From: Actinomycetospora succinea
Lineage (GTDB): Bacteria > Actinomycetota > Actinomycetes > Mycobacteriales > Pseudonocardiaceae
Direction: 5' to 3'
Length of the DNA stretch: 64,000 nucleotides
Assembly: GCF_004363095.1 (NCBI RefSeq)
Contig: NZ_SNYO01000003.1
Location: forward strand, 744,001-808,000
Positions 1 to 64,000 of the stretch are shown here, piece by piece. The stretch's first letter is position 1. Each line of letters begins with the position of its first letter. Under the pieces are notes generated by a model. The model worked only from the letters and a program-made list of their open reading frames with translations, was not told where the DNA came from and did no database searches. Position numbers and translations under genes: made by a program.

Positions 1-2
1 AC

Positions 3-353
3 GACCACGACCGCGGCATCTACAACGGCGACACCGGCGTGGTCATCGGGACGCCGCGCGGCCCACGGGCGGCGTTCGCGCGCGGCGGGGCGCCGGTGGA
101 GATCGCGCCGAGCCTGCTGGACGGGATCGCCACCGTGTACGCGATGACCGTCCACCGGGCGCAGGGCAGCCAGTTCGCGCGGGTGTCGGTGGTCCTGCCG
201 CCCGCCGAGTCACCGCTGCTGACCCGCGAGCTGCTCTACACCGCGGTCACCCGCGCGCGGGTCCGCGTCCGGCTCGTCGGCAGCGAGGAGGCCGTCCGCG
301 CGGCGATCGCCCGGCCGATCGGTCGCGCCTCGGGGCTGCGGCGCGGTCTGTGA
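3..353 (+). CDS. recD: RecD-type exodeoxyribonuclease V alpha subunit, C-terminal fragment
   Basis: The reading frame is open from the window edge, so only about 116 C-terminal residues are present. They carry the UvrD/RecD-type helicase C-terminal signature: a GD-x-G segment near the edge, then YAMTVHRAQGSQF, then LLYTAVTRAR close to the end. In this family those correspond to motifs of the second RecA-like domain of a superfamily 1B helicase acting in double-strand break processing. A RecD2-like helicase would have the same tail, so the exact subfamily cannot be settled here. The gene ends 87 bases before the next gene on the same strand. Confidence 0.85.
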   Translation, partial: DHDRGIYNGDTGVVIGTPRGPRAAFARGGAPVEIAPSLLDGIATVYAMTVHRAQGSQFARVSVVLPPAESPLLTRELLYTAVTRARVRVRLVGSEEAVRAAIARPIGRASGLRRGL

Positions 354-440
354 CGTTCACGCCGGTTTGACGTAGCGCCACCCGTATGGGCGAATCGTCC
401 CCCTCGCGGGCGGGGACGCCCGCCGGCGGGAGGTGCGCGC

Positions 441-1748
441 ATGACGCCCGTGATCGTGTCGATCGTCGTGCTGGTGGCGATGTTCGTCATCGCGACGGTG
501 CTGCCGGTGAACCTCGGCGCGCTCGGCTTCGTCGCCGCCGCCGGTGTGGGCGTGCTGCTCGCCGGGATGAGCCTCGACGACGTCCTCGCCGAGTTCCCGG
601 GCGACCTGTTCCTCATCCTCGTCGGGCTGACCTACCTCTTCGCCGTCGCGCACCAGAACGGCACGGTCGACCTGCTCGTGCGCTGGTCGATGCGGCTCGT
701 GCGCGGGCACCTCGTCGCCGCACCCTGGATCTTCTTCACGCTGTCCGCGGTGTTCTCGGCGATCGGGGCGCTGTTCGCGGTGGCGATCGTGGCGCCGCTG
801 GCGATGCCGTTCGCCCGCCGCTACGGCGTGAACATGCTGCTCATGGGCATGATGGTGATCCACGGGTCGCTGGCGGGGGCGTTCTCGCCGATCAGCGTCT
901 ACGGGACCTTCGTGGCCGGCGTCGTCGTGCCGACCGGCATCCCGTTCAGCGCGACGACGCTGTTCCTCGCTCCGCTCGTGATCAACGTGGTGATCGCCGG
1001 CGTGATCTTCGTGGTGCTCGGCGGCCGGTCGCTGACGGGCGTGAAGGTCGTCCACGCGGCGCCGACGGGCGCGGGCCGGCCGTCGGCAGGGGGTGACGCG
1101 GCGGTCGAGTCCGAGGACGAGGACCAGGACGCGGACCAGGCGCCGGTCGTCGGCAAGGCGCAGATCCTGACGCTCATCGGCATCCTCACCCTCGCCGTCG
1201 GCACGGTCGCGTTCGGCCTCGACGTCGGCGTGCTGTCGCTGGCGATCGCCGTGACCCTCGGGATCCTCTGCCCGGCCGGGCACCGCGAGGCGGCCAAGGG
1301 CATCGCCTGGTCGACGGTCCTACTGGTCTGCGGCGTGATCACGTACGTCGGCGTGCTCCAGGAGGCCGGCACGGTGGACGTCGTCGGCAACGGGATCGTG
1401 GCGCTCGGCGTGCCCCTGATCGCCGCGCTGCTGCTCTGCTACCTCGGCGGCGTGCTGTCGGCGTTCGCGTCGTCGGCGGGCATCCTCGGCGTCGCGATCC
1501 CGCTGGCGCTGCCGTTCCTGCAGCAGGGGTCGGTGAGCGCGATCGGGATGGTCGCGGCGCTGGCCGTGGCGAGCACGATCGTCGACGTCAGCCCGTTCTC
1601 CACCAACGGCGCGCTCGTGCTGGCGTCGACCCCGGAGGACATCGACCGGGAGGCCTTCTACCGCCGGATGCTCGTCTACAGCGGGATCGTCGTCGCGACG
1701 GGGCCGCTGCTGGCGTGGGCGCTGCTCGTCCTGCCCGGCTGGCTGTAG
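441..1748 (+). CDS. MatC-like / SLC13-type carboxylate transporter
   Basis: A 435-residue, very hydrophobic protein with about 11-12 predicted membrane spans. The N-terminal half resembles the MatC N-terminal domain of malonate/dicarboxylate carriers, and the second half repeats the same hydrophobic pattern. A charged cytoplasmic-looking loop (ESEDEDQDAD, around residue 225) separates the halves. The ATG is preceded by GGGAGGTG, a good ribosome binding site. The likely role is uptake of a C3-C4 dicarboxylate; the substrate is not visible in the sequence. Family assignment is fairly firm and substrate is inference. Confidence 0.75.
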   Translation: MTPVIVSIVVLVAMFVIATVLPVNLGALGFVAAAGVGVLLAGMSLDDVLAEFPGDLFLILVGLTYLFAVAHQNGTVDLLVRWSMRLVRGHLVAAPWIFFTLSAVFSAIGALFAVAIVAPLAMPFARRYGVNMLLMGMMVIHGSLAGAFSPISVYGTFVAGVVVPTGIPFSATTLFLAPLVINVVIAGVIFVVLGGRSLTGVKVVHAAPTGAGRPSAGGDAAVESEDEDQDADQAPVVGKAQILTLIGILTLAVGTVAFGLDVGVLSLAIAVTLGILCPAGHREAAKGIAWSTVLLVCGVITYVGVLQEAGTVDVVGNGIVALGVPLIAALLLCYLGGVLSAFASSAGILGVAIPLALPFLQQGSVSAIGMVAALAVASTIVDVSPFSTNGALVLASTPEDIDREAFYRRMLVYSGIVVATGPLLAWALLVLPGWL

Positions 1749-1786
1749 GGGTTCGACCGGCGCGGGGAGCCGGGTAGTCCGGTCCC

Positions 1787-2044
1787 ATGACCGAGGACAG
1801 CGCTGCCCGCCGGGCCCGCAACCCCGCCGCCGACCCGGACCACACGCCGGAGAAGCAGAGCGAGCTCAAGCTCAACGTCGGGATCGGCACGATCGGGACG
1901 ATCCTCTCGATCGGCGTCGCCCTGATCTTCTTCCTGGTGCTCGACGACGTCCTGTTCGGGATCGTCTTCGTCGTCGTCGCGGTCGTCGCCGCGGCGATCA
2001 CGCTCTACGCGGCGCAGCGCAAGCGGAAGGCGCGCTCGACCTAG
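1787..2044 (+). CDS. Small two-span membrane protein, unknown function
   Basis: An 85-residue protein with a charged N-terminus of about 25 residues, two hydrophobic segments (roughly residues 29-50 and 55-72) and a basic tail (RKRKAR). It keeps the codon bias of its neighbours and is probably real. Its stop codon overlaps the stop of the convergent carboxylesterase gene by sharing CTAG. No family is recognised, and a small stand-alone membrane protein is all that can be said. Confidence 0.6.
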   Translation: MTEDSAARRARNPAADPDHTPEKQSELKLNVGIGTIGTILSIGVALIFFLVLDDVLFGIVFVVVAVVAAAITLYAAQRKRKARST

Positions 2045-3552
2045 TCGTACCCGCGGAACCCCTCCCACGCGAGGCGGCGCTCGCGGCGGGGGTCGGACTC
2101 GATGCGGTCGGTGCGGTCGAGGATCTTCGTCAGCCGGGTCTCCGGGTCGTACTGCGGCCAGTGCGACGCCGGGGCGCCCTCGCGCGCGAAGCGGATCCAG
2201 TCGGCCTGCACCCGCTCCTGCATCGCGCGCAGCGACCGGCGCCCGCCGAGGGCGGTGAGCCACTTCCCGGCGCTCGAGTCCGCGAGCCCGAAGACGGGGT
2301 AGAGCTCCATGCCGTGGGTGGCCCGCACGCCCATGAGGTTCAGGACCGGCGTGGTGAGGTCGTAGCGGTAGGCCCACACCGGCCCGCGGTGCGCCTGCAT
2401 GATCCGCACCGACGGGTACCAGAACATGTAGTCGCCGCCGAGGTCCTTGCGGAACGGCTGGTCCTCGTAGGCGGCGAGCACCTGGTCGCGCAGCTCCGGT
2501 TGAGTCAGCGCGAACATCGTGTGCGCCCGCTCCTCGCTGACGAGCACGTCGAGGCGCATGCGGGGCAGCTCGAACAGGCGACCCTCGGTGTCGTTCGTGC
2601 CGATGATCAGCGGCACGTCCGCGGCGCGGCCGCCCTCGAACGCGTCGAGCGGTGACTCGGGCAGCAGGTCGCCGTCGACGACGGGCGCGGTCGGGATGGT
2701 GCCGGGCTGGTCGCCGAGGTGGTCGCGCAGGACCTGCGCGGCGCCCAGCAACTGGCGCGGGGTCGCGCCGGTCAGCCCGGCGAGCGGGTCGTCGTCCGCC
2801 CCGAGCGCGGTGACGAAGCCGGCGGCCCAGGCCCGGGCCCGCCGCTGGCCGAACACCATGCCCGGCGCGGAGCTCTCGGCGATCGCGCGGTGGAACAGCC
2901 CGTGCGCGGACGGCGTGGCCATCAGCGTCGTCACCGAGATCGCTCCGGCCGACTCGCCGAAGATCGTGACCTGGTCGGGGTCGCCGCCGAAGGCCGCGAT
3001 GTTGTCGCGGACCCACTCGAGCGCGGCGATCTGGTCGCGCAGCCCGAGGTTCGACTCGATCGGCCGCTCCGGCGTCCCGTAGGCGGAGAAGTCGAGGTAC
3101 CCGAGGGCGCCGAGGCGGTAGTTCACGCTGACGTAGACGACGTCGCCGCGGCGGGCGAAGTCGTAGCCGCGGTAGGTCGGCGCGGAGGACGCGCCGACGA
3201 CGAAGGCCCCGCCGTAGAACCACACCATCACCGGGCGCGGCTCGTCGGACACGGTGGTCGGCGCGGTGACGTTGAGCGTCAGGCAGTCCTCGCCCATCGG
3301 CGTCTCCTTGCCGGCGCCGATGAACTCGCCGATGCGCTCCTGGACCGGCACGGGCCCGTAGCGCGAGCCGTCGCGCACGCCCTCCCAGGGCACCACCGGC
3401 TGCGGCGCGCGGAACCGGAGCTCCTCGACCGGCGGCGCCGCGTACGGGACGCCGCGCCAGGTGTGCACGCCGTGGGTGGTGATGCCGCGGACGACGCCGC
3501 CGGTGGTCTTGACCTCCGGACCCGGGACGGTGATCTGGTGCCGCGAACGCAT
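2041..3552 (-). CDS. Type B carboxylesterase (para-nitrobenzyl esterase family)
   Basis: Starting from the ATG at 3552 gives 503 residues, the usual length for bacterial type B carboxylesterases. The early block TWRGVPYAAPP, the oxyanion-hole segment FYGGAF (residues 112-117) and the nucleophile elbow FGESAG with Ser201 are all visible. The open frame continues far upstream on this strand, but that part is arginine/proline-rich shadow without family features, so the ATG just before the esterase fold was chosen. The protein should hydrolyse carboxylic esters in the cytoplasm; no signal peptide is seen. It is divergent from the next gene across about 240 bases. Confidence 0.88.
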   Translation of the reverse strand: MRSRHQITVPGPEVKTTGGVVRGITTHGVHTWRGVPYAAPPVEELRFRAPQPVVPWEGVRDGSRYGPVPVQERIGEFIGAGKETPMGEDCLTLNVTAPTTVSDEPRPVMVWFYGGAFVVGASSAPTYRGYDFARRGDVVYVSVNYRLGALGYLDFSAYGTPERPIESNLGLRDQIAALEWVRDNIAAFGGDPDQVTIFGESAGAISVTTLMATPSAHGLFHRAIAESSAPGMVFGQRRARAWAAGFVTALGADDDPLAGLTGATPRQLLGAAQVLRDHLGDQPGTIPTAPVVDGDLLPESPLDAFEGGRAADVPLIIGTNDTEGRLFELPRMRLDVLVSEERAHTMFALTQPELRDQVLAAYEDQPFRKDLGGDYMFWYPSVRIMQAHRGPVWAYRYDLTTPVLNLMGVRATHGMELYPVFGLADSSAGKWLTALGGRRSLRAMQERVQADWIRFAREGAPASHWPQYDPETRLTKILDRTDRIESDPRRERRLAWEGFRGYD

Positions 3553-3792
3553 ACTCCGAGTCTGTGGGACGGGTGGCCGGCGCGCTGCCCGATGTGATCG
3601 ATGGAGCGGAAAGGGGCCGATCGTCACCCGTCCCGGGCGTGTCGCGGCCGCTGGCGGAGGCCCTCGACGACAAGACGAGTGGGCGTGCTGCCACGCTCGG
3701 CGGTACGTCGTGCCACGCAGGGTCACACAACAGATGGATATTCGCCCTAACGGCCCAGCGTGTCGCGTTGCGAGTGCCGAGGATCTGTCTCG

Positions 3793-4440
3793 ATGGACGT
3801 GCAGACCGACGCGGGGGTGGACGCCGCGCTGTGGGGAGTGGAGGCCGCCTTCGTGGCGACCCCACCCCCGGACGTGCTGGCCGGGTGCCCCCACTGCCAC
3901 GGCGAGGTGTGGGTGGCGAACGCCGACCCGCTGACGCTCGCGCTCGCCCTCGGCAACACCCTCGGCACCGCCGACGACCTGCGGGCGCTCACCCCGTGGC
4001 TCCTGCGCCGGGCGCTCACGGACGACCGCGTGGACCTGCGCACCGTCCTCACCCGGATCGCCGAGAACTGGGAGGGCTGGAGCGACCTCGAGCGCGACGC
4101 GGTCCGCGACGTCGTCGACGCGGTCTGGTCGGCGCTGCTCGACACCCACCCCGACGACCCGGAGGGCGCGACGGCGGTCGCGATGCTCGACAGCATCGGC
4201 GCGCTCGGGGAGCCGCCGGACCGGCTGCTCGCGATCTGGGAGTACAAGGAGATCGCGAGCGCGGACCACCACCTCGCCGAGCTCGTCGTCGACGCCTTCT
4301 ACGGCGCTCGCATCGATGCCCGGGTCCTCACCTGGACGCGGGAGGACGTGCAGCGCGCCCGGCTCGAGCGCGCCCGGGACCGCGACCGCGGCCAGGCCTG
4401 GGTCGGCACCCTCACCGCCGCGTGCGACCTCGCCGGGTGA
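3793..4440 (+). CDS. Conserved hypothetical protein with CPHC motif
   Basis: A 215-residue soluble, acidic protein starting at ATG 3793. A CPHCHG motif near residue 35 could be half of a metal site, but no second cysteine pair follows. The remainder is helical and tryptophan-containing (EGWSDLERDAVRDVVDA), without recognised family signatures. The ATG was preferred over an alternative 11 codons upstream because the upstream residues do not look like protein. It is followed 34 bases later by an EcsC-like gene on the same strand. The function is unknown. Confidence 0.6.
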   Translation: MDVQTDAGVDAALWGVEAAFVATPPPDVLAGCPHCHGEVWVANADPLTLALALGNTLGTADDLRALTPWLLRRALTDDRVDLRTVLTRIAENWEGWSDLERDAVRDVVDAVWSALLDTHPDDPEGATAVAMLDSIGALGEPPDRLLAIWEYKEIASADHHLAELVVDAFYGARIDARVLTWTREDVQRARLERARDRDRGQAWVGTLTAACDLAG

Positions 4441-4474
4441 GCTGAGAGATCACGGGAGGCGCGACACTGGGAGC

Positions 4475-5077
4475 GTGCCTCTCCCCGACACCCTGGTCGA
4501 CGAGCTCTGGCGGCGCGCGGTCGGCGGGATCGGCCCGTTCGCCGGGGCGGCGTCGGTGGCCGGCGACGCGCTCGCGGCCGTGGACGACGACGTCGAGGCC
4601 GCGGTGCGCCGGGTCGTCGGCTCGCACGTGCGGCTGGCGGCGAGCTCGGGCCTGCTGACGAGCCTCGGGGGCGCGGCGACGCTCGTCGTCACCGCCCCGG
4701 CCGGCACCACGGGGCTCTACCTGCTCGGTACGCGGCTGTCGGCGGCCGTGGCCCACCTGCGCGGCCGCGACCTCGACGACCCGGTCGTACGCACCGCCGC
4801 GCTGATCTGCGTGCTCGGCGGCGACGGTGTCGAGCTCGCGGAGCGCACCCGGATCGACCTGGTCAACGCCTCGCTGCTCCACGGGCTGCGCGGCCTGCCG
4901 CCGGAGGTCCGCGCGCAGCTCGACACGCGGATCGGCTTCCGGCTCACCTCGCGGTTCACGCGGCGCGGCGCCCTCAACGTCACCAAGCTCATCCCCGTCG
5001 TCGCCGGGCCGATCGGCGCCGGGGCGGACGCGATGGCGATGCGCACGGTGGCGATGTTCGCCCAGGCGCACCTGTGA
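4475..5077 (+). CDS. EcsC-like family protein
   Basis: The product is 200 residues from GTG 4475. The central hydrophobic stretch (LGGAATLVVTAPAGTTGLYL) and the C-terminal part (RFTRRGALNVTKLIPVVAG, then GAGADA) match the pattern of EcsC-domain proteins, where a TKxIPVxG-like segment ends the domain. EcsC proteins are membrane-associated and mostly uncharacterised, so a biochemical role cannot be given. The GTG is the first start in a frame whose upstream part is a shadow of the preceding gene. Confidence 0.65.
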   Translation: MPLPDTLVDELWRRAVGGIGPFAGAASVAGDALAAVDDDVEAAVRRVVGSHVRLAASSGLLTSLGGAATLVVTAPAGTTGLYLLGTRLSAAVAHLRGRDLDDPVVRTAALICVLGGDGVELAERTRIDLVNASLLHGLRGLPPEVRAQLDTRIGFRLTSRFTRRGALNVTKLIPVVAGPIGAGADAMAMRTVAMFAQAHL

Positions 5078-5097
5078 CCCGTATGACGCACCGCACC

Positions 5098-5103
5098 TAG
5101 ATT
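5098..5103 (+). promoter_or_regulatory. Candidate -10 element for the amidase gene
   Basis: TAGATT in an otherwise GC-rich spacer, about 125 bases before the amidase start. It is followed at 5104-5118 by two GTCAC half-sites 10 bases apart. A plausible promoter by sequence only. Confidence 0.35.
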
Positions 5104-5228
5104 GTCACGCAAAGTCACCCGACTGGGCGCCTTTGGCGCGTGGTGTGATGGATGGTGCTCGTGTGGGGGTCATGGTGGGCCCCGGCGGATCACGGGGATA
5201 CCGCCGAGTGAGCGGGGGTGTGTGCGTG

Positions 5229-6791
5229 ATGGCCGGGTCCGGGGCTCCGAGGAGGCGTGTGCGTCGTGCGGCGCGGGCGCGGATGGGCACGGTCGCGCTG
5301 ACCGCGGCCGCGGTGCTCCTGCTGCCCGCCCCGGCGACGGCCCAGCCGGCGCCACCGGACCCCGGGGCCCCCGCGGTCCCGGCCGGCATCGACATGGCCG
5401 CGCCGGCGGGCGTGCGCCAGCTCGACCCCGCGCACGCCGTCATGCCCCCCGCCGCGCTGCCGCCCGCGGCCCCGGTGGCGTCGGGCGTGTCGTCGATGGG
5501 CTTCACGCCGGGCGCCCGGGACGCGACGGGGGCGCGCGAGGTCCGCGGGGACCAGCCGCTGCGCCTCGTCGCCGTGACGTGGACCGGCCCCGCGCCCGAC
5601 TCGGTGGAGGTGCGCTCCACCGACGCCGCCGGGCAGTGGGGCACCTGGACCGGTCTCGACCCGGCCGGCAGCGAGAAGGACGCGCCGCCCGAGGGCGCGC
5701 CGCAGGCCGGCGGCACCGACCCGATCTGGGTGGGCGAGCGCACCGCGGTGCAGGTGCGCGCGCTGCGGGCCGGTGCGCCGGTCACCGACGAGGTGCAGGT
5801 CGTGCGCATCGACCCGGGGGTCGGCAGCAACGACCGGGCGATCGGCGCCCTGGGGTCCGCGCGCGGGCCGGCGGCGCCGCAGTACGTCAGCCGCTCGCAG
5901 TGGGGCGCCGACGAGACCAAGGCGACGTGGGGCCCCGAGACCACGCCGACCGTGCGCGCGGTGACCATCCACCACACCAGCGAGTCGAACGACTACAGCC
6001 CGGCCGACTCGCCGGCGATCGTCCGCGCGATCTTCGCGTACCACACGCAGAAGCAGGGCTGGGGCGACATCGGCTACAACGCCCTCGTCGACAAGTACGG
6101 AACGATCTTCGAGGGTCGTGCCGGCGGGATGGACAAGGCCGTCGTGGCGGCCCACGCGGGCGGGTTCAACCGCGAGACGTGGGGCATCGCGATGATGGGC
6201 AACTACATGACCGAGCCCCCGACGCCGGCCGCCCTGAACTCGGTCGCGGCGATCGCGGCGTGGAAGCTCGGCGGGCTCTACCGCGACCCGCGCGAGCAGG
6301 TCCAGCTCACCTCGGCGGGCGGCGGCACGTCGCGGTTCCCGAAGGGCAAGTCGACGACGGTGCCCGCGCTCTTCGCCCACCGCGACGTCGGGAACACCTC
6401 CTGCCCCGGGGACGCGGGCTACGCCCAGATGGACCCGCTGCGCGACCAGGTCCAACGGCTGATCACCGAGTCGGCGAGCGACGTGCGGACGGCCTGGTCG
6501 GCGCAGCGCGCGTCGCTCGGCGAGCCGACCCGCGTCGAGTCGCCGACGTCCGACGGGGCGGGGCGCGTCACGACCTTCGAGCACGGCACCGTGATCTGGT
6601 CGCCGAGCACCGGCGCGTGGCCGCTCACCGGCGCGATCGCCGAGCACTGGCGGCAGGCCGGTGCCGAGGGCTCGGCGCTCGGCTACCCCACGGGCGCCGA
6701 GCACGACGTCCCGGGCGGGCGCGCGCAGGCGTTCCAGCACGGCGCGCTGACCTGGGACCGGGCGGCCAACACGGTGCGTGACGGGGTCTGA
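5229..6791 (+). CDS. Secreted N-acetylmuramoyl-L-alanine amidase (PGRP type) with LGFP-like repeats
   Basis: A 520-residue exported protein. The N-terminus is a signal peptide: an Arg-rich start, a hydrophobic core around residues 20-32, and a probable cleavage after PATA near residue 38. After a proline/alanine linker and a beta-rich segment comes a PGRP/Amidase_2 domain (about residues 225-400), with AVTIHHTSES supplying a zinc-binding His and HRDVGNTSCPG the later His and Cys. The last 90 residues hold LGFP-like repeats (GSALGYPTGAE), which in the family bind the actinobacterial cell wall. It should cleave the amide between muramic acid and the stem peptide. Starts at GTG 5220 or 5226 are also possible. 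Confidence 0.85.
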   Translation: MAGSGAPRRRVRRAARARMGTVALTAAAVLLLPAPATAQPAPPDPGAPAVPAGIDMAAPAGVRQLDPAHAVMPPAALPPAAPVASGVSSMGFTPGARDATGAREVRGDQPLRLVAVTWTGPAPDSVEVRSTDAAGQWGTWTGLDPAGSEKDAPPEGAPQAGGTDPIWVGERTAVQVRALRAGAPVTDEVQVVRIDPGVGSNDRAIGALGSARGPAAPQYVSRSQWGADETKATWGPETTPTVRAVTIHHTSESNDYSPADSPAIVRAIFAYHTQKQGWGDIGYNALVDKYGTIFEGRAGGMDKAVVAAHAGGFNRETWGIAMMGNYMTEPPTPAALNSVAAIAAWKLGGLYRDPREQVQLTSAGGGTSRFPKGKSTTVPALFAHRDVGNTSCPGDAGYAQMDPLRDQVQRLITESASDVRTAWSAQRASLGEPTRVESPTSDGAGRVTTFEHGTVIWSPSTGAWPLTGAIAEHWRQAGAEGSALGYPTGAEHDVPGGRAQAFQHGALTWDRAANTVRDGV

Positions 6792-6841
6792 GCAGCTCGT
6801 TCCCCCGGCGTTCTGCCGCCGTGCACGGCAGGATGCGCGGG

Positions 6842-7645
6842 GTGGACGACGACGCGGCCCGGCGCGCGGCCGTCGACGGCGCCGTGAAGCGGTTCCTGAC
6901 GCTGGTGGGGACCGGCCGCCCCGACCTGCTCGAGGGCGTCCTGGAGATCGCCCGCGCGGCCGACCCGGACGCCGACGTCGACGGCGCCCGCGCCGAGCTC
7001 GACCGGCTGGCCTCCGGGGTGGGCGACTACGACGACCTGGTGCGCCGCCTGTACGTCGAGGAGGGCTTCCACGGCGACCGCGAGGACTACTACGACCCGC
7101 GCAACTCCTCGCTGACCCAGGTCCTCGCCCGCCGCGCCGGCATCCCGATCACCCTCGCGGTGGTGTGCATCGAGGTCGGGCGGCGCGCCGGTCTGGGGCT
7201 CGAGCCGGTCGGCATGCCGGGCCACTTCCTCGTGCACCCGACGGGCGCGCTCCAGCACCTCGACCCGTTCACCGGCGAGATGCTCGACCGCGAGCAGTGC
7301 ATCCGGCGCTTCCGCGAGTCGACGGGGCTCGGGCCCGAGGTGCCGTTCGACGACGCCCTGCTCGCCCCGATCGGCGCCGAGGCGGTGCTCGTGCGCATGC
7401 TGACCAACCTGCGCGGCATCCACCGCTCGCGCGGGGACCTCGCCGAGCTGGGCTGGGTGCTGCGCATGCGCCTCGGCCTGCCCGGGGTCAGCGCGGTCGA
7501 GGTGGCCGAGCTGGCGGAGGTCCGTGGCCGTCGTGCGGCGTTCCGCGAGGCCGGCGAGCTGCTCGAGGAGTGGGCAGAGGTGCTGCCCGACGACGCCGCC
7601 GCCCTGCGCCGCCACGCCCGCGGCTGGCGGGCCCACCTGAACTGA
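6842..7645 (+). CDS. SirB1/transglutaminase-like family protein
   Basis: The product is 267 residues from GTG 6842, chosen because AGGA at 6829-6832 is nine bases upstream; GTG 6821 and ATG 6833 are alternatives. The central block (EDYYDPRNSSLTQVL, then RRAGIPITLAVVCIEVGRR and GMPGHFLVHP) is the hallmark of the SirB1 family, which has a transglutaminase-like core lacking an obvious role, followed by a helical C-terminal region. Cytoplasmic. It converges on the carotenoid oxygenase, with a long hairpin between them. Confidence 0.8.
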   Translation: MDDDAARRAAVDGAVKRFLTLVGTGRPDLLEGVLEIARAADPDADVDGARAELDRLASGVGDYDDLVRRLYVEEGFHGDREDYYDPRNSSLTQVLARRAGIPITLAVVCIEVGRRAGLGLEPVGMPGHFLVHPTGALQHLDPFTGEMLDREQCIRRFRESTGLGPEVPFDDALLAPIGAEAVLVRMLTNLRGIHRSRGDLAELGWVLRMRLGLPGVSAVEVAELAEVRGRRAAFREAGELLEEWAEVLPDDAAALRRHARGWRAHLN

Positions 7646-7656
7646 TGGGCTCCGCC

Positions 7657-7702
7657 CACGTGAGTGATATGGGTCGTCAGGACGACCCAGATCACTCACG
7701 TG
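7657..7702. terminator. Bidirectional terminator, CACGTGAGTG palindrome (copy 1)
   Basis: A near-perfect inverted repeat lies between two convergent genes: 22-bp arms at 7657-7678 and 7681-7702 with a single mismatch. The ends are CACGTGAGTG and its complement. The right arm contains the stop codon of the carotenoid oxygenase gene (7692-7694). Copies with the same ends occur at 44994-45039 and, degenerately, at 56308-56353. Confidence 0.8.
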
Positions 7703-9077
7703 GCCGCAGGCCATCCGGGAACCAGGACCCGTGGAAGCCCGAGGGGACGCCGCGGGGCAGGGTGACGGCGGCGACCGGGGCGCCCGCGACCTCGGTCGCG
7801 TCGAGCACCAGCAGCTGCGAGGCGGCGCCGTCGCGCGTCGTCGTGATCGTGATCAGCCAGCCGTCGTCCTCGGCCCGGCCGGCGTCTGCGGACGGCACGA
7901 ACACCGCCTCGCCGGCCACGACGTCCGGCCCCAGCTCGTGCGCCGCGAGCGTCCCGTCGGCGTCGACCTTGACCACCGCGCCGGCCCGCTCGCCCCGCAC
8001 GCCCCGGTCGGCGATCGCGTAGCGCCAGCGCGAGGGCCGCCCGACCAGCGACTCGTCGATCGTCGGGAACTCGACGCCCCGGTCCTCCAGCGCGGTCTCG
8101 GCGACCGAGCCGTCGCGCGGGTCGAGCGTCCAGCGGTGCATCCGCGCGGTGCCCGTGGCCGCGGCGAGCGCGGCCGGGTCGCCGGGCACCGGCGTGCCCC
8201 ACATGAGCGCGACGTCCGCCGGGGCGTAGCGCGCCCCGTCGACCACCACCCGCCCGTCGGCGTCGGTGCACGCGCCGCCGACGTGGAACACGTAGCAGGG
8301 GTCGACGTCGAACCACGTCACCGCGCACGCCGGGGCGTCCTGGCGCATCACGCCGAGCCGCGCGCCGTAGGCGTCGTCCCACCCGAACGGCATGCCCGTC
8401 GCCATCCGCTCCCACTGGAACGTCAGCGGCAGGTCCAGCCACACGACGTGCTCGGCGGTGATCGCGAAGTCGTGCATCATCGTCGGCCCGGCGACGGCGA
8501 CCTCGCGGCTCACGAGGTCCTGCCCGGCGGCGGAGAGCCGGTGGTAGGTCAGGTACGGCGGGAAGGGCGAGTAGCCGAAGAAGTGCAGATCGCCCGAGAC
8601 CGGGTCGGTCTTGGGGTGCGCCGTCATGGCCGTCGTGAGCCGTCCGCCGAAGTCGCAGGGCCCGACCGTGGCGAGCTCGCCGTCGACCTCGTAGGGCAGA
8701 CCGTTCTCGACCAGCGCGAACAGGCGTCCGCCGTGCTCGATCACGTGGGTGTTCGCGGGGACGGCGGTGAGGTCGACGCCGGCCTCGGAGAGGAACGGGC
8801 GGCCCTCGAGCGCGCCGGTGCGCACCCAGCGGTTGCGGTACCACTCCGCGCGCCCGTCGCGCAGCCGCACGCCGTGCAGCATCCCGTGGCCGGTGAACAG
8901 GTGCGTCGACTCCTCGCCCGGCAGCGGGTTCGGACCGTTGCGCACGTACCGTCCGGTCAGCTCCGGGGGCAACGTGCCCTCGACGGGGAGGTCGACGGCG
9001 TCGATCTCGTCGGGCACCGGCGTGAACCGCCCGCCCAGCTCCGGACGGCGGCCGAGCGACGAGGGCGTGGTGGTCAT
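7692..9077 (-). CDS. Carotenoid oxygenase family protein
   Basis: A 461-residue protein starting at ATG 9077. All four histidines of the Fe(II) centre of carotenoid cleavage dioxygenases are in recognisable context: AMTAHPKTDP, MMHDFAITAEH, YVFHVGGACTD and, near the end, PSGFHGSWFP. The N-terminal RYVRNGPNP and GHGMLHGVRL blocks are also typical. The enzyme should cleave a double bond in a carotenoid, apocarotenoid or stilbene; the substrate is unknown. The last codons and the stop lie inside a terminator palindrome. It is divergent from the PadR gene across a 73-bp region with a strong operator, so it is probably under PadR control. Confidence 0.9.
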   Translation of the reverse strand: MTTTPSSLGRRPELGGRFTPVPDEIDAVDLPVEGTLPPELTGRYVRNGPNPLPGEESTHLFTGHGMLHGVRLRDGRAEWYRNRWVRTGALEGRPFLSEAGVDLTAVPANTHVIEHGGRLFALVENGLPYEVDGELATVGPCDFGGRLTTAMTAHPKTDPVSGDLHFFGYSPFPPYLTYHRLSAAGQDLVSREVAVAGPTMMHDFAITAEHVVWLDLPLTFQWERMATGMPFGWDDAYGARLGVMRQDAPACAVTWFDVDPCYVFHVGGACTDADGRVVVDGARYAPADVALMWGTPVPGDPAALAAATGTARMHRWTLDPRDGSVAETALEDRGVEFPTIDESLVGRPSRWRYAIADRGVRGERAGAVVKVDADGTLAAHELGPDVVAGEAVFVPSADAGRAEDDGWLITITTTRDGAASQLLVLDATEVAGAPVAAVTLPRGVPSGFHGSWFPDGLRPRE

Positions 9078-9112
9078 CGCGCCAGCGTCGCCCGCCGACG
9101 AGCGACCTGTCA

Positions 9113-9130
9113 ACCTGGACATGTCCAGGT
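9113..9130. promoter_or_regulatory. PadR-family operator, 18-bp perfect palindrome
   Basis: ACCTGGACATGTCCAGGT is a perfect palindrome in the 73-bp spacer between the divergent carotenoid oxygenase and PadR genes. It covers the expected -35 region of the padR promoter (-10 at 9138). PadR regulators usually repress their own and a divergent gene through such sites; assignment to this regulator is inferred from position. Confidence 0.75.
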
Positions 9131-9137
9131 GGACTGG

Positions 9138-9143
9138 TAGCGT
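9138..9143 (+). promoter_or_regulatory. -10 element for a leaderless padR transcript
   Basis: TAGCGT ends seven bases before the ATG at 9151, so transcription would start at or next to the start codon. No ribosome binding site is visible between them. Confidence 0.5.
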
Positions 9144-9150
9144 CCGGACC

Positions 9151-9693
9151 ATGTCGCTGCGCCACGCCCTCCTGGGTCTGCTCGCCCACGGTCCGGCCAG
9201 CGGCTACGACCTCACCCGCGCCTTCGACGGCAGCATCGGTCGCTACGCCTGGCAGGCCGGCCACAGCCGCATCTACCCGGAGCTCGCGAAGATGTCGGAG
9301 GCCGGGCAGGTCGTCGTCGACGAGACGGGGCCGCGCGGGCGCAAGACCTACGCGCTCACCGACGACGGCCGCACCGAGCTGCGGCGCTGGATGCTGCACT
9401 GGCCCGAGCAGGCGAACGTCCGCGACGAGACGGTCCTGCGGATGTTCCTCGTGCAGTCGCTCGACGCCGAAGACGCCCGCCGCCTGCTCGAGGGCATCGC
9501 CGCACACTGCCTCGCCGAGATCGAGAACCTGCGCCCGATCATGGAGGCCGACGACGCCGAGCACGTCCCCGGCGACCCGCTGCCCTTCGGCCGGCTGGCC
9601 GGCGAGTACGGGCTGCGCCAGTACGAGGCCGTGCACGGCTGGGCGCTCTGGAGTCTGGAGCGGCTCGGGGCCGCGGCGCCCGCGGGCACCTAG
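9151..9693 (+). CDS. PadR family transcriptional regulator
   Basis: A 180-residue regulator. The N-terminal winged helix (LRHALLGLLAHGPASGYDL, then RIYPELAKMSEAGQV, then GRKTYALTDDGRTEL) is the PadR signature, and the C-terminal half is the helical dimerisation/effector domain (Vir_C-like). It most likely represses the divergent carotenoid oxygenase gene and itself through the palindrome at 9113-9130. GACATGTC half-sites upstream of the next gene suggest a second target. The ligand is unknown. Its stop overlaps the stop of the convergent VC0807-like gene. Confidence 0.9.
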   Translation: MSLRHALLGLLAHGPASGYDLTRAFDGSIGRYAWQAGHSRIYPELAKMSEAGQVVVDETGPRGRKTYALTDDGRTELRRWMLHWPEQANVRDETVLRMFLVQSLDAEDARRLLEGIAAHCLAEIENLRPIMEADDAEHVPGDPLPFGRLAGEYGLRQYEAVHGWALWSLERLGAAAPAGT

Positions 9694-10385
9694 GCGACGG
9701 CGGGACGCTCGCCGTCCTCCGACTCGTCCAGGTGCTCGGCCGCCCACGCCCTGGCCTTCGCGCCGGCGCGCCGGCCGTACCAGGCGTTCCAGATCGAGAG
9801 CCCGACGATCGTCGCGACCATCATCCCCGTGGACAGCCCGACCATGACGTCGATCGGGAGCAGGTAGATCAGCGGGATGCGCAGCGTGGCCTCGAGTAGC
9901 AGCCCGACGCCCCAGACCACGGCGCTGCGGCGGAACATCGTCCGGATGGGCGGGAGGGTCCGGTAGAGCTCCTCCATCTCCGCGGCGCCGCGCGGCTGCC
10001 ACGTCTGGAACGCCGAGAGCGTCAGGGGCTTGCCGGCGAACAGGCTCGCGAGGAACACGATGCCGACGAATGCCGTGCCGAACGAGTCCTTGAGCAGCAG
10101 GAACCGCGGGTCGCCGCCGACGAACGCCAGCGCGAGGCCGAGGCCGAACACGCCGAGCATCACCGCGGCGAACCACGTCACCTGCCGGGCGCGGACCGCG
10201 ACCCAGACCAGGCGGACGCCGGCCGCGAGGGTGGCGACGAGCAGGGCGACCCAGTCGGACGCGCCGAGGACGTGCAGCCCGTAGTAGCCGACGAGCGGGA
10301 GGCCGACGTCCCACAGGAGGCCGGAGAAGTGCCGCAGGACGCCGCCGCGCCCCTCCTGCTCACCGGTGTCGGTCTCTCGGTCCAT
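9690..10385 (-). CDS. VC0807-like integral membrane protein
   Basis: The product is 231 residues from ATG 10385 (another ATG lies four codons upstream). It is polytopic: two spans around residues 18-65, more at 75-125, and a pair near 150-200. The patterns LWDVGLPLVGYYGLHVLG, LLKDSFGTAFVGIVFL and the C-terminal IWNAWYGRRAGAKAR fit the VC0807 group, which is distantly related to IspA/YciB-type septation proteins. The function is unproven. The 47-bp upstream spacer holds two GACATGTC palindromes resembling the core of the PadR operator. Confidence 0.7.
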   Translation of the reverse strand: MDRETDTGEQEGRGGVLRHFSGLLWDVGLPLVGYYGLHVLGASDWVALLVATLAAGVRLVWVAVRARQVTWFAAVMLGVFGLGLALAFVGGDPRFLLLKDSFGTAFVGIVFLASLFAGKPLTLSAFQTWQPRGAAEMEELYRTLPPIRTMFRRSAVVWGVGLLLEATLRIPLIYLLPIDVMVGLSTGMMVATIVGLSIWNAWYGRRAGAKARAWAAEHLDESEDGERPAVA

Positions 10386-10412
10386 GCCCGAGAGCATCCA
10401 CCTGTCCGATGC

Positions 10413-10434
10413 GACATGTCAATCAGGACATGTC
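10413..10434. promoter_or_regulatory. Paired GACATGTC sites, putative second PadR target
   Basis: GACATGTC occurs at 10413-10420 and again at 10427-10434, 14 bp apart, immediately upstream of the VC0807-like gene. The same 8-mer is the centre of the 9113-9130 palindrome. The second copy overlaps the stop codon of the upstream response regulator gene. A CCTGTC element precedes both loci. Confidence 0.5.
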
Positions 10435-11071
10435 ACTCGTCGACGTCCAGACCGCGCTCGATGGCATATCGCGTCAGCTCCACGCGGTTGGTGAGCTGCA
10501 GCTTGCGCAGGGAGTTCTGGACGTGGTTCTCCACCGTGCGGTGCGACAGCGTCAGCCGTGCCGCGATCGCCCGGGCCGTCAGTCCCTTGGCGACGAGGCG
10601 CAGCACCTCGGTCTCGCGCGGGGTCAGCTGCGGCTCGTCGGGGGCCTCGGTCTCGCGGCGCCGGTACTCGCCGAGCACCAGCCCGGCCAGCCCGGGCGAG
10701 AACACCGCCTGCCCCTCGGCGGTGCGCCCGATCGCGTCGACCAGCTCCTCCATCGCCGCCGACTTGGTCAGGTAGCCCGTCGCGCCGGCCCGTACCGCGC
10801 CCAGCACGTCGCCCTGCTCGGCGCTGGCCGACAGCACGAGCACCTGGGTGTCCGGGAGCGCCTCGCGGACCTGCGCGGTCGCCTCGGCGCCGGAGAGCTC
10901 CGGGAGCTGCAGGTCCATGAGGACGACGTCGGGGCGCACCGCCCGCGCGATCCGCACGGCCGCGGCGCCGTCGGGGGCCGTCGCGACGACCTCCACCCCG
11001 CGCTCCTCGAGATCGCGGGCGACGCCCTCGCGCCAGATCGGGTGGTCGTCGACGACCATCACGCGGACCAC
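10433..11071 (-). CDS. NarL/LuxR family response regulator
   Basis: The product is 212 residues from GTG 11071, which has a GGAGGAG ribosome binding site six bases upstream. The receiver domain occupies about residues 2-120, with acidic D8/D9, phospho-acceptor Asp53 (VVLMDLQLPE) and the Lys of GYLTKSA. The C-terminal LuxR helix-turn-helix is LTPRETEVLRLVAKGLT, with a recognition helix in SHRTVENHVQN. The gene overlaps the end of the sensor kinase gene by 13 bases, so the two are translationally coupled. Targets are not visible. Confidence 0.9.
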   Translation of the reverse strand: MVRVMVVDDHPIWREGVARDLEERGVEVVATAPDGAAAVRIARAVRPDVVLMDLQLPELSGAEATAQVREALPDTQVLVLSASAEQGDVLGAVRAGATGYLTKSAAMEELVDAIGRTAEGQAVFSPGLAGLVLGEYRRRETEAPDEPQLTPRETEVLRLVAKGLTARAIAARLTLSHRTVENHVQNSLRKLQLTNRVELTRYAIERGLDVDE

Positions 11072-12228
11072 GACGATCTCCTCCTCCGGGGGACGACGAT
11101 CTCCCACTCGGTGCCCTCACCGGGCGCGGTGTGCAGGTCGATGGTGCCGCCGAGGCCCTGCACGCGTCCGCGCATCGACCCGGCGACCCCCAGGTGGCCC
11201 TCGGCCGCCGCCTGCTCCAGGCGGCCCTCGGGGATGCCGACGCCGTCGTCGCGCAGGCTCACCGTGACCTGCGCGGGGTCGTCCTCGACGAGCACCCACA
11301 GCCCGGCGTCGGGCCCGGCGTGCGCGGCGGCGTTGGTGGCGGCCTCGCGCACGACGGCCGCGAGCTCGTCCACCACCGCGACGGGCAGCATCACCGGCTC
11401 CGCGGGGACGGCGAGCGACGCGTGCGCCGGGACGACGCCGGCGAGGCGTGAGGAGAGGTCGACGGTGCCGTCGGGGCCGGCGACGGGCGCGGAGGTGATC
11501 AGGCGACGCAGCGCCACCTCCTGCTCGCCGGCGAGGCGGGCGAGCTCGAGGGCGGGCGCTTCCTGGTCGACCCGCGCCAGTTCGGCGCCCCGGCGGCGCA
11601 CGAGGGCGAGGACCTGCAGCACGCCGTCGTGGATGTCGCGGGCGAGGCGCTCGCGCTCCGCGGTGGCCGCCTCGAGCGCGGTGGCGGCGCGCAGCTTCTC
11701 GACCGAGCGGCGCATCGTGTCCGCGGCCAGCCCGACGGCGAGCCCGGCGACCAGGAGCAGCTGCGCGTCGAACAGCAGGTCGGCGTCGAGGGCCCGCCGC
11801 ACGCCGAAGAGGACCGTGATCGTCACGAGCGCGCCGCCGAGCCCGCCGCGCCAGCCGAGCGCGATCGCCAGCGCCAGCACCGGCCCCGCCGACCAGACGG
11901 TGGTGATCACCGATCCGCCGGCGGCGACCCGTTCCGGGGTGTCGACGAGCAGCGTCGAGGCGGTGGCCAGGACCGTCAGCACGAGGTCGAGGCACGCGGT
12001 GAGCGGATCGCCGACGCGCAGGTAGCGCGCCGAGGAGACCGCGGTCCAGACGGCCATCGCGACGACGACCGCGATGCCGAGCGCCGGGTGCGCCCACGCG
12101 CCGCCGAAGCGCACCGCGTTCACGAGCACCGCGACCAGCGCGACCACCCGGTAGACCACGAGGCCACGCCAGAGCGGGACGAGGTGGGGGTGCGCCCGCG
12201 CGCGCAGGGAGACGTCGGCGGTCGTCAC
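11059..12228 (-). CDS. Sensor histidine kinase (MacS-like, HisKA_3 type)
   Basis: A 389-residue kinase starting at GTG 12228 with GGGAGGTG upstream. The N-terminal half has five to six membrane spans with short loops. The HisKA_3 dimerisation helix follows (LARDIHDGVLQVLALV, phospho-acceptor His200), then a GHKL ATPase domain with an N box (REAATNAAAHAG), DDGVGI and a glycine-rich LGGTIDL. This architecture matches MacS-type kinases of actinobacteria. The stimulus is unknown. Its partner is the overlapping response regulator. TACGCT at 12254-12259 on this strand is a plausible -10 element. Confidence 0.88.
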   Translation of the reverse strand: MTTADVSLRARAHPHLVPLWRGLVVYRVVALVAVLVNAVRFGGAWAHPALGIAVVVAMAVWTAVSSARYLRVGDPLTACLDLVLTVLATASTLLVDTPERVAAGGSVITTVWSAGPVLALAIALGWRGGLGGALVTITVLFGVRRALDADLLFDAQLLLVAGLAVGLAADTMRRSVEKLRAATALEAATAERERLARDIHDGVLQVLALVRRRGAELARVDQEAPALELARLAGEQEVALRRLITSAPVAGPDGTVDLSSRLAGVVPAHASLAVPAEPVMLPVAVVDELAAVVREAATNAAAHAGPDAGLWVLVEDDPAQVTVSLRDDGVGIPEGRLEQAAAEGHLGVAGSMRGRVQGLGGTIDLHTAPGEGTEWEIVVPRRRRSSWSA

Positions 12229-12361
12229 GTCACCTCCCCGGGCGCGAGGCGCGAGCGTATCCGGCACACCGGACAGCCTGGTGCGGGTCGCCCGTCGGTG
12301 GATGCGGGGAACTACGCAGAACGGCACCCACGGCAATCGCTGACGGGGCAGCATCGCCGGC

Positions 12362-12946
12362 GTGACCGAGGGATTCGGGGTCGACCCGGCGATGCTCGCG
12401 CGGACCGCGCAGGGCATCCGCGGCGTCGTCGACACCCTCGGCGAGGTGGGCCACGGCTACCTCGCCGAGTCGGGGCGCGGACTGTCGTTCCTCGCCCTCG
12501 GCGGCGAGGAGTCGGGGCACCCCCTGGTGGGCGAGTCCTTCGACGGCTTCCTCGAGCGCTGGGGGTGGGGCCTGCGGACGCTCGTGCAGGACGGGCAGGC
12601 GGTCGCCGGCGCGCTCGACGCGGCCGGCATCGAGTACGACGGCGTCGACACCTCGGTGTCGGGGGAGCTGCGGCGCCTGGTCGCGCTGGCCGCCGGCAAC
12701 CCCGCGACCGATCTCGACGAGGCCCAGGACGCCACCTGGGGCGAGGTCGGCGCCGACCTGGCGCCCGACTTCTCCGGCGAGTCGGCGCAGGCGGCCGCCG
12801 AGGGCTCCGCCGACCAGTGGGGCGAGGTCGGCCGGGACCTCTGGGAGCAGTCGGCGCCGGGGCGCATCGGCCGCGCGCTCGACGGGGAGAACCCGTTCGC
12901 GGGCGACCTGGCGGACCTCGAGGGCCTCGGGGAGATCGTGGAGTGA
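12362..12946 (+). CDS. EspC-like type VII secretion target protein
   Basis: A 194-residue mostly helical, acidic protein starting at GTG 12362. The first 95 residues (GFGVDPAMLARTAQGI, then a tryptophan-rich FLERWGWGLRTLVQDG, then AVAGALDAAGIEYDG) follow the pattern of EspC/DUF2580 and WXG100-related ESX substrates: two helices around a W-x-G turn. Its stop overlaps the start of the RHS toxin gene (GTGA), so it is probably co-made with the toxin as a secretion partner or chaperone. No secretion machinery genes lie in the window, so the delivery route is inferred. Confidence 0.7.
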   Translation: MTEGFGVDPAMLARTAQGIRGVVDTLGEVGHGYLAESGRGLSFLALGGEESGHPLVGESFDGFLERWGWGLRTLVQDGQAVAGALDAAGIEYDGVDTSVSGELRRLVALAAGNPATDLDEAQDATWGEVGADLAPDFSGESAQAAAEGSADQWGEVGRDLWEQSAPGRIGRALDGENPFAGDLADLEGLGEIVE

Positions 12947-15900
12947 CCGAGGCCGCGCTCGGCGCCACCACCGACCCGCGGGAGCTGGTCGGCGGCGATC
13001 CCGCGGCGCTGACCGAGCGCGCCGGGCGGTTGCGCCGGTTCGCCGACCACCTCGGGGCGGCCGCCGACGGCCTCGAGCGCATCGACCTCCGCCAGTGGAC
13101 GGGGCAGGCGGCCGAGCAGTTCCGGGCGCGGTTCGGGGAGACCCCGCGGGGCTGGCGCGACGCGGCCACGGCGTTCGACCGGGCCTCGCGCGCCCTCGGC
13201 GACTTCGCCGGCGCCGTCACCCTCGCCCAGCAGCGGGCGGGCGAGGCGATCGACGTGCACGCCCGCGCCCTCGCGGCGTCCGAGGCGGCCCGCGCCGACT
13301 ACAGCCGTCGCGTCGACGTCCACAACGTGGCCGTCGCCGGTGGTCAGGCGCCGCCCGCGATGGAGCCGTTCGCCGACCCGGCCACCGGCGACCTCGCGCG
13401 TGCCGAGCAGCTCCTCGCCGACGCCCGCCGCGGCCGCGACGACGCCGCCGCGCGGGTCGCGGGCGAGGTGCGTGGGGCCGGCGAGCTCACCGCACCCCCG
13501 CCGTCGACGGTGGCCCAGCTGGGCGCGAACGTCGCCGACACGCTCGGCGTCGCGGGCACCGTCGAGGACCGCTTCCTCGCCGGGGTCGGCCGCGGCGCAG
13601 AGGGGCTCGTCCAGTTCGGGCGCACGATCAACCCGCTCGACCCCTACAACCTCACCCACCCCGCCCAGGCCGGCGCGAACCTGTCGTCGACCGGGGCCGG
13701 GCTGGTCCGGGCCGTCGCGCACCCCACCGAGCTGGTCAAGGGCGCCGTCGGCACGGGCTGGGGCAGCGACCCGGCGGGCGCGCTCGGCGAGCTCGTCCCG
13801 AACGCCGCGCTGACCGCCGCAACGGGCGGCGGCGGGGCCGCCGGACGGCTGGGGAAGCTGGCCCGGGCGGCGGGGCGCAGCGAGAACCGCCCGCTGGAAC
13901 GGCTCGCGACGCGCGCCGATCCGGTCGACGTGGTCAGCGGCGCGCAGATCCTCACCCAGGTCGACCTGGCGATCGACGCGCCGCTGCCCCTCGTGCTGAC
14001 GCGCACCCACGTGTCGAGCTGGGAACTCGGCCGCCACTTCGGGCCGCGCTGGGCCTCGACGCTCGACCAGCGCCTGGAGTTCGTGGGCGGCGCGGTGTGG
14101 TTCGTCCGCGAGGACGCGGTGGTCGTCGTGTACCCCGCGCCCGCAGCGGAGGAGGCCGTGCTCCCCGCCGCGCCCGACCACGCGCCGCGGTGGGCCCTGG
14201 CCCGCGACGGCCCGGGCTGGGTGCTGACCGACCCCGCGTCCGGCCTGGAGCACACGTTCGCGGCGAGCGGGGCGCTCACCGGGTGGTCGGTGCCCGGCGG
14301 CGACCACGTCGCCGTCGACCGCGACGACGCCGGGCGCCCGACCGCCGTGCGCCACTCGGGCGGGCACCACGTCGAGGTCGCCACCGACCCGGCGGGCCTG
14401 GTCACGGCGTTCCGCGTGGGCTCCCCGGTCGTCACCTTCGCCCACGTCGACGGGCAGCTCGCCGAGGTCGTCAACTCCTCGGGCCTCCCGCTGCGCTTCG
14501 GCTACGACGCGAGCGGGCGCATGACGTCGTGGACCGACCGCAACGGCGTCGTCTTCCGCTCGCGCTACGACGAGCGCGGGCGCTGCGTCGCCGGGTCGGC
14601 CGACGGTGGCGAGATGGCCTGGACGTTCCGCTACGGCCGCGGCGTCACCGCGTCGACCGACGCGCTCGGGCACACCGAGCGCTTCGAGCACGACGCGCGC
14701 GGCCGCATCGTGCGCACCGTCGACCAGCTCGGCGCCGTGACCCGCTCGGTGTGGGGCGACGGCGACCGTCTCCTCGCGCGCACCGACGCGCTCGGCGGCA
14801 CCACCCGGTGGGTCCACGACGACACCGGGCGGGTGGTGCGCGTCCAGCACCCGGACGGGTCGGCCGAGCACGTCGAGCGCGACACGGTGGGCAACGTCCT
14901 CGCCGTCGTGGACGGGGCCGGCGCGACGACCCGGTGGGAGCGGGACGACGCCGCCCGGCTCGTCGCCGTCACCGACCCCACCGGGGCCACCACGCGCTGG
15001 GAGCGCGACGGCGCCGGGCACGTCGTCGCGGTCGTCGACCCGCTCGGGGCGCGGACCGTCGTCGAGAACGACGCGGCGGGCCGCCCGCTCGCGGTCACCG
15101 ACCCGACCGGTGCGGTGACCCGCGTCGAGCGCGACGTGTTCGGGCGCGTCGTCGGGCGCACCGACCCGCTCGGCGCCCGCACGTCCTACGCCTGGACCGT
15201 CGAGGGCCTGCGCGCCGGCCGGACGGCCCCGGACGGCGCGACGTGGGCCCACGAGCACGACGGCGAGGGCAACGAGGTGTCCGTCCGCGACCCGGTGGGC
15301 GCCGAGACCCGGCGCGAGTACGGCGCGTTCGACGTGGTCACGGCCGTGGTCGCCGCCGACGGTGCGCGCACCGAGATCGTCCGGGACCCGCTGCGCCGCG
15401 TCGTCGGGGTCCGCGACGCCGGCGGCCGGACGTGGCGCACGACGTACGACCCGGCCGGCCGGGTCGTCGCCGAGACCGACTACGAGGGGCGCGCGGTCAC
15501 CCTCGACCGCGACGCCCTCGGCCGCGTGGTCCGCCGGCGCAACGCGTCCGGGCAGGAGGTGCGCTACGAGTACGACGCCTGCGGGCGGGTGACGACACGG
15601 TGGCTCGACGGCGAGCCCGAGCGGTTCGGCTGGGACGCGGCCGGGCGCCTGGTCTCGGCGTCGTCACCCGGGGCCTCGTTGCGGATCGACCGGGACGCCG
15701 CGGGGCGCGTGGTCGCGGAGAGCGTCGACGGCCGGACGGTCGGTCTGGAGCGCGACGCCGCGGGTCGGGTGGTCGGACGCCGGGTGCCGTCGGGGGCGGC
15801 GAGCCGGTGGACCCTCGACGCCGTCGGCCGGCCCGCCGCGCTGGAGATCGGCGGGCAGCGCATGACCTTCGCCGTCGACGCCGCTGGCCGGGAGACCGCG

Positions 15901-17169
15901 CGGGCCGTCGGCGCGGCGTCGATCACCCGGAGCTTCGACGAGCGCGGTCGCCTCGTCGACCAGCGCCTCGGCGGCGGGCCCCGGCGCACGTGGACCTACC
16001 GCGCCGACGACCACCTCGTCGGCGTCGACGACCCCGACGGCTCCCGGCGCTACGAGCTCGACCCGGCCGGCCGCGTGACGGCCGTGGGCGACGAGCGCTA
16101 CCGCTACGACCCCGCCGGCACCCTCGTCGCGTCCGGGATCGGCGAACCGCACGTCCTCGACGGCACGCGGGTCCGTCGCGCCGGCTCGCTGGTCGTGCGC
16201 CGCGACGCCGACGGCCGCGTGGTCCTGCGCCAGCGTCGCCGCCTCGGCGCACGGCCGCTGACCTGGCACTTCACGTGGGACGCCCTCGACCGCCTGATCG
16301 GCGTGACCACGCCCGACGGCGCCCGCTGGCGCTACCGCTACGACGTGCTCGGGCGCCGCGTGGCCAAGGAGCGGCTCGGCGACGACGGGCAGGTGCTCGA
16401 GCAGGTCCACGTCGCGTGGGACGGGACCGTCGTCGCCGAGGTCGCCGGCGCCGCGGGGACCACGGTGTGGGAGTGGGAGCCCGGCACGCACCGGCCGCTC
16501 GCCCAGCTCACCCGGACCCTCACCGACGACGAGGTCGACGAGCGCTTCCACGCGATCGTCACCGACATCGTCGGCACGCCCACCGAGCTCGTCGCGCCCG
16601 ACGGCGAGGTCGTCGGTGCCGCCCGGGCCTCGCTGTGGGGCCGCACGGTGTGGACGGGCGCGTCGACGCCGCTGCGCTTCCCGGGCCAGTACCACGACGA
16701 CGAGTCCGGTCTCGCCTACAACCTGCACCGCTACTACGACCCCGACACGGGTCAGTACGCGTCACCGGACCCGCTGGGCCTCGCCCCGTCGCCGCACCCG
16801 TACAACTACGTCCCCAACCCGACCGCGGAGATCGACCCGCTGGGGCTGCAGGGATGCGAGGGGAAGAAGCACACCTACCGGGGTCGATATCGAGAGGCGG
16901 GACCCGGGACGGAGGTCGGGTTGCCGGACGAGGGGCTCCGCTTCGTGCCGCACCGGGGATGGACGAGCGATCAGCCGTTCCGGCGAGGGCCGAGCAACGG
17001 GTACATCGACAGACACGGCAACGAGTGGGTGCCCGGCCCGTCCCGCACCGCGGGCGAACCCTTCGAATGGGATGTCCAGCTGAGCGCGATCGGCAGGGAA
17101 CACTTCGGACACCTGTCGCCCGACGGGAGGCACCTGAACGTGTCGCTGCGAGGAAGGATCACGCACTAG
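12943..17169 (+). CDS. RHS-repeat polymorphic toxin with C-terminal type 17 toxin domain
   Basis: A 1408-residue protein from GTG 12943, which overlaps the upstream stop by 4 bases. Residues 20-130 form a helical WXG100-like export domain with Trp52 (QWTGQAAEQF). A DUF6531 segment follows (DPVDVVSGAQ, near residue 326), then about 20 RHS/YD repeats (about residues 500-1235), then the RHS-associated core, which ends in YYDPDTGQYASPDPLGL. After the PLGLQ boundary (about residue 1303) the last 105 residues are a separate toxin module with GNEWVPGPSR, EWDVQLS and HLNVSLRGRITH. This matches the polymorphic toxin type 17 family, which is predicted to be a nuclease. The likely role is contact-dependent killing of competitors, with the shell enclosing the toxin. 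Confidence 0.88.
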   Translation: MTEAALGATTDPRELVGGDPAALTERAGRLRRFADHLGAAADGLERIDLRQWTGQAAEQFRARFGETPRGWRDAATAFDRASRALGDFAGAVTLAQQRAGEAIDVHARALAASEAARADYSRRVDVHNVAVAGGQAPPAMEPFADPATGDLARAEQLLADARRGRDDAAARVAGEVRGAGELTAPPPSTVAQLGANVADTLGVAGTVEDRFLAGVGRGAEGLVQFGRTINPLDPYNLTHPAQAGANLSSTGAGLVRAVAHPTELVKGAVGTGWGSDPAGALGELVPNAALTAATGGGGAAGRLGKLARAAGRSENRPLERLATRADPVDVVSGAQILTQVDLAIDAPLPLVLTRTHVSSWELGRHFGPRWASTLDQRLEFVGGAVWFVREDAVVVVYPAPAAEEAVLPAAPDHAPRWALARDGPGWVLTDPASGLEHTFAASGALTGWSVPGGDHVAVDRDDAGRPTAVRHSGGHHVEVATDPAGLVTAFRVGSPVVTFAHVDGQLAEVVNSSGLPLRFGYDASGRMTSWTDRNGVVFRSRYDERGRCVAGSADGGEMAWTFRYGRGVTASTDALGHTERFEHDARGRIVRTVDQLGAVTRSVWGDGDRLLARTDALGGTTRWVHDDTGRVVRVQHPDGSAEHVERDTVGNVLAVVDGAGATTRWERDDAARLVAVTDPTGATTRWERDGAGHVVAVVDPLGARTVVENDAAGRPLAVTDPTGAVTRVERDVFGRVVGRTDPLGARTSYAWTVEGLRAGRTAPDGATWAHEHDGEGNEVSVRDPVGAETRREYGAFDVVTAVVAADGARTEIVRDPLRRVVGVRDAGGRTWRTTYDPAGRVVAETDYEGRAVTLDRDALGRVVRRRNASGQEVRYEYDACGRVTTRWLDGEPERFGWDAAGRLVSASSPGASLRIDRDAAGRVVAESVDGRTVGLERDAAGRVVGRRVPSGAASRWTLDAVGRPAALEIGGQRMTFAVDAAGRETARAVGAASITRSFDERGRLVDQRLGGGPRRTWTYRADDHLVGVDDPDGSRRYELDPAGRVTAVGDERYRYDPAGTLVASGIGEPHVLDGTRVRRAGSLVVRRDADGRVVLRQRRRLGARPLTWHFTWDALDRLIGVTTPDGARWRYRYDVLGRRVAKERLGDDGQVLEQVHVAWDGTVVAEVAGAAGTTVWEWEPGTHRPLAQLTRTLTDDEVDERFHAIVTDIVGTPTELVAPDGEVVGAARASLWGRTVWTGASTPLRFPGQYHDDESGLAYNLHRYYDPDTGQYASPDPLGLAPSPHPYNYVPNPTAEIDPLGLQGCEGKKHTYRGRYREAGPGTEVGLPDEGLRFVPHRGWTSDQPFRRGPSNGYIDRHGNEWVPGPSRTAGEPFEWDVQLSAIGREHFGHLSPDGRHLNVSLRGRITH

Positions 17170-17859
17170 ATGGAGCCGCTGAAGTTCTACGAGGTCGTCC
17201 TGATCAAGGACAACCCGAGGACCCGACGTCTCGGCGTGGCTCGTCGCGTCAGCGCGGTGATCGGTCGGGCCGAGGAGGACGGGCGCTGGTACTACAGCGT
17301 CGACGACGGCGGGGAGACCGTCGGTCTGGAGAGCGAGGATCTCGAGGGCACCGGTCGCGTTCTCGACCGGTCCGCGTTCTATCCCGAGGATCCGGCCCAG
17401 GTCCGCGTCAGCTCGCGGGGTGAGCTCCTCGACCCCCCGACGGGCGTGGAGTCCCCCGTGTCCATCGACTTCCCCGCGGAGTACGCCGTCCGCGACGGTC
17501 GACCGTGGTTCGTGGGGGACGCATCGATCGGCACGGTGATCGAGTTCTACCTCGGGGTCGGCGCGACGGCGACCCGTCTGGAGGTCGGTGACGTCCTCGA
17601 CGATGCAGACCTCCTGCGGCGCATCGAGGAGGAGGTCTCGTTGCCACCTGGGCCGCGGGTCTCCCCGGAACGGTCAGGCGGCATCGCTCGCGGCCCGGTG
17701 CTCGCCGTCGTCCAGGGCCTGGACACGCTCTGGCAGCGCGACACCCACTTGGCGGCCACGGTGCTCCTGACCATGGAGCTCCTGCCGGACGACGTCGCGA
17801 CGATGGCGGGCCCGGAGCTCACCGTCGTGTTCGCCGGTCCCTGGCGTCAGACGGGCTGA
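17170..17859 (+). CDS. Imm31-type immunity protein with C-terminal extension
   Basis: A 229-residue protein whose ATG directly follows the toxin stop codon. The first 75 residues (FYEVVLIKDN, then VIGRAEEDGRWYYSV, then LESEDLEGTGR and a DRSAFY tail) fit the Imm31 immunity family. The rest, about 120 residues, is not part of that domain and is not recognised. Position and family both indicate that it neutralises the type 17 toxin next to it. Base use in the toxin tip and this gene looks slightly less GC-biased than in the RHS shell, as expected for an exchangeable module. No signal peptide is present, so it acts in the cytoplasm. Confidence 0.75.
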   Translation: MEPLKFYEVVLIKDNPRTRRLGVARRVSAVIGRAEEDGRWYYSVDDGGETVGLESEDLEGTGRVLDRSAFYPEDPAQVRVSSRGELLDPPTGVESPVSIDFPAEYAVRDGRPWFVGDASIGTVIEFYLGVGATATRLEVGDVLDDADLLRRIEEEVSLPPGPRVSPERSGGIARGPVLAVVQGLDTLWQRDTHLAATVLLTMELLPDDVATMAGPELTVVFAGPWRQTG

Positions 17860-17931
17860 CGCTGCGGAGAACCCGCACGGAGCGGTCGCCGGCGGATCGA
17901 CACCGCCGCCGTCCCGCCCCTCCGCGTCAGC
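17855..17931 (+). terminator. Possible terminator after the immunity gene
   Basis: GCTGACGC at 17855-17862 with GCGGAG following pairs with CTCCGCGTCAGC at 17920-17931. A GC-rich inner hairpin lies between them. The loop is long and no T tract follows, so this is a weak call. Confidence 0.35.
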
Positions 17932-18013
17932 GCGCCGGCATCTTCTCGTCACTACTGATCGGCGAACGGACTACCGCGAGGTATCGATCGTGGATCAAGA
18001 TCCCGGGAAGGGC

Positions 18014-18065
18014 TAACGTGGCGCGACGCTGCGCCGAACAGACGAGTGTCGACACACTTGTTCGG
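18014..18065 (+). promoter_or_regulatory. Promoter region with nested palindromes before the Hsp70-like gene
   Basis: TAACGT at 18014-18019 is a plausible -10. Downstream, CCGAACA (18034-18040) and TGTTCGG (18059-18065) flank a perfect 10-bp palindrome GTGTCGACAC (18046-18055). This is either a DNA operator or a leader hairpin; the sequence alone does not decide. The rest of the 17860-18093 gap shows no gene. Confidence 0.4.
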
Positions 18066-18093
18066 GTGACGGGCGCGCACCGAAGGGGGAGAC

Positions 18094-19239
18094 GTGGACC
18101 GGTGGACGATGGTGCTGGAAGCGGTGCCGGGATCGCTGCGGGCCGTCCGCGTCGACGACGATGACCACCGCCCGATCGACGTCGAGCTCGTCGACGGCGA
18201 CGCCGGGACGCTGAGCGCGTCGCTCCTCAAGCTGGTCGAGGCCGAGGACGGCCGCCCGGACCACCTCGTGCTCGTCGTCCCCGGCGACCTCGACGAGGAC
18301 CGCTTCACCGCGCTCTCCGAGGCGGTCCGGCTCGCGCGGTTCCCCGAGCCGTCGTGGTTGCCGGACGCCGTGTCGTGGGTCGGCGGACACCTCGCGCGGT
18401 GGGGCTCCGGGACGCCCGTGACCGTTGTCGACGCCCGCGGCGACGACCTTGCCGTGTGGCCGATCCGGACCTCGGACGACGGGGTCGAGATCGGCGAGGG
18501 CGCGCCGCGGGACCTCGGCGGTCGGCTCGACGCCCTGCTCACCGGGGTCGTCCACGCGAAGCTCGCCGTCGTGGCGCCCGGGATCGCCGAAGCCCTGCGC
18601 ACGCGCACCGACGACGTCGGCCGGCGCGACGCCGCCCACCTCAGCCACGAGCTGCACGAGGCCCGCCGGCTGATGTGTGCGACCGACGGCGAGGAGCTCG
18701 TCGTCACCGCGGGCGACGCCGAGGTCTACGTGACCCGCGACGAGTTCACCGGCCTCGTCGGGCACGCCCTGCGCGACACCGTCGAGGGCACCGCTGCCGA
18801 GGACGCGGCCCACATCCTCGTGATCGCCCCCGAGGTCACGCCGATCGCGCAGCAGCTCGCCGCGACCCCGGCCGGCTCGGTCGTCACGGCACCCGTCGGG
18901 ACGTCCTCGCTGGAGGGGGCGGCGGCGCTGGTCCTGCCGCGCCCGCACTTCGTCGACGACCCGACGCCGACCGACGGCATCCGCGTCCCCGGCCGCGAGG
19001 CCGTCCCGCCGCGCGAGTCGGCGGTGGTCCCCGTCCCGCGCGCGACGTCGGGGCGCGACCGCACGCCGATCTGGGCCGTGCCGGCGCTCGCGGGCCTCCT
19101 CCTGCTGAGCCTGGCGGGGGCGGGGACCGTGCTGGCCACCGCCCCCGACCCCGCCGTCGTGCCGGCCGCGGACGCGGGCACGCTCTCGCCCGTGGTGCCG
19201 GTCGGCTTCGACCGGCTCGGCGGGGAGGGCGGCCGCTGA
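18094..19239 (+). CDS. Degenerate Hsp70/actin-fold protein, T7SS-associated (Rv3446c-like)
   Basis: A 381-residue protein from GTG 18094 with AGGGGGAG upstream. The first 280 residues have the rhythm of an Hsp70/actin ATPase: an N-terminal beta segment, a middle HLSHELHEARRLMCATDGEELVV, then DEFTGLVGHALRDTVEG and an ILVIAPEVTPIAQQL segment where DnaK has its second phosphate motif. The glycine-rich ATP loops are absent or eroded. One membrane span near residues 330-350 is followed by a short extracytoplasmic tail. Proteins of this build (Rv3446c family) accompany ESX loci, which fits the toxin cassette next door. The function is unproven. Confidence 0.5.
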   Translation: MDRWTMVLEAVPGSLRAVRVDDDDHRPIDVELVDGDAGTLSASLLKLVEAEDGRPDHLVLVVPGDLDEDRFTALSEAVRLARFPEPSWLPDAVSWVGGHLARWGSGTPVTVVDARGDDLAVWPIRTSDDGVEIGEGAPRDLGGRLDALLTGVVHAKLAVVAPGIAEALRTRTDDVGRRDAAHLSHELHEARRLMCATDGEELVVTAGDAEVYVTRDEFTGLVGHALRDTVEGTAAEDAAHILVIAPEVTPIAQQLAATPAGSVVTAPVGTSSLEGAAALVLPRPHFVDDPTPTDGIRVPGREAVPPRESAVVPVPRATSGRDRTPIWAVPALAGLLLLSLAGAGTVLATAPDPAVVPAADAGTLSPVVPVGFDRLGGEGGR

Positions 19240-19248
19240 GCTCCGTGC

Positions 19249-19758
19249 TCAGGAGGTGACGGCCTCCACGTACTTCTCGGGGTCCTTCTCCTCGAACGAC
19301 AGCCCGCGGCCCTCGGCGTGCTCGACCTTGAACTGCTCGAACTTCGCCCCGAGCTCCTGGCGGAACGCCAGCGTCGTCTCCTTACGGAAGGGCGCGAGGT
19401 CGTCGCGCTCCTCCTCGGCCATGTGGTGGTTGTTCGCCTTGTCGGTCTCGTCGATGGCGTCCCACCACTCCTGGCTGCCGACCTCGGCGTTGCGCGCCTT
19501 CTCGGTGCCCTCGCGGATCTCGTCGTGGTCGCCGATCGCGTCCTCGGTGGCCGACGCGTCCTCGTCGTCGATGCGGCGGGCCATGGACGGGTAGAAGTGC
19601 TGCTCCTCGGCGGAGGCGTGGATCTCGAGCTGGACGGCCAGCGAGTTCCAGACCTTCTCGGCCTCCTCGGTCTGCTCCCGCAGGTCGGCGAGGTGCAGGA
19701 ACTGGCGCCGGAACCAGTCGTGGTCGTCGAGGATCATCTCGGTGATGTCGGCGGACAT
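19249..19758 (-). CDS. Hemerythrin HHE domain protein
   Basis: A 169-residue soluble helical protein with a GAGAGGT ribosome binding site before ATG 19758. The histidine/carboxylate ligands of a non-haem di-iron hemerythrin are in place: LDDHDWFRRQFLHL, EIHASAEEQHFYP, GDHDEIREG and NNHHMAEEERDDL. In actinobacteria these proteins bind oxygen or nitric oxide, or act in oxidative stress; the specific role here is not visible. It lies 73 bp downstream of the AT-hook-repeat gene on the same strand and may be co-transcribed with it. Confidence 0.88.
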   Translation of the reverse strand: MSADITEMILDDHDWFRRQFLHLADLREQTEEAEKVWNSLAVQLEIHASAEEQHFYPSMARRIDDEDASATEDAIGDHDEIREGTEKARNAEVGSQEWWDAIDETDKANNHHMAEEERDDLAPFRKETTLAFRQELGAKFEQFKVEHAEGRGLSFEEKDPEKYVEAVTS

Positions 19759-19831
19759 GGATACCTCTCGTTCGCATGGTGGCGTGCTCGGTCGTACCCG
19801 GACCTCGCCCGGGACAACCGGCAGGCAAGCC

Positions 19832-21037
19832 TCACCTCGCGTGCACGGCCCCCGCCGGGTCGACGAACCAGACCTCGGCCCGCGCGCCGTCCAGCGATGC
19901 CGCGCGCTGCTCGGTGAGGCTGCGGTAGCGCCGGGTGTCGGGCAGCGCGATGACGATCCGCGCCCGCGGGTGGGCTCGCCGCCGCTCGGTGGCGGCGTGC
20001 TCGGCGGCGGAGAACCAGTCGCCGGCGATGGTCGTCGGGTGCGTCCGTGCCCCGTCCGACGGCCAGCCCGTGACCTCGACGTGGACGTCGTCGCCGTCGA
20101 GTGACGCGATGAGGTCCCGCGCCGGGCCGTTGCCGTCGGCCGACGCCCACCGCAGCGTCGCGCCCCGCCGCACGAGCCAGTCGGCCACGAGGGATTGCAC
20201 GTTGACCACCCGCGACCACGCCTGCAGCGCGTCGTACGGCGGAGGGCCGAACGACGCCGAGCCCTCGACCGGCTCGTCCGCGACCGGCGCCGAGCCCTGA
20301 CCGTTCGCGCTCACCCCGCCGTCGCTGCGCGCCGCCTCCTGCATGGTGACGGGCTCGACCGGCGCCGCCGGCCCGGTCTCGACGGATGCTTCGGCTTCCG
20401 AAGCGTCCTGTGGGGAGAGGACGGCCTCCGGTGCCGGGTCCGGTGTCGCCTCGGCCTTCTTGCGCGTACGGCGCTTCGGCGCCGCTCCGGGAGGGGGGTC
20501 GGTGGCGACGGATGCTTCGGTTTCCGAAGCGTCTTGCGGAGAGAGGACAGCCTCGGGTGCCGGCGGCGCCTCGGTCTTCGTGCGGGTCCGGCGCTTCGGC
20601 GGTGCGGCCGCCACGGGTGCCGGCTCGGTCTCGGCAGATGCTCCGGTTTCCGAAGCATCTGGTGGGGAGAGGACGACCTCCGGGGCCGGGTCCGTCTCCG
20701 TCTTCGTGCGCGTTCGGCGCTTCGGCGACGTCGCGGTCGCTCCGGACGTCGGCTCGGAGACGGCGGGCGCCGCCGTCCCGTTCTTCGACGACGCCGGACG
20801 ACGTCCGCGGCGCGGCTTCGGGGCGGGGAGGCGGTTGAGGATCGGGCGGGTACCGACGCGTTCCAGCACGCCCTCGGCGACGAGGCGGCGGCAGAGCTGG
20901 TTGACGGTCTGGGGACGGACACCGTCACCGAGTTGCCCGGCGAGGGCGGCGTCGGTCAGCCCGTCTGGTGACTCCTCGAGCATTCGGAGCACCGCAGCGC
21001 GCCGATCGGTGGGATCAGGGCTCACCGGGAGGGCCAT
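19832..21037 (-). CDS. Winged-helix, AT-hook-repeat and nuclease-like domain protein
   Basis: A 401-residue protein starting at ATG 21037. Residues 12-70 form a winged helix (LRMLEESPDGLTDAALAGQL, then TVNQLCRRLVAEGVLERVG). Residues 74-110 are basic and AT-hook-like (KPRRGRRP, PKRRTR). Residues 105-229 are three imperfect repeats of 40-43 residues, each starting PKRRTR and containing LSPxDASE. The C-terminal domain (about 270-400) resembles a PD-(D/E)XK nuclease core: VQSLVADWLVRRGATL, then ARDLIASLDG, then VHVEVTGWP, where Thr replaces the usual Lys. It may bind DNA with a dead or altered nuclease fold. The function is unknown. Confidence 0.7.
   Translation of the reverse strand: MALPVSPDPTDRRAAVLRMLEESPDGLTDAALAGQLGDGVRPQTVNQLCRRLVAEGVLERVGTRPILNRLPAPKPRRGRRPASSKNGTAAPAVSEPTSGATATSPKRRTRTKTETDPAPEVVLSPPDASETGASAETEPAPVAAAPPKRRTRTKTEAPPAPEAVLSPQDASETEASVATDPPPGAAPKRRTRKKAEATPDPAPEAVLSPQDASEAEASVETGPAAPVEPVTMQEAARSDGGVSANGQGSAPVADEPVEGSASFGPPPYDALQAWSRVVNVQSLVADWLVRRGATLRWASADGNGPARDLIASLDGDDVHVEVTGWPSDGARTHPTTIAGDWFSAAEHAATERRRAHPRARIVIALPDTRRYRSLTEQRAASLDGARAEVWFVDPAGAVHAR
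20351..20725 (-). repeat. Three tandem coding repeats (~126 bp)
   Basis: Three in-frame units encode PKRRTR...LSPxDASExxAS. The DASE core recurs every 126 bp (around 20387, 20513 and 20639). Each core includes a short perfect or near-perfect hairpin, GCTTCGG..CCGAAGC. Unit lengths of 42, 40 and 43 codons indicate a protein repeat, not a CRISPR array. Confidence 0.85.
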
Positions 21038-21110
21038 CCTGTCGTTCCCCTCCGTGTTCGGGCGTGGAGCTGGGGATTTCCGTCGCGTGACGGCTCGCGC
21101 ATCCGCGTGC

Positions 21111-21127
21111 GTGACCAATCCGTGACC
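21111..21127 (+). promoter_or_regulatory. MtrA-like direct repeat upstream of the HesB-like gene
   Basis: GTGACC-AATCC-GTGACC is two identical 6-mers with an 11-bp pitch. It overlaps the likely -35 zone of the HesB-like gene promoter. A nearly identical element lies at 62741-62757. It resembles MtrA-type response regulator boxes, but the assignment is inference. Confidence 0.45.
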
Positions 21128-21129
21128 CG

Positions 21130-21135
21130 TATGGT
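21130..21135 (+). promoter_or_regulatory. -10 element for a leaderless HesB-like transcript
   Basis: TATGGT occupies -14 to -9 relative to ATG 21144, placing the transcript start at the start codon. There is no separate ribosome binding site. Confidence 0.55.
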
Positions 21136-21143
21136 AACGAGGC

Positions 21144-21461
21144 ATGCTGGCACTGACGGAGACGGCGGCCGAGGCCATCTCGTCCATCCTCGAGTCCAAC
21201 GAGATGCCCGAGGGGTCGGGTCTGCGCATCGCGGCCACCCCGAACATGGCGGAGGAGGGCCTCGAGCTCTCGGTGGCCCCGACGCCCGCCGCGGACGACA
21301 CGGTGCTCGAGGGCGGCGGCGCCGTCATCTTCCTCGAGCCCCAGGCCGCGTCGGCTCTCGACGACAAGGTCCTCGACGTCGAGCGGGTGCCCGACGCCGA
21401 GCGCGGCGAAGGGGACGAGTTCCGCTTCGCGATCACGCCGCAGTCCGAGCTCCAGGACTGA
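21144..21461 (+). CDS. HesB/IscA-like protein lacking cysteines
   Basis: A 105-residue protein with the A-type Fe-S carrier fold pattern: LALTETAAEAISSIL, then GLRIAAT, then EGLELSVAPTPAADDTV, then GAVIFLEPQAASALDDKVLDV. The three ligand cysteines of true IscA/ErpA proteins are all absent; there is no cysteine anywhere in the protein. It belongs to the actinobacterial HesB-like subgroup and cannot bind a cluster in the canonical way. Its role is unknown. It is probably leaderless and may be controlled through the GTGACC repeats just upstream. Confidence 0.8.
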   Translation: MLALTETAAEAISSILESNEMPEGSGLRIAATPNMAEEGLELSVAPTPAADDTVLEGGGAVIFLEPQAASALDDKVLDVERVPDAERGEGDEFRFAITPQSELQD

Positions 21462-21484
21462 CCCGCCACGCGGCTCGGCGCGCG

Positions 21485-22465
21485 TCATCCCTGCGCCGGG
21501 TCGTGGGTGAGCGGCTGACCCTCGCTCTCCGAGCGCTCCCGCGGCACCCGGGCTCGCCACGCCCCGAGGTGCGGGTGCGTGGGCTCCAGCTCCTCCGCCT
21601 GTCGTAGCGCCAGCTCCACGGTCGCCCGGTGGTCGCGCGACAGCGCCCACGGTGGCGGTTCGGCCGACGTCGCCAGCGCCTCGGCCACCGCCGCCCTCGC
21701 CGTGACCGCCGACGGCTCGCCGTACCGGACGAGCGTCTCCTGCGCGCGCCGGTGATGTTCGGGCCGCGGCGGGATCGGCCGGCCTTCGACGGTCCGCGTC
21801 GGGTGGGGCAGGTGCAGCGTCGCCCCGGGCGCGCGGCCGGCCGGGATCGGGTCGGTGGCCGCGTGGGTCCGCCCGGCCGCGAGCAGACGCGGGAGCAGGT
21901 GGGTGTGCGGCCCGTCCGGGCTCGTCCCGTCGGGCGGCGGGATCGGCGTGAACACCTCGAGCCGCGCGACCGCCGTCCGGAACACCCGGTGCGGCCCGGC
22001 CTCGACGAGCAGGCCGGCCACCGCACCCGCCTCGGCGAGCGGGCGCCCCTCCACGGCGCGCAGCGATGCCAGCAATGCCGCATCGCTCGTCCGCACGCAG
22101 GCCGCCAGGTGCGGCGCGCCGACGCCGAGGTCGACGAGCACGGCGTCGCGGTCCTCGGGGCGCAGGGCGTCGACATCCGGGCCCAGCTCGGTGATCACCG
22201 AACGCCCGGCGCCGTCCGCGGGCATACACAGCGCGACGGCCTGGCTCCAGCTGTCGCCGGCGCGGCGCTCCCACGCCAGCGGCACGACGTCGCCGGTGGG
22301 GTGGACGTCGACGCCGCCGCGCGTGGTGACGACGGTCGCCCGCCCGGGCGTCCGCGAGACGGATGCCGGCTCGTCGGGATCCCGCAGGAACTCGGCGAGC
22401 GCCCCGAAGGTCCCGACGCTCCAGCCGGCGTCGGGGTCGGTGACCCACGCCAGGAGGTCGTCCAC
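21485..22465 (-). CDS. Conserved hypothetical protein in the valS operon
   Basis: A 326-residue soluble protein starting at GTG 22465, four bases after the valS stop on the same strand, so it is probably co-translated. The N-terminal block LLAWVTDPDAGWSVGTFGAL is distinctive, and the rest is a mixed alpha/beta protein with proline-rich stretches. It could belong to an uncharacterised actinobacterial DUF, but I cannot name one with certainty. The frame extends 24 codons upstream into valS, but those residues are shadow. Confidence 0.65.
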   Translation of the reverse strand: MDDLLAWVTDPDAGWSVGTFGALAEFLRDPDEPASVSRTPGRATVVTTRGGVDVHPTGDVVPLAWERRAGDSWSQAVALCMPADGAGRSVITELGPDVDALRPEDRDAVLVDLGVGAPHLAACVRTSDAALLASLRAVEGRPLAEAGAVAGLLVEAGPHRVFRTAVARLEVFTPIPPPDGTSPDGPHTHLLPRLLAAGRTHAATDPIPAGRAPGATLHLPHPTRTVEGRPIPPRPEHHRRAQETLVRYGEPSAVTARAAVAEALATSAEPPPWALSRDHRATVELALRQAEELEPTHPHLGAWRARVPRERSESEGQPLTHDPAQG

Positions 22466-22469
22466 CGGC

Positions 22470-25034
22470 TCAGGCCGTCGGGCCGCCGACGGTGGTGACG
22501 AGCTCGCCGTCCGGTGACACGACCAGCTCCACGTCACGCACCCGGCCCGCCGCGCGCACGTCGGACAGGGCCTCGCGCAGCGCCTCGAGCGCGGCCGGTG
22601 CGGCCTGGACCGAGAGGCTCTCGACCTCGGTGCGGATCGAGAGCTTCTGCTCGGACTTCGCGCGGCGGATGCCGCCGATGACGTCCGAGGCGATGGTCAG
22701 GACCTGCGGGTCGACCTCGGCGGACGTCGCGAGCTCGTGGATGTCCGGCCAGGCGGCGCGGTGGACCGAGCCCTCCTGCCACCACGACCAGACCTCCTCG
22801 GCCACGAACGGCAGCACCGGCGCGAACAGCCGCTGCAGCACCCGCAGCGCGGCCGCGAGCGTCGCGCGGGCCGAGTCGCGCCCGGCCTCGTCGAACTCGC
22901 CGTAGGCGCGGGACTTGACCAGCTCGAGGTAGTCGTCGCAGAAGAACCAGAAGAACTGCTCGGTGATCTCGAGGGCGACCGCGTAGTCGTAGTTCTCGAG
23001 GGCCGCGGTGGCCTTCTCCACGACCTCGGTGAGGCGGGCCAGCAGCGCGCGGTCGATCGGTGTCGACACCGCGGACACGTCGGGCTCGCCGGCCGGGACC
23101 CCGACGCCGAGGATGAACTTCGAGGCGTTGAGCAGCTTCATCGCGAGCCGTCGGCCGACCTTCATCTGGCCGCGGTCGAACGCCGTGTCGACGCCCGGCC
23201 GCCCGCCGGCCGCCCAGTACCGGACCGCGTCCGAGCCGAACTCGACGAGCAGGTCCATGGGCGTCACGACGTTGCCCTTGGACTTGGACATCTTCTTGCG
23301 GTCCGGGTCGAGGATCCAGCCGGACAGGGCCGCGTGCGCCCACGGCAGGCTGTCGTGCTCGAGGTGGCTGCGCAGCACCGTCGAGAACAGCCAGGTGCGG
23401 ATGATGTCGTGGCCCTGCGGGCGCAGGTCCATCGGGAAGACGCGCGCGAACAGGTCGTCGTCGACGCTCCACCGCCCCGCGATCTGCGGGGTCAGCGACG
23501 AGGTGGCCCAGGTGTCGAGGACGTCCGGGTCGCCGGTGAACCCGCCCGGGACGTCGCGCTGGTCGGCGGTGTACCCGGGCGGGACATCGGTGGTCGGGTC
23601 GATCGGCAGCGCCTCGTCGTCCGGGACGAGCGGCTTGTCGGGGACGACCTCGCCCTCGCCGTCGAGCGGGTACCAGACCGGCACCGGCACCCCGAAGAAG
23701 CGCTGGCGGCTGACGAGCCAGTCGCCGTTGAGGCCGCGCACCCAGTCCTCGTAGCGGTGGCGCATGTACTCGGGGTGCCACTGCAGCTCGCGACCGCGCT
23801 CGAGCATCTCCTCGCGGACACGGTCCTCGCGGCCGCCGTTGCGGATGTACCACTGGCGGCTGGAGACGATCTCGAGCGGCTTGTCGCCCTTCTCGTAGAA
23901 CTTCACCGGGCGCGTGACGGGCCGGACGTCGCCGCTGAGCTCGCCGGTGTCGGTGAGCATGGCGACGATCCGCTCCTTGGCGGAGAACACCGTGGCGCCC
24001 GCGATCTCCTCGTAGCGGGCGCGGCCCTGCTCCGAGGTGATCCAGTCGGGGGTCTCGCGCAGCAGGCGGCCGTCGCGGTTGATCACCGTGCGGTTGGGCA
24101 GGTCGAGCTCGCGCCACCACTGGACGTCGGTGAGGTCGCCGAACGTGCAGCACATCGCGATGCCGGCGCCGCGGTCCATCTCGGCGGCCGGGTGCGCGAG
24201 CACCGGGACCTCGACGTCGAACAGCGGCGAGCGCACGGTCGTGCCGAACAGCGCCTGATAGCGCTCGTCGTCGGGGTGCGCGATCAGCGCGACGCACGCG
24301 GGGATCAGCTCAGGGCGCGTCGTCTCGATGAAGACGTCCTGGTCGGCGCCGTGGTACGCGATCCGGTGCCACGCGCCGGTGTGCTCGCGGTCCTCGAGCT
24401 CGGCCTGCGCGACCGCCGTGCGGAAGGTGACGTCCCACAGCGTCGGGGCCATCGACACGTACGCCTGGCCGCGCTCGACGTTCCGCAGGAAGGCGCGCTG
24501 GCTGATCGCGCGCGCCCGGGCATCGATGGTCTGGTAGCCGTGCGACCAGTCGACCGACAGGCCGTTGCGCCGCCAGAGCGCCTCGAAGGCCTTCTCGTCG
24601 TCGGCGGTCAGCGTCTCGCACAGCTGGACGAAGTTCTTGCGCGAGACCGGGATCTGCTGCTTGCCGGGCTTCTCGGGCGGGGTGAAGTCCGGGTCGTAGG
24701 GCAGGCTCGGCTCGCAGCGCACGCCGTAGAAGTTCTGCACGCGGCGCTCGGTCGGCAGCCCGTTGTCGTCCCAGCCCATGGGGTAGAAGACTTGCTTGCC
24801 GCGCATGCGCTGGAAGCGGGCGACGATGTCGGTGTGCGTGTAGCTGAACACGTGCCCGACGTGCAGGGACCCGGACACCGTCGGCGGCGGGGTGTCGACG
24901 GAGAACACCTGCTCGCGCGTCGCGGAGCGGTCGAACGCGTAGGTGCCCTCGTTCTCCCATACGTCCGCCCACCGGTCCTCGAGGCCATCGAGGGTCGGCT
25001 TCTCGGGCACGCGTGTGCCGGGGTCGGACTGCAT
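22470..25034 (-). CDS. valS: Valine-tRNA ligase
   Basis: An 854-residue class I aminoacyl-tRNA synthetase that charges tRNA-Val and edits mischarged Thr. Visible features are the HIGH motif as HVGH in TVSGSLHVGHVFSYTHTD, the CP1 editing domain (GAWHRIAYHG onward), the KMSKS motif in KKMSKSKGNVVTP, and the anticodon-binding and C-terminal region ending in residues like VELVVSPDGELV. The segment NFYGVRCEPSLPYDP marks the shorter actinobacterial/archaeal-like ValRS type. ATG 25034 or the adjacent GTG 25037 is the start. No T-box leader is possible in the 79-bp divergent spacer. Confidence 0.97.
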   Translation of the reverse strand: MQSDPGTRVPEKPTLDGLEDRWADVWENEGTYAFDRSATREQVFSVDTPPPTVSGSLHVGHVFSYTHTDIVARFQRMRGKQVFYPMGWDDNGLPTERRVQNFYGVRCEPSLPYDPDFTPPEKPGKQQIPVSRKNFVQLCETLTADDEKAFEALWRRNGLSVDWSHGYQTIDARARAISQRAFLRNVERGQAYVSMAPTLWDVTFRTAVAQAELEDREHTGAWHRIAYHGADQDVFIETTRPELIPACVALIAHPDDERYQALFGTTVRSPLFDVEVPVLAHPAAEMDRGAGIAMCCTFGDLTDVQWWRELDLPNRTVINRDGRLLRETPDWITSEQGRARYEEIAGATVFSAKERIVAMLTDTGELSGDVRPVTRPVKFYEKGDKPLEIVSSRQWYIRNGGREDRVREEMLERGRELQWHPEYMRHRYEDWVRGLNGDWLVSRQRFFGVPVPVWYPLDGEGEVVPDKPLVPDDEALPIDPTTDVPPGYTADQRDVPGGFTGDPDVLDTWATSSLTPQIAGRWSVDDDLFARVFPMDLRPQGHDIIRTWLFSTVLRSHLEHDSLPWAHAALSGWILDPDRKKMSKSKGNVVTPMDLLVEFGSDAVRYWAAGGRPGVDTAFDRGQMKVGRRLAMKLLNASKFILGVGVPAGEPDVSAVSTPIDRALLARLTEVVEKATAALENYDYAVALEITEQFFWFFCDDYLELVKSRAYGEFDEAGRDSARATLAAALRVLQRLFAPVLPFVAEEVWSWWQEGSVHRAAWPDIHELATSAEVDPQVLTIASDVIGGIRRAKSEQKLSIRTEVESLSVQAAPAALEALREALSDVRAAGRVRDVELVVSPDGELVTTVGGPTA

Positions 25035-25116
25035 CACTCCAGTTTACTAATCGACCTCACGCGACTTCCGGCCTGCTCAGGGTGTGCGCACGACGGGTCC
25101 GGGGCACGCCGGGGAC

Positions 25117-26055
25117 ATGCGCCGCATCACCCAGGACACGGCAGGCGGACCCGAGGTCCTGCACGTCACCGACGCCCCGGTCCCGGAGCCGATCCCGACC
25201 GAGATCCGGGTGCGCGTGACGGCCGCCGGCGTGAACCCGGTCGACACCAAGGTCCGCGCGGGCGGCGCCGGGCTCGGTGACGACATGACCGCGCCGCCCT
25301 TCACGGTCGGCTGGGACGTCGCCGGGGTGGTCGACGCCGTGGGCATGGGCGTGACGCGGTTCGCGGTCGGCGACCGGGTGTTCGGGATGCCGTGGTTCCC
25401 GCGCGAGGCCGGGGGCTACGGCGAGTACGTCACCGCGCCGTCCCGGCAGTTCGCGCACATCCCCGACGGCGTCGACGACGTCACCGCCGCGGCCACCCCG
25501 CTCGCCGCGCTGACCGCCTGGCAGATCGTCGTCGACACCGCCGACGTGCAGTGCGACCAGCGCGTCCTCGTGCACGCCGCGGGCGGGGGCGTCGGCCACC
25601 TCGCGGTGCAGATCGCGAAGACGCGCGGGGCATACGTCGTCGGGACGGCCTCGGCGTCCAAGCACGCCGAGCTCGCCGCGCTCGGTCTGGACGAGGCGAT
25701 CGACCACCACACGCAGGACGTGGCCCGGGCGACCCGGGACATCGACGTCGCGGTCGACCTCACCGAGGTCAACGGCCCCTCCTCGCTCGCCGTGACGCGC
25801 CCCGGCGGGCTGCTCGTCTGCGTGCCCTCCGGCGTGCCCGAGGGCCTCACCGAGCAGGCGCACGCCGAGGGCAAGCGGGTCACCGACTTCCTGGTCGAGC
25901 CCGACGGCATCGCCCTCACCGGCATCGCCCGGCTCCTCGCCGAGGGCGCGCTGAGCGTGCGCGTCGCCGGCACGTTCCCCCTCGAGGAGGCGGCGTCGGC
26001 CCACCGCGAACTGGAGAAGGGATCCACGTTCGGCAAGCTCGTGCTCACGCTCTGA
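25117..26055 (+). CDS. NADP-dependent quinone oxidoreductase, MDR superfamily
   Basis: A 312-residue medium-chain dehydrogenase/reductase without the catalytic zinc ligands. Visible features are the N-terminal GroES-like fold (GVNPVDTKVRAGG, then GWDVAGVVDAVG), the nucleotide-binding glycine motif AAGGGVGHLAVQIAK, and a C-terminal LEEAASAHRELEKGSTFGKLVL that is standard for quinone reductase/QOR-like proteins. It probably reduces quinones or enones with NADPH. The start at ATG 25117 was chosen over GTG 25084 because the family begins at MRRITQD. It is divergent from valS. Confidence 0.9.
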   Translation: MRRITQDTAGGPEVLHVTDAPVPEPIPTEIRVRVTAAGVNPVDTKVRAGGAGLGDDMTAPPFTVGWDVAGVVDAVGMGVTRFAVGDRVFGMPWFPREAGGYGEYVTAPSRQFAHIPDGVDDVTAAATPLAALTAWQIVVDTADVQCDQRVLVHAAGGGVGHLAVQIAKTRGAYVVGTASASKHAELAALGLDEAIDHHTQDVARATRDIDVAVDLTEVNGPSSLAVTRPGGLLVCVPSGVPEGLTEQAHAEGKRVTDFLVEPDGIALTGIARLLAEGALSVRVAGTFPLEEAASAHRELEKGSTFGKLVLTL

Positions 26056-26094
26056 GATCTGTCGAAGAATCGTCCCGCGAATTCTGCGGAAATC

Positions 26095-26125
26095 GTGGAC
26101 AGCGCCACCTCGCGCGCTCTAATGT
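26095..26125 (+). promoter_or_regulatory. Promoter of the 24-residue ORF
   Basis: GTGGAC (26095-26100) and TAATGT (26120-26125) are separated by 19 bp. The region is visibly richer in A and T than its surroundings. The 3' end of the -10 overlaps an inverted repeat. Confidence 0.45.
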
Positions 26126-26150
26126 CCTCCTCGTACACGGAGAGGAGGAC
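26124..26150 (+). promoter_or_regulatory. Inverted repeat covering the ribosome binding site of the 24-residue ORF
   Basis: GTCCTCCTC (26124-26132) pairs perfectly with GAGGAGGAC (26142-26150) across a 9-base loop. The right arm is the Shine-Dalgarno sequence. If both arms are transcribed the site would be hidden; if the -10 at 26120 is used, the repeat would instead act as a DNA operator at the start site. Confidence 0.5.
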
Positions 26151-26153
26151 CTG

Positions 26154-26228
26154 ATGATGTTGACGACGACCGACGGATATCGCTTCGCGACCGTCATCGA
26201 GGTCCGACCCGTGTCCGCGGTCTGCTGA
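26154..26228 (+). CDS. 24-residue small ORF with strong ribosome binding site
   Basis: ATG 26154 is preceded by a full GAGGAGG Shine-Dalgarno and a promoter. The peptide begins MMLTTTDGYR, continues through FATVIEVRPV and ends in AVC before TGA. It is too short to classify. There is no run of identical regulatory codons, so a classical attenuation leader is not supported. It could be a small bioactive or regulatory protein or a translated leader for the downstream gene. The tail ending in Cys is notable. Confidence 0.4.
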   Translation: MMLTTTDGYRFATVIEVRPVSAVC

Positions 26229-26257
26229 GGCCTCGCCCGCTCCGCGCACGCTTCTGA

Positions 26258-26275
26258 ACGTCCGTCTCCGGACGT
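26258..26275 (+). terminator. Hairpin after the 24-residue ORF
   Basis: ACGTCCG (26258-26264) pairs with CGGACGT (26269-26275) over the tetraloop TCTC, 30 bases after the small ORF stop. This is a possible intrinsic terminator or attenuator, without a clear T tract. The rest of 26229-26401 shows no gene. Confidence 0.4.
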
Positions 26276-26401
26276 CCCTGCTGCTCATGGTCCCCGCTCC
26301 GCGGTCGGACGCGCATGTCTGCGCCATTCTCCCGGCAATTCTCTGCCGTCGTCGACGCCATTCTTCGCGCGTCGATCCTCTGCGCTCGAAAGGGGGCGAC
26401 C

Positions 26402-26875
26402 ATGAGTTGGATCTTCCGCACCGTGTCCATTCCTCTGATGCCGTCCTTCCGCGGTGGCGCCGCAGCGCGACGCCAGGAGGCGATCGCCCGGGCGTTCGAG
26501 TCCGAGGTGCGTCGCGAGTTCCGGGCCGCGGCCGAGTTCACGGGCGTGCGCACGAAGACCCACGTGGCGGCCGGCGTCACGATCACGACCCCGCGCATCG
26601 GCGGGGTGGTGATGGGTCCGCCGGTGACCTTCACCGTCGAGCTGATGCCGGGCATGGTCCCGTCGGACCTGCTCGCGCCGGCCCGTCGGGTGGCGGAGGC
26701 CGTGGGTGGCCGTGGCGTGCGGATCGAGCCCATCGCCGGGCGCTGGCTGCGCGTGGTGGTGCTGGAGGAGCCGGAGCCGGAGCCGGCTCCTCCGGCCCCG
26801 CGGCGCCTCCGGAGCCGGCCGCTCGTGACGCCGTGCACGGCCGAGACGGCGGAGGGCCCTCACTCGTTCCGGTGA
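26402..26875 (+). CDS. Hypothetical protein resembling an FtsK/Tra N-terminal segment
   Basis: A 157-residue protein starting at ATG 26402 with GAAAGGGGG upstream. After a short amphipathic start it has a helical stretch rich in Arg and Ala, then an alpha/beta unit (PPVTFTVELMPGMVPSDLL, then ARRVAEAVGGRGVRIEPI, then RWLRVVVLEEPEPEP). That beta-helix-beta unit resembles the domain preceding the ATPase in FtsK-like transfer proteins of actinobacterial integrative elements, but no ATPase follows. It could be a stand-alone domain or a remnant. The tail is proline-rich and low complexity. The function is unknown. Confidence 0.55.
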   Translation: MSWIFRTVSIPLMPSFRGGAAARRQEAIARAFESEVRREFRAAAEFTGVRTKTHVAAGVTITTPRIGGVVMGPPVTFTVELMPGMVPSDLLAPARRVAEAVGGRGVRIEPIAGRWLRVVVLEEPEPEPAPPAPRRLRSRPLVTPCTAETAEGPHSFR

Positions 26876-26894
26876 CGGGTGCTAACGGCCGGGG

Positions 26895-26956
26895 TCCCCC
26901 GACGACATGTGCGGCAAGACCGCCGAACGGCGGTCACCACACATCTCGTCGGGGGA
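26895..26956 (+). promoter_or_regulatory. Long 5'-leader hairpin that buries the ribosome binding site
   Basis: The outer arms, 26895-26911 and 26940-26956, pair over 17 bp with one mismatch. An inner perfect stem, GACCGCCG (26918-26925) with CGGCGGTC (26928-26935), sits inside. The right outer arm ends in GGGGGA, the only Shine-Dalgarno-like sequence, eight bases before ATG 26965. The RNA would fold with the ribosome site closed, or the DNA is a large operator. Confidence 0.65.
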
Positions 26957-26964
26957 TACCAGCC

Positions 26965-27915
26965 ATGACCGTCGTCCAGCCGCCCCGCCACCGCGCTCCC
27001 TCCGGAGCGCAGGGCTTCGGCCACGAGCCGCACCCGTCGGGACCGATCACGGTCACTCCGCGCCCGTCCCGCCGTGCCGCCGAGGCGTCGGTCGTCGACG
27101 CCCCGACCACGCCCATCCCGCGGGCCGCGCTCGACGCCGCCCGGATGCGGCCGGCGACGATGGCGCCGCAGGCCCCGATGGTCCCGGCGGGCCCGATGGT
27201 CCCGATGCCGGCCCCGCGCAACGGCCTCGGCATCACCGGCCTGGTGCTCGGCCTCTGCGGCCTGGTCGTCGGGATGATCCCGCTGCTCGGCTTCGGAGCG
27301 ATCCTGCTGGGCCTGGTCGGGCTCGTGCTCGGCCTCGTCGGCGTCACCCGGGCCCGCAAGCGCGTCGCCACCAACATCAGGACCGCCGTCGCCGGCGTCA
27401 TCGCGTGCGTGCTCGCGATCGCGCTCGGGATCACCGGCCTGGTGATCGTCGCGAACGCCGTGACCCAGCTGAACGAGGACCTGTCCTCGATCGGCGCCGG
27501 CACCCCGCCCGCCTCCGCGCCGGCCCCGGCGACCTCCGCCGTCGCCTTCGGTCAGACCTTCACCTACGCCGACGGCCTCGCCGTCACGGTGAGCGAGCCG
27601 ACCTCCTACGACCCCTCGAGCTACGCCGCCGGGAACACCAACCCCTACGCGTACAGCGTCACCATCCGCGTCACGAACAACACCGGCGCCGCGTTCGACC
27701 CGGTGCTGCTCCACGCCGCGATGTCGACGGGCGGCGCGCCGGCCTCCCAGATCTTCGACGCCGAGACGGGCACGCCCCCCCAGAACCAGCTCCAGCCCGG
27801 CCGCAGCCTGACCTATGAGCTGGCGTTCTCCACGGCCGCGAACACCGGCGAGGCCCAGGTCGACGTCACCCCGTCGTTCAGCCACGACCCGGCCGTCTTC
27901 ACCGGCAACCTGTAG
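26965..27915 (+). CDS. Membrane protein with DUF4190-like spans and DUF4352-like domain
   Basis: The product is 316 residues. The proline-rich, basic cytoplasmic N-terminus (about 90 residues) is followed by two spans in a DUF4190-like arrangement (LGITGLVLGLCGLVVGMIP, then GLVLGLVGVTRARKR), a third span near residues 140-160 and an extracytoplasmic immunoglobulin-like domain (about 195-316) of the DUF4352 type with TFTYADGLAVTVSEP and TIRVTNNTGAAFDPVLL. It is probably a surface-exposed, membrane-anchored lipoprotein-like sensor or adhesin. The role is unknown. Translation is likely controlled by the leader hairpin. Confidence 0.7.
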   Translation: MTVVQPPRHRAPSGAQGFGHEPHPSGPITVTPRPSRRAAEASVVDAPTTPIPRAALDAARMRPATMAPQAPMVPAGPMVPMPAPRNGLGITGLVLGLCGLVVGMIPLLGFGAILLGLVGLVLGLVGVTRARKRVATNIRTAVAGVIACVLAIALGITGLVIVANAVTQLNEDLSSIGAGTPPASAPAPATSAVAFGQTFTYADGLAVTVSEPTSYDPSSYAAGNTNPYAYSVTIRVTNNTGAAFDPVLLHAAMSTGGAPASQIFDAETGTPPQNQLQPGRSLTYELAFSTAANTGEAQVDVTPSFSHDPAVFTGNL

Positions 27916-28698
27916 CTAGACACCGCCGTGCTCGCGCCACAGCGTGAGCAGGTCCGGAGCCCCGAGGACGTCGACACCGGCGACCTCGGGGCTCTCGCGG
28001 TTCGTCAGCACGGTGAGCAGGGCCCGGGCGGGACCGCGCACGGCGGTGTCGCTCTTGCGGTGCGCGCGCTCGATCGTCGGGCCGTCCGCGCCGAGCGTCA
28101 CGACCCACTCGCCCGCGTCGCCGAGCCCCTCGTCGGTGGCGTGCAGGTGCAGCGTCGCGCCGTCGGCGCGCAGCCCCTCGCGCCGCGACGCCCCCATGGC
28201 GACCATCGCGAGGTGCTCGTCGACGGCGTCCGCCGCGATCACCGGGTCGACGTCGGCGAGCAGCGGACGGCCCGCCGCGCGCTCGGCGTCGGCGCGGTGC
28301 ACCAGCGTCTCGTGACACTGCCGCCGCGCCCAGAACGACACCGGCACCATGGTCCCGAAGCCGCCGACCAGCGTGTCCTCGCCGGCGTCGCGGATCGCCT
28401 GGGTCAGCGCGGCGGCGCCCTCGAGGAGCCAGAGCGAGACCTCGGCCTCGTCGTCGGGCATCGGCGGGGCCGTGGCCCCGCGTCGCTTCAGCTTCGTCCC
28501 CGGGTTGCCGACGGTCACCGTGCACCAGCGGTGCACGCCGCCGAGGTGGTCGGCGAGGTCGCGCACCGTCCAGTCCGGGCAGGACGGCACGGGCGTGGCG
28601 TGCCCGGCGGCACGCACGGCGTCCGAGAACGCCTTGGTGTGCCGGGTGATCTCGTCGAGGTACTGGGGCACCGGGGGCATGCGGGCATTCTCGGTCAT
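27916..28698 (-). CDS. Maleylpyruvate isomerase family mycothiol-dependent enzyme
   Basis: A 260-residue protein of the DinB/MDMPI fold. The N-terminal metal- and thiol-binding helices (VPSCPDWTVRDLADHLGGVHRW) and the second conserved patch (RRQCHETLVHRADAE) are clear, and the C-terminal half is an SCP2-like beta domain. Family members use mycothiol as a cofactor. The start ATG overlaps the nirD stop (ATGA), making this the last gene of the nitrate assimilation operon. It abuts the stop of the convergent DUF4352 gene. Its substrate is unknown; operon context suggests a thiol-dependent detoxification step linked to nitrite or nitric oxide. Confidence 0.85.
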   Translation of the reverse strand: MTENARMPPVPQYLDEITRHTKAFSDAVRAAGHATPVPSCPDWTVRDLADHLGGVHRWCTVTVGNPGTKLKRRGATAPPMPDDEAEVSLWLLEGAAALTQAIRDAGEDTLVGGFGTMVPVSFWARRQCHETLVHRADAERAAGRPLLADVDPVIAADAVDEHLAMVAMGASRREGLRADGATLHLHATDEGLGDAGEWVVTLGADGPTIERAHRKSDTAVRGPARALLTVLTNRESPEVAGVDVLGAPDLLTLWREHGGV

Positions 28699-29003
28699 CC
28701 CAGGCGGACCACCAGCTCACCGTCCTCCTCGGTCGCCCGGTAGGCCGCGACGTCGTCGGCGCCGGTGCGGCAGGTCCCGTCGGCGAGCGCGAACTGGTGG
28801 TGGTGGAGCGGGCACATGACCACCTCGCCGTCGGTGAGACCGTCCGCGAGCGGCCCGCCGCGGTGCGGGCAGATCGCCCGCAGCGCGTACAGCCCGCCGG
28901 AGCGCGGACGGAACACCGCCACCGGCTCGTCGCCGACGAGGAACGCGCGCCCCTCACCGAGGGGGATCTGGCCGACGGGCCCGAGCTTCGCCTCGACGCT
29001 CAT
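28695..29003 (-). CDS. nirD: Nitrite reductase small subunit (Rieske)
   Basis: A 102-residue Rieske [2Fe-2S] protein with cluster ligands in ICPHRGGPLADG and CPLHHHQFALADG. It is the small subunit of cytoplasmic NADH-dependent assimilatory nitrite reductase. The start ATG overlaps the nirB stop and its own stop overlaps the MDMPI start, both by 4 bases, so the three proteins are made from one coupled message. Confidence 0.95.
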   Translation of the reverse strand: MSVEAKLGPVGQIPLGEGRAFLVGDEPVAVFRPRSGGLYALRAICPHRGGPLADGLTDGEVVMCPLHHHQFALADGTCRTGADDVAAYRATEEDGELVVRLG

Positions 29004-31534
29004 CGCACGGGCACCTGCGGCAGCGGCACGAGCGGCAGCGCGTCGTGGAACTGGCCGGGCGTGCGTTCCTGCTGGTCGGCGGCCCACGGGTCGGAGTAGC
29101 GGTCGACCGTCTCCTGCATGCGCGCGTCGAGCTCGGCGGCGATGCCCTCGGTGTCGTCGACGATCACCGCCTGCAGGTACTCCAGGCCCATCCGCGGCAC
29201 GAAGTCGTACGTGCGCTCCAGCCAGTTGGCGTGCTCCCGGTAGTACTGCAGGAACCGGCCCGTGAGCCGGATGGCCTCCTCGTGGGAGTCGACGGTGGCG
29301 AGGATGTCGCCCTTCCGGATCGTCGCCCCCGCGGCGCCACCCACGTAGATCTGCCACTCGCCGCCTTCGACGGCGACCAGCCCCACGTCCTTGACCATCG
29401 ACTCCGCGCAGTTGCGCGGGCAGCCGGAGACCGCGAGCTTCATCTTCGCCGGGCCCTCGACGCCCTTGTAGCGCTCCTCGAGGTCGATGCCGAGCTGCGT
29501 GGAGTCGCCGAGACCGAAGCGGCAGAAGTCGGTGCCGACACAGGTCTTCACGGTGCGGAAGCTCTTGCCGTACGCCCAGCCCGACGGCATGTCGAGGTCG
29601 GCCCACACCTCCTGCAGCTTCTCCTTGGGCACGCCGAGCAGGTCGATGCGCTGGCCCCCGGTCAGCTTGACCATGGGGATCTCGTGCTTCTCGGCGACGT
29701 CGGCGATCCGCCGCAGCTGCTCCGGCGACGTGACGCCGCCCGACATCCGCGGGACGACGGAGAACGTCCCGTCGCGCTGGATGTTGGCGTGCACCCGGTC
29801 GTTGATGAACCGGCCGTCGCGCTCGTCGACGACGTCGTCCGGCCACATCATCCGCAGCAGCGCGGTCAGCCCCATCTTCGACCCGACGTGCTCGCGGCCC
29901 TCCGGGGCGAGCGCGGCGAACACCGCCGACACGCTCTTCAGCTCGCGGGCGCGGATCTCTCGCATCAGGGTCGGCTTGTCGAGCGGGATGCCCGGCACGT
30001 AGTACGAGTCGGCCGGGTCCTCGGCGCCGGCCCCGCCCAGTGCCGCCTCGACGACCTCCTTCACGAGGCCCTTGCACGACCCGCACCCCTTGCCGGCGCG
30101 CGTCTGCGCCGTGCACGCCGAGACCGACTCGGCGCCGTGCTCGACGCACGCGATCAGGTCGCCCTTGGAGACGCCGTTGCAGTTGCAGATCTGCGTGTCG
30201 TCGGGGAGGTCGGCGACCGCGGAGGAGTCGTCGGCGCTGCCGAGGTCGAAGAGCAGCTGGATCCGCTCCTCGGGCAGGGCCGAGCGGCTGTCGAACGCCT
30301 GGGTCAGCGCCGCGACCTTGCTGACGTCCCCGACCAGCGTCGCCCCGATCAGCGTGCCGTCGCGGATGACCACGGTCTGGTAGACGCCGCGCCCGGTCTC
30401 GGAGAACTGCACGAACTCGTCCGACGACCGCTCGGGGGTCTTGACGCCCATCTGCGCGACGTCGACGCCGGCGACCTTGAGCTTCGTCGCCAGCCGCGAG
30501 CCGTGGTACTCGGCGTCGGGGTCCGCGCCCGTCACCACGTCGGCGAGCACGGCCGCCTGCTCCCAGAGCGGCCCGACGACGCCGTAGACCTCGCCGCGGT
30601 GCTGGGCGCACTCGCCGACCACGTAGATGTCGTCGTCGTCGACCGAGCGCATCTTGTCGTCGACGACGATCGCGCGCTGGGTCTCGAGGCCCGAGACCAT
30701 CGCGAGCCCGATGTTGGGGCGGATGCCGGCGGTCACGACGACCATGTCGCACGCGAGGTCGGAGCCGTCGGTGAAGCGGACGCCCGAGACACTGCCGTTC
30801 TCTGTCAGGATCTCGGACGTCTTCACCCCGAGGTGCATGTGCATGCCCCGGTCCTGCAGCTTCGAGCGCAGGACCTTGGACGCCTCGGCCTCGAGCTGCT
30901 GGTTCATCAGCACCTCGGTGGGGTGCACGACGTGCACCGCGACGCCGTGCGCCTGCAGGCCCGCGGCGGCCTCGAGCCCGAGCAGCCCGCCGCCGATGAC
31001 CACCGCGGTCCGGTGGTCCTTGACGTGGGCCAGCATCGACGTCGCGTCGTCCAGCGAGCGGAAGCCGAAGACGCCGCGCGTGAGCGCCGTCCTCGACGCC
31101 CACATGCCCTCCATGGGCGGGAAGAACGAGCGGCTGCCGGTGGCGAGCACGAGCGTGTCGTAGGGCGTGACCGAGCCGTCGTCGCCGAGGACGACCTTGG
31201 CGTGCCGGTCGATGCGCACGATCCGCACGCCCGCGTGCAACGTGATCCCGTTGTCGGCGTACCAGTCGAGCGGGTTCAGGTAGATCTCGTCGTCGGCGTC
31301 CTCGTTGTCGACGACGCTTCCCGCGGCGTTGGCCAGCACCTCGGAGAGCAGGATGCGGTTGTAGTTGCCGTAGGGCTCGTCGCCGAAGACGGTGATCGCG
31401 AACCGGTCGCCGCCGCCGCGCGCGAGGATCTCCTCGAGGGCGCGGGCTCCCGACATGCCGTTGCCGACGACGACGAGCCGGCTGCGGGGTGGGGTGGTCT
31501 GCTCGGTCTCCGGACGCTCCGCGATCTGCGTCAT
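29000..31534 (-). CDS. nirB: NAD(P)H-dependent nitrite reductase large subunit
   Basis: An 844-residue siroheme enzyme that reduces nitrite to ammonium. Domains in order are an FAD-binding pyridine nucleotide-disulfide oxidoreductase (LVVVGNGMSGARALEEIL, then VVIGGGLLGLEAAAGL), a BFD-like [2Fe-2S] domain (ICNCNGVSKGDLIACVE, then GKGCGSCKGLV, around residue 450-500), the ferredoxin-like half domain, and the [4Fe-4S]/siroheme domain with CVGTDFCRFG and VSGCPRNCAES. The length is typical. It is coupled by ATGA overlaps to the 115-residue gene upstream and nirD downstream. Confidence 0.97.
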   Translation of the reverse strand: MTQIAERPETEQTTPPRSRLVVVGNGMSGARALEEILARGGGDRFAITVFGDEPYGNYNRILLSEVLANAAGSVVDNEDADDEIYLNPLDWYADNGITLHAGVRIVRIDRHAKVVLGDDGSVTPYDTLVLATGSRSFFPPMEGMWASRTALTRGVFGFRSLDDATSMLAHVKDHRTAVVIGGGLLGLEAAAGLQAHGVAVHVVHPTEVLMNQQLEAEASKVLRSKLQDRGMHMHLGVKTSEILTENGSVSGVRFTDGSDLACDMVVVTAGIRPNIGLAMVSGLETQRAIVVDDKMRSVDDDDIYVVGECAQHRGEVYGVVGPLWEQAAVLADVVTGADPDAEYHGSRLATKLKVAGVDVAQMGVKTPERSSDEFVQFSETGRGVYQTVVIRDGTLIGATLVGDVSKVAALTQAFDSRSALPEERIQLLFDLGSADDSSAVADLPDDTQICNCNGVSKGDLIACVEHGAESVSACTAQTRAGKGCGSCKGLVKEVVEAALGGAGAEDPADSYYVPGIPLDKPTLMREIRARELKSVSAVFAALAPEGREHVGSKMGLTALLRMMWPDDVVDERDGRFINDRVHANIQRDGTFSVVPRMSGGVTSPEQLRRIADVAEKHEIPMVKLTGGQRIDLLGVPKEKLQEVWADLDMPSGWAYGKSFRTVKTCVGTDFCRFGLGDSTQLGIDLEERYKGVEGPAKMKLAVSGCPRNCAESMVKDVGLVAVEGGEWQIYVGGAAGATIRKGDILATVDSHEEAIRLTGRFLQYYREHANWLERTYDFVPRMGLEYLQAVIVDDTEGIAAELDARMQETVDRYSDPWAADQQERTPGQFHDALPLVPLPQVPVR

Positions 31535-31881
31535 CAGACCTCCACCAGGCCGCAGTCGACGACGAGCGTGCCGGTGGTGCCCGCCGGCGCGGTGTAGTGC
31601 ACCTCGACGGTGGTCCCGGCGAGGAGGTCCTCGACGACGCGCAGGGAGACGTGCATGTCGGCCCTGGCGCCGACCGGCAACCAGCGGGCCGGGGCGCCGT
31701 CGAACACGAGGACGACCGAGGCCAGCTCGTCGGAGGAGTTGCCGGCGCGGACGTAGAGCACCTGGCCGGTCACGCCCTCGGGCACGGTGTAGGTCAGTGT
31801 GGGGTGCAGGGGAGCCGGCTTGTCGAGGCCCTGCCCCTCGAACGCGAACGCGCCCTGCAGGAACCGTGGCGTGGTCATCAT
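31534..31881 (-). CDS. Conserved accessory protein between nasA and nirB
   Basis: A 115-residue protein with no cysteines except one near the end. It is predicted all-beta: LHPTLTYTVPEGVTGQVLYV, then GNSSDELASVVLVFDG, then WLPVGARADMHVSLRVVEDL, then GTTGTLVVDCGLVEV. The strand pattern suggests a small sandwich or barrel. It overlaps nasA and nirB by 4 bases on each side, so a role in nitrate or nitrite reduction is likely: electron transfer partner, chaperone or assembly factor. ATG 31878 is an alternative start with better spacing from GGGAGGA. Confidence 0.75.
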   Translation of the reverse strand: MMTTPRFLQGAFAFEGQGLDKPAPLHPTLTYTVPEGVTGQVLYVRAGNSSDELASVVLVFDGAPARWLPVGARADMHVSLRVVEDLLAGTTVEVHYTAPAGTTGTLVVDCGLVEV

Positions 31882-34028
31882 GCGTCCTCCCGGGTCGTGG
31901 TGGGGACGGCCGTGAGCTCGACCGCGCAGACCTTGAACTCCGGCATCCGCGACGCCGGGTCCAGGGCGGGATTCGTGAGGTCGTTGATCGTCTGCTCGCC
32001 CGCCCAGTGGAAGGGCGCGAAGACGGTGTCGGGACGGATCGTGCTGGTCAGGCGCACCCGCAGGCGCGCGCTGCCGCGGCGGGTGCGCAGCAGGAGGTCA
32101 CCGCCGTCGGCCACGCCGAGACGCGCGGCGAGGTCGGGATGGACCTCGACCGTGGGCTCCGGCTCGGCGTCGAGCAGCGCCTTGGTGCGCCGCGTCTGCG
32201 TGCCCGACTGGTAGTGCGCGCGGCTGCGCCCGGTGGTCAGGCGGTACGGGAACTCGTCGTCCGGCGTCTCGGCGGCGTCGCGGTGGTGCACGACGTGGAA
32301 GCGCGCCCGCCCGTCGGGCGTCGGGAAGCCGTCCCGGAACAGCCGTGGGGTGCCCTCGTGGTCCTCGGAGGGACACGGCCAGAACACCCCGCGCTCGGCC
32401 TCGATCCGCTCCCAGGTGATCCCGGCGTAGTCGGCCTTCCCGCCGGCGCTGGCGCGGCGCAGTTCGTCGAAGACGGTGCGGGGGTCGTCGTCGAAGTACT
32501 CGCCGCGTCCGAGGCGGCCGGCCAGGTCGGCGAGGACGGCGAGGTCGCTGCGGGCGCCCTCGGGCGCGTCCACCGCGCGCCGGCGGCGCAGTACGCGGCC
32601 CTCGACGTTGGTCATCGTGCCGTCCTCCTCGGCCCACTGGGTGGTGGGCAGGACGACGTCGGCGAGCTCGGCGGTCTCGGACAGGAAGATGTCGGAGACG
32701 GCGAGGAAGTCCAGGGCGCGCAGGCGCTCGCGCACGTGGGCGGCGTTCGGCGCGGACACGGCGACGTTGGACGCCATCACCACCAGGGCGCGGACACCGC
32801 CGTCGGTGCCGAGGCGGTCGAGCATCTCGTAGGCCGAGACGCCGGGCTGCGGGAGCTCGTCGGGGTCGACGCCCCAGACGCCCGCGACGTGCTCGCGGGC
32901 CGCGGGGTCGGCGAGCATCCGGTAGCCGGGCAGCTGGTCGGCCTTCTGCCCGTGCTCGCGCCCGCCCTGCCCGTTGCCCTGGCCGGTCATCGTCGCCCAG
33001 CCGGAGAAGGGGCGGCCGGGCAGCCCCAGGGCGAGCGCGAGGTTGATCCAGGCCAGCGCGGTGTCCGAGCCCTTGGCGTGCTGCTCGGCGCCGCGGCCGG
33101 ACAGGATGATCGTGGCGCGGGACTCGGCGAGCACCCGCACCGCGCGCTCCATCACGCGCACCGGCACGCCGGTGATCCGCTCGACGCGGTCGGGCCAGTA
33201 CTGGCGCACCGCGCGCTTGACGGCGGGCCAGCCGGTGGTGCGCTCGGCAATGTAGGCCGTGTCGACGAGGCGGTGCTTCACGGCGAGGTGCAGCAGGCCG
33301 TTGGCCAGCGCGAGGTCCGTCCCGGGCACGGGCTGCAGGTGGACGTCGGCCGCGGCGGCGGTGGCGGTGTAGCGGGGGTCGACGACGAGGTGCCGGGCAC
33401 CGCGCTCGCGTCCGGCGGCGAACCAGCGCATGGCCGGGGGCATGACGTCGGCGGGGTTCGAGCCGACGAGCAGGACGGTGTCGGCGCGCGCGATGTCGGA
33501 GAGCGGGAAGGGCATCCCGCGGTCGACGCCGAAGGCCTTGGTCGCCGCCGCGGCGGCCGAGGACATGCAGAACCGGCCGTTGTAGTCGATCGAGGCGCTG
33601 CGCAGCGCGACGCGGACGAACTTGCCGGCCTGGTAGGCCTTCTCGTTCGTCATCCCGCCGCCGCCGAAGAGGCCCGCGGCGTCCGGCCCGAACCGCTCCT
33701 GGGCCACGGTCAGAGCGTCGGCGATCCGCTGCAGGGCCTCGTCCCAGCTCGCCGCGCGGAACGGCTCGTCGCGAGCGCCGGAACCGTCGCGGACCAGCGG
33801 GGTCGTCAGGCGGTCGGGGTGCGCGAGCAGCTCGGCCGAGGACTGACCTTTCTCGCACAGCCCGCCCCGGTTGGTCGGGAAGGGCGCGCCCGCCACCTCG
33901 AGGACTGGGCCCGCCCCGTGCTCGCGCGGGGTCAACGTCATCGCGCACTGCAGCGAGCAGTACGGACAGTGGGTGCTGACGCCCTGCTCGGGCGCCGATC
34001 CGGAGATCGGCAGGTGGGGCCCGGCCAT
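31878..34028 (-). CDS. nasA: Assimilatory nitrate reductase catalytic subunit
   Basis: A 716-residue molybdopterin oxidoreductase. The N-terminal [4Fe-4S] site is C21PYC24, C28 and C58 (in GGLCEKG). The body has the bis-MGD binding blocks [19 protein letters not shown] and [13 protein letters not shown], and a C-terminal molybdopterin dinucleotide-binding domain ([11 protein letters not shown] and [16 protein letters not shown]). No Tat signal is present, so it is cytoplasmic and assimilatory (NasA/NarB type). It reduces nitrate to nitrite for NirBD. A GlnR-type box ends 22 bases upstream of the start. Confidence 0.93.
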
Positions 34029-34050
34029 GCCCCTACGCTGCGGGCGGGGC

Positions 34051-34066
34051 GTTTCCGGGCGGTTAC
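34051..34066 (-). promoter_or_regulatory. GlnR box upstream of nasA
   Basis: Read on the minus strand the sequence is GTAAC-N6-GAAAC, an exact match to the a-site/b-site unit of the actinobacterial GlnR consensus gTnAC-n6-GaAAC. It lies 22 bases before the nasA start and overlaps the stop codon of the upstream flavin-dependent oxidoreductase gene. GlnR activates nitrogen assimilation genes when nitrogen is scarce. Confidence 0.75.
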
Positions 34067-35112
34067 ACGGACGCTACGGCTGCCCGATCCGCCGTCGCGC
34101 CCGTCACGCCGAAGGCGTCGGCGATCAGCTCGTAGGAGCGGCGGCGCTCGGCGACGTCGTGGATCGGGCTGACGATCATGATCTCGTCGGCGTCCGCCTC
34201 CTGCGCGCGTCGCTCGAGGTCGGCGCGGACCTCGTCGGGGGTGCCGGCGGTCATCTTCGAGGCCATGCCCTGCTCGACCTGGAGCTCGATGGCGCTCCAG
34301 TCGTGGGCGACGGCCTCCTCGGGGCTGGGCAGCGGGCCCGGGTTGCCGGTGCGCAGGCGCGCCATCGACAGCGAGTGGGCGCGGCCCATCGCGCGGGCGC
34401 GCTCGGCGTCCTCGCTGCACATCACGGCGGCGGCGAGGATGACGTGCGGGTCCTGCGCGCCGGCGGCGTCACTGGGCCGGAACTGCTGGCGGTAGATGCG
34501 CGTCGCCTCGCCCGGGTCGGCGCCGCCGAAGTGCCCGGCGTAGGCGAAGCCCGTGCCGAACGCGGCCGCGGCCTGCCCGCCGTAGTAGCTCGACGCGAGG
34601 ATCCACACCGGCGGCAGCGGCACGTCGTTCGGCATCGCCTCGATGCCGGCGAAGGGGTGGTCGGCGGGGAGGCCGTCGACGTAGCCGCGCAGCTCGGTGA
34701 ACTGCTCGGGGAAGTCGTCGGCGGTGAGGGCCTCGCGGCTGCGGCGCAGCGCGATCGCGGTGCGCGGGTCGGTGCCCGGGGCGCGCCCGATCCCGAGGTC
34801 GATGCGATCCGGGTGCAGGCCCGCGAGGGCCCGGAACGTCTCGGCGACCTTCAGCGGCGAGTGGTTCGGCAGCATGATCCCGCCCGACCCGACGCGCAGG
34901 GTGCTCGTGGCCCCGGCGACGGCCTGGATCAGGATCTCCGGGCTGGAGCTCGCGACGCTCGGGATGCCGTGGTGCTCGGCCAGCCACATGCGGCGGTAGC
35001 CGGCGCGTTCGACGGTGCGACCGAGCTCGATGGTCTCGTGCAGGGCCGCCGACGTCGACGAGCCGGAGGGCACCGGCGAGAGGTCCAGGACCGAGAGCTC
35101 GAGATCGCGCAT
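34063..35112 (-). CDS. LLM class flavin-dependent oxidoreductase
   Basis: A 349-residue TIM-barrel protein of the bacterial luciferase-like family. Visible signatures are [14 protein letters not shown] at the N-terminus, [50 protein letters not shown] and [13 protein letters not shown]. It would use FMNH2 or F420H2 with an unknown substrate. It lies 34 bases upstream of nasA on the same strand, but the GlnR box at that junction suggests nasA also has its own promoter. Confidence 0.88.
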
Positions 35113-35242
35113 GTCCGGTGCAACGTCCCGGCGGCGCGGCCGTGTTCCGCCGGATGTTGCGGTGTGACGGTCGTCGGCGATGAACCACGGGAGGTCCGCG
35201 GTTGTGAGCGAGCCCGCACCCGGTCGTTTCCTGTGAGGAGAC

Positions 35243-35248
35243 TAAGGT
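35243..35248 (+). promoter_or_regulatory. Candidate -10 for pntAB
   Basis: TAAGGT is preceded by a relatively AT-rich stretch in the 219-bp divergent spacer. It would give a leader of about 75 bases. A weak call, since no clear -35 is seen. Confidence 0.35.
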
Positions 35249-35331
35249 CACCCCTGACGGATGGTCGTGGGGGCGATGATCCGGTGAACATCCGGCGACG
35301 GCGCCGGTGGTGGGAAGTAGGGAGCACGACC

Positions 35332-36867
35332 GTGCGCATCGGTGTGCCCCGGGAGACCGGGGAGCACGAGACCCGGGTGGCCGCGACCCCGGCCACCGTG
35401 GTGGGTCTGACCAACCTGGGGGCGACGGTCGTCGTCGAGCCGGGGGCGGGGGAGCACGCGAGCTTCCCGGACGCGGACTACGTCGCCGCCGGCGCCGAGC
35501 TCGGTGACCCGTGGACGGCGGACGTGGTGCTCGCGCTCCGCACGCCCGACGCCGAGCGCCTCGACCGCATGGCCGCCGGGACCACGCTCGTCGCGATGGT
35601 CGGCCCCGCCCGCAACCCGGCGGTGCTCGAGGACCTCGCCGCCCGCGGGCTCACCGTGCTGGCCACCGACGCGGTGCCGCGCATCTCGCGCGCCCAGTCG
35701 CTCGACGTCCTCAGCTCCATGGCGAACATCGCGGGCTACCGCGCGGTCGTCGAGGCCGCCCACCGCTTCGGGCGCTTCTTCACCGGCCAGGTCACCGCCG
35801 CGGGCAAGGTCCCGCCGGCGACGGTGCTGGTCGCGGGCGCCGGCGTCGCCGGGCTCGCGGCCATCGGCGCGGCGTCGAGCCTCGGTGCCGTCGTGCGGGC
35901 CACCGACCCGCGCCCCGAGGTCGCCGAGCAGGTCCGCTCCCTGGGTGGCGAGTTCCTCGCCGTCGAGGTCGAGCAGGAGGCCAGCGCCGACGGGTACGCC
36001 CGCGCCACCTCCGAGGCCTACGACGCGCGCGCCGCGGAGATCTACAGCGAGCAGGCCGCCGACGTCGACGTCGTCGTCACCACCGCCCTCATCCCCGGGC
36101 GCGCGGCGCCGCGCCTGCTCACGGCCGCCGACGTCGCGAGCATGAAGCCCGGCAGCGTCATCGTCGACATGGCCGCGAGCCAGGGCGGCAACGTCGAGGG
36201 CTCGGTGGCCGACCAGGTCGTCGTCACCGAGAACGGCGTGACCATCGTCGGGCACACCGACCTCGCCGCCCGCCTGCCCACCCAGGCCTCGCAGCTCTAC
36301 GGCACCAACCTGCTCAACCTCCTCAAGCTGCTCGTCCCCGAGAAGGACGGCCGGCTCGTCCTCGACCTCGAGGACGTGGTCATCCGCTCGATGACCGTGA
36401 CCCACCACGGCGACGTGCTCTGGCCGCCGCCGCCCATCCCGGTCTCCGCCGCCCCAAGCGTGCCGGTCGAGCCGGTGGCCTCGACCCCCGTTGTCGAGCC
36501 GCAGCGCCCGGCGTCCCCCGCGCGCCGCTACGCGCTCGTGGCGGTGGCGTTCGCGCTGCTCTTCGTGGCGACGGCGTTCGCGCCCCCGGAGCTCGCCACC
36601 AACCTCACGGTGTTCGTGCTGGCCGTCGTCATCGGCTACTACGTCATCGGCAAGGTCCACCACGCCCTGCACACGCCGCTGATGTCGGTGACCAACGCGA
36701 TCTCGGGGGTGGTCGTGGTCGGGGCGCTGCTGCAGTTCGGCCAGCACGGCGTCGTCGTCTCGGTGCTCGCGTTCGTCGCGGTGCTGCTGGCCAGCATCAA
36801 CATCGTCGGCGGGTTCGCGGTGACGCGGCGGATGCTGGCCATGTTCACGAAGGGATCCGCCCAGTGA
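35332..36867 (+). CDS. pntA: NAD(P) transhydrogenase subunit alpha
   Basis: A 511-residue protein from GTG 35332 with GGGAG eight bases upstream. It begins [20 protein letters not shown], the alanine-dehydrogenase/PNT N-terminal signature, followed by the NAD-binding Rossmann domain ([17 protein letters not shown]) and a conserved [16 protein letters not shown]. After a proline-rich linker (about residues 365-400) come four membrane spans, so the alpha1 and alpha2 parts are fused as in E. coli PntA. With PntB it couples hydride transfer between NADH and NADP+ to proton entry, supplying NADPH. Confidence 0.96.
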
Positions 36868-38270
36868 GCGCCGGAGCCGCCGCGACCGCGGCCTACGTCG
36901 TCGCCGCCCTGCTCACGGTGATGAGCCTCGCGGGCCTGTCCAAGCACGAGACGGCCCGGGCGGGCGTCGCCTACGGCATCGCCGGCATGGCGGTCGCCCT
37001 GGTCGCGACCGTGGTGATGGTGGCCGAGTCGATCCCGGCCGGTGCCGTCGCGCTGCTCGCCGTCGCGATGGTGGTCGGCGGCGGGATCGGGCTCTGGCGT
37101 GCCCGCGTCGTCGAGATGACCGGCATGCCCGAGCTCATCGCCCTGCTGCACAGCTTCGTCGGCCTCGCCGCGGTGCTCGTCGGGTGGAACGGCTACCTCG
37201 AGGTCGAGGCCCTCGGGCCGGCCCAGACCACCGTGGCGCCGGAGCTGCTCGGCATCCACTCCGTCGAGGTCGGCATCGGGGTGTTCATCGGTGCCGTGAC
37301 GTTCACCGGCTCGATCGTCGCCTACGGGAAGCTGTCCGGGCGCATGAAGTCGCGCCCGCTGACGCTGCCGGGCAAGAACGCCCTCAACCTCGGCGCGCTG
37401 GTGGCCTTCGCCGCGCTGACCGTCGGGTTCACCGTGGCCCCCTCGCTCGGCCTGATGATCGCGATCACCGCGGTCGCGCTGGCGCTGGGCTGGCACCTGG
37501 TCGCCTCGATCGGCGGCGGCGACATGCCCGTCGTCGTCTCGATGCTCAACAGCTACTCGGGGTGGGCGGCGGCCGCGTCGGGCTTCCTGCTCGACAACAC
37601 CCTGCTGATCGTCACCGGCGCGCTCGTCGGGTCGTCCGGTGCCTACCTGTCGTACGTGATGTGCCAGGCGATGAACCGCTCGTTCCTCTCGGTCATCGCC
37701 GGCGGGTTCGGGGTCGAGTCGGGGACGTCGGCGAGCACGGTCGAGGGCGAGCACCGCGAGGTCTCGGCCGACGACGTCGCCGCGATGCTCACCGACGCGT
37801 CGTCGGTCGTGATCGTGCCCGGCTACGGCATGGCGGTGGCCCAGGCGCAGTACCCGGTCGCCGACCTCACCCGCCGCCTCCAGGAGCGCGGCGTCGAGGT
37901 CCGCTTCGGCATCCACCCGGTGGCCGGGCGCCTGCCCGGGCACATGAACGTGCTGCTCGCCGAGGCCAAGGTCCCCTACGACATCGTGCTCGAGATGGAC
38001 GAGATCAACGACGACCTGGCGTCCACCAGCGTCGTCCTCGTCATCGGCGCCAACGACACCGTCAACCCGGCGGCGATGGACGACCCGGCCAGCCCGATCG
38101 CGGGGATGCCGGTGCTGCGCGTGTGGGAGGCGAAGGACGTCGTCGTCTTCAAGCGCTCGATGGCCGTGGGCTACGCGGGCGTGCAGAACCCGCTGTTCTT
38201 CCGCGAGAACACCTCGATGATCTTCGGCGACGCGCGGGTGCGCGTGGAGGACATCATCAAGGCGATCTGA
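36864..38270 (+). CDS. pntB: NAD(P) transhydrogenase subunit beta
   Basis: The product is 468 residues starting at a GTG that overlaps the pntA stop (GTGA). The first 260 residues hold eight to nine spans, including the conserved [12 protein letters not shown] and [16 protein letters not shown]. The C-terminal NADP(H)-binding domain III has [38 protein letters not shown] and [12 protein letters not shown]. It is the proton-channel half of the enzyme. The last 14 bases overlap the end of the convergent ankyrin gene. Confidence 0.97.
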
Positions 38271-38658
38271 GTACCTCCAGCAGGTCCTCGCGGCCGAACA
38301 TCCGCGCCGTCTCGATGGCGGTCGGGTGCCCGGCCTGCGGGTCGGCGCCGCCGGCGACCAGCGCGCGGACCACGGCGTCCTCGCCCTTGAACACGGCCCC
38401 GGCGAGCGGCGACTGCCCGCGGTCGTTGAGCCGGTCGACGTCGGCGCCGCGGGCGACGAGCGCGGTCACCGCGTCGGCGTGACCGTGGTACGCGGCGAGC
38501 ATGACGAGCGTGTCGCCCTTCTCGTTCGTCAGGTTCGCGGGGACGCCGGCGTCGACGTAGGACGCCAGCGATGCCGCATCGCCCGCACGGGCGAGGTCGA
38601 ACACCCGCGTCGCGAGCTCCCGTACGGCGTCGTCGGGCTCGCCCGGTTCGTCGCTCAT
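38257..38658 (-). CDS. Ankyrin repeat protein
   Basis: The product is 133 residues from ATG 38658. It contains about three ankyrin repeats: [20 protein letters not shown], then [20 protein letters not shown], then a degenerate final unit ([18 protein letters not shown]). It is a soluble protein-binding scaffold with unknown partner. TAGACT lies at -14 to -9 (38667-38672), so the transcript may be leaderless. A 1056-codon open frame continues upstream on this strand, but that is a shadow of the phosphatase and permease genes. Confidence 0.88.
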
Positions 38659-38669
38659 CGGGCCCGAGT

Positions 38670-39830
38670 CTAGGAGCGCGCGAGCAGGAAGGGGACGTGC
38701 TGCTCGGCGTCGGTGAGCGAGCCGTGGTGCCCGACGAGCCCGGTCTCCATCGGCTCGATGCGCGAGCGCACCAATGTCCAGTTGCCCTGCGCGGCCGCCA
38801 CGACGTCGCCGATGCGCCCGCGCGCGGTGTCCGCGACCTCGGGGCCGAACCAGCCCTCGGCGATCGCCTCGTCCCGGGTCCGCACCCACGCCGCCTCGCC
38901 GAGCTCCTCGCGCCACGCGGCGGTCACGTCGTCGAGGGCGCCGTCGGCGACGAACACGTGCCGGACCCGGGCCTCCCCGGCCAGGCGGCGCACCCCGCCG
39001 AGCAGGGCCGGGGTGGTGTCGATGTCGATGCGCCAGCCGGGGTCGGTGCCGATCATGCCGTGGTCGGCGACGACGGCCAGGACGGTGTCCGACGGCAGAT
39101 CCTCGGCGATCGCGGCGACCAGGCGGTCGACGACCGCGAGCTGGAGGCGCCAGGGCCGGCTCCCCGGGCCGTGCGTGTGCCCGATCATGTCGAGGTCGCC
39201 ATGGTAGGCGTAGCAGAAGGTGCGTTCCTCGGCGGCGTCCGTGGCCAGGGCGTCGAGCACCTCCGCGCCGAGGTCGCCCAGCGCCGACACCCCGTGGAAC
39301 CGCCCGCCGCGCAGCGCCGCGCGCGTCAGCCCGGAGCGACGCTGGATCTCCGGGGCGACGGTGGTGACGGCGACGCCCGCCCGCGCCGCACGCTCCAGCA
39401 CCGTCGGCGCGGCCTGCACCTGCTCGGGCGGGAGCTCGCGGCGCAGGTCGACCGGGTCGATGGCGCCGTGCGCGCACCAGCGCAGCGTGTTGAGGACGAC
39501 GTCGGCAGGCGCCTCGGGGTCGTCGAGCGGCGGCACGCCCATGCTGTAGCCGACGATCCCGTGCTCGCCCGAGGACAGCCCGGTGCCGAGGCTCGTGACG
39601 CTGACCGCGGTGGTCGCCGGGAATCCGGCGACCAGCCGGCGGCCGCGCGCCGCGAGCTCGGCCAGGGCCGGCGCCCGGTCGGCGTGCGCGTCGAGCAGCT
39701 CGGCGCCCAGCCCGTCGACGAGCAGCAGCGCGACCCCGCGGGCCTCGCCGACGCCCAGGACGTCGTCGAACCCCTCGACCCCCAGGGCGGCGACCAGCGA
39801 GGGCGAGACGTCGGCGAGGGTTCCCGTCAC
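38670..39830 (-). CDS. Alkaline phosphatase superfamily nucleotide pyrophosphatase/phosphodiesterase
   Basis: A 386-residue protein. The metal-binding and nucleophile motifs of the superfamily are in order: ALLLVDGLGAELL (first Asp), FPATTAVSVTSLGTGL (nucleophile Thr), YHGDLDMIGHTHGPGS (Asp/His) and AVVADHGMIG (Asp-His). No signal peptide is seen, so it is probably cytoplasmic, like other actinobacterial members between metabolic genes. The substrate is unknown: a phosphodiester or nucleotide. The next gene on the same strand upstream is the MctP-type permease. Confidence 0.87.
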   Translation of the reverse strand: MTGTLADVSPSLVAALGVEGFDDVLGVGEARGVALLLVDGLGAELLDAHADRAPALAELAARGRRLVAGFPATTAVSVTSLGTGLSSGEHGIVGYSMGVPPLDDPEAPADVVLNTLRWCAHGAIDPVDLRRELPPEQVQAAPTVLERAARAGVAVTTVAPEIQRRSGLTRAALRGGRFHGVSALGDLGAEVLDALATDAAEERTFCYAYHGDLDMIGHTHGPGSRPWRLQLAVVDRLVAAIAEDLPSDTVLAVVADHGMIGTDPGWRIDIDTTPALLGGVRRLAGEARVRHVFVADGALDDVTAAWREELGEAAWVRTRDEAIAEGWFGPEVADTARGRIGDVVAAAQGNWTLVRSRIEPMETGLVGHHGSLTDAEQHVPFLLARS

Positions 39831-39851
39831 GGGCCGGAGTATGGACCAGGC

Positions 39852-41510
39852 CTACGTGCTCGCCACCGCCTCCGGCTTCGTCTCCTCGGGCACGCGGGTC
39901 GCGTGGTAGTCCGCGGCGGTGGTGTGGTCCCGGCCCTCGGGCGTCCCCACCGCGCGCAGCACGAGCGTCACGACGGCGGCCACGACGAGGTTGAGGATCA
40001 GCGCCACGAACCCGACGTAGATCTGCACCTTCGACCCGTCCCAGGGCGCCCAGCCGAAGAACGACAGCTTGTCCAGCGCGAGCGCCGAGCCGCCGAAGTG
40101 CCGGCCGGTGTTCGGGTTGGTGATGCCGTAGAGCAGGTACATGCCCCACGCCAGGCCGGCGACCCACCCGGCCACGAGCGCCCAGCGGTGGAACCAGCGC
40201 GTGTAGAGCGCGATCGCCACCGACGGCAGCGTCATCAGGATGATCACGCCGCCGATGAGCTGGAGGTCGACCGAGAACTGCGGGTCGATGAGGACGATGA
40301 ACAGCACCGCGCCGACCTTGACCACCAGCGACGCGAGCTTGGCCTGGCGGGCCTCCTCGCGCGGGGTCGCGTTGCGGTGGAGGAACTCCTTGTAGATGTT
40401 GCGGGTCCACAGGTTCGCCGCGGCGATCGACATGATCGCGGCGGGCACCAGCGCGCCGATGCCGATCGCCGCGAACGCGATGCCGGCGAACCACGACGGG
40501 AACTGGTTGTCGAAGAGCACGGGGACGATCGTGTTGGTGTCCGCGCGCCCGGTGGAGCCGTTGACGATCGGCTTCACCCCGGCCGCGATCGCGACGTACC
40601 CGAGCAGGGCGAGCAGGGCCAGCAGGAACGAGTAGGCCGGCAGCGCGGCCATGTTCCGCCGGATCGTGCCGCGGCTCTGGCTGGAGAGCACGCCGGTCAC
40701 CGAGTGCGGGTAGAGGAACAGGGCGAGCGCGCTGCCCAGCGCCAGCGTGGCGTACTGCAGCTGGTTGTTCGCCGTGAGCAGGATCGAGCCCGCCGGCTGA
40801 CCGGTGGTGGGCGACGGCTGCGAGAGCTTCGCCTGGCCCGCATCGAAGATCGCCGACCAGCCGCCGAGCTTGAGCGGCAGGTAGATGATCGCGACGAGGA
40901 TGACGATGTAGATCAGGATGTCCTTGACCACCGCGATCAGCGCGGGCGCCCGCAGCCCCGACTGGTAGGTGTAGGCCGCGAGCACGACGAAGGCGACGAA
41001 CAGCGGCGCGTGGCCCCAGAACCCGGTGCCGTTGAGCCCGATCGTGCGCAGCACGGCCTCGAGCCCGGCGAGCTGCAGGGCGATGTAGGGCATCGTCGCG
41101 ACGATCCCGGTGATCGCGATGAGCAGCGCGAGGACCGGGGAGTCGTAGCGGCCGCGGACGAAGTCGGCCGGGGTGACGTAGCCGTGCACCCGCGAGACCG
41201 ACCACAGGCGCAGCAGCGGCAGCATGACCAGCGGGAACGCGATGATCGTGTAGGGCACCGCGTAGAAGCCGAGCGCGCCCGAGGAGAACAGCAGCGCGGG
41301 GATCGCGACGAACGTGTAGGCGGTGTAGAGGTCGCCGCCGAGCAGGAACCACGTCACCCACGAGCCGAACTTGCGCCCGCCGAGGCCCCACTCGTCGAGG
41401 TGCTGGAGGTCGGTCGCCCGGCGCCACCGGCTCGCCATGAAGCCCATGACGGCGACACCGAGGAAGAGCAGCGTGAAGATGACCAGCTCGGTGGTCTGGG
41501 TGCCGCTCAC
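39852..41510 (-). CDS. mctP: MctP-type monocarboxylate permease (sodium:solute symporter family)
   Basis: The product is 552 residues from a GTG that overlaps the stop of the DUF3311 gene. It has thirteen or so spans of the SSF family. Characteristic segments are LGGRKFGSWVTWFLLGGDLY near residue 45, GYVTPADFVRGRYDS, PHSVTGVLSSQSRGTIRRN and GIGALVPAAIMSIAAANLW. Relatives transport lactate, pyruvate, acetate or propionate. Pairing with a small DUF3311 membrane protein is typical of this subgroup. Proximity to pckG fits growth on C3 acids. Confidence 0.88.
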   Translation of the reverse strand: MSGTQTTELVIFTLLFLGVAVMGFMASRWRRATDLQHLDEWGLGGRKFGSWVTWFLLGGDLYTAYTFVAIPALLFSSGALGFYAVPYTIIAFPLVMLPLLRLWSVSRVHGYVTPADFVRGRYDSPVLALLIAITGIVATMPYIALQLAGLEAVLRTIGLNGTGFWGHAPLFVAFVVLAAYTYQSGLRAPALIAVVKDILIYIVILVAIIYLPLKLGGWSAIFDAGQAKLSQPSPTTGQPAGSILLTANNQLQYATLALGSALALFLYPHSVTGVLSSQSRGTIRRNMAALPAYSFLLALLALLGYVAIAAGVKPIVNGSTGRADTNTIVPVLFDNQFPSWFAGIAFAAIGIGALVPAAIMSIAAANLWTRNIYKEFLHRNATPREEARQAKLASLVVKVGAVLFIVLIDPQFSVDLQLIGGVIILMTLPSVAIALYTRWFHRWALVAGWVAGLAWGMYLLYGITNPNTGRHFGGSALALDKLSFFGWAPWDGSKVQIYVGFVALILNLVVAAVVTLVLRAVGTPEGRDHTTAADYHATRVPEETKPEAVAST

Positions 41511-41782
41511 TGCTCGCCCTCCTCGTCGACGTGGCGGGTCAGGCGGTGGACCGCGACCGTGCAGAGGATGCCGACCGGGATGACGAGCAGCTGGAACCAG
41601 TAGAAGAACGGCAGCCCCGCGAGCGTCGGCTCCTCGCTGTTGAACAGGAACGGCAGGATCGACACGAGCGGGATCAGCAGCAGCAGGTTGATCCACCGGA
41701 ACCGGACGTCCGTCCAGCCCCGGGGCGGCGACTCCTCTGCGGTGCTCGAGGACTCCCCGGGCGGTGGGGCGGACGTCGTCAT
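41507..41782 (-). CDS. DUF3311 membrane protein, permease partner
   Basis: A 91-residue protein with a hydrophilic N-terminus and two spans (INLLLLIPLVSILPFLF and FYWFQLLVIPVGILCTVAV), followed by HRLTRHVDEEGE. This is the DUF3311 pattern, a small subunit-like protein always found next to SSF permeases. ATG 41782 has GAGGAGG upstream. TACCAT at 41824-41829 (minus strand) is a plausible -10 for the two-gene operon. Confidence 0.85.
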   Translation of the reverse strand: MTTSAPPPGESSSTAEESPPRGWTDVRFRWINLLLLIPLVSILPFLFNSEEPTLAGLPFFYWFQLLVIPVGILCTVAVHRLTRHVDEEGEQ

Positions 41783-41970
41783 CGTCAGGCCTCCTCATCG
41801 ACGTGCTCACGCAGAGCCGGGCGATGGTAAGCCGGATGTGACGCCGAGGTGAAGCGCTGATGCTGCGCTCTGTGCGCATTCGTGCGCCGAGTGTTCATGC
41901 GATCGGGTGTCCCGCGCCCCGGAGCGCCCGGCCGCCGGTACCCGCTGCGCCGGATGCGCGCAGCCCGGAT

Positions 41971-42021
41971 GAACGAACGGCGCCGTCGCTGCTTCGGGAG
42001 CAGCGACGGCACCGTTCGTTC
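41971..42021 (-). terminator. Strong hairpin terminator after pckG
   Basis: 22-base arms at 41971-41992 and 42000-42021 pair with one mismatch around a 7-base loop, starting 14 bases after the pckG stop. No T tract follows, as is usual for actinobacterial terminators. The remainder of 41783-41970 has no gene. Confidence 0.75.
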
Positions 42022-42034
42022 GTCGCGGAGCGGG

Positions 42035-43864
42035 CTAGCTCGCGTCGAGGCGCTGCTTGAGGGCCTCGAGCTCGTCGCGCATCGAGGTCGGCAGCTTCTC
42101 GCCGATCTTGGCGAACCACTCCTCGATGAGCGGCAGCTCCTCGCGCCACTCGTCGGCGTCGAAGTGCAGCGACGCCTCGATGTCCTCCATCGGCTCGGAC
42201 AGGCCCTCGACGTCGATCTGGTCGGCGCTCGGCACGTGGCCGATCGGCGTCTCGGTGGCGGCGGCCTTGCCCTCGAGCCGCTCGATGATCCACTTGAGGA
42301 CACGGCTGTTCTCGCCGAACCCGGGCCACAGGAAGCGGTTGTCCTCGCCCCGGCGGAACCAGTTGACGTAGAAGATCGACGGCAGCTTGGTGGCGTCCGC
42401 GCTCTTGCCCACGTCCACCCAGTGCTGGAAGTAGTCGCCGACGTTGTAGCCGAGGAAGGGCAGCATCGCCATCGGGTCGCGCCGGACCTGGCCCTTGCCG
42501 CCCTTGGCCGCGGCCGTCATCTCGCTCGACATCGTGGCGCCCATGAAGGTGCCGTGCTGCCAGTCGAACGACTCGGTGACCAGCGGGATCGTCGTCTTGC
42601 GGCGGCCGCCGAACAGGATCGCGGAGATCGGCACGCCCTGCGGGTCGTCCCACTCGGGCGCGACGACGGGGCACTGCGAGATCGGCACGGTGTAGCGCGA
42701 GTTCGGGTGCGCGGCCGGCTTCGCCGTACCGGGCGTCCAGTCGTCGCCCGTCCAGGCGGTGAGGTGCTCGGGGTCGCCCTCGAGGCCCTCCCACCAGACG
42801 TCGCCGTCGTCGGTGAGCGCGACGTTGGTGAACAGGGCGTTGCCGTGCTCGATGGTGCGCATCGCGTTCGGGTTGGTCTTCCAGTTCGTCCCGGGCGCCA
42901 CGCCGAAGAAGCCGAACTCGGGGTTGACCGCGTAGAGGCGGCCGTCGGCGCCGAAGCGCATCCAGGCGATGTCGTCGCCGACGGTCTCGGCGCGCCAGCC
43001 CGGGATCGTGGGCTGGAGCATCGCGAGGTTCGTCTTGCCGCAGGCCGACGGGAAGGCGGCCGCGATGTAGTACGCCTTCTCCTCCGGGCTGATCAGCTTG
43101 AGGATGAGCATGTGCTCGGCGAGCCAGCCCTCGTCGCGCGCCATCGCCGAGGCGATGCGCAGCGAGTAGCACTTCTTGCCCAACAGCGCGTTGCCGCCGT
43201 ACCCGGACCCGAAGCTCCAGATCTCACGGGTGTCGGGGAAGTGGCTGATGTACTTCGTGTCGTTGCACGGCCACTTCACGTCCTGCTGGCCGGGCTCGAG
43301 CGGCGCGCCGACCGAGTGCAGCGCCGGGACCCACTCCGTGTCGCCCTCGTCGAGGCGCTTCTGCACCTCGGGGCCCATGCGGGTCATGATGTGCATCGAG
43401 GTGACGACGTAGGCGCTGTCGGAGATCTCGACGCCCAGCTTGGGGTGCTCGGCGTTCACCGGGCCCATGCAGAACGGGATCACGTACATCGTGCGACCGG
43501 CCATGCACCCGCGGTACAGCTCGGTCATCACGGCCTTCATCTCGGCCGGGTCCATCCAGTTGTTGGTGACCCCCGCGTCGGCCTCGTTGACCGAGCAGAT
43601 GAAGGTGCGCTCCTCGACGCGCGCGACGTCGTCGGGGTCGGAGGCGGCGTAGAACGAGTTCGGCTTCTTGTCCGGGTCGAGCTGCGTGTACGTGCCGGCC
43701 GCGACGAGCTCCTTGGTCAGCCGGTCCCACTCGTCCTGGGACCCGTCGCACCAGACGACCTGGTCCGGCGTGGTCAGCTCGGCGACCTCGGCCACCCAGT
43801 CGATCACCTCACGGCGTCGGATCGGCGGGTTGTCGAGTCCTCGGATGGTCGGAACAGCAGTCAT
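42035..43864 (-). CDS. pckG: Phosphoenolpyruvate carboxykinase (GTP)
   Basis: A 609-residue enzyme interconverting oxaloacetate and PEP. The GTP-type signatures are clear: [12 protein letters not shown], the P-loop-like kinase loop [29 protein letters not shown] and the C-terminal [11 protein letters not shown] 43864 begins [14 protein letters not shown]; the 30 upstream in-frame codons are not family-like. It is the entry step of gluconeogenesis. A 22-bp perfect palindrome lies in its leader and a long hairpin terminates it. Confidence 0.97.
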
Positions 43865-43946
43865 GCGTCTCCTCGGTCGCTGGCTCGCTCGCCGGAACGC
43901 CGTGGACCGCGAAGCGGCCCCGGTCGCCTCGGGAACGGAGTCATCG

Positions 43947-43968
43947 CCGGGCACGGCGCCGTGCCCGG
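43947..43968. promoter_or_regulatory. 22-bp perfect palindrome in the pckG leader
   Basis: An uninterrupted palindrome with half-site CCGGGCACGGC, 83-104 bases upstream of the pckG ATG. TAACGT at 43994-43999 (minus strand) is a plausible -10, which would place the palindrome about 20 bases into the transcript. It could be an operator or a leader hairpin. The rest of the 205-bp gap shows no gene. Confidence 0.5.
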
Positions 43969-44069
43969 TCGAATACTCCGTCGGTGGTGCTCGACGTTAA
44001 CGAGACTTCGTGAGAACGACACCGCCGGGCGCTGTCGGGGGCCTCACTTCCACGATCAAGCTGAACGAT

Positions 44070-44978
44070 TCAGGCCCGATCGGGCAAACGCAGGGTGTCC
44101 AGAGCGGCCGGCAGGACCTCGCCCAGGGCACCGGTCAGCCGAACGGCCGCCACCCCGTCGGCACGGCTCGGACCGCTGGTCACGACCGCGACCGGCAGCC
44201 CACGACGCGTCGCGGCGTGCACGAAGCGCAGGCCCGACATCACGGTGAGCGACGATCCGAGGACCACCAGTGATCTTGCCCGCTCGACCATCGAGAAACA
44301 GAGGTCGACACGCGGCCGGGGCACCGACTCACCGAAGAAGACCACGTCCGGCTTCAACGGTCCGTCACCGCACCCGGGGCAGGCGGTCATCGTGAAGCGG
44401 TCGAGCTCCGCGTCGGGCAGTTCGGCGTCGCCGTCGGGGTTGATCGCGACCGCGCGGGCGTCGAAGCCGGGGTTCAGGGCCTCGAGGCGCCGCTGGATCT
44501 CCGTGCGGGCCGGCGTCGCACGGCACCCGAGGCAGACGACGCGGTCGAGCGCCCCGTGCAGCTCGACGACGTCGCGCGCGCCCGCCGCCTGGTGCAGCCC
44601 GTCGACGTTCTGGGTGATCACGCCGTTGACGAGGCCCGCGCGCTGGAGCGCCGCGACGGCCCGGTGCCCGTCGTTCGGGCGGGCGCCGGCCATCTGGGCC
44701 CAGCCGACGTGGCTGCGCGCCCAGTACCGGTGGCGCGCGACGGGATCGCCGACGAACGCCTCGTAGGTCATCGGGGCGTGGCGGCGCGCGGCGCTCGTCG
44801 GGCCGCGGTAGTCGGGGATGCCGGAGTCGGTGGAGATCCCGGCGCCGGTGAGCAGCAGCGCGCCGCCCTCGGCGAGCAGCGTCGCGAGCTCGGGCACGTC
44901 GCCGCGGACCGGGACGTCGGCCTCCCACGCCTCCTGCGGCGCGGTGTACCGCATCAGCGACCTGACCACGCCGTCCAT
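44070..44978 (-). CDS. Sir2 family NAD-dependent protein deacylase
   Basis: The product is 302 residues from ATG 44978. The sirtuin core is complete: LTGAGISTDSGIPDYRGP, ITQNVDGLHQAAGA, the catalytic His in VVELHGALDRVVCLGC, the zinc ligands CLGC and CPGC, and LGSSLTVMSGLRFV. It removes acyl groups from lysines and consumes NAD+. In actinobacteria, CoA synthetases and central metabolic enzymes are common substrates. The nearby pckG and propionyl-CoA synthetase genes are of interest but not evidence. A palindromic terminator separates it from the upstream TldE-like gene. Confidence 0.93.
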   Translation of the reverse strand: MDGVVRSLMRYTAPQEAWEADVPVRGDVPELATLLAEGGALLLTGAGISTDSGIPDYRGPTSAARRHAPMTYEAFVGDPVARHRYWARSHVGWAQMAGARPNDGHRAVAALQRAGLVNGVITQNVDGLHQAAGARDVVELHGALDRVVCLGCRATPARTEIQRRLEALNPGFDARAVAINPDGDAELPDAELDRFTMTACPGCGDGPLKPDVVFFGESVPRPRVDLCFSMVERARSLVVLGSSLTVMSGLRFVHAATRRGLPVAVVTSGPSRADGVAAVRLTGALGEVLPAALDTLRLPDRA

Positions 44979-44993
44979 GATGCGCCTCCGGCG

Positions 44994-45039
44994 CACGTGA
45001 GTGTTCCGGGTCGTCGGGGCGACCCGGAACACTCACGTG
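44994..45039. terminator. Terminator, CACGTGAGTG palindrome (copy 2)
   Basis: Perfect 20-bp arms at 44994-45013 and 45020-45039 around TCGGGG. The ends are CACGTGAGTG, as at 7657. The outer flank GGGCGGAGCCCC is the complement of the GGGCTCCGCCC flank of copy 1, so the two copies share more than the stem. It sits between two same-strand genes, 12 bases after the stop of the TldE-like gene. Confidence 0.8.
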
Positions 45040-45050
45040 GGCGGAGCCCC

Positions 45051-46469
45051 TCAGCGGCCCGGGGACACCGAGGTCATGTGGTAGTCGGGGACGCGCAGCG
45101 GGGGCATGGCGGCGCGGGTGAACCAGTCCTTCCACTCGCGTGGCAGCGTCCGCTCGGTGGTGCCCGCCTCGGTGGCGCGGCGCAGGAGGTCGAGCGGCGA
45201 CTCGTTGAAGCGGAAGTTGTTGACCTCCCCGACGATCTCGCCGCGCTCGACGAGGTACACGCCGTCGCGGGTCAGCCCCGTGAGCAGCAGCGTCGAGGGG
45301 TCGACCTCGCGGATGTACCAGAGGCAGGTCAGCAGCAGGCCGCGCTCGGTCGAGGCCACCATCTCCTCGAGCGTCGCGTCCTCGCCCCCGGTGAGCACGA
45401 GGTTGTCGGTGGGCGCGGCGAACGGGGCGTCGTACTCGGTCGCGGCGGCGCGCGGGTAGGCCAGCGTCGCCACCTCGCCGTCGCGGACCCACTCGACGCG
45501 TCCGGTGGTGGCCCCGTTGTCGAACACCGAGACCTCGTCGCCGGAGTACGTCGTCGCGAGCACCGGGGTGTAGGCCAGGTCGGGGAAGCCGGGCGCGGCC
45601 GGGTCGCCGGCGAGCGTCAGGGGCAGCGGGCCGAGGCGCTCGCCGACGCGGGTGCCGCCGGCCCGCGAGAACGCCGAGCGGCCCTCCTGCGCCGGGCGCC
45701 CGCCCATCGACCAGGCCATGTAGATCATCAGGTCGGACACCGCCGACGGCGGCAGGATCGTCTCGTAGCGGCCCGCGGGCAGGTCGATCCAGCGCCGGCC
45801 CCACGGCAGCCGGTCGCGCAGGCGCCCGACCAGCGCGGTGACGTCGACGTCCGCGACGTCGGTGGCGCCCTCGCCGCCCCACACCGACGTGCCGGTCGCG
45901 GGGTCCTTGAGGTTGATCTCGACGGATCCGCCGGGCTCGACCCAGCGCCGCCGCACCCCGGCCGACGTGCCCAGCCAGGTGGTGGTGACGCGGTGGTCGG
46001 CGAACCCGAACGACGCCTCGTCGGGCCGGAACGACGCCCCCAGCTCCTCGGCGAGCCGCCCGAACACCGCCATCGAGGTCTCGCCGGCGCCGTCGTGCCA
46101 GTCGCCCGGGTCGCCGTCCGTGGACGCCGGCAGCGGGGCGGCGTCGCGCGCGGGTCCGGCCCGGCGGGCGGCCTGCACCGCGCCGGCGACCGCCTCGCCG
46201 ATCACTGCGTCGCCCTCGGGCCCGGCCGCGAGCGCGGTGGGCGCGGGCACGGTGGCCACGCCGGCGCCCGTGCCGCCGTCCAGCGGCACCAGCATGATCA
46301 CCGAGAGGCGCCGCTCGACGGTCTGCCCGTTGGTCGTGAGCGTGGAGTTCGCCCAGCGCACGACCGCCTCGGACACCTCGCGGACCGTGGCGACCGCGCC
46401 GGCGTCGGGGGCCTGGCGTGCCGCGATCGCGAGCGTGCGCTCCACGAGGGCCGATCCGGGCGCGCTCAC
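45051..46469 (-). CDS. TldD/PmbA family protein, TldE-like subunit
   Basis: The product is 472 residues from a GTG overlapping the stop of the TldD-like gene (GTGA). It has the PmbA/TldE fold pattern: an N-terminal VVRWANSTLTTNG strand region, a long middle domain, and the C-terminal LVLTGGEDATLEEMV, RGLLLTCLWYIREVDPST and GEIVGEVNNFRFNESPLDLL. It has no HExxxH, as expected for the non-catalytic partner. TldD/TldE form a metalloprotease complex that degrades peptides and, in some bacteria, matures RiPPs. Confidence 0.87.
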   Translation of the reverse strand: MSAPGSALVERTLAIAARQAPDAGAVATVREVSEAVVRWANSTLTTNGQTVERRLSVIMLVPLDGGTGAGVATVPAPTALAAGPEGDAVIGEAVAGAVQAARRAGPARDAAPLPASTDGDPGDWHDGAGETSMAVFGRLAEELGASFRPDEASFGFADHRVTTTWLGTSAGVRRRWVEPGGSVEINLKDPATGTSVWGGEGATDVADVDVTALVGRLRDRLPWGRRWIDLPAGRYETILPPSAVSDLMIYMAWSMGGRPAQEGRSAFSRAGGTRVGERLGPLPLTLAGDPAAPGFPDLAYTPVLATTYSGDEVSVFDNGATTGRVEWVRDGEVATLAYPRAAATEYDAPFAAPTDNLVLTGGEDATLEEMVASTERGLLLTCLWYIREVDPSTLLLTGLTRDGVYLVERGEIVGEVNNFRFNESPLDLLRRATEAGTTERTLPREWKDWFTRAAMPPLRVPDYHMTSVSPGR

Positions 46470-47983
46470 GATCCGCTCCCCGTGTTGAGGACGGTGACCT
46501 GCCGCAGCAGCGCCGACGGGCACCCGTGGCTCACGGGCGCGACCTGGCCGGGCTGGGCCTTGCCGCAGTTGAACGCCCCGCCCAGGCGCCACGTCGAGCG
46601 CCCGCCGACGGCCTCGAGCGAGCCCCAGAAGTCGGTGGTCGTCGCCTGGTAGCCGACGTCGCGGACCTGCCCGACGAGCTTGCCCCCGCGGATGCGGTGG
46701 AACCGCTGGCCGGTGAACTGGAAGTTGTAGCGCTGCATGTCGATCGACCAGGAGCGGTCGCCCACGACGTAGATGCCGTCCTCCACCCCGTCGATGAGCG
46801 CCGCGGTGGACCGGTCGGTGTCCGGGTCGGCGCGCAGCGACACGTTCGCCATCCGCTGCAGCGGGACGTGCTCCGCGGAGTCGGCGTAGGCGCAGCCGTT
46901 GGAGCGCTCCAGCCCGAGGCGCGGCGCGAACGAGCGGTCGACCTGGTAGCCGACGAGCACCCCGTCGCGGACGAGGTCGAACTCGCCGGTGGCCACCCCG
47001 TCGTCGTCCCAGCCGACGCTCGCGAGCCCGTGCGGCACGGTCCGGTCGCCGGTGACGGTGAGGACGTCGCTGCCGTAGCGCAGCGTCCCGAGCTTGTCCG
47101 GGGTGGCGAAGCTGGTCCCGGCGTACGCCGCCTCGTAGCCGATCGCGCGGTCGTACTCGGTGGCGTGCCCGATCGACTCGTGGATGACGAGCCACAGGTT
47201 GGTCGGGTCGATGACGAGGTCGGTCGGGCCCGCCTCGACGCTGGGCGCCGCCACCTTCTCGGCCAGCAGGTCGGGCAGCTCGGCGAGCTCGGCGTCCCAG
47301 TCCCAGCCCGTGCCGGTGAGGTACTCCCAGCCGCGCCCGGTCGGCGGGGCCAGGGTCCGCAGCGTCTCGAAGCCGCCGGCGGCCCGGTCGACGGTGGTGA
47401 TCGTGACGTCGGGATCGACGCGGACGCGCTGCTGCGTGGTGGTCGTGCCGGCGGTGTCGGCGTAGAAGGTCTGCTCCTTGACCTGCACGCAGCTCGCGGC
47501 GACGTGGTCGACGCCGGGCGCGGCGAGCAGCGCCGTCGACCGGGCGGTCAGCAGGCCGATCTTGTCGGCGACGTCCACCGCCCACGGGTCGACGTCGTAC
47601 GGCGAGACCCAGGTGACACCGGCGTGCACCGGCTCGTCGGCGAGGGTCACCCGCTCGGTGGCCAGGGCGGCGAGGGTGCCGGAGACCTCGAGGGCCCGGC
47701 GGGCCGTGGCCGCGGCCGTCTCGGGCGTGAGGTCGACGTGCGCGGCGAACCCCCACACCCCGTCGCGCAGCACCCGCACGGCGAGGCCGACGCTCTCCTG
47801 GTCGGCGGCGACCACCACCCGGCCGTCGCGCAGTTCGAGGTGCTGGCTGCGCAGCCGCTGCACGCGCAGGTCCGCGTGCTGGGCCCCGCCGCGGCGGGCG
47901 GCGTCGAGGGCGGCGTCGGCGAGCGCGGCACGGGGCAGGGCGAGGAAGTCCGCGTCCACCGCATGCGTCACGGGGCTCTGCAC
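46466..47983 (-). CDS. tldD: TldD-like metalloprotease subunit
   Basis: A 505-residue protein with the zinc-binding HExxxH motif in VIHESIGHATEYDRAIGYE. Other family blocks are ADLRVQRLRSQHLELRDG, KLGTLRYGSDVLTVTGD and the C-terminal RGGKLVGQVRDVGYQATTTD. GTG 47983 was chosen because TAGGTT stands at -14 to -9 (47992-47997), consistent with a leaderless message. GTG 47971 would give the more conserved start MTHAVDADFLAL. It forms the catalytic half of the pair with the overlapping downstream gene. Confidence 0.9.
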   Translation of the reverse strand: MQSPVTHAVDADFLALPRAALADAALDAARRGGAQHADLRVQRLRSQHLELRDGRVVVAADQESVGLAVRVLRDGVWGFAAHVDLTPETAAATARRALEVSGTLAALATERVTLADEPVHAGVTWVSPYDVDPWAVDVADKIGLLTARSTALLAAPGVDHVAASCVQVKEQTFYADTAGTTTTQQRVRVDPDVTITTVDRAAGGFETLRTLAPPTGRGWEYLTGTGWDWDAELAELPDLLAEKVAAPSVEAGPTDLVIDPTNLWLVIHESIGHATEYDRAIGYEAAYAGTSFATPDKLGTLRYGSDVLTVTGDRTVPHGLASVGWDDDGVATGEFDLVRDGVLVGYQVDRSFAPRLGLERSNGCAYADSAEHVPLQRMANVSLRADPDTDRSTAALIDGVEDGIYVVGDRSWSIDMQRYNFQFTGQRFHRIRGGKLVGQVRDVGYQATTTDFWGSLEAVGGRSTWRLGGAFNCGKAQPGQVAPVSHGCPSALLRQVTVLNTGSGS

Positions 47984-48024
47984 AGGCGCCGAACCTACCC
48001 GGATCGACCGCCCGACCGGCGCAT

Positions 48025-48342
48025 TCAGCCGCCGCGGACCCACCCACCGGTGGCCGGATCGATGATCGGCGCCGGCGGGACCGGGCCCTCGTCCCAGTCG
48101 GGGACCTCGTGCGTCGTCGCCGTGCCGTCGTCGCCGATGCGGGTGAGCACGTCGACCCGCGCGTCACCGTCGACGTCGGTGCCCAGCACCAGCGCGTCGG
48201 GCTCGGGCACCACGGTGGTGTCGGGGCGGCCGTCGGCGTCGCTGTCGACGGTGGCGGCGCCGAGCACGTGGGCACCGTCGGGCGCGCCGACCAGCAGCTC
48301 GCCGGGCAGCGGATCGATGTGGACGTCGGGCACGTCGACCAT
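48025..48342 (-). CDS. Small protein with two calcium-loop-like motifs
   Basis: A 105-residue acidic protein starting at ATG 48342. Two Asp-rich loops, DSDADGRPD and DVDGDARVD, resemble EF-hand/dockerin or thrombospondin type 3 calcium loops. The C-terminus is proline-rich (EGPVPPAPIIDPATGG). There is no signal peptide. TAGCCT at -13 to -8 (48350-48355) suggests a leaderless transcript. The function is unknown; a calcium-binding or structural repeat is inferred. Confidence 0.65.
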   Translation of the reverse strand: MVDVPDVHIDPLPGELLVGAPDGAHVLGAATVDSDADGRPDTTVVPEPDALVLGTDVDGDARVDVLTRIGDDGTATTHEVPDWDEGPVPPAPIIDPATGGWVRGG

Positions 48343-48352
48343 GCCCCGGAGG

Positions 48353-50023
48353 CTAGGTCGCCGGCGCGGCCCGTGGGTGCGGTTCGGGCACATCCACCCT
48401 GTCCCGCAGCTCGGCGAGCCGGCGCAGCAGCGTCTCCGCCCGGTCGCGGCCCTCGCGCGCCTCGGCGGCGGTGCGCGCGGCGGCCCGGTCGGCCTCGGCA
48501 CGGTCGGTGCCTGCGAGGCGCACGGCGGCGAGCGCGTCGTCGAGGTCGCGCGCCCGGTCCTCGAGCGCGGCGTCGAGGGCGAGCGTGACCTCCCGCTCGG
48601 TGGTGATCAGCGCGTCGGCGAGCACCCGCTCGAGGTCGCCGCGCACCTCGGCGAGCGCCTCGACCGACCACTGGCGCAGGTGCGCGCGGTCGGCGGCCAG
48701 CCGGCGGGCGCGCGCCACCCAGCCCGCCGCGCCCAGCCCGAGCCCCACCGACACGGGCACCAGCGCCGCGCCCAGCGCGGCCGGCGCGATCGGCACGGCG
48801 AGCAACGGCAGCAGCGCGAGGCGGGAGAGCCCGAGCCCGCCCGACGCGCCGGCGACCACGAGCAGCCGGTCCTCGGCCGGGCGGGTCCGCGGCGCGGGCA
48901 CGAGCGCGGGCTCGCCGAGCTCCGCGACCCGCAACGACGGCAGCTCGCCGGCGGGCACGAGGTCGGCGAGCGTCGCCGCCACCAGCTCCCGCAGCCGCGC
49001 GCCGAGCCCGGTGACGACGTCGGCGGCGAGCGCCTCGACCTCGCCCGCGAGCTCCCGGGGCACGGCCGCGAGCCCTGCCCGGTCGGCATCGTCGATCCGG
49101 GCGCGCACCGCCACGCCGAGCGCGCGCACGCGGGCGGCGAGGTCGTCGGTCGCCGCGACCCGGGCGGCGGCGAGGTCCGAGCGCCAGCGGGTGTGGTGAT
49201 CGCGGCGCAGCGAGGACCGGGCGGCGAGCAGCTCGTCGCGCCGGCGGGCGAGGTCCCCGCCGGCCGGGGCGCGCAGCGCCGACCGGGTCGCCTCGGCCCG
49301 CGCGGCGACCCCGTCGAGCGCGCCGGCGAGCAGGCGCAGCGCGTTGGCCTCGCCGAGCATCCGGCGGCGGCGCGCGACCAGCCGGTGCAGCTCGCGCTGC
49401 AGGGCGGCGAGACCGGAGCGCCGGCGCAGGGTCTCGGCGCCGCCCGGATCACGATCGTGAGCGCGTCGCGCCAGGGCGGCCGAGACCGGGAACCACGGCG
49501 CGTCAGCGAGGCGCGGCACGTGCCCGGCCACCAGCGCCCGGTCGGCCTCCAGCACGGTGCGCCAGCCCCGGTGCGCCTCGGTGTGGGTGAGGGCGAAGAC
49601 CACGGTGTCGACCCGGTCGGCGGCGCGCGCGAGCGCCTCGAGCTCCTCGGTGCCCAGCGGCGCGGCGGCGTCCGCGAGCACCAGCGCGGCCGTCGCCCCG
49701 TCGACCGGCCACGTCCCCGGGTCGTCCCGGCGCGGCGGCAGGACGAGGTCGAGCTCCTCGAGCAGGGGCACACCCACGCGCTCGTGGGTGGCGCGGACCG
49801 CGCCGTCGGGGCCGCGCTCCGGCACCGCGTCGATCCCGAGCAGCGCCGCCAGCAGCTCCCCGCGGCCGCGGCCCGGGGCGCCGACGAGCGCCACGGTCGG
49901 CCGGGCCGGGGGTGCCGGCGCGGCGGCCCGGGCGGCGGCGTCGGGGTCGAGGCGGGCGAGCAGGGTGGTCAGCGCCTCGCGGGTCCGCGCGACCTCGGCG
50001 GGGACGTCTCGAGGGGAGCTCAC
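48353..50023 (-). CDS. Dynamin-like GTPase family protein with degenerate P-loop
   Basis: The product is 556 residues from a GTG that overlaps the stop of the partner gene. The G1 loop reads VALVGAPGRGRGELLAALLG, lacking the conserved GK[ST]. A G-domain-like region follows (VVFALTHTEAHRG), then long helices rich in Ala and Arg, then a hydrophobic hairpin (LALLPLLAVPIAPAALGA, then VPVSVGLGLGAAGWVA) that could be a membrane paddle, then a C-terminal coiled coil. This is the layout of bacterial dynamin-like proteins (DynA/DynB, IniA/IniC). It probably acts at the membrane with its canonical partner. Confidence 0.75.
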   Translation of the reverse strand: MSSPRDVPAEVARTREALTTLLARLDPDAAARAAAPAPPARPTVALVGAPGRGRGELLAALLGIDAVPERGPDGAVRATHERVGVPLLEELDLVLPPRRDDPGTWPVDGATAALVLADAAAPLGTEELEALARAADRVDTVVFALTHTEAHRGWRTVLEADRALVAGHVPRLADAPWFPVSAALARRAHDRDPGGAETLRRRSGLAALQRELHRLVARRRRMLGEANALRLLAGALDGVAARAEATRSALRAPAGGDLARRRDELLAARSSLRRDHHTRWRSDLAAARVAATDDLAARVRALGVAVRARIDDADRAGLAAVPRELAGEVEALAADVVTGLGARLRELVAATLADLVPAGELPSLRVAELGEPALVPAPRTRPAEDRLLVVAGASGGLGLSRLALLPLLAVPIAPAALGAALVPVSVGLGLGAAGWVARARRLAADRAHLRQWSVEALAEVRGDLERVLADALITTEREVTLALDAALEDRARDLDDALAAVRLAGTDRAEADRAAARTAAEAREGRDRAETLLRRLAELRDRVDVPEPHPRAAPAT

Positions 50024-51447
50024 GCCGTCAGCTCCCGCCACAGCCGCACGTAGGTGCGGTGCACGACGTGGGCGAGGTCGCCGATCCGTCGCGGCGCGCC
50101 CCAGGCCCCGTACGCCCGCCACCAGGCCGCCCGCCGGGCGGCGTGGCCGGCGAGCTCGACCGGGTGCGCGCCGGGGTGCGCCATCCGGACGTCGGGCGGG
50201 CCGGGCGCGGCGAGCCGGTCGACCTCGTCGCGCAGCTCCGCGGGCATGCCGAGCGCGCCGGCCCGCAGGCGGGCGCGGGCGGCGAGCAGCGCGCGGTCGG
50301 CGAAGGCCTCCCGGCGGGCGAGCGAGCCGGCGGCGTCGGCGATCCGCGTGCCCTCGCCGCCGGGTGCCTCGTCCGCGGCCTCCGCCCGGGCCCGGCGGTC
50401 GGCGAGCGCGCCGAGGTCGCGGAGACCCGCCCACGCGGCATGAAGGTCGGTGCGGGCGCGGACCTCGTCGTGCAGCCGCCCGACCAGGTTCGCGAGGCCG
50501 GACGCGGCGAGCAGCGCGTCGCAGAGCTCGCCGACCCCGGCCGACGCGTCGGCCCGCAGCAGGGCGAGCCCGAGCGCGAGACCGCGCAGGTCGAGCAGCT
50601 CGAGCAGCCGCACCCGGGCGTCGGCGGGCAGGGGCAGCTCGGCGGTGGTGAAGAGCTCCGCGTCGAGCAGCGCGACCTCGAGCACCGCCGGGTCGGCGCC
50701 GGCGAGCAGCCGCAGCGCACCGACGTCCTCGGTGCGCAGCGCGCCCGTCACCGCCGTCTCGGCGAGCAGCCCGATCACCGGCGTCACCGGCCCGACGCGG
50801 TCGCCGAGGCGGCGGCCGAGGTCGACGGCCAGTTCGCGGCCGTCGTCGGGGCCGACGGTGTCCGCCCGGCCCAGCACCGCCACCACCCCGGCGGGCCCGT
50901 GGGTGGCCGGACCGGGGAGGACGTCGAGGTCACCGGGGTGCGCCGTCGCGGGCAGCACCACGAGCGCGGCGTCCGCGTGCGCGCCGCCCGTGGGTCCGGC
51001 CGGGCGCCGCGCCGAGCCGGTGCCCGGGGTGTCGATCACCGTGAGCCCGTCGAGCGCGGCACTCGTCAGGGTGACCACCAGGTGGTCGACGTCCTCGGGG
51101 CGCACGCCCAGCCGGTCGCCGACCGCGGCCGGCACCCGCCCGCCGGCGGCCAGCGGCAGCGGCCGGCGGGTGCCGTCGACGAGGACGACGTCGAGCCGGT
51201 CGACCGGCCCGCGGACGTAGTGGGCCGTCAGGCCCGTGCACTCGCCCGCGCCGGTGGGCGCGACCCGTCGCCCGACCAGGGCGTTGACCAGCGTCGACTT
51301 CCCCGACGAGACCGGGCCGGCCACGACGAGCGAGGGCGTGGCGAGCATCCGGGCTGCGATCGCCTCGACCTCGTCGGCCGTGGGCAGCGCCACCCGCGGC
51401 GCCAGCGCACGGCATGTCGCGACGACAGCGCTGCGCAGAGGGCCCAC
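50020..51447 (-). CDS. Dynamin-like GTPase, canonical partner
   Basis: A 475-residue protein with an intact G1 loop (VVAGPVSSGKSTLVNALVG), a G2-like Thr in GECTGLT, G3 in TVIDTPGTGS and a candidate G4 in VVAVLGRADTV. The rest is helical without an obvious paddle. In actinobacteria paired dynamin-like genes (IniA/IniC, DynA/DynB) support membrane integrity or sporulation septation. Here the second gene follows with a GTGA overlap. TACTCT at 51457-51462 (minus) is a plausible -10. It is divergent from the 148-residue membrane protein. Confidence 0.8.
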   Translation of the reverse strand: MGPLRSAVVATCRALAPRVALPTADEVEAIAARMLATPSLVVAGPVSSGKSTLVNALVGRRVAPTGAGECTGLTAHYVRGPVDRLDVVLVDGTRRPLPLAAGGRVPAAVGDRLGVRPEDVDHLVVTLTSAALDGLTVIDTPGTGSARRPAGPTGGAHADAALVVLPATAHPGDLDVLPGPATHGPAGVVAVLGRADTVGPDDGRELAVDLGRRLGDRVGPVTPVIGLLAETAVTGALRTEDVGALRLLAGADPAVLEVALLDAELFTTAELPLPADARVRLLELLDLRGLALGLALLRADASAGVGELCDALLAASGLANLVGRLHDEVRARTDLHAAWAGLRDLGALADRRARAEAADEAPGGEGTRIADAAGSLARREAFADRALLAARARLRAGALGMPAELRDEVDRLAAPGPPDVRMAHPGAHPVELAGHAARRAAWWRAYGAWGAPRRIGDLAHVVHRTYVRLWRELTA

Positions 51448-51571
51448 AGTCGTCGCAGAGTAGGCGCCTCACCCGTCACACAGGGCCCGGTTGCGCAGGT
51501 CGCGAGGGTTTCGCGTGATCGCCCGTCAGGGGAGACTGCTCACGAACCGTCACTCGGGAGGGGAAGCGCTC

Positions 51572-52018
51572 GTGCTCGACACCGGCACGTACCTGGCGAT
51601 CGTCGTCATCGGCGCGATCCTCACCCTGGTCGTGGGTCAGATCCTCATGCGGTCCGGGATCGGGTTCCTGCGCGACGTCTTCGACTCCGAGGAGGTCGCG
51701 GTCTCGACCAACCGCCTCCTCGGCGTCCTGTTCCACCTCATCGCGCTGGGCTTCCTCGCGCTGATCTCGACGTTCCGCCCGTTCGACGTCCAGGGCACGG
51801 TGCAGATCGTCGTCACCCAGCTCGGCGGCGTGATGCTCGTGCTCGGCATCCTCCACGGCCTCACGCTGCTGCTCCTCGCGCGCGTGCGCAGCCGTCGTCA
51901 CGACGAGTCGGTCGAGTCGCAGATGACCCAGAAGTACGAGGACGCCCGACGCGCCCGGCAGGCCCCGCGCCAGCAGGTCATCGAGGGCGGTCCCCCGTCC
52001 GGCTCATCGTCGTCCTGA
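51572..52018 (+). CDS. Three-span membrane protein, unknown function
   Basis: The product is 148 residues from GTG 51572 with GGGAGGGG upstream. It has three hydrophobic segments (YLAIVVIGAILTLVVGQIL, LLGVLFHLIALGFLALI and VTQLGGVMLVLGILHGLTLL) and a hydrophilic C-terminal tail of about 45 residues ending in serines. The upstream in-frame codons from 51491 were left out because the strong ribosome site is at 51572. No family is recognised. It is divergent from the dynamin-like pair. Confidence 0.65.
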   Translation: MLDTGTYLAIVVIGAILTLVVGQILMRSGIGFLRDVFDSEEVAVSTNRLLGVLFHLIALGFLALISTFRPFDVQGTVQIVVTQLGGVMLVLGILHGLTLLLLARVRSRRHDESVESQMTQKYEDARRARQAPRQQVIEGGPPSGSSSS

Positions 52019-52119
52019 TCGAGCCGTCCACCGAGGACGTCCGAGCACGTCCGATCCCCCGACCGGGCGATCCTTCGCTTCCCGGCTAACCCGCTCCGAG
52101 ACCGGGGCGATGTGCGGGT

Positions 52120-52422
52120 GTGACCCTCGTCCCGTTGACCCGCCGCCCGGCGCGTGCAGCCGCCGAGCCGCTGACGATGCCGATGCCCCGGCTCGCCGAC
52201 GTCGTGCACGCCGTGACGGCGACGTTCGGCTCCACCGGGTGGACGCTGCGGTTCGGCCCGGGCGGCCAGCAGGTCGTCGTCGACCGCCTCGCCGACGCGC
52301 ACGCCGCCGCCCGCCGCCTCGTGGGCGCGGCACTCGGCATCCCCGCCGCGGCCGTCCGCATCCGGATCACCCCCGACCGCGCGACCCTGGTCCCGCTGCG
52401 CCGGCCGTCCAGCCGCTCCTGA
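52120..52422 (+). CDS. Small basic hypothetical protein
   Basis: A 100-residue Arg-rich protein from GTG 52120. It holds one alpha/beta unit: LADVVHAVTATFGSTGWTL, then GGQQVVVDRLADAHAAARRL, then AVRIRITPDRATLV. Codon bias is normal. There is no membrane segment or known motif, and no convincing ribosome binding site, so the start could be one of the two ATGs within the first 25 codons. The function is unknown. Confidence 0.5.
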   Translation: MTLVPLTRRPARAAAEPLTMPMPRLADVVHAVTATFGSTGWTLRFGPGGQQVVVDRLADAHAAARRLVGAALGIPAAAVRIRITPDRATLVPLRRPSSRS

Positions 52423-52453
52423 GCCCGCCCCGATCCCGTGTGAAGATCGGGGG

Positions 52454-53242
52454 GTGGTGGGGCCCGAGCACGACACGCTGTCGACGTCCGACGGGGACGT
52501 CCGGCGACGCTCGATCCTGAGCTTCACCGACCGCGGCGGGCGGATGACCGCCGGCCAGCAGCGCGCCTGGGACCGGCTCTGGTCGCGCTACGGCGCCGTC
52601 GCCCCCGGCTTCGACCGCGGTGTCGACGGGCGGGGCGAGGGCCCGCCCCCGCCCGTGCGCGACGGCCTGCTCGACGCCCCCGCGTGGTTCGGCCGCGCGG
52701 CGCCGCTGCGCCTCGAGATCGGCTCGGGGATGGGCGAGACCACCGCGGCACTCGCCGCCGCCGAGCCCGACGCCGACCACGTCGCCGTCGAGGTCTACCC
52801 GCCCGGCCTCGGGCAGCTCCTCCTGCGCATCGAGGACCGGGAGCTCACCAACCTGCGCCTGCTGCGCGGCGACGCCCTGGTGGTGCTCGAGGAGCTCGTC
52901 GCCCCCGGTTCGCTCGCCGGCCTGCGCGTCTACTACCCGGACCCGTGGCCGAAGCGCCGCCACCACAAGCGCCGCATCGTCCAGCCCGCCACCGTCGCGC
53001 TGATGGCCTCCCGGCTCGCGCCCGGCGCGACGCTGCACCTCGCCACCGACATCGCCGACTACGCGGACTGGATGCTCGAGGTGACCGACGCCGAGCCGCT
53101 GCTGGAGAACCCCCACGGCGGTTTCGCGCCGCGGCCGGAGTGGCGTCCGCGCACCAAGTTCGAGTCCCGCGCGGAGCAGGAGGGACGCCCGAGCAGGGAT
53201 CTCCTCCTGGCGCGGACGGCGCCGGAAGGGGGCTCCCCCTGA
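52454..53242 (+). CDS. trmB: tRNA (guanine-N7-)-methyltransferase
   Basis: A 262-residue SAM-dependent methyltransferase making m7G46 in tRNA. Visible signatures are SFTDRGGRMTAGQQRAW, the SAM loop LEIGSGMGETTAAL, the catalytic VYYPDPWPKRRHHKRRIV, and the C-terminal RPEWRPRTKFESRA. GTG 52454 gives about 28 residues before the conserved region, so a slightly later start is possible. It is followed at 42 bases by the NYN-domain gene. Confidence 0.95.
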   Translation: MVGPEHDTLSTSDGDVRRRSILSFTDRGGRMTAGQQRAWDRLWSRYGAVAPGFDRGVDGRGEGPPPPVRDGLLDAPAWFGRAAPLRLEIGSGMGETTAALAAAEPDADHVAVEVYPPGLGQLLLRIEDRELTNLRLLRGDALVVLEELVAPGSLAGLRVYYPDPWPKRRHHKRRIVQPATVALMASRLAPGATLHLATDIADYADWMLEVTDAEPLLENPHGGFAPRPEWRPRTKFESRAEQEGRPSRDLLLARTAPEGGSP

Positions 53243-53270
53243 GCACGCGTCGCGTCCGGCGGCGGGCGGT

Positions 53271-53276
53271 TAGAGT
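53271..53276 (+). promoter_or_regulatory. -10 element for the NYN gene
   Basis: TAGAGT stands at -13 to -8 relative to GTG 53284, with no ribosome binding site between. A leaderless promoter candidate. Confidence 0.5.
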
Positions 53277-53283
53277 TTGCCCC

Positions 53284-53982
53284 GTGTCGCCGTCCCCCTC
53301 ACCCGCCGACCTGGCCACCCCGCCCACCGCGCTGACCGGCGGCGAGGTCGAGGAGACGAGCACCGAGCAGGGGTCCGTGGAGCCCCCGCCGAGCCGCACG
53401 CTGCTCGTCTGGGACGCCCCGAACATCGACATGAGCCTCGGCTCGCTGCTCGGCACGCGCCCGACGTCGGCGTTCCGCCCGCGGTTCGACGCGGTCGGGC
53501 GCTGGCTGCTCTCCGAGGCCGGCCCCGACGGGCTCGCCGAGGCGACGGTGTTCACCAACGTCGTCCCCGGCTCGACGGAGATCGTCCGGCCGTGGGTCGA
53601 GGCGCTGCGCAACGTCGGCTTCGCGGTGTTCGCGAAGCCCAAGGTCGCCGACGACTCGGACGTCGACGAGGACATGCTCGCCCACATCGAGGCGCGCCGC
53701 GTCGAGGGCGGCCTCACCCACGTCGTCGTGGCCTCCGGCGACGGGCGCGCGTTCCGCGAGCCGCTCGAGGACCTCGTCGCGGCCGGCGTCACGGTCACCG
53801 TGATCGGGTTCCGCGAGTACGCCGCGTTCGCGGTGGCCTCGGACATCGTCGACTTCCTCGACCTCGAGGACATCGAGGGCGTGTTCCGCGAGCCGCTGCC
53901 GCGCGTCAGCCTCGACACGCTGCCCGACACCGGCGCCTGGCTGCCGCCTCTGCGCTCCCTGCGTTCGCTGCTGGAGCGGTAG
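53284..53982 (+). CDS. NYN domain protein (PIN-like RNase fold)
   Basis: A 232-residue protein. After a disordered Pro/Thr-rich N-terminus (about 35 residues) comes a NYN domain: LLVWDAPNIDMSLGSLL with the first catalytic Asp, then ATVFTNVVPGSTE, then KVADDSDVDEDMLAHIEARR, then HVVVASGDGRAFREPLEDL and VTVIGFREYAAFAV. Acidic residues expected for metal-dependent RNA cleavage are kept. It probably acts in RNA processing or turnover. It follows trmB but has its own leaderless promoter. Confidence 0.85.
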   Translation: MSPSPSPADLATPPTALTGGEVEETSTEQGSVEPPPSRTLLVWDAPNIDMSLGSLLGTRPTSAFRPRFDAVGRWLLSEAGPDGLAEATVFTNVVPGSTEIVRPWVEALRNVGFAVFAKPKVADDSDVDEDMLAHIEARRVEGGLTHVVVASGDGRAFREPLEDLVAAGVTVTVIGFREYAAFAVASDIVDFLDLEDIEGVFREPLPRVSLDTLPDTGAWLPPLRSLRSLLER

Positions 53983-54121
53983 GACGCTCCCGGTCCACTG
54001 GGGCACGACGCCTGCTGAACGGGCGCGCCGCACCCCGGCCGATGCGCTCGTCGCCGCACCGCGGGCGCGCTGGACGCGCGGCGTCACGTCCGCGGCGTCG
54101 CCGGACGTCCTGTGGCGGTGG

Positions 54122-54496
54122 GTGTGCCAGCTGACCGTGGCGCCCTACAGCTACGACCTGATCGACAACCTCGGGAGACGCAGTCCCCGCACCCTCACGC
54201 CGGGTGCCGACGACGTCCACGTGGGCCAGCGGCTGCTCGTGCTGTTCGTCGTCGACTCGGTCGTCCCGGGCGAGCACCTGACGCTGCGGCGGGCGCGGCG
54301 TGGGCGGGGGCCGGTCGCGGAGTTCGCGGTCACCTACGCCGTCGCGGCGCACCCGGCGGGCTCCCGGCTCGTCGCGACGGTGGCCGTCGACGGCACGCGT
54401 CGCGGAGCGCTCCTGCGGTGGCTGCTGGCGTGGGGTGACCTGGTCATGATGCGACGCCAGCTCCGGACGCTGGCGTCACTCGCCGCGCGCTCCTGA
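54122..54496 (+). CDS. SRPBCC-like protein, 5' end without a start codon
   Basis: The C-terminal 124 residues (APYSYDLIDNLGRRSPRTL, then GQRLLVLFVVDSVVPGEH, then LLAWGDLVMMRRQLRTLASL) look like a polyketide-cyclase/SRPBCC-type family. The frame is open and protein-like for at least 35 more codons upstream (a segment reading ARWTRGVTSAASPDVLWRW precedes GTG 54122), but between 53981 and 54122 it has no ATG, GTG or TTG. Either a non-standard start is used, the first exon-like part is lost, or this is a recent pseudogene. The coordinates use the first legal start. Confidence 0.55.
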   Translation: MCQLTVAPYSYDLIDNLGRRSPRTLTPGADDVHVGQRLLVLFVVDSVVPGEHLTLRRARRGRGPVAEFAVTYAVAAHPAGSRLVATVAVDGTRRGALLRWLLAWGDLVMMRRQLRTLASLAARS

Positions 54497-54884
54497 AGAA
54501 CGCGTTCGCCGCGGGCCGGAACATCAGGACGAGGGCGACGACGAGGGCCGCGAGGTGGAGCGCCCGCAGGACGGCGACGGCGAGCTGCCCGGCGGGGAGC
54601 TCCCCGGCCGCCAGCCAGGTGATCGGCTCGACGACCAGCACCGCGATGCCCAGCAGCCCGAACAGCACGGCGAGCGTCCACCGCACGATGTTGCGCCCCT
54701 CGGGCAGGGCGAGCACGAGGATGACCACCCCGGCGGAGACCACCGCGCGCTTGAGGAGCGCGGCCGGCCCGGGAGGGTCCGGCAGGGCGAGGTGGACGAG
54801 GGTCTCGGCGACCCCGGCGCCGACGGCGACCAGCCACACGACGACCGCGGCACGCACGGGACGGGGGACCGCGAGGTTCGACAT
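54444..54884 (-). CDS. Four-span membrane protein, unknown function
   Basis: A 146-residue hydrophobic protein starting at ATG 54884, three codons inside the longest frame. It has four spans, for example AAVVVWLVAVGAGVAETLV, VVSAGVVILVLAL, WTLAVLFGLLGIAVLVV and LHLAALVVALVLMF. Its 3' end overlaps the convergent SRPBCC-like gene by 53 bases, an unusually long overlap. GAGTGT at -13 to -8 is a near match to the leaderless -10 pattern. No family is named. Confidence 0.6.
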   Translation of the reverse strand: MSNLAVPRPVRAAVVVWLVAVGAGVAETLVHLALPDPPGPAALLKRAVVSAGVVILVLALPEGRNIVRWTLAVLFGLLGIAVLVVEPITWLAAGELPAGQLAVAVLRALHLAALVVALVLMFRPAANAFFRSARRVTPASGAGVAS

Positions 54885-54994
54885 GCGGGCCACACTCCGC
54901 CGTGCCCGACGGGGCGGACAGCGGGCAGGCGCCCGTCCGGGGTGGGGTCGTCCCTACCCCGACCAGGAGCACCGGGCGGTGTGAGACTGGGCCC

Positions 54995-56314
54995 GTGACG
55001 ACCGCACGCCGCTTCCACGCCCCGATCGTCCTGCCCTGCGACGAGCCCACGACCGTCCTGCGCGACGCGGTGGTCGACGTCGGCGAGGACGGGCGGATCG
55101 CGTTCGTCGGGCCGAGCGCGGACGCGCCGGCGACCGAGGCGGTGATCCAGCAGGTGACTGGCCTCCTGATGCCGGGCCTGGTCAACACCCACGCCCACAC
55201 CCCGCTGACCGTGCTGCGCGGCAAGGGCGGCGACCTGCCGCTGATGCGCTGGCTCACCGAGGTCGTCTGGCCCGCCGAGGCCAAGCTGGGGCCCGCGGAC
55301 GTGCGCGACGGGATGCTCGCGGGCACCGCGGAGATGCTGCGCGGCGGCGTCACCACGTCGACCGAGATGTACTTCCAGAGCGAGAACCTGGTCGACGCGG
55401 TGCTCGAGATCGGGTCCCGGGTGGTGCTGACGCCGGGGATCATCACGGCGCCCGGCATGGAGCGTCTCGGCACCTGGGAGCAGATGCGCGACGCGATCAC
55501 CCGGTGGATCGACGCGGACGGGCTGCGGTTCGGGCCGGGCGAGCGCGTCGAGCTGGGCTACGGCCCGCACTCGGCGTACACGCTGCCGACCGAGGCGATC
55601 GTCAGCACGGCCGCGCTCGCGAAGGAGCGCGGCGCGCTGATGCACCTGCACGTGGCCGAGGCGCCGGGCGAGGACGACGCGGTGCGCGCCGAGTTCGGGT
55701 CGGTGCCGGCGATGCTGGAGGCGACGGGGTCGTTGGGCGGACGGGTGCTCGCCGCGCACGCCATCCAGCTCTCCGACGACGACGTCGCGATCCTCGCCCG
55801 CCACGACGTCGCCGTGGCCCATTGCCCGGGGTCGAACGCCAAGCTCGCCGCCGGTGTCGCCCGGCTCGCCGACCTGCGCGCGGCGGGCATCCGGACGGGC
55901 CTGGGCACCGACTCGCCCGCCTCGAACGACGACCTCGACCTCTGGGAGGAGCAGCGCCTCGCCTCGCTGTTCGCCCGCCAGCGCGGCGCCGACGCGACCG
56001 CCCTGACCGCGGCCGGCGCGCTCGCGATGGCCACCCGCGAGGGCGCCCGCGCGCTGGGTCGCGACGACCTCGGCGTCCTCGCGCCGGGCGCCTGGGCGGA
56101 CCTGGTGCACGTGCGCGTCGACGACCCGGCGTTCGTCGACCCGGACGACGACGACCAGCTGGTCTCGAACCTCGTGTGGGCCAGCGGGTCGCGGGGCGTG
56201 CGCGACGTGTGGGTGGCCGGCGAGCCGGTGCTCGCCGACGGCATCCCGACGCGCGTCGACCCCGGCGCCGTGCTCGCCGGGGCCCGGCGCGTGGCCGGCA
56301 AGGTCCGTATGTGA
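54995..56314 (+). CDS. Amidohydrolase, TRZ/ATZ/MtaD-like deaminase family
   Basis: A 439-residue metal-dependent hydrolase from GTG 54995. The metal ligands are clear: NTHAHTPLTVLRG, LMHLHVAEAPGE, LAAHAIQLS and LGTDSPASNDDLDLWEE. The first and last segments form the usual composite beta sandwich. The pattern fits the family of S-adenosylhomocysteine/5'-methylthioadenosine or guanine-type deaminases and chlorohydrolases; the exact substrate cannot be read. Its stop codon lies in the left arm of the third CACGTGAGTG-like hairpin. Confidence 0.87.
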   Translation: MTTARRFHAPIVLPCDEPTTVLRDAVVDVGEDGRIAFVGPSADAPATEAVIQQVTGLLMPGLVNTHAHTPLTVLRGKGGDLPLMRWLTEVVWPAEAKLGPADVRDGMLAGTAEMLRGGVTTSTEMYFQSENLVDAVLEIGSRVVLTPGIITAPGMERLGTWEQMRDAITRWIDADGLRFGPGERVELGYGPHSAYTLPTEAIVSTAALAKERGALMHLHVAEAPGEDDAVRAEFGSVPAMLEATGSLGGRVLAAHAIQLSDDDVAILARHDVAVAHCPGSNAKLAAGVARLADLRAAGIRTGLGTDSPASNDDLDLWEEQRLASLFARQRGADATALTAAGALAMATREGARALGRDDLGVLAPGAWADLVHVRVDDPAFVDPDDDDQLVSNLVWASGSRGVRDVWVAGEPVLADGIPTRVDPGAVLAGARRVAGKVRM

Positions 56315-56353
56315 GTGGTTCCTGCCCCTATGGCGTGGACAACCGCTCACGTG
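56308..56353. terminator. Bidirectional terminator, degenerate CACGTGAGTG palindrome (copy 3)
   Basis: The left arm TATGTGAGTGGTT (56308-56320) and right arm AACCGCTCACGTG (56341-56353) pair over 13 positions if three G-U pairs are allowed. The stop of the amidohydrolase gene lies in the left arm and that of the MFS gene in the loop. It is a diverged member of the family at 7657 and 44994. Confidence 0.65.
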
Positions 56354-57671
56354 GGAGGGCGAGGGCCACGACGAGGGCGGCCGCGAGGACGAGGACGCCG
56401 GCGACGAGATAGGCGGCGCGGAAGCCGCTCGCCGCCGCGACCGCCGCGAGCACCGCGATCCCGATCGCGCCGCCGACCTGCTGGCCGGTGTTCGCGAGCC
56501 CCGAGGTGAGGCCCGCCGTGTCGGCGTCGGCGTCGCTCATGACCACCGACGTCACCGAGGGCATGACCAGCCCGGCACCGAGGCCGAGCAGCAGGAGCGC
56601 CGGGAGGAGCTGGGTGACGTAGTCGGTGGCGGGCACGCCCACCAGCACCGCGAACCCCGCCAACAGCAGCCCCAGCCCCGCGAGCAGCACCCGGCGCGCC
56701 GTGAACCGGGCGATCACGGGACCCGCGAAGCGCAGCGCGACCACCCCGATCACCGCCGCCACCGGCAGCATCGCCAGGCCCGTCTCGCCCGGCGAGTAGC
56801 CGAGCACCTGCTGCAGGAACAGTGCGGTGGCGAACTGGAAGCCCATCATCGCGGCCACCGTGAGCACCTGCGCGAGGTTGCCGAACGACACCGACCGCGA
56901 GCGCAGCACCGCGGGCGGCACCAGCGGCGCGGCGGCCCGGGCCTGGCGCAGTGCGAACCCGCCGAGCAGGGCGACCGCGGCCACGGCGGCGACCCAGGAG
57001 GTCTCCACGATCCCGAACACCAGCGACGCCAGCCCCAGCGTCACGAGGGCGGCGCCGAGCAGGTCGGGGCGTGTCCCGGGGACACGGGCGGGATCGGGAG
57101 CCAGCACCCGCAGCGCCAGGACCACGGCCACGACCCCGATCGGCACGTTGACCAGGAAGATCGCGCGCCAGCCCACGGCCTCGGTGAGCACGCCGCCCAG
57201 CAGCAGGCCGAGCGACGCCCCGGCGGCCCCGACGAACGCGTAGGCGCCGAGCGCCCGCGCGCGATCGGAGCCCTCGGGGAACAGCGCCACCACCATCCCC
57301 AGCACCACCGACGACGCCAGCGCCGCGGCGACACCCTGCCCGGCGCGGGCGGCGACGAGCATCGCCGGCCCGGTCGCGAGCCCGCACGCCAGCGACGCGA
57401 GCGTGAACAGGACGAGGCCCGCGACGAGCATCCGGCGGCGTCCGACGAGGTCGCCGAGGCGCCCCGCGAGCAGGAGCAGCCCGCCCAGCGGGACGAGGTA
57501 GGCGTTGACGGTCCACGACAGCCCGGTGGCGGAGAAGCCCAGGTCGTCGCGAAGGGCGGGCAGGGCGACGCTGACGATCGTCCCGTCCAAGATGATCATG
57601 AGCATGGACGTGCTGAGCACCGCGAGCGCGACCCAGGGGGACGCGGGGCGGGTGCGGTCGGCGAGCAGCAT
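56328..57671 (-). CDS. MFS drug efflux transporter (DHA2/EmrB-like)
   Basis: A 447-residue polytopic protein. MFS motif A is GRLGDLVGRRRMLV after span 2. The early motif D-like LDGTIVSVALPALRDDLGFS and the drug-antiporter motif C region (GPAMLVAARAGQGVAAALAS) point to the DHA2 family, though the length is at the short end. It probably exports a toxic compound under control of the MarR protein encoded just upstream on the same strand (50-bp gap). TACGGT at -12 to -7 (57678-57683) suggests its own leaderless promoter. Confidence 0.88.
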   Translation of the reverse strand: MLLADRTRPASPWVALAVLSTSMLMIILDGTIVSVALPALRDDLGFSATGLSWTVNAYLVPLGGLLLLAGRLGDLVGRRRMLVAGLVLFTLASLACGLATGPAMLVAARAGQGVAAALASSVVLGMVVALFPEGSDRARALGAYAFVGAAGASLGLLLGGVLTEAVGWRAIFLVNVPIGVVAVVLALRVLAPDPARVPGTRPDLLGAALVTLGLASLVFGIVETSWVAAVAAVALLGGFALRQARAAAPLVPPAVLRSRSVSFGNLAQVLTVAAMMGFQFATALFLQQVLGYSPGETGLAMLPVAAVIGVVALRFAGPVIARFTARRVLLAGLGLLLAGFAVLVGVPATDYVTQLLPALLLLGLGAGLVMPSVTSVVMSDADADTAGLTSGLANTGQQVGGAIGIAVLAAVAAASGFRAAYLVAGVLVLAAALVVALALPRERLSTP

Positions 57672-57721
57672 GGTCCGACCGTAGCAGAACGTCTATTTCA
57701 GAACTATCCCGAGACGACCGG

Positions 57722-58183
57722 TCACGTTCGGGACGACCGTCGCGGTGGCCGGACGTCCACGTCCCCGGCCAGCGGGCCCTCCACGAGGCGGGTCAGCCCG
57801 GCCACCACGGCGTCGCGGTCGGCCCCGAGCACGCCGAGCACCTCGTCGTAGAGCCCTTGGATCACGGTGGCGGCGCGTCCGACGAGCGCCTCCCCCTCGG
57901 CCGTGGTCTCCACGAGGCGGGCGCGCCGGTCGGTCGGCGACGGCACGCGCCGCGCGAGCCCCGCGCGTTCGAGACCGTCGAGCGTCGTGACCATGGTGGT
58001 CTTGTCGAGCAGGGCATCCTCGGCGATCTGGCCCTGGGTGCGGCCGCCCGTCGACGCCTTGTCGAGCACGCAGTACTGGCGCGCGGTGAGCCCGAGGTCG
58101 GCGAGCGCGGTGGTCATCCGGGCCGCGAGCGACTCGCTCGTCTTGTCCAGCAGGAAGCTCAGGTCCGGGGTCACGCGCGCCAT
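57722..58183 (-). CDS. MarR family transcriptional regulator
   Basis: A 153-residue winged-helix dimer. Visible features are TPDLSFLLDKTSESLAARM (dimerisation helix), the DNA-binding TQGQIAEDALLDKTTMVTTL and wing GLARRVPSPTDRRARLVETT. It is upstream of the MFS gene on the same strand, so it probably represses efflux until a drug or phenolic ligand binds. A CGGAA-N2-TTCCG inverted repeat overlaps its promoter, and TAGCCT at -12 to -7 (58190-58195) marks a leaderless start. Confidence 0.9.
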   Translation of the reverse strand: MARVTPDLSFLLDKTSESLAARMTTALADLGLTARQYCVLDKASTGGRTQGQIAEDALLDKTTMVTTLDGLERAGLARRVPSPTDRRARLVETTAEGEALVGRAATVIQGLYDEVLGVLGADRDAVVAGLTRLVEGPLAGDVDVRPPRRSSRT

Positions 58184-58195
58184 GTCGTCAGGCTA

Positions 58196-58207
58196 CGGAA
58201 CTTTCCG
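58196..58207. promoter_or_regulatory. Putative MarR operator
   Basis: CGGAA-CT-TTCCG, a perfect 5-bp inverted repeat with 2-bp spacer, lies 13-24 bases upstream of the MarR start and 69 bases before the divergent propionyl-CoA synthetase start. It is well placed for autoregulation. Assigned by position only. Confidence 0.4.
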
Positions 58208-58262
58208 CAACGGGACGATCGGTGAGACCGATCGGGCAGTGCGCGGGGTCCCGGCGCGTGGT

Positions 58263-58268
58263 TAGTGT
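58263..58268 (+). promoter_or_regulatory. -10 element for a leaderless prpE transcript
   Basis: TAGTGT is at -13 to -8 of ATG 58276, with no ribosome binding site between. Confidence 0.5.
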
Positions 58269-58275
58269 CCGGGCC

Positions 58276-60165
58276 ATGAGTGGCGAGTACCGGCAGGCAT
58301 ACGACCGGAGCATCAACGACCCCGACGGCTTCTGGCGCGAGGCCGCCGGCCTCATCGACTGGTACCGCGAGCCCGAGACGATCGTCGACGCGTCGCAGCT
58401 GCCGTTCTCTCAGTGGTTCGTCGGCGGCGAGCTGAACACCTGCCACAACGCCCTCGACCGCCACGTCGACGCCGGGCGCGGCGACCAGGTCGCCCTGATC
58501 CACGACTCGCCCGTCACCGACGACCGCCAGCGCTTCACCTACCGCGAGCTGCGCGACCGCGTCGCCGCCTTCGCGGGCGTGCTGCGCGCCCAGGGCGTCG
58601 GCAAGGGCGACCGCGTCATCATCTACATGCCGATGATCCCCGAGGCGGCCGTCGCGATGCTCGCCTGCGCGCGCCTCGGCGCGATCCACTCGGTGGTCTT
58701 CGGCGGGTTCGCCGCCCGCGAGCTGGCCGTGCGGATCGACGACGCGAAGCCGTCGGCGATCGTCAGCGCGTCGTGCGGCATCGAGGGCAAGCGCGTCATC
58801 GAGTACAAGCCGCTGCTCGACAAGGCCATCGACCTGGCCTCGCACGACCCCGGTCCCTCGATCGTCTTCCAGCGCCCGCAGTACGCGGCCGAGATGGGCG
58901 AGCGCGACGTCGACTGGGCGCAGGCCGTGCAGGACGCCGAGCCCACCGAGTGCGTGCCGGTGGCGGCCACCGACCCGCTCTACGTCCTCTACACCTCGGG
59001 CACCACCGGCAAGCCCAAGGGCGTCCAGCGCGACAACGGCGGCCACGCGGTCGCCCTGCGCTGGTCGATGGAGAACATCTACGACGTCGGGCCCGGCGAG
59101 GTCATGTTCACCGCCTCCGACGTCGGCTGGGTCGTCGGGCACTCCTACATCGTCTACGCGCCCCTGCTCACCGGGGCGACGACCGTGCTCTACGAGGGCA
59201 AGCCGATCGGCACGCCCGACGCCGGGCAGTTCTGGCGCGTGGTCCAGGAGCACGGCGTCAAGGCGCTCTTCACCGCGCCGACCGCGTTCCGCGGCATCAA
59301 GAAGGAGGACCCGGACGCGGTCCTCCTGCGCGACTACGACATCTCCAGCCTCCAGACGCTCTTCCTCGCCGGCGAGCGCCTCGACCCCGAGACGTGGACG
59401 TGGGCGTCGGAGAAGCTGGGTGTGCCGGTGGTCGACCACTGGTGGCAGACCGAGACGGGCTGGCCGATCGCCGCCAACCTGCGCGGGCTCGAGCCGATGG
59501 AGCTCAAGGCCGGCTCGCCGTCGGTGGTCGTGCCGGGATACCAGGTGGAGATCCTCGACGTCGACGGCACCGTGCTGCCGCACGGCGAGGAGGGCGCGAT
59601 CACGATCAAGCTCCCGCTGCCGCCCGGCTGCCTGCAGACGCTGTGGCAGGACGACGAGCGCTTCCGCGAGTCGTACATGTCGCGCTACGAGGGCTACTAC
59701 CTCACCGGCGACGGCGGCTACCTCGACGAGGACGGCTACCTCTACGTCATGGGCCGCACCGACGACGTCATCAACGTCGCCGGCCACCGCCTGTCGACCG
59801 GGTCGATGGAGGAGGTGCTCTCCGGGCACCAGGACGTCGCCGAGTGCGCCGTCATCGGCGTCCACGACGCGATGAAGGGTCAGGTCCCGCGCGGGTTCGT
59901 CGTGCTCAAGGCCGGCGTCGAGCGCGACGAGGCCGAGCTCTCGGCGGAGCTCGTGAAGATGGTCCGCGACGAGGTCGGCGCCGTCGCGTCGTTCAAGAAC
60001 GTCGCCGTCGTCCCGGCCCTGCCCAAGACCCGCTCGGGCAAGGTGCTGCGCAAGACCATGCGCGGGATCGCCGACGGCAAGGACGAGGCCGTGCCGTCGA
60101 CGATCGACGACGCGAGCGTGCTCGACACCCTGCGCCCGGTGCTGCAGAAGGGCCCGGACGTCTAG
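58276..60165 (+). CDS. prpE: Propionyl-CoA synthetase
   Basis: A 629-residue AMP-forming acyl-CoA synthetase. Visible features are LYVLYTSGTTGKPKGVQRDN (P-loop-like AMP motif), ASDVGWVVGHSYIVYAPLL, the adenine motif HWWQTETGWPIAAN, the hinge GRTDDVINVAGHRLSTG and catalytic Lys in PKTRSGKVLRKTMR. NTCHNALDRHV and SASCGIEGKRVIEYKP are the propionyl-CoA synthetase variants and distinguish it from acetyl-CoA synthetase. The active-site Lys is a classical target of Sir2 deacylases, one of which is encoded at 44070. It activates propionate or acetate. Confidence 0.93.
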   Translation: MSGEYRQAYDRSINDPDGFWREAAGLIDWYREPETIVDASQLPFSQWFVGGELNTCHNALDRHVDAGRGDQVALIHDSPVTDDRQRFTYRELRDRVAAFAGVLRAQGVGKGDRVIIYMPMIPEAAVAMLACARLGAIHSVVFGGFAARELAVRIDDAKPSAIVSASCGIEGKRVIEYKPLLDKAIDLASHDPGPSIVFQRPQYAAEMGERDVDWAQAVQDAEPTECVPVAATDPLYVLYTSGTTGKPKGVQRDNGGHAVALRWSMENIYDVGPGEVMFTASDVGWVVGHSYIVYAPLLTGATTVLYEGKPIGTPDAGQFWRVVQEHGVKALFTAPTAFRGIKKEDPDAVLLRDYDISSLQTLFLAGERLDPETWTWASEKLGVPVVDHWWQTETGWPIAANLRGLEPMELKAGSPSVVVPGYQVEILDVDGTVLPHGEEGAITIKLPLPPGCLQTLWQDDERFRESYMSRYEGYYLTGDGGYLDEDGYLYVMGRTDDVINVAGHRLSTGSMEEVLSGHQDVAECAVIGVHDAMKGQVPRGFVVLKAGVERDEAELSAELVKMVRDEVGAVASFKNVAVVPALPKTRSGKVLRKTMRGIADGKDEAVPSTIDDASVLDTLRPVLQKGPDV

Positions 60166-60169
60166 GGGT

Positions 60170-60529
60170 CTAGCTCGGCAGGTCGAGGAGGGTGAGGACG
60201 GCGATCCGGTAGCCGTCCTCACCCGCCACGAGCTGGTAGCAGAAGCGCTCGGCCGGGCCGTGCCCGTGGTCCCAGGTGACGTCCGCCCACACGCCGACCG
60301 GCCCCTCGCCCATCACGGTGATCGTGGGGTCGGAGGCGTCGGTGCCCTCGTACTGCGCCCACGACGACGCGAAGAACGCCGCGGTCTGCGCGGCGTCGGT
60401 GACCGCGATCGAGGTGCCGGGGAAGAGGACGAGCGCGGGCACGGCGTACAGGTCCGCGACGGCCTGCTCGTCGCGGGCGAGCAGGGCCGCGGCGTAGCGG
60501 GCGAAGAAGCTCTCGACGGTGTCGGTCAT
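60170..60529 (-). CDS. SnoaL/NTF2-like small protein
   Basis: A 119-residue protein with a cone-shaped NTF2-like pattern: VESFFARYAAALLARDEQAV, then LYAVPALVLFPGTSIAVTD, then TAAFFASSWAQYEG, then GVWADVTWDHGHGPAERFCY. These small domains act as isomerases, cyclases or ligand carriers; no specific catalytic set is recognised. TACCGT at -13 to -8 (60537-60542) suggests a leaderless transcript. It is convergent with prpE, with four bases between the stops. Confidence 0.75.
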   Translation of the reverse strand: MTDTVESFFARYAAALLARDEQAVADLYAVPALVLFPGTSIAVTDAAQTAAFFASSWAQYEGTDASDPTITVMGEGPVGVWADVTWDHGHGPAERFCYQLVAGEDGYRIAVLTLLDLPS

Positions 60530-60591
60530 GGCGGCGACGGTAGGAACGGAACCGGACACGCCTGTGTCGTGTTCTGGCACGATCTCCGGTC

Positions 60592-60966
60592 GTGGACCTC
60601 GCCGCCGCGTCGCGTGACGGCCACCTGGCGCTGCGCCGGGTCGAGCGCCAGCAGACGGTCATCGAGCGCCTGCACGCCGCCCACGGCGCCCGGCTGCGGA
60701 TCGCCGACCTCGCCCGTGACCTCGGCGTCTCGGCGCGCACCCTGGCCCGCGACGTCGAGCGCCTCCGCGACAGCGGCGTCCCGATCAGCGCGCATCCCGG
60801 GCGCGGCGGCGGGGTGAGCCTCGCCCGCGTCGCGGCCCCCGCGCCCGTCCGCTTCGATCTGCCCGAGGCGGCGGCGCTGCTCTCCAGCCTCGCCGTCCTC
60901 GGGCCCACGGTCACCCGGAGCGCGGCGTCGGCGATGCGCAAGCTCGCCGCGGCGATCGCCGGCTAG
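60592..60966 (+). CDS. Short DeoR/WYL-type helix-turn-helix protein
   Basis: A 124-residue protein from GTG 60592. The N-terminal HTH_11 domain (RQQTVIERLHAAHGARLRI, then LARDLGVSARTLARDVERLR) continues into a wing (GVPISAHPGRGGGVSL) as in WYL-domain regulators. The ligand-binding WYL part is missing: the protein stops after about 40 more residues (LPEAAALLSSLAVLG onward). It could be a truncated regulator or a minimal DNA-binding protein. Its stop overlaps that of the convergent SDR gene by 4 bases. Confidence 0.75.
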   Translation: MDLAAASRDGHLALRRVERQQTVIERLHAAHGARLRIADLARDLGVSARTLARDVERLRDSGVPISAHPGRGGGVSLARVAAPAPVRFDLPEAAALLSSLAVLGPTVTRSAASAMRKLAAAIAG

Positions 60967-61808
60967 CGCTCGCCGGCCGGGAAGTCCGCGCCGACCGAGA
61001 CGTCGCGCCACCGCGCGGCTTCGTCGATGCGGCCCTGCCAGAGCGTCGGGGCGAGGTCGGCGGCGAACTCGCCGAGCAGCAGGCGCCGCGGGGGGTCGTC
61101 CGAGGAGACGACGCGGATCATCGCCTCGCCGGCGCGGCGGGGGTCGCCGGGCTGCGTGAACGCCTGCGAGCCGTCCATCGCCTGCCGGCGGGGCCCGAGC
61201 ACGTCGTCGTAGGCGTGCATCGGCGTCGCGCGGACCATGCTGCCGCCGTTCCAGTCGGTGCGGAACGGGCCCGGCTCGACGATCGTGACCTTGACGTCGA
61301 ACGGCCCGACCTCCTGGGCCAGCGACTCCGCCATGCCCTCGAGGCCCCACTTGGTCGCGTGGTACAGCCCGGTGTTCGGGAAGGCGCCGACGCCGCCGAT
61401 GCTCGAGATCGGCAGGATGTGGCCGCGGCGCTGGGCCCGCATCGTCGGGAGCACGGCCTGCATCGACCACAGCGCGCCGAAGAGGTTCACCTCGACCTGC
61501 CGGCGCGCCTCGTCCTCGGTGACCTCCTCGACGCCGCCCGCGAGGCCGTAGCCGGCGTTGGCGACGAGCACGTCGATCCGCCCGGTCTCGGCGGCGACCT
61601 GGTTGGTCACCGCGAACACCGCGTCCCGGTCGGTGACGTCGAGGTCGCGGGCGAGCAGGCGGTCGCCGTGCTCCGCGGTGAGGTCGTCGAGGCTGCCGGC
61701 GTCGCGCGCGGTGGCGACCACGCGGTCGCCCGCCTCCAGCACGGTCTCGGCGAGGGCGCGGCCGAGCCCGCGCGAGGCGCCGGTGATCAGCCAGGTTCGT
61801 TCGCTCAT
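60963..61808 (-). CDS. SDR family oxidoreductase
   Basis: A 281-residue classical short-chain dehydrogenase/reductase. It has the cofactor loop WLITGASRGLGRALAE, NAGYG, the catalytic Ser in HILPISSIGG, and the catalytic Tyr and Lys in GLYHATKWGLEG, followed by the substrate segment EPGPFRTDW. An Arg after the glycine loop favours NADP(H). The substrate is unknown. It may be controlled by the neighbouring short HTH protein, which is convergent; that is inference only. Confidence 0.9.
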   Translation of the reverse strand: MSERTWLITGASRGLGRALAETVLEAGDRVVATARDAGSLDDLTAEHGDRLLARDLDVTDRDAVFAVTNQVAAETGRIDVLVANAGYGLAGGVEEVTEDEARRQVEVNLFGALWSMQAVLPTMRAQRRGHILPISSIGGVGAFPNTGLYHATKWGLEGMAESLAQEVGPFDVKVTIVEPGPFRTDWNGGSMVRATPMHAYDDVLGPRRQAMDGSQAFTQPGDPRRAGEAMIRVVSSDDPPRRLLLGEFAADLAPTLWQGRIDEAARWRDVSVGADFPAGER

Positions 61809-61841
61809 GTCACCGGCTTACCCGCGCCGGGACGGGTGCGC

Positions 61842-62687
61842 TCAGTCCGCCCGGCCGAGGCCGTCGTCGGGGATGGCCGCGCCGCCGTAGCCGATGTAGT
61901 TGCCCGAGGAATTGCGCAGGCCACCGGCCTCGACGTCGTCGATGCTGTGGTTGGCGATCATCGTGCGGACGCCGGCCGTGATGTTGGCGACCGGGTCGAA
62001 GATGCCGCGGTCCGCGAGCTCGGGGAGCACGGCGTTGCGGAACGTCGTGTCGATGAGCTGCATGAGCCCCTTCGACGGCGTGCCGGCCGAGGCGTTGGAG
62101 TCCCAGTCGTTGACCGCGTTCGCGCGGCCCGTCGACTCCCGCATGATGATCTTCTTGACGCCGGGCGCCAGTCGCTGCGGCAGGCCCATGAGCCCGAGCG
62201 CCTTGGCGATCTGGCCGTCGAGGGTCCGCTCGTTGCCTGCCTCGTAGGGCGTGCCGAACTTCAGCGGTCCGTTCTCGCGCGTGACGCTCATCGACTTGAT
62301 CAGCGAGGTGACGTCGTTCTCGTCGCCGGCGCTGGGCTCGTCGTCGGAGCCGGACGTGCTCGCGGTGCGGGCGGTGGCCGCGGTCGCGGGCATCGAGATG
62401 GGGCTGACCGAGGCCACGCCGCCGAGGGCGGGGCGGGCGGGGGCGGCCTGGTGCTGCGCGGCGAGGGCGAGCGAGGCGGTCGCGGGGTCCGGGCCCGTCG
62501 GGGCCTCGGCGTCGGCGACGTGCGTGTCGAGCGTCTGGATCGCCGGGAGGACAGCACCGGCGGCGACCGCGGCGACCAGGATCGATCCCGTCCGGGACGA
62601 GGACCGGGTTGCGCGCCGCGTGGTCGGGGTACCGCTGAGGGAGAACGGGACGGTGTCGGGGTCACCTACTCCGTGACGGCTCACCAT
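61842..62687 (-). CDS. Lytic transglycosylase-like (SLT) secreted protein
   Basis: A 281-residue protein from ATG 62687 with GAGGAGG upstream; GTG 62684 has better spacing. A basic, Ser/Thr-rich cytoplasmic N-terminus is followed by one signal-anchor or signal peptide (ILVAAVAAGAVLPAI, about residues 36-51), a low-complexity Ala/Pro linker, and a C-terminal domain with IIMRESTGRANAVNDWD (Glu as general acid) and TPSKGLMQLIDTTFRNAV, the SLT signature. It should cut peptidoglycan glycan strands during growth. A GTGACC direct repeat lies 54-70 bases upstream. Confidence 0.82.
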   Translation of the reverse strand: MVSRHGVGDPDTVPFSLSGTPTTRRATRSSSRTGSILVAAVAAGAVLPAIQTLDTHVADAEAPTGPDPATASLALAAQHQAAPARPALGGVASVSPISMPATAATARTASTSGSDDEPSAGDENDVTSLIKSMSVTRENGPLKFGTPYEAGNERTLDGQIAKALGLMGLPQRLAPGVKKIIMRESTGRANAVNDWDSNASAGTPSKGLMQLIDTTFRNAVLPELADRGIFDPVANITAGVRTMIANHSIDDVEAGGLRNSSGNYIGYGGAAIPDDGLGRAD

Positions 62688-62740
62688 CACCTCCTCGTCG
62701 TCGGGACAGATGGCCGGCGGTACGAGGGGGAGCCGTCGCC

Positions 62741-62757
62741 GTGACCATTCCGTGATC
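62741..62757 (+). promoter_or_regulatory. MtrA-like direct repeat upstream of the lytic transglycosylase gene
   Basis: GTGACC-ATTCC-GTGATC on the plus strand, with 11-bp pitch, nearly the same as the element at 21111-21127. It lies between the candidate -10 at 62769-62774 and the gene. MtrA is a known regulator of cell-wall hydrolases in actinobacteria; the link here is inference. Confidence 0.5.
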
Positions 62758-62768
62758 GGACGGGTCGA

Positions 62769-62774
62769 AACATA
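62769..62774 (-). promoter_or_regulatory. -10 element for the lytic transglycosylase gene
   Basis: TATGTT on the minus strand within a short AT-rich patch. The start site would fall near 62762, giving a leader of about 75 bases. Confidence 0.5.
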
Positions 62775-63044
62775 GCGGGGTCCGCGACGGCCCCGGCACG
62801 CCCCTCCCCGTCCTCGAGGTCTCGATCGGGGCGGATTCGCGTGTCCGTGGCGCCGAGAGGTTCGCCGGGCGGCCCGGGGTTGCCGAGGCGTTCCGGGGCA
62901 TGACCGTGGGCGGGCGTCCGGGGACGGCGAACGGTCGTCCGGGCGGCGGGCGGTCGGTCGTCCGGCGAGGTCGGCGGCCGTTCGGGGCCGGGAACCCTTC
63001 AGCGCACCGAGCGGTCGTCGGGCGGGTCGCGCGTGTCGGACGCC
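62775..63044. other. Intergenic region without a gene
   Basis: Between the lytic transglycosylase promoter and the end of the esterase gene there is no credible ORF. It contains several imperfect copies of CGGTCGTCCGG (around 62932, 62951-62964 and 63012) and GC-rich inverted segments that may terminate the esterase transcript. Nothing else is recognised. Confidence 0.5.
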
Positions 63045-63980
63045 TCAGGCGGCCAGCAGCTCGGCCAGCGCGTCGAGGGCGCGGTCGCCCTCCGCCCGTG
63101 CCGCCGCCGACGCCGCGGCCAGCCCGAAGTACCCGTGCACCAGGTGCGCGCCCTCCGGCCGGCGGACGGCGACGCCCGCCGCCTCGAGCGCGTCCGCGTA
63201 GGCCCGGCCCTCGTCGCGCAGCGGGTCGAGCTCCGCGGTGGCGACGACGGCCGGGGCGACGCCGTCGAGGCCCTCGGGGTCGGTCAGCGGCGCGAGCGCC
63301 GGGTCGTCGCGCAGACCGGGCTCGGGCGCGTAGTGGCCCCAGAACCACGCCAGGTCGGCGCGGGTGAGGAACGGGCCGTCGGCGTTCCCGTCGATCGACG
63401 GCGAGCCCATCGCGGGGTCGAGACCGGGGTAGAGCAGCAGCTGGGCGTCGAGGCGCGGGCCCCAGTCGCGGGCCAGCAGGGCGGCGCCGGCCGCGAGCCC
63501 GGCGCCCGCGCTGTCGCCGCCGATCACGAGGCGGTCCGACGGCCGCAGCGTCGCCGCCCAGCGCAGCGCCGTGTGGGCGTCGGTGACGGGCGCGGGGTGC
63601 GGGTGCTCGGGGGCGAGGCGGTAGTCGACCGAGACGACCGTCGCCCCGAGGTGCGTGCACACGCGGCGGGCGGCGCCGTCGGCCGTGTCGAGGTCGCCGA
63701 GCACCCAGCCGCCGCCGTGCAGCCAGACCACCGTGATCGCCCGCTGCTCGCCGGCGGGCTCGTAGATCCGCACGGCGACGTCGGCGTCCGGCCCGGTCAC
63801 CACGTCGTCGTGCACCGCGCCGACCGCCGCGGCGTCGCCGCGCCGGATCAGCGCCAGCTCGCGGTAGTTCCGCCGCGCCTCGGCCACGTCGTCGCGCCAC
63901 AGGGGCAGCCAGCCGTCGGTCTCCAACCGGGAGATCGCCGCCGCCAGCTCGGGGTCGATCGTGGACGCGCCGTCGGTCAT
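63045..63980 (-). CDS. Alpha/beta hydrolase, hormone-sensitive lipase (type IV) family
   Basis: A 311-residue esterase. The HSL-family oxyanion motif HGGGW (VVWLHGGGWVLGDLDT) and nucleophile elbow GDSAGAGLA are intact. The acid is the Asp of ELDPLRDEG and the His that of HLVHGYFG. An N-terminal cap of about 75 residues is typical. It hydrolyses short- to medium-chain esters. No signal peptide is present. The gene is complete and runs to within 20 bases of the window edge. Confidence 0.92.
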   Translation of the reverse strand: MTDGASTIDPELAAAISRLETDGWLPLWRDDVAEARRNYRELALIRRGDAAAVGAVHDDVVTGPDADVAVRIYEPAGEQRAITVVWLHGGGWVLGDLDTADGAARRVCTHLGATVVSVDYRLAPEHPHPAPVTDAHTALRWAATLRPSDRLVIGGDSAGAGLAAGAALLARDWGPRLDAQLLLYPGLDPAMGSPSIDGNADGPFLTRADLAWFWGHYAPEPGLRDDPALAPLTDPEGLDGVAPAVVATAELDPLRDEGRAYADALEAAGVAVRRPEGAHLVHGYFGLAAASAAARAEGDRALDALAELLAA

Positions 63981-64000
63981 GTCGGCATCCTCGGTCCTCG

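Follow-up and report, generated by a model that had tools for sequence, protein, structure and literature searches.

The 64,000-nucleotide stretch of DNA analyzed here (the window) comes from the 6.47-Mb genome of Actinomycetospora succinea. It carries, in this order on the plus strand, a zinc-type alcohol dehydrogenase-like gene (25084 to 26055), a small open reading frame (ORF) of 24 codons (26154 to 26228), an orphan ORF of 157 amino acids (ORF2; 26402 to 26875), a 60-nt hairpin (26896 to 26955), and the gene for a 316-amino-acid membrane protein (26965 to 27915), which is followed by a convergent mycothiol-maleylpyruvate-isomerase-like gene. The dehydrogenase gene, upstream and on the same strand, is a possible source of read-through transcripts. 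The GC content is 64.5% at 26060 to 26400 versus 74.4% for the whole window, in agreement with the less GC-rich composition pointed out there in the initial annotation.

The membrane protein has a proline-rich N terminus, three predicted helices, and a C-terminal beta-sandwich that appears YcdA-like. The structure model of the three helices and the beta-sandwich has a mean pLDDT of 54.5, and its best structural match is the YcdA lipoprotein (4r4g; E value of 1.5e-3, low TM-scores), with none at an E value of ≤0.001. YcdA is a DUF4352 protein. The combination of helices and a beta-sandwich would be shared with the DUF4190/DUF4352 (YcdA) membrane proteins, whereas the sequence profiles set the protein apart from them, as the DUF4190 match (Pfam PF13828) on the membrane region reaches 17.3 bits, under the cut-off of 35, and DUF4352 gave no match at an E value of ≤1. 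The earlier description of the protein as DUF4352-like is plausible, although unproven. The sole match to solved structures by sequence, claudin-15 (E value of 0.0015, on the membrane helices), was taken as chance.

The first part of the insert between the dehydrogenase gene and the hairpin (26096 to 26228, plus strand) consists of a sigma-70-like promoter (TGGACA-N18-TAATGT, 26096 to 26125), a GGAGG Shine-Dalgarno (SD) sequence (26144 to 26148), and the 24-codon ORF. This promoter and SD had been reported ahead of the ORF and were seen again by eye; a consensus promoter scanner returned 0 promoters in 26000 to 28000. A perfect 9-bp inverted repeat (26124 to 26132 and 26142 to 26150) with the SD in its right arm is also present as described, but not the RNA structure that would bury the SD. 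The −10 hexamer TAATGT (26120 to 26125) reaches into the left arm, so that a start approximately 7 nt downstream leaves this arm outside the mRNA, and the repeat is not kept in the two relatives that carry the small ORF. The 206 nt of the small-ORF region fold no better than chance (z of −1.33; 19 of 200 shuffles). The tetraloop hairpin ACGTCCG-TCTC-CGGACGT was likewise found at 26258 to 26275, but its sequence is not conserved among the three carriers, whose individual folds differ. Control of the small ORF by its own stem, unconserved and probably not transcribed, was therefore abandoned.

Because the promoter and the SD are conserved across the three carriers, the small ORF may be translated. 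The three peptides are 24 to 25 amino acids long and all end in Cys-stop, and they have only this final cysteine and a few residues in common. Their dN/dS values of 0.71 to 0.98 (three sequences, low power) suggest a peptide without visible purifying selection. By its sequence, the small ORF looks like a decaying relic and is probably unrelated to the large hairpin. The second part of the insert, ORF2, is similar to the N-terminal part of FtsK/TraB-like transfer ATPases, of which full-length relatives occur in the same genus; the ATPase domain is absent from ORF2, and its dN/dS is 0.33 to 0.46.

Ten genomes of the genus (G000, G002, G004, G005, G006, G008, G009, G011, G012, and G017) have the hairpin and the membrane protein gene behind the dehydrogenase gene, and only three of them (G000, G004, and G005) have the small ORF and ORF2 inserted between. 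The small ORF and the large hairpin are thus inherited separately and do not form the single unit that had been suggested. In the dehydrogenase gene tree, each of the three carriers pairs with a noncarrier with starred support (at least 3 changes). G012 retains the last ORF2 codons directly behind the dehydrogenase gene (0 of 200 shuffles as good, versus G000). The ORF2 scar is weak in G008 (2 of 200 shuffles as good, versus G004) and ambiguous in G011, where it lies in an unexpected place (2 of 200, versus G000), and none was shown for G009; G006, G002, and G017 were left out of the test as too short. The grouping of carriers with noncarriers, together with the remnant in G012, suggests that the cassette is probably old and was lost several times.

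The large hairpin is built of outer stems of 10 pairs (26896 to 26905 with 26946 to 26955), 5 pairs (26907 to 26911 with 26940 to 26944), and 2 pairs (26913 and 26914 with 26937 and 26938), which enclose an inner 7-bp stem (26918 to 26924 with 26929 to 26935). The SD of the membrane protein gene, GGGGGA (26951 to 26956), has five G's paired in the right arm and ends 8 nt ahead of the ATG at 26965. The 17-bp stem with an inner stem over the ribosome site of the membrane protein, as annotated initially, is thus confirmed, with 17 outer pairs and the SD in the right arm. The 111 nt around the hairpin fold with −61 kcal/mol (z of −5.79, with 0 of 200 shuffles as stable), and the 60-nt hairpin alone folds with −44.9 kcal/mol. 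This raw stability is high but not unique, as 7 of 12,788 sampled 60-nt segments, overlapping and taken from both strands, exceed it, including one at 26751 within ORF2.

Each of the ten copies of the hairpin is 60 nt long without an indel, and the mean column identity is 92%. GGGGGA is invariant in all ten leaders, is predicted to be paired in all ten, and lies 8 to 10 nt from the ATG. The inner stem folds in ten of ten despite changes, partly via bulge shifts, with 94.3% of its cells paired. For the whole hairpin alignment, 91.3% of the cells are paired (5 of 500 shuffles as high), the covariation score is 0.056 (11 of 500 shuffles), and there are 8 further pair types (46 of 500) and 2 pairs with changes on both sides (88 of 500). 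The outer pairs are mostly invariant and hence carry no covariation; the outermost ones are broken without compensation, and most other pairs never vary. Hairpin column 1 is only 50% conserved, and two pairs are broken in G004. Because there is little variation, the alignment statistics support the hairpin only weakly. The hairpin, conserved and confined to this genus, is predicted to sequester the SD, and since relatives keep this structure and its pairing covers the ribosome site of the membrane protein, translational control is likely. The translationally controlled unit proposed from the initial annotation is thus supported in part, for the hairpin and the membrane protein but not for the small ORF.

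A covariance model of the hairpin gave one strong match in each of the ten genomes (E value of ≤4.6e-16), all Actinomycetospora, and no strong match in the remaining eight genus genomes searched. With strict filters, matches at an E value of ≤0.1 occur in 70 of 390 family genomes. Twenty of the weaker loci were read, among them one (L135) that was not properly readable, and they revealed no recognizable leader of this protein family; six are hisC-like coding sequence. A hairpin spread through the family was rejected, as there are only 10 strong matches in the 390 genomes, all in this genus, and none of the 20 weaker loci read is convincing. An exact-pattern scan of a collection of 84,980 species, which misses relatives with an altered pattern such as G004, returned 48 stretches, and the covariance model confirmed eight of these, all Actinomycetospora. 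The leader was found in Actinomycetospora chibensis, lemnae, callitridis, cinnamomea, straminea, lutea, sp. NBRC 106375, and a metagenome-assembled genome. Rfam contains no family that matches the window at or above its gathering cut-off; in 26050 to 27000 there are only subthreshold matches, the best being MIR9672 on the minus strand (33.9 bits versus 74). The leader was not found in literature on DUF4190/DUF4352, on Actinomycetospora promoters or riboswitches, or on translation control by transcript origin, which leaves its absence from the literature unproven.

In the regions preceding relatives of the membrane protein, GTAACGG was noticed with CGAC or CGAT behind it. The pattern GTAACG-N15..17-CGAY has 37 matches in the A. 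succinea genome versus 2 for the reversed pattern, whereas the off-spacing of N21 to N23 gives 2 versus 4; summed over six congeners, the counts are 221 versus 34. Thirty of the 37 matches became loci, and according to a rough coding test, an ORF starts within 350 nt downstream at 18 of these, and 11, a set that overlaps the 18, lie inside a coding-like ORF, so that not all motif sites are promoters. Among 33 loci of the membrane protein family, 12 have an upstream [GC]TAACG-N15..17-CGAY, eight of which are the leaders described here, compared with 1 at off-spacing and 0 on the opposite strand. The membrane protein has a paralog with the exact motif just upstream, and the form with C occurs also at a homolog in another genus (L016).

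The leader itself carries CTAACG (26882 to 26887), the proposed −35 of a sigma-D/ShbA-like promoter, followed after 15 nt by CGAC (26903 to 26906), the proposed −10, which lies within the left arm of the hairpin (columns 8 to 11). CTAACG-N15-CGAC is present in nine of the ten leaders (eight by pattern); the exception, G011, has CTCACG and a gene without most of its first 180 codons. CTAACG has five of the six bases of GTAACG and departs from GTAAC(A/G), whereas CGAC at 15 nt agrees with a −10 of (C)GAT/C at 15 to 17 nt. GCTAACG-N15..17-CGAY is not clearly enriched (7 versus 4, with one of the seven being this leader), and a spacing of 15 is the rarest (4 of 30 motif loci). With at most one mismatch, approximately 0.02 matches are expected in 110 nt, a count that includes the leaders of this locus. 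Conservation is 93% for columns 2 to 4, which belong to the promoter spacer and are paired with the SD, and averages 64% for the eight columns before them, hairpin column 1 included. As judged from the sequence, the leader is a match of moderate quality to this promoter class. Further upstream, the element CACTCGTTCCGGTGA (26861 to 26875) has a mean column identity of 97% in the ten genomes and is a possible regulator site; it overlaps the last ORF2 codons here and is retained also in genomes without ORF2.

The genome contains a ShbA-family sigma gene (NF007230, 292.5 bits versus a cut-off of 209) with an adjoining RsdA gene, and RsdA was found in all 18 genus genomes searched and in 22 of 31 overall. 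GTAACA-N16-CGAT, a match to a looser pattern, is located at the 5′ end of the sigma gene, where it overlaps the assumed start codon, and GTAACG-N16-CGAT is located approximately 0.6 kb ahead of the RsdA match in G003. For Corynebacterium glutamicum, the sigma-D consensus is given as GTAAC(A/G) at −35 and GAT at −10 (PMC6338062). The genus motif agrees with this, and the ShbA-type sigma and RsdA genes are present, whereas the leader differs in having CTAACG and CGAC at a spacing of 15 and a link to the sigma factor that is putative. Streptomyces coelicolor ShbA is reported to have only two targets in vitro, and no motif was derivable (PMC9205884), so that a large ShbA regulon should not be taken for granted.

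The reading that we prefer, tentatively and short of calling it probable, casts the hairpin as a translational insulator whose 5′ arm harbors a promoter. A SigD/ShbA-type RNA polymerase would start from CTAACG and CGAC at approximately 26912 to 26917, inside the hairpin. As a start approximately 7 nt after CGAC lies behind the outer left arm, the mRNA would lose this arm, and the 17-bp stem would be absent from the gene's own transcript, just as it would be with a start within the right arm, which the initial annotation had named as contrary to its reading. This mRNA would have a leader of approximately 51 nt whose 5′ end would still form the small inner stem, and with its GGGGGA free, it would be translated. 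Read-through mRNA from the dehydrogenase gene or ORF2 would instead contain both arms, fold the long hairpin, and remain untranslated, so that the membrane protein would be made only when its own promoter fires. We infer that the leader uses this promoter and this sigma factor, where transcription begins, that read-through takes place, and that the read-through mRNA is silenced. Read-through from the dehydrogenase gene is plausible, because its stop is separated from the conserved leader by only 11 to 62 nt (stop codon included) in the seven genomes without a complete cassette, and a scan of the window found no terminator-like site in 26000 to 28000.

Folding predictions agree with this insulator for most of the leaders. 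Without the left arm, exposing the SD is predicted to cost 1.9 to 11.6 kcal/mol less in the ten leaders, whereas the corresponding decrease at nine other motif sites is −4.4 to +3.6 kcal/mol. These controls come from ten sites picked among the 30 motif loci for a suitably distant start codon, of which nine were computable (the start codon of L201 was too close). Eight leaders exceed the top control, G004 (3.6) equals it, and G008 (1.9) falls within the controls. The short form is still predicted to cost 4.9 to 10.0 kcal/mol to free the SD.

If transcription started upstream of 26896 instead, the whole hairpin would be present in every mRNA and would be opened by heat, a protein, or a ligand, with an invariant C.C mismatch (columns 11 and 50) and an asymmetric internal loop around GCGGCA/CAC as candidate contacts. 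Such a conditional leader, in line with the initial annotation and the main rival of the nested promoter, is possible but rather doubtful. It would account for the predicted pairing of the SD in all ten leaders, the stability of the region fold (z of −5.79), and the invariant unpaired bases within the stem, and the conserved CACTCGTTCCGGTGA could belong to a more upstream promoter. No canonical promoter was seen upstream, however, since TTCACT-N18-TAACGG is without the final T of a −10 and its TTCACT varies (CCCACT in G009 and G012, CTCACT in G000). Freeing the SD from the complete hairpin would cost a predicted 8.5 to 20.2 kcal/mol at 37°C, which is high for a thermometer and makes an RNA thermometer unlikely. 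There is also no Rfam family at cut-off, and each genome has one strong match, at one gene, whereas riboswitch classes usually recur within genomes. RNA thermometers and SD-sequestering riboswitches have in common with this leader an SD in a stem adjoining the start codon, whereas the leader is predicted to be very stable and was seen at one gene in one genus.

In a reading at the level of DNA, which appears unlikely, a regulator would bind CCCCGACGACAT...ATCTCGTCGGGG as a widely spaced dyad at the promoter, or the hairpin would end transcription of the upstream gene, and the pairing of the SD would be incidental. The outer arms either do not vary or change uncompensated, which would suit protein sites, and the covariance model scores also on the opposite strand, as a near-palindrome would. 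These properties have to be set against the fixed length of 60 nt, the folding of the nested inner stem in every copy despite changes, the lack of a terminator-like site in the scan, and the position of GGGGGA at 8 to 10 nt from the ATG in every genome. Less probable still is a role of the 24-residue ORF as a leader peptide that regulates ORF2 or the membrane protein, despite the promoter and SD kept in the three carriers and the common peptide length and Cys-stop end, because the complete cassette is missing in seven of the ten hairpin genomes, the dN/dS values show no selection on the peptide, and 667 nt separate the stop from the hairpin. The regulatory role toward the membrane protein that had been considered for this ORF was thus dropped.

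Other identities of the leader were rejected. A coding leader was ruled out by substitutions that show no period of three by eye and by the GGGGGA-to-ATG distance of 8, 9, or 10 nt, which varies among the genomes, so that the frame is not kept. CIRCE/HrcA does not fit in spacing. The MtrA/GlnR box is described as GTnAC direct repeats with a period of 11 (PMC13189361, PMC6265350, PMC10704036), which do not fit the GTGAC...CTAAC of G000 with its period of 10, the GTGAG of G005, G009, and G012, or the shorter arrangement in G017.

The nested-promoter insulator that we prefer has a parallel in bacteriophage T4. The leaders of T4 gene e, soc, 49, and I-TevI are described as forming RNA structures that sequester the ribosome site in long transcripts. 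Gene e and I-TevI have a late promoter within the 5′ strand of this structure; their long early mRNA is silent, and the late mRNA, which is without the structure, is translated (PMC3014915, PMC2988022). As in the gene e leader so described, the SD here would be paired in a stable hairpin of the long transcript, by prediction in ten of ten leaders. In contrast to gene e, the element is located on the cellular chromosome of a GC-rich actinobacterium, the proposed promoter is SigD/ShbA-like rather than a phage late promoter, and the system is known by prediction. The joint claim, in which the T4-lysozyme trick would operate on a bacterial chromosome, with one 60-nt element serving as a SigD/ShbA-type promoter in the anti-Shine-Dalgarno arm, as a sensor of transcript origin, and as the ribosome site, and in which the membrane protein would be translated only from mRNA started there and never from read-through, is advanced as a tentative and, taken whole, somewhat improbable one. 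If true, a cellular gene would read the origin of its mRNA, the same coding sequence being translated or silent depending on the promoter. Such an element would provide compact, terminator-free insulation for a membrane-protein gene packed behind an unrelated gene, and similar elements could be sought in other GC-rich genomes.

The motif counts also provide a testable SigD/ShbA-like motif class for Actinomycetospora. One of the motif matches in this genome (C18) is identical in sequence to matches that are repeated in G002, G003, and G009, and it may be located in an rRNA operon.

A genome-wide pattern scan showed strong enrichment of GTAACG-N15..17-CGAY, the class motif of the proposed sigma-D/ShbA-like promoter, with 37 matches versus 2 for the reversed-pattern control in the A. 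succinea genome (G000) and 221 versus 34 in six Actinomycetospora congeners. Example loci of the motif in G000 are L196, L201, L215, L217, and L219. Several sites lie 5′ of ORFs that by eye appear membrane bound or secreted, and the set represents a candidate regulon.

The element CACTCGTTCCGGTGA (window 26861-26875), located 5′ of the proposed promoter (−35 at 26882-26887), is kept in the ten genomes. Here it encodes the end of ORF2 (26402-26875, plus strand), and it is also retained in genomes that lack ORF2; it is perhaps a regulator site. The hairpin at 26896-26955, preceding the membrane protein gene, is intact in G011 and G012, while of the gene itself the greater part of the first 180 codons is missing in G011 (L102; proposed −35, CTCACG), and in G012 (L101) it is matched in two pieces.

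ORF2 is an orphan copy of the N-terminal part of FtsK/TraB-like relatives, which occur several times per genome (e.g., L084, G000:C6, and L083, G005:C25) and are nearly restricted to Actinomycetospora (19 of 80 genomes, 17 of the 19 within the genus). Within its end, at 26751-26810, is a very stable hairpin with GGAGCCGGAGCCGG repeats (MFE of −47.8 for 60 nt), stronger than that before the membrane protein gene; this stability probably reflects codon-repeat composition.

After the membrane protein locus, translations suggest nitrite/nitrate assimilation-like genes with large reductase ORFs on the minus strand (29000-34028).
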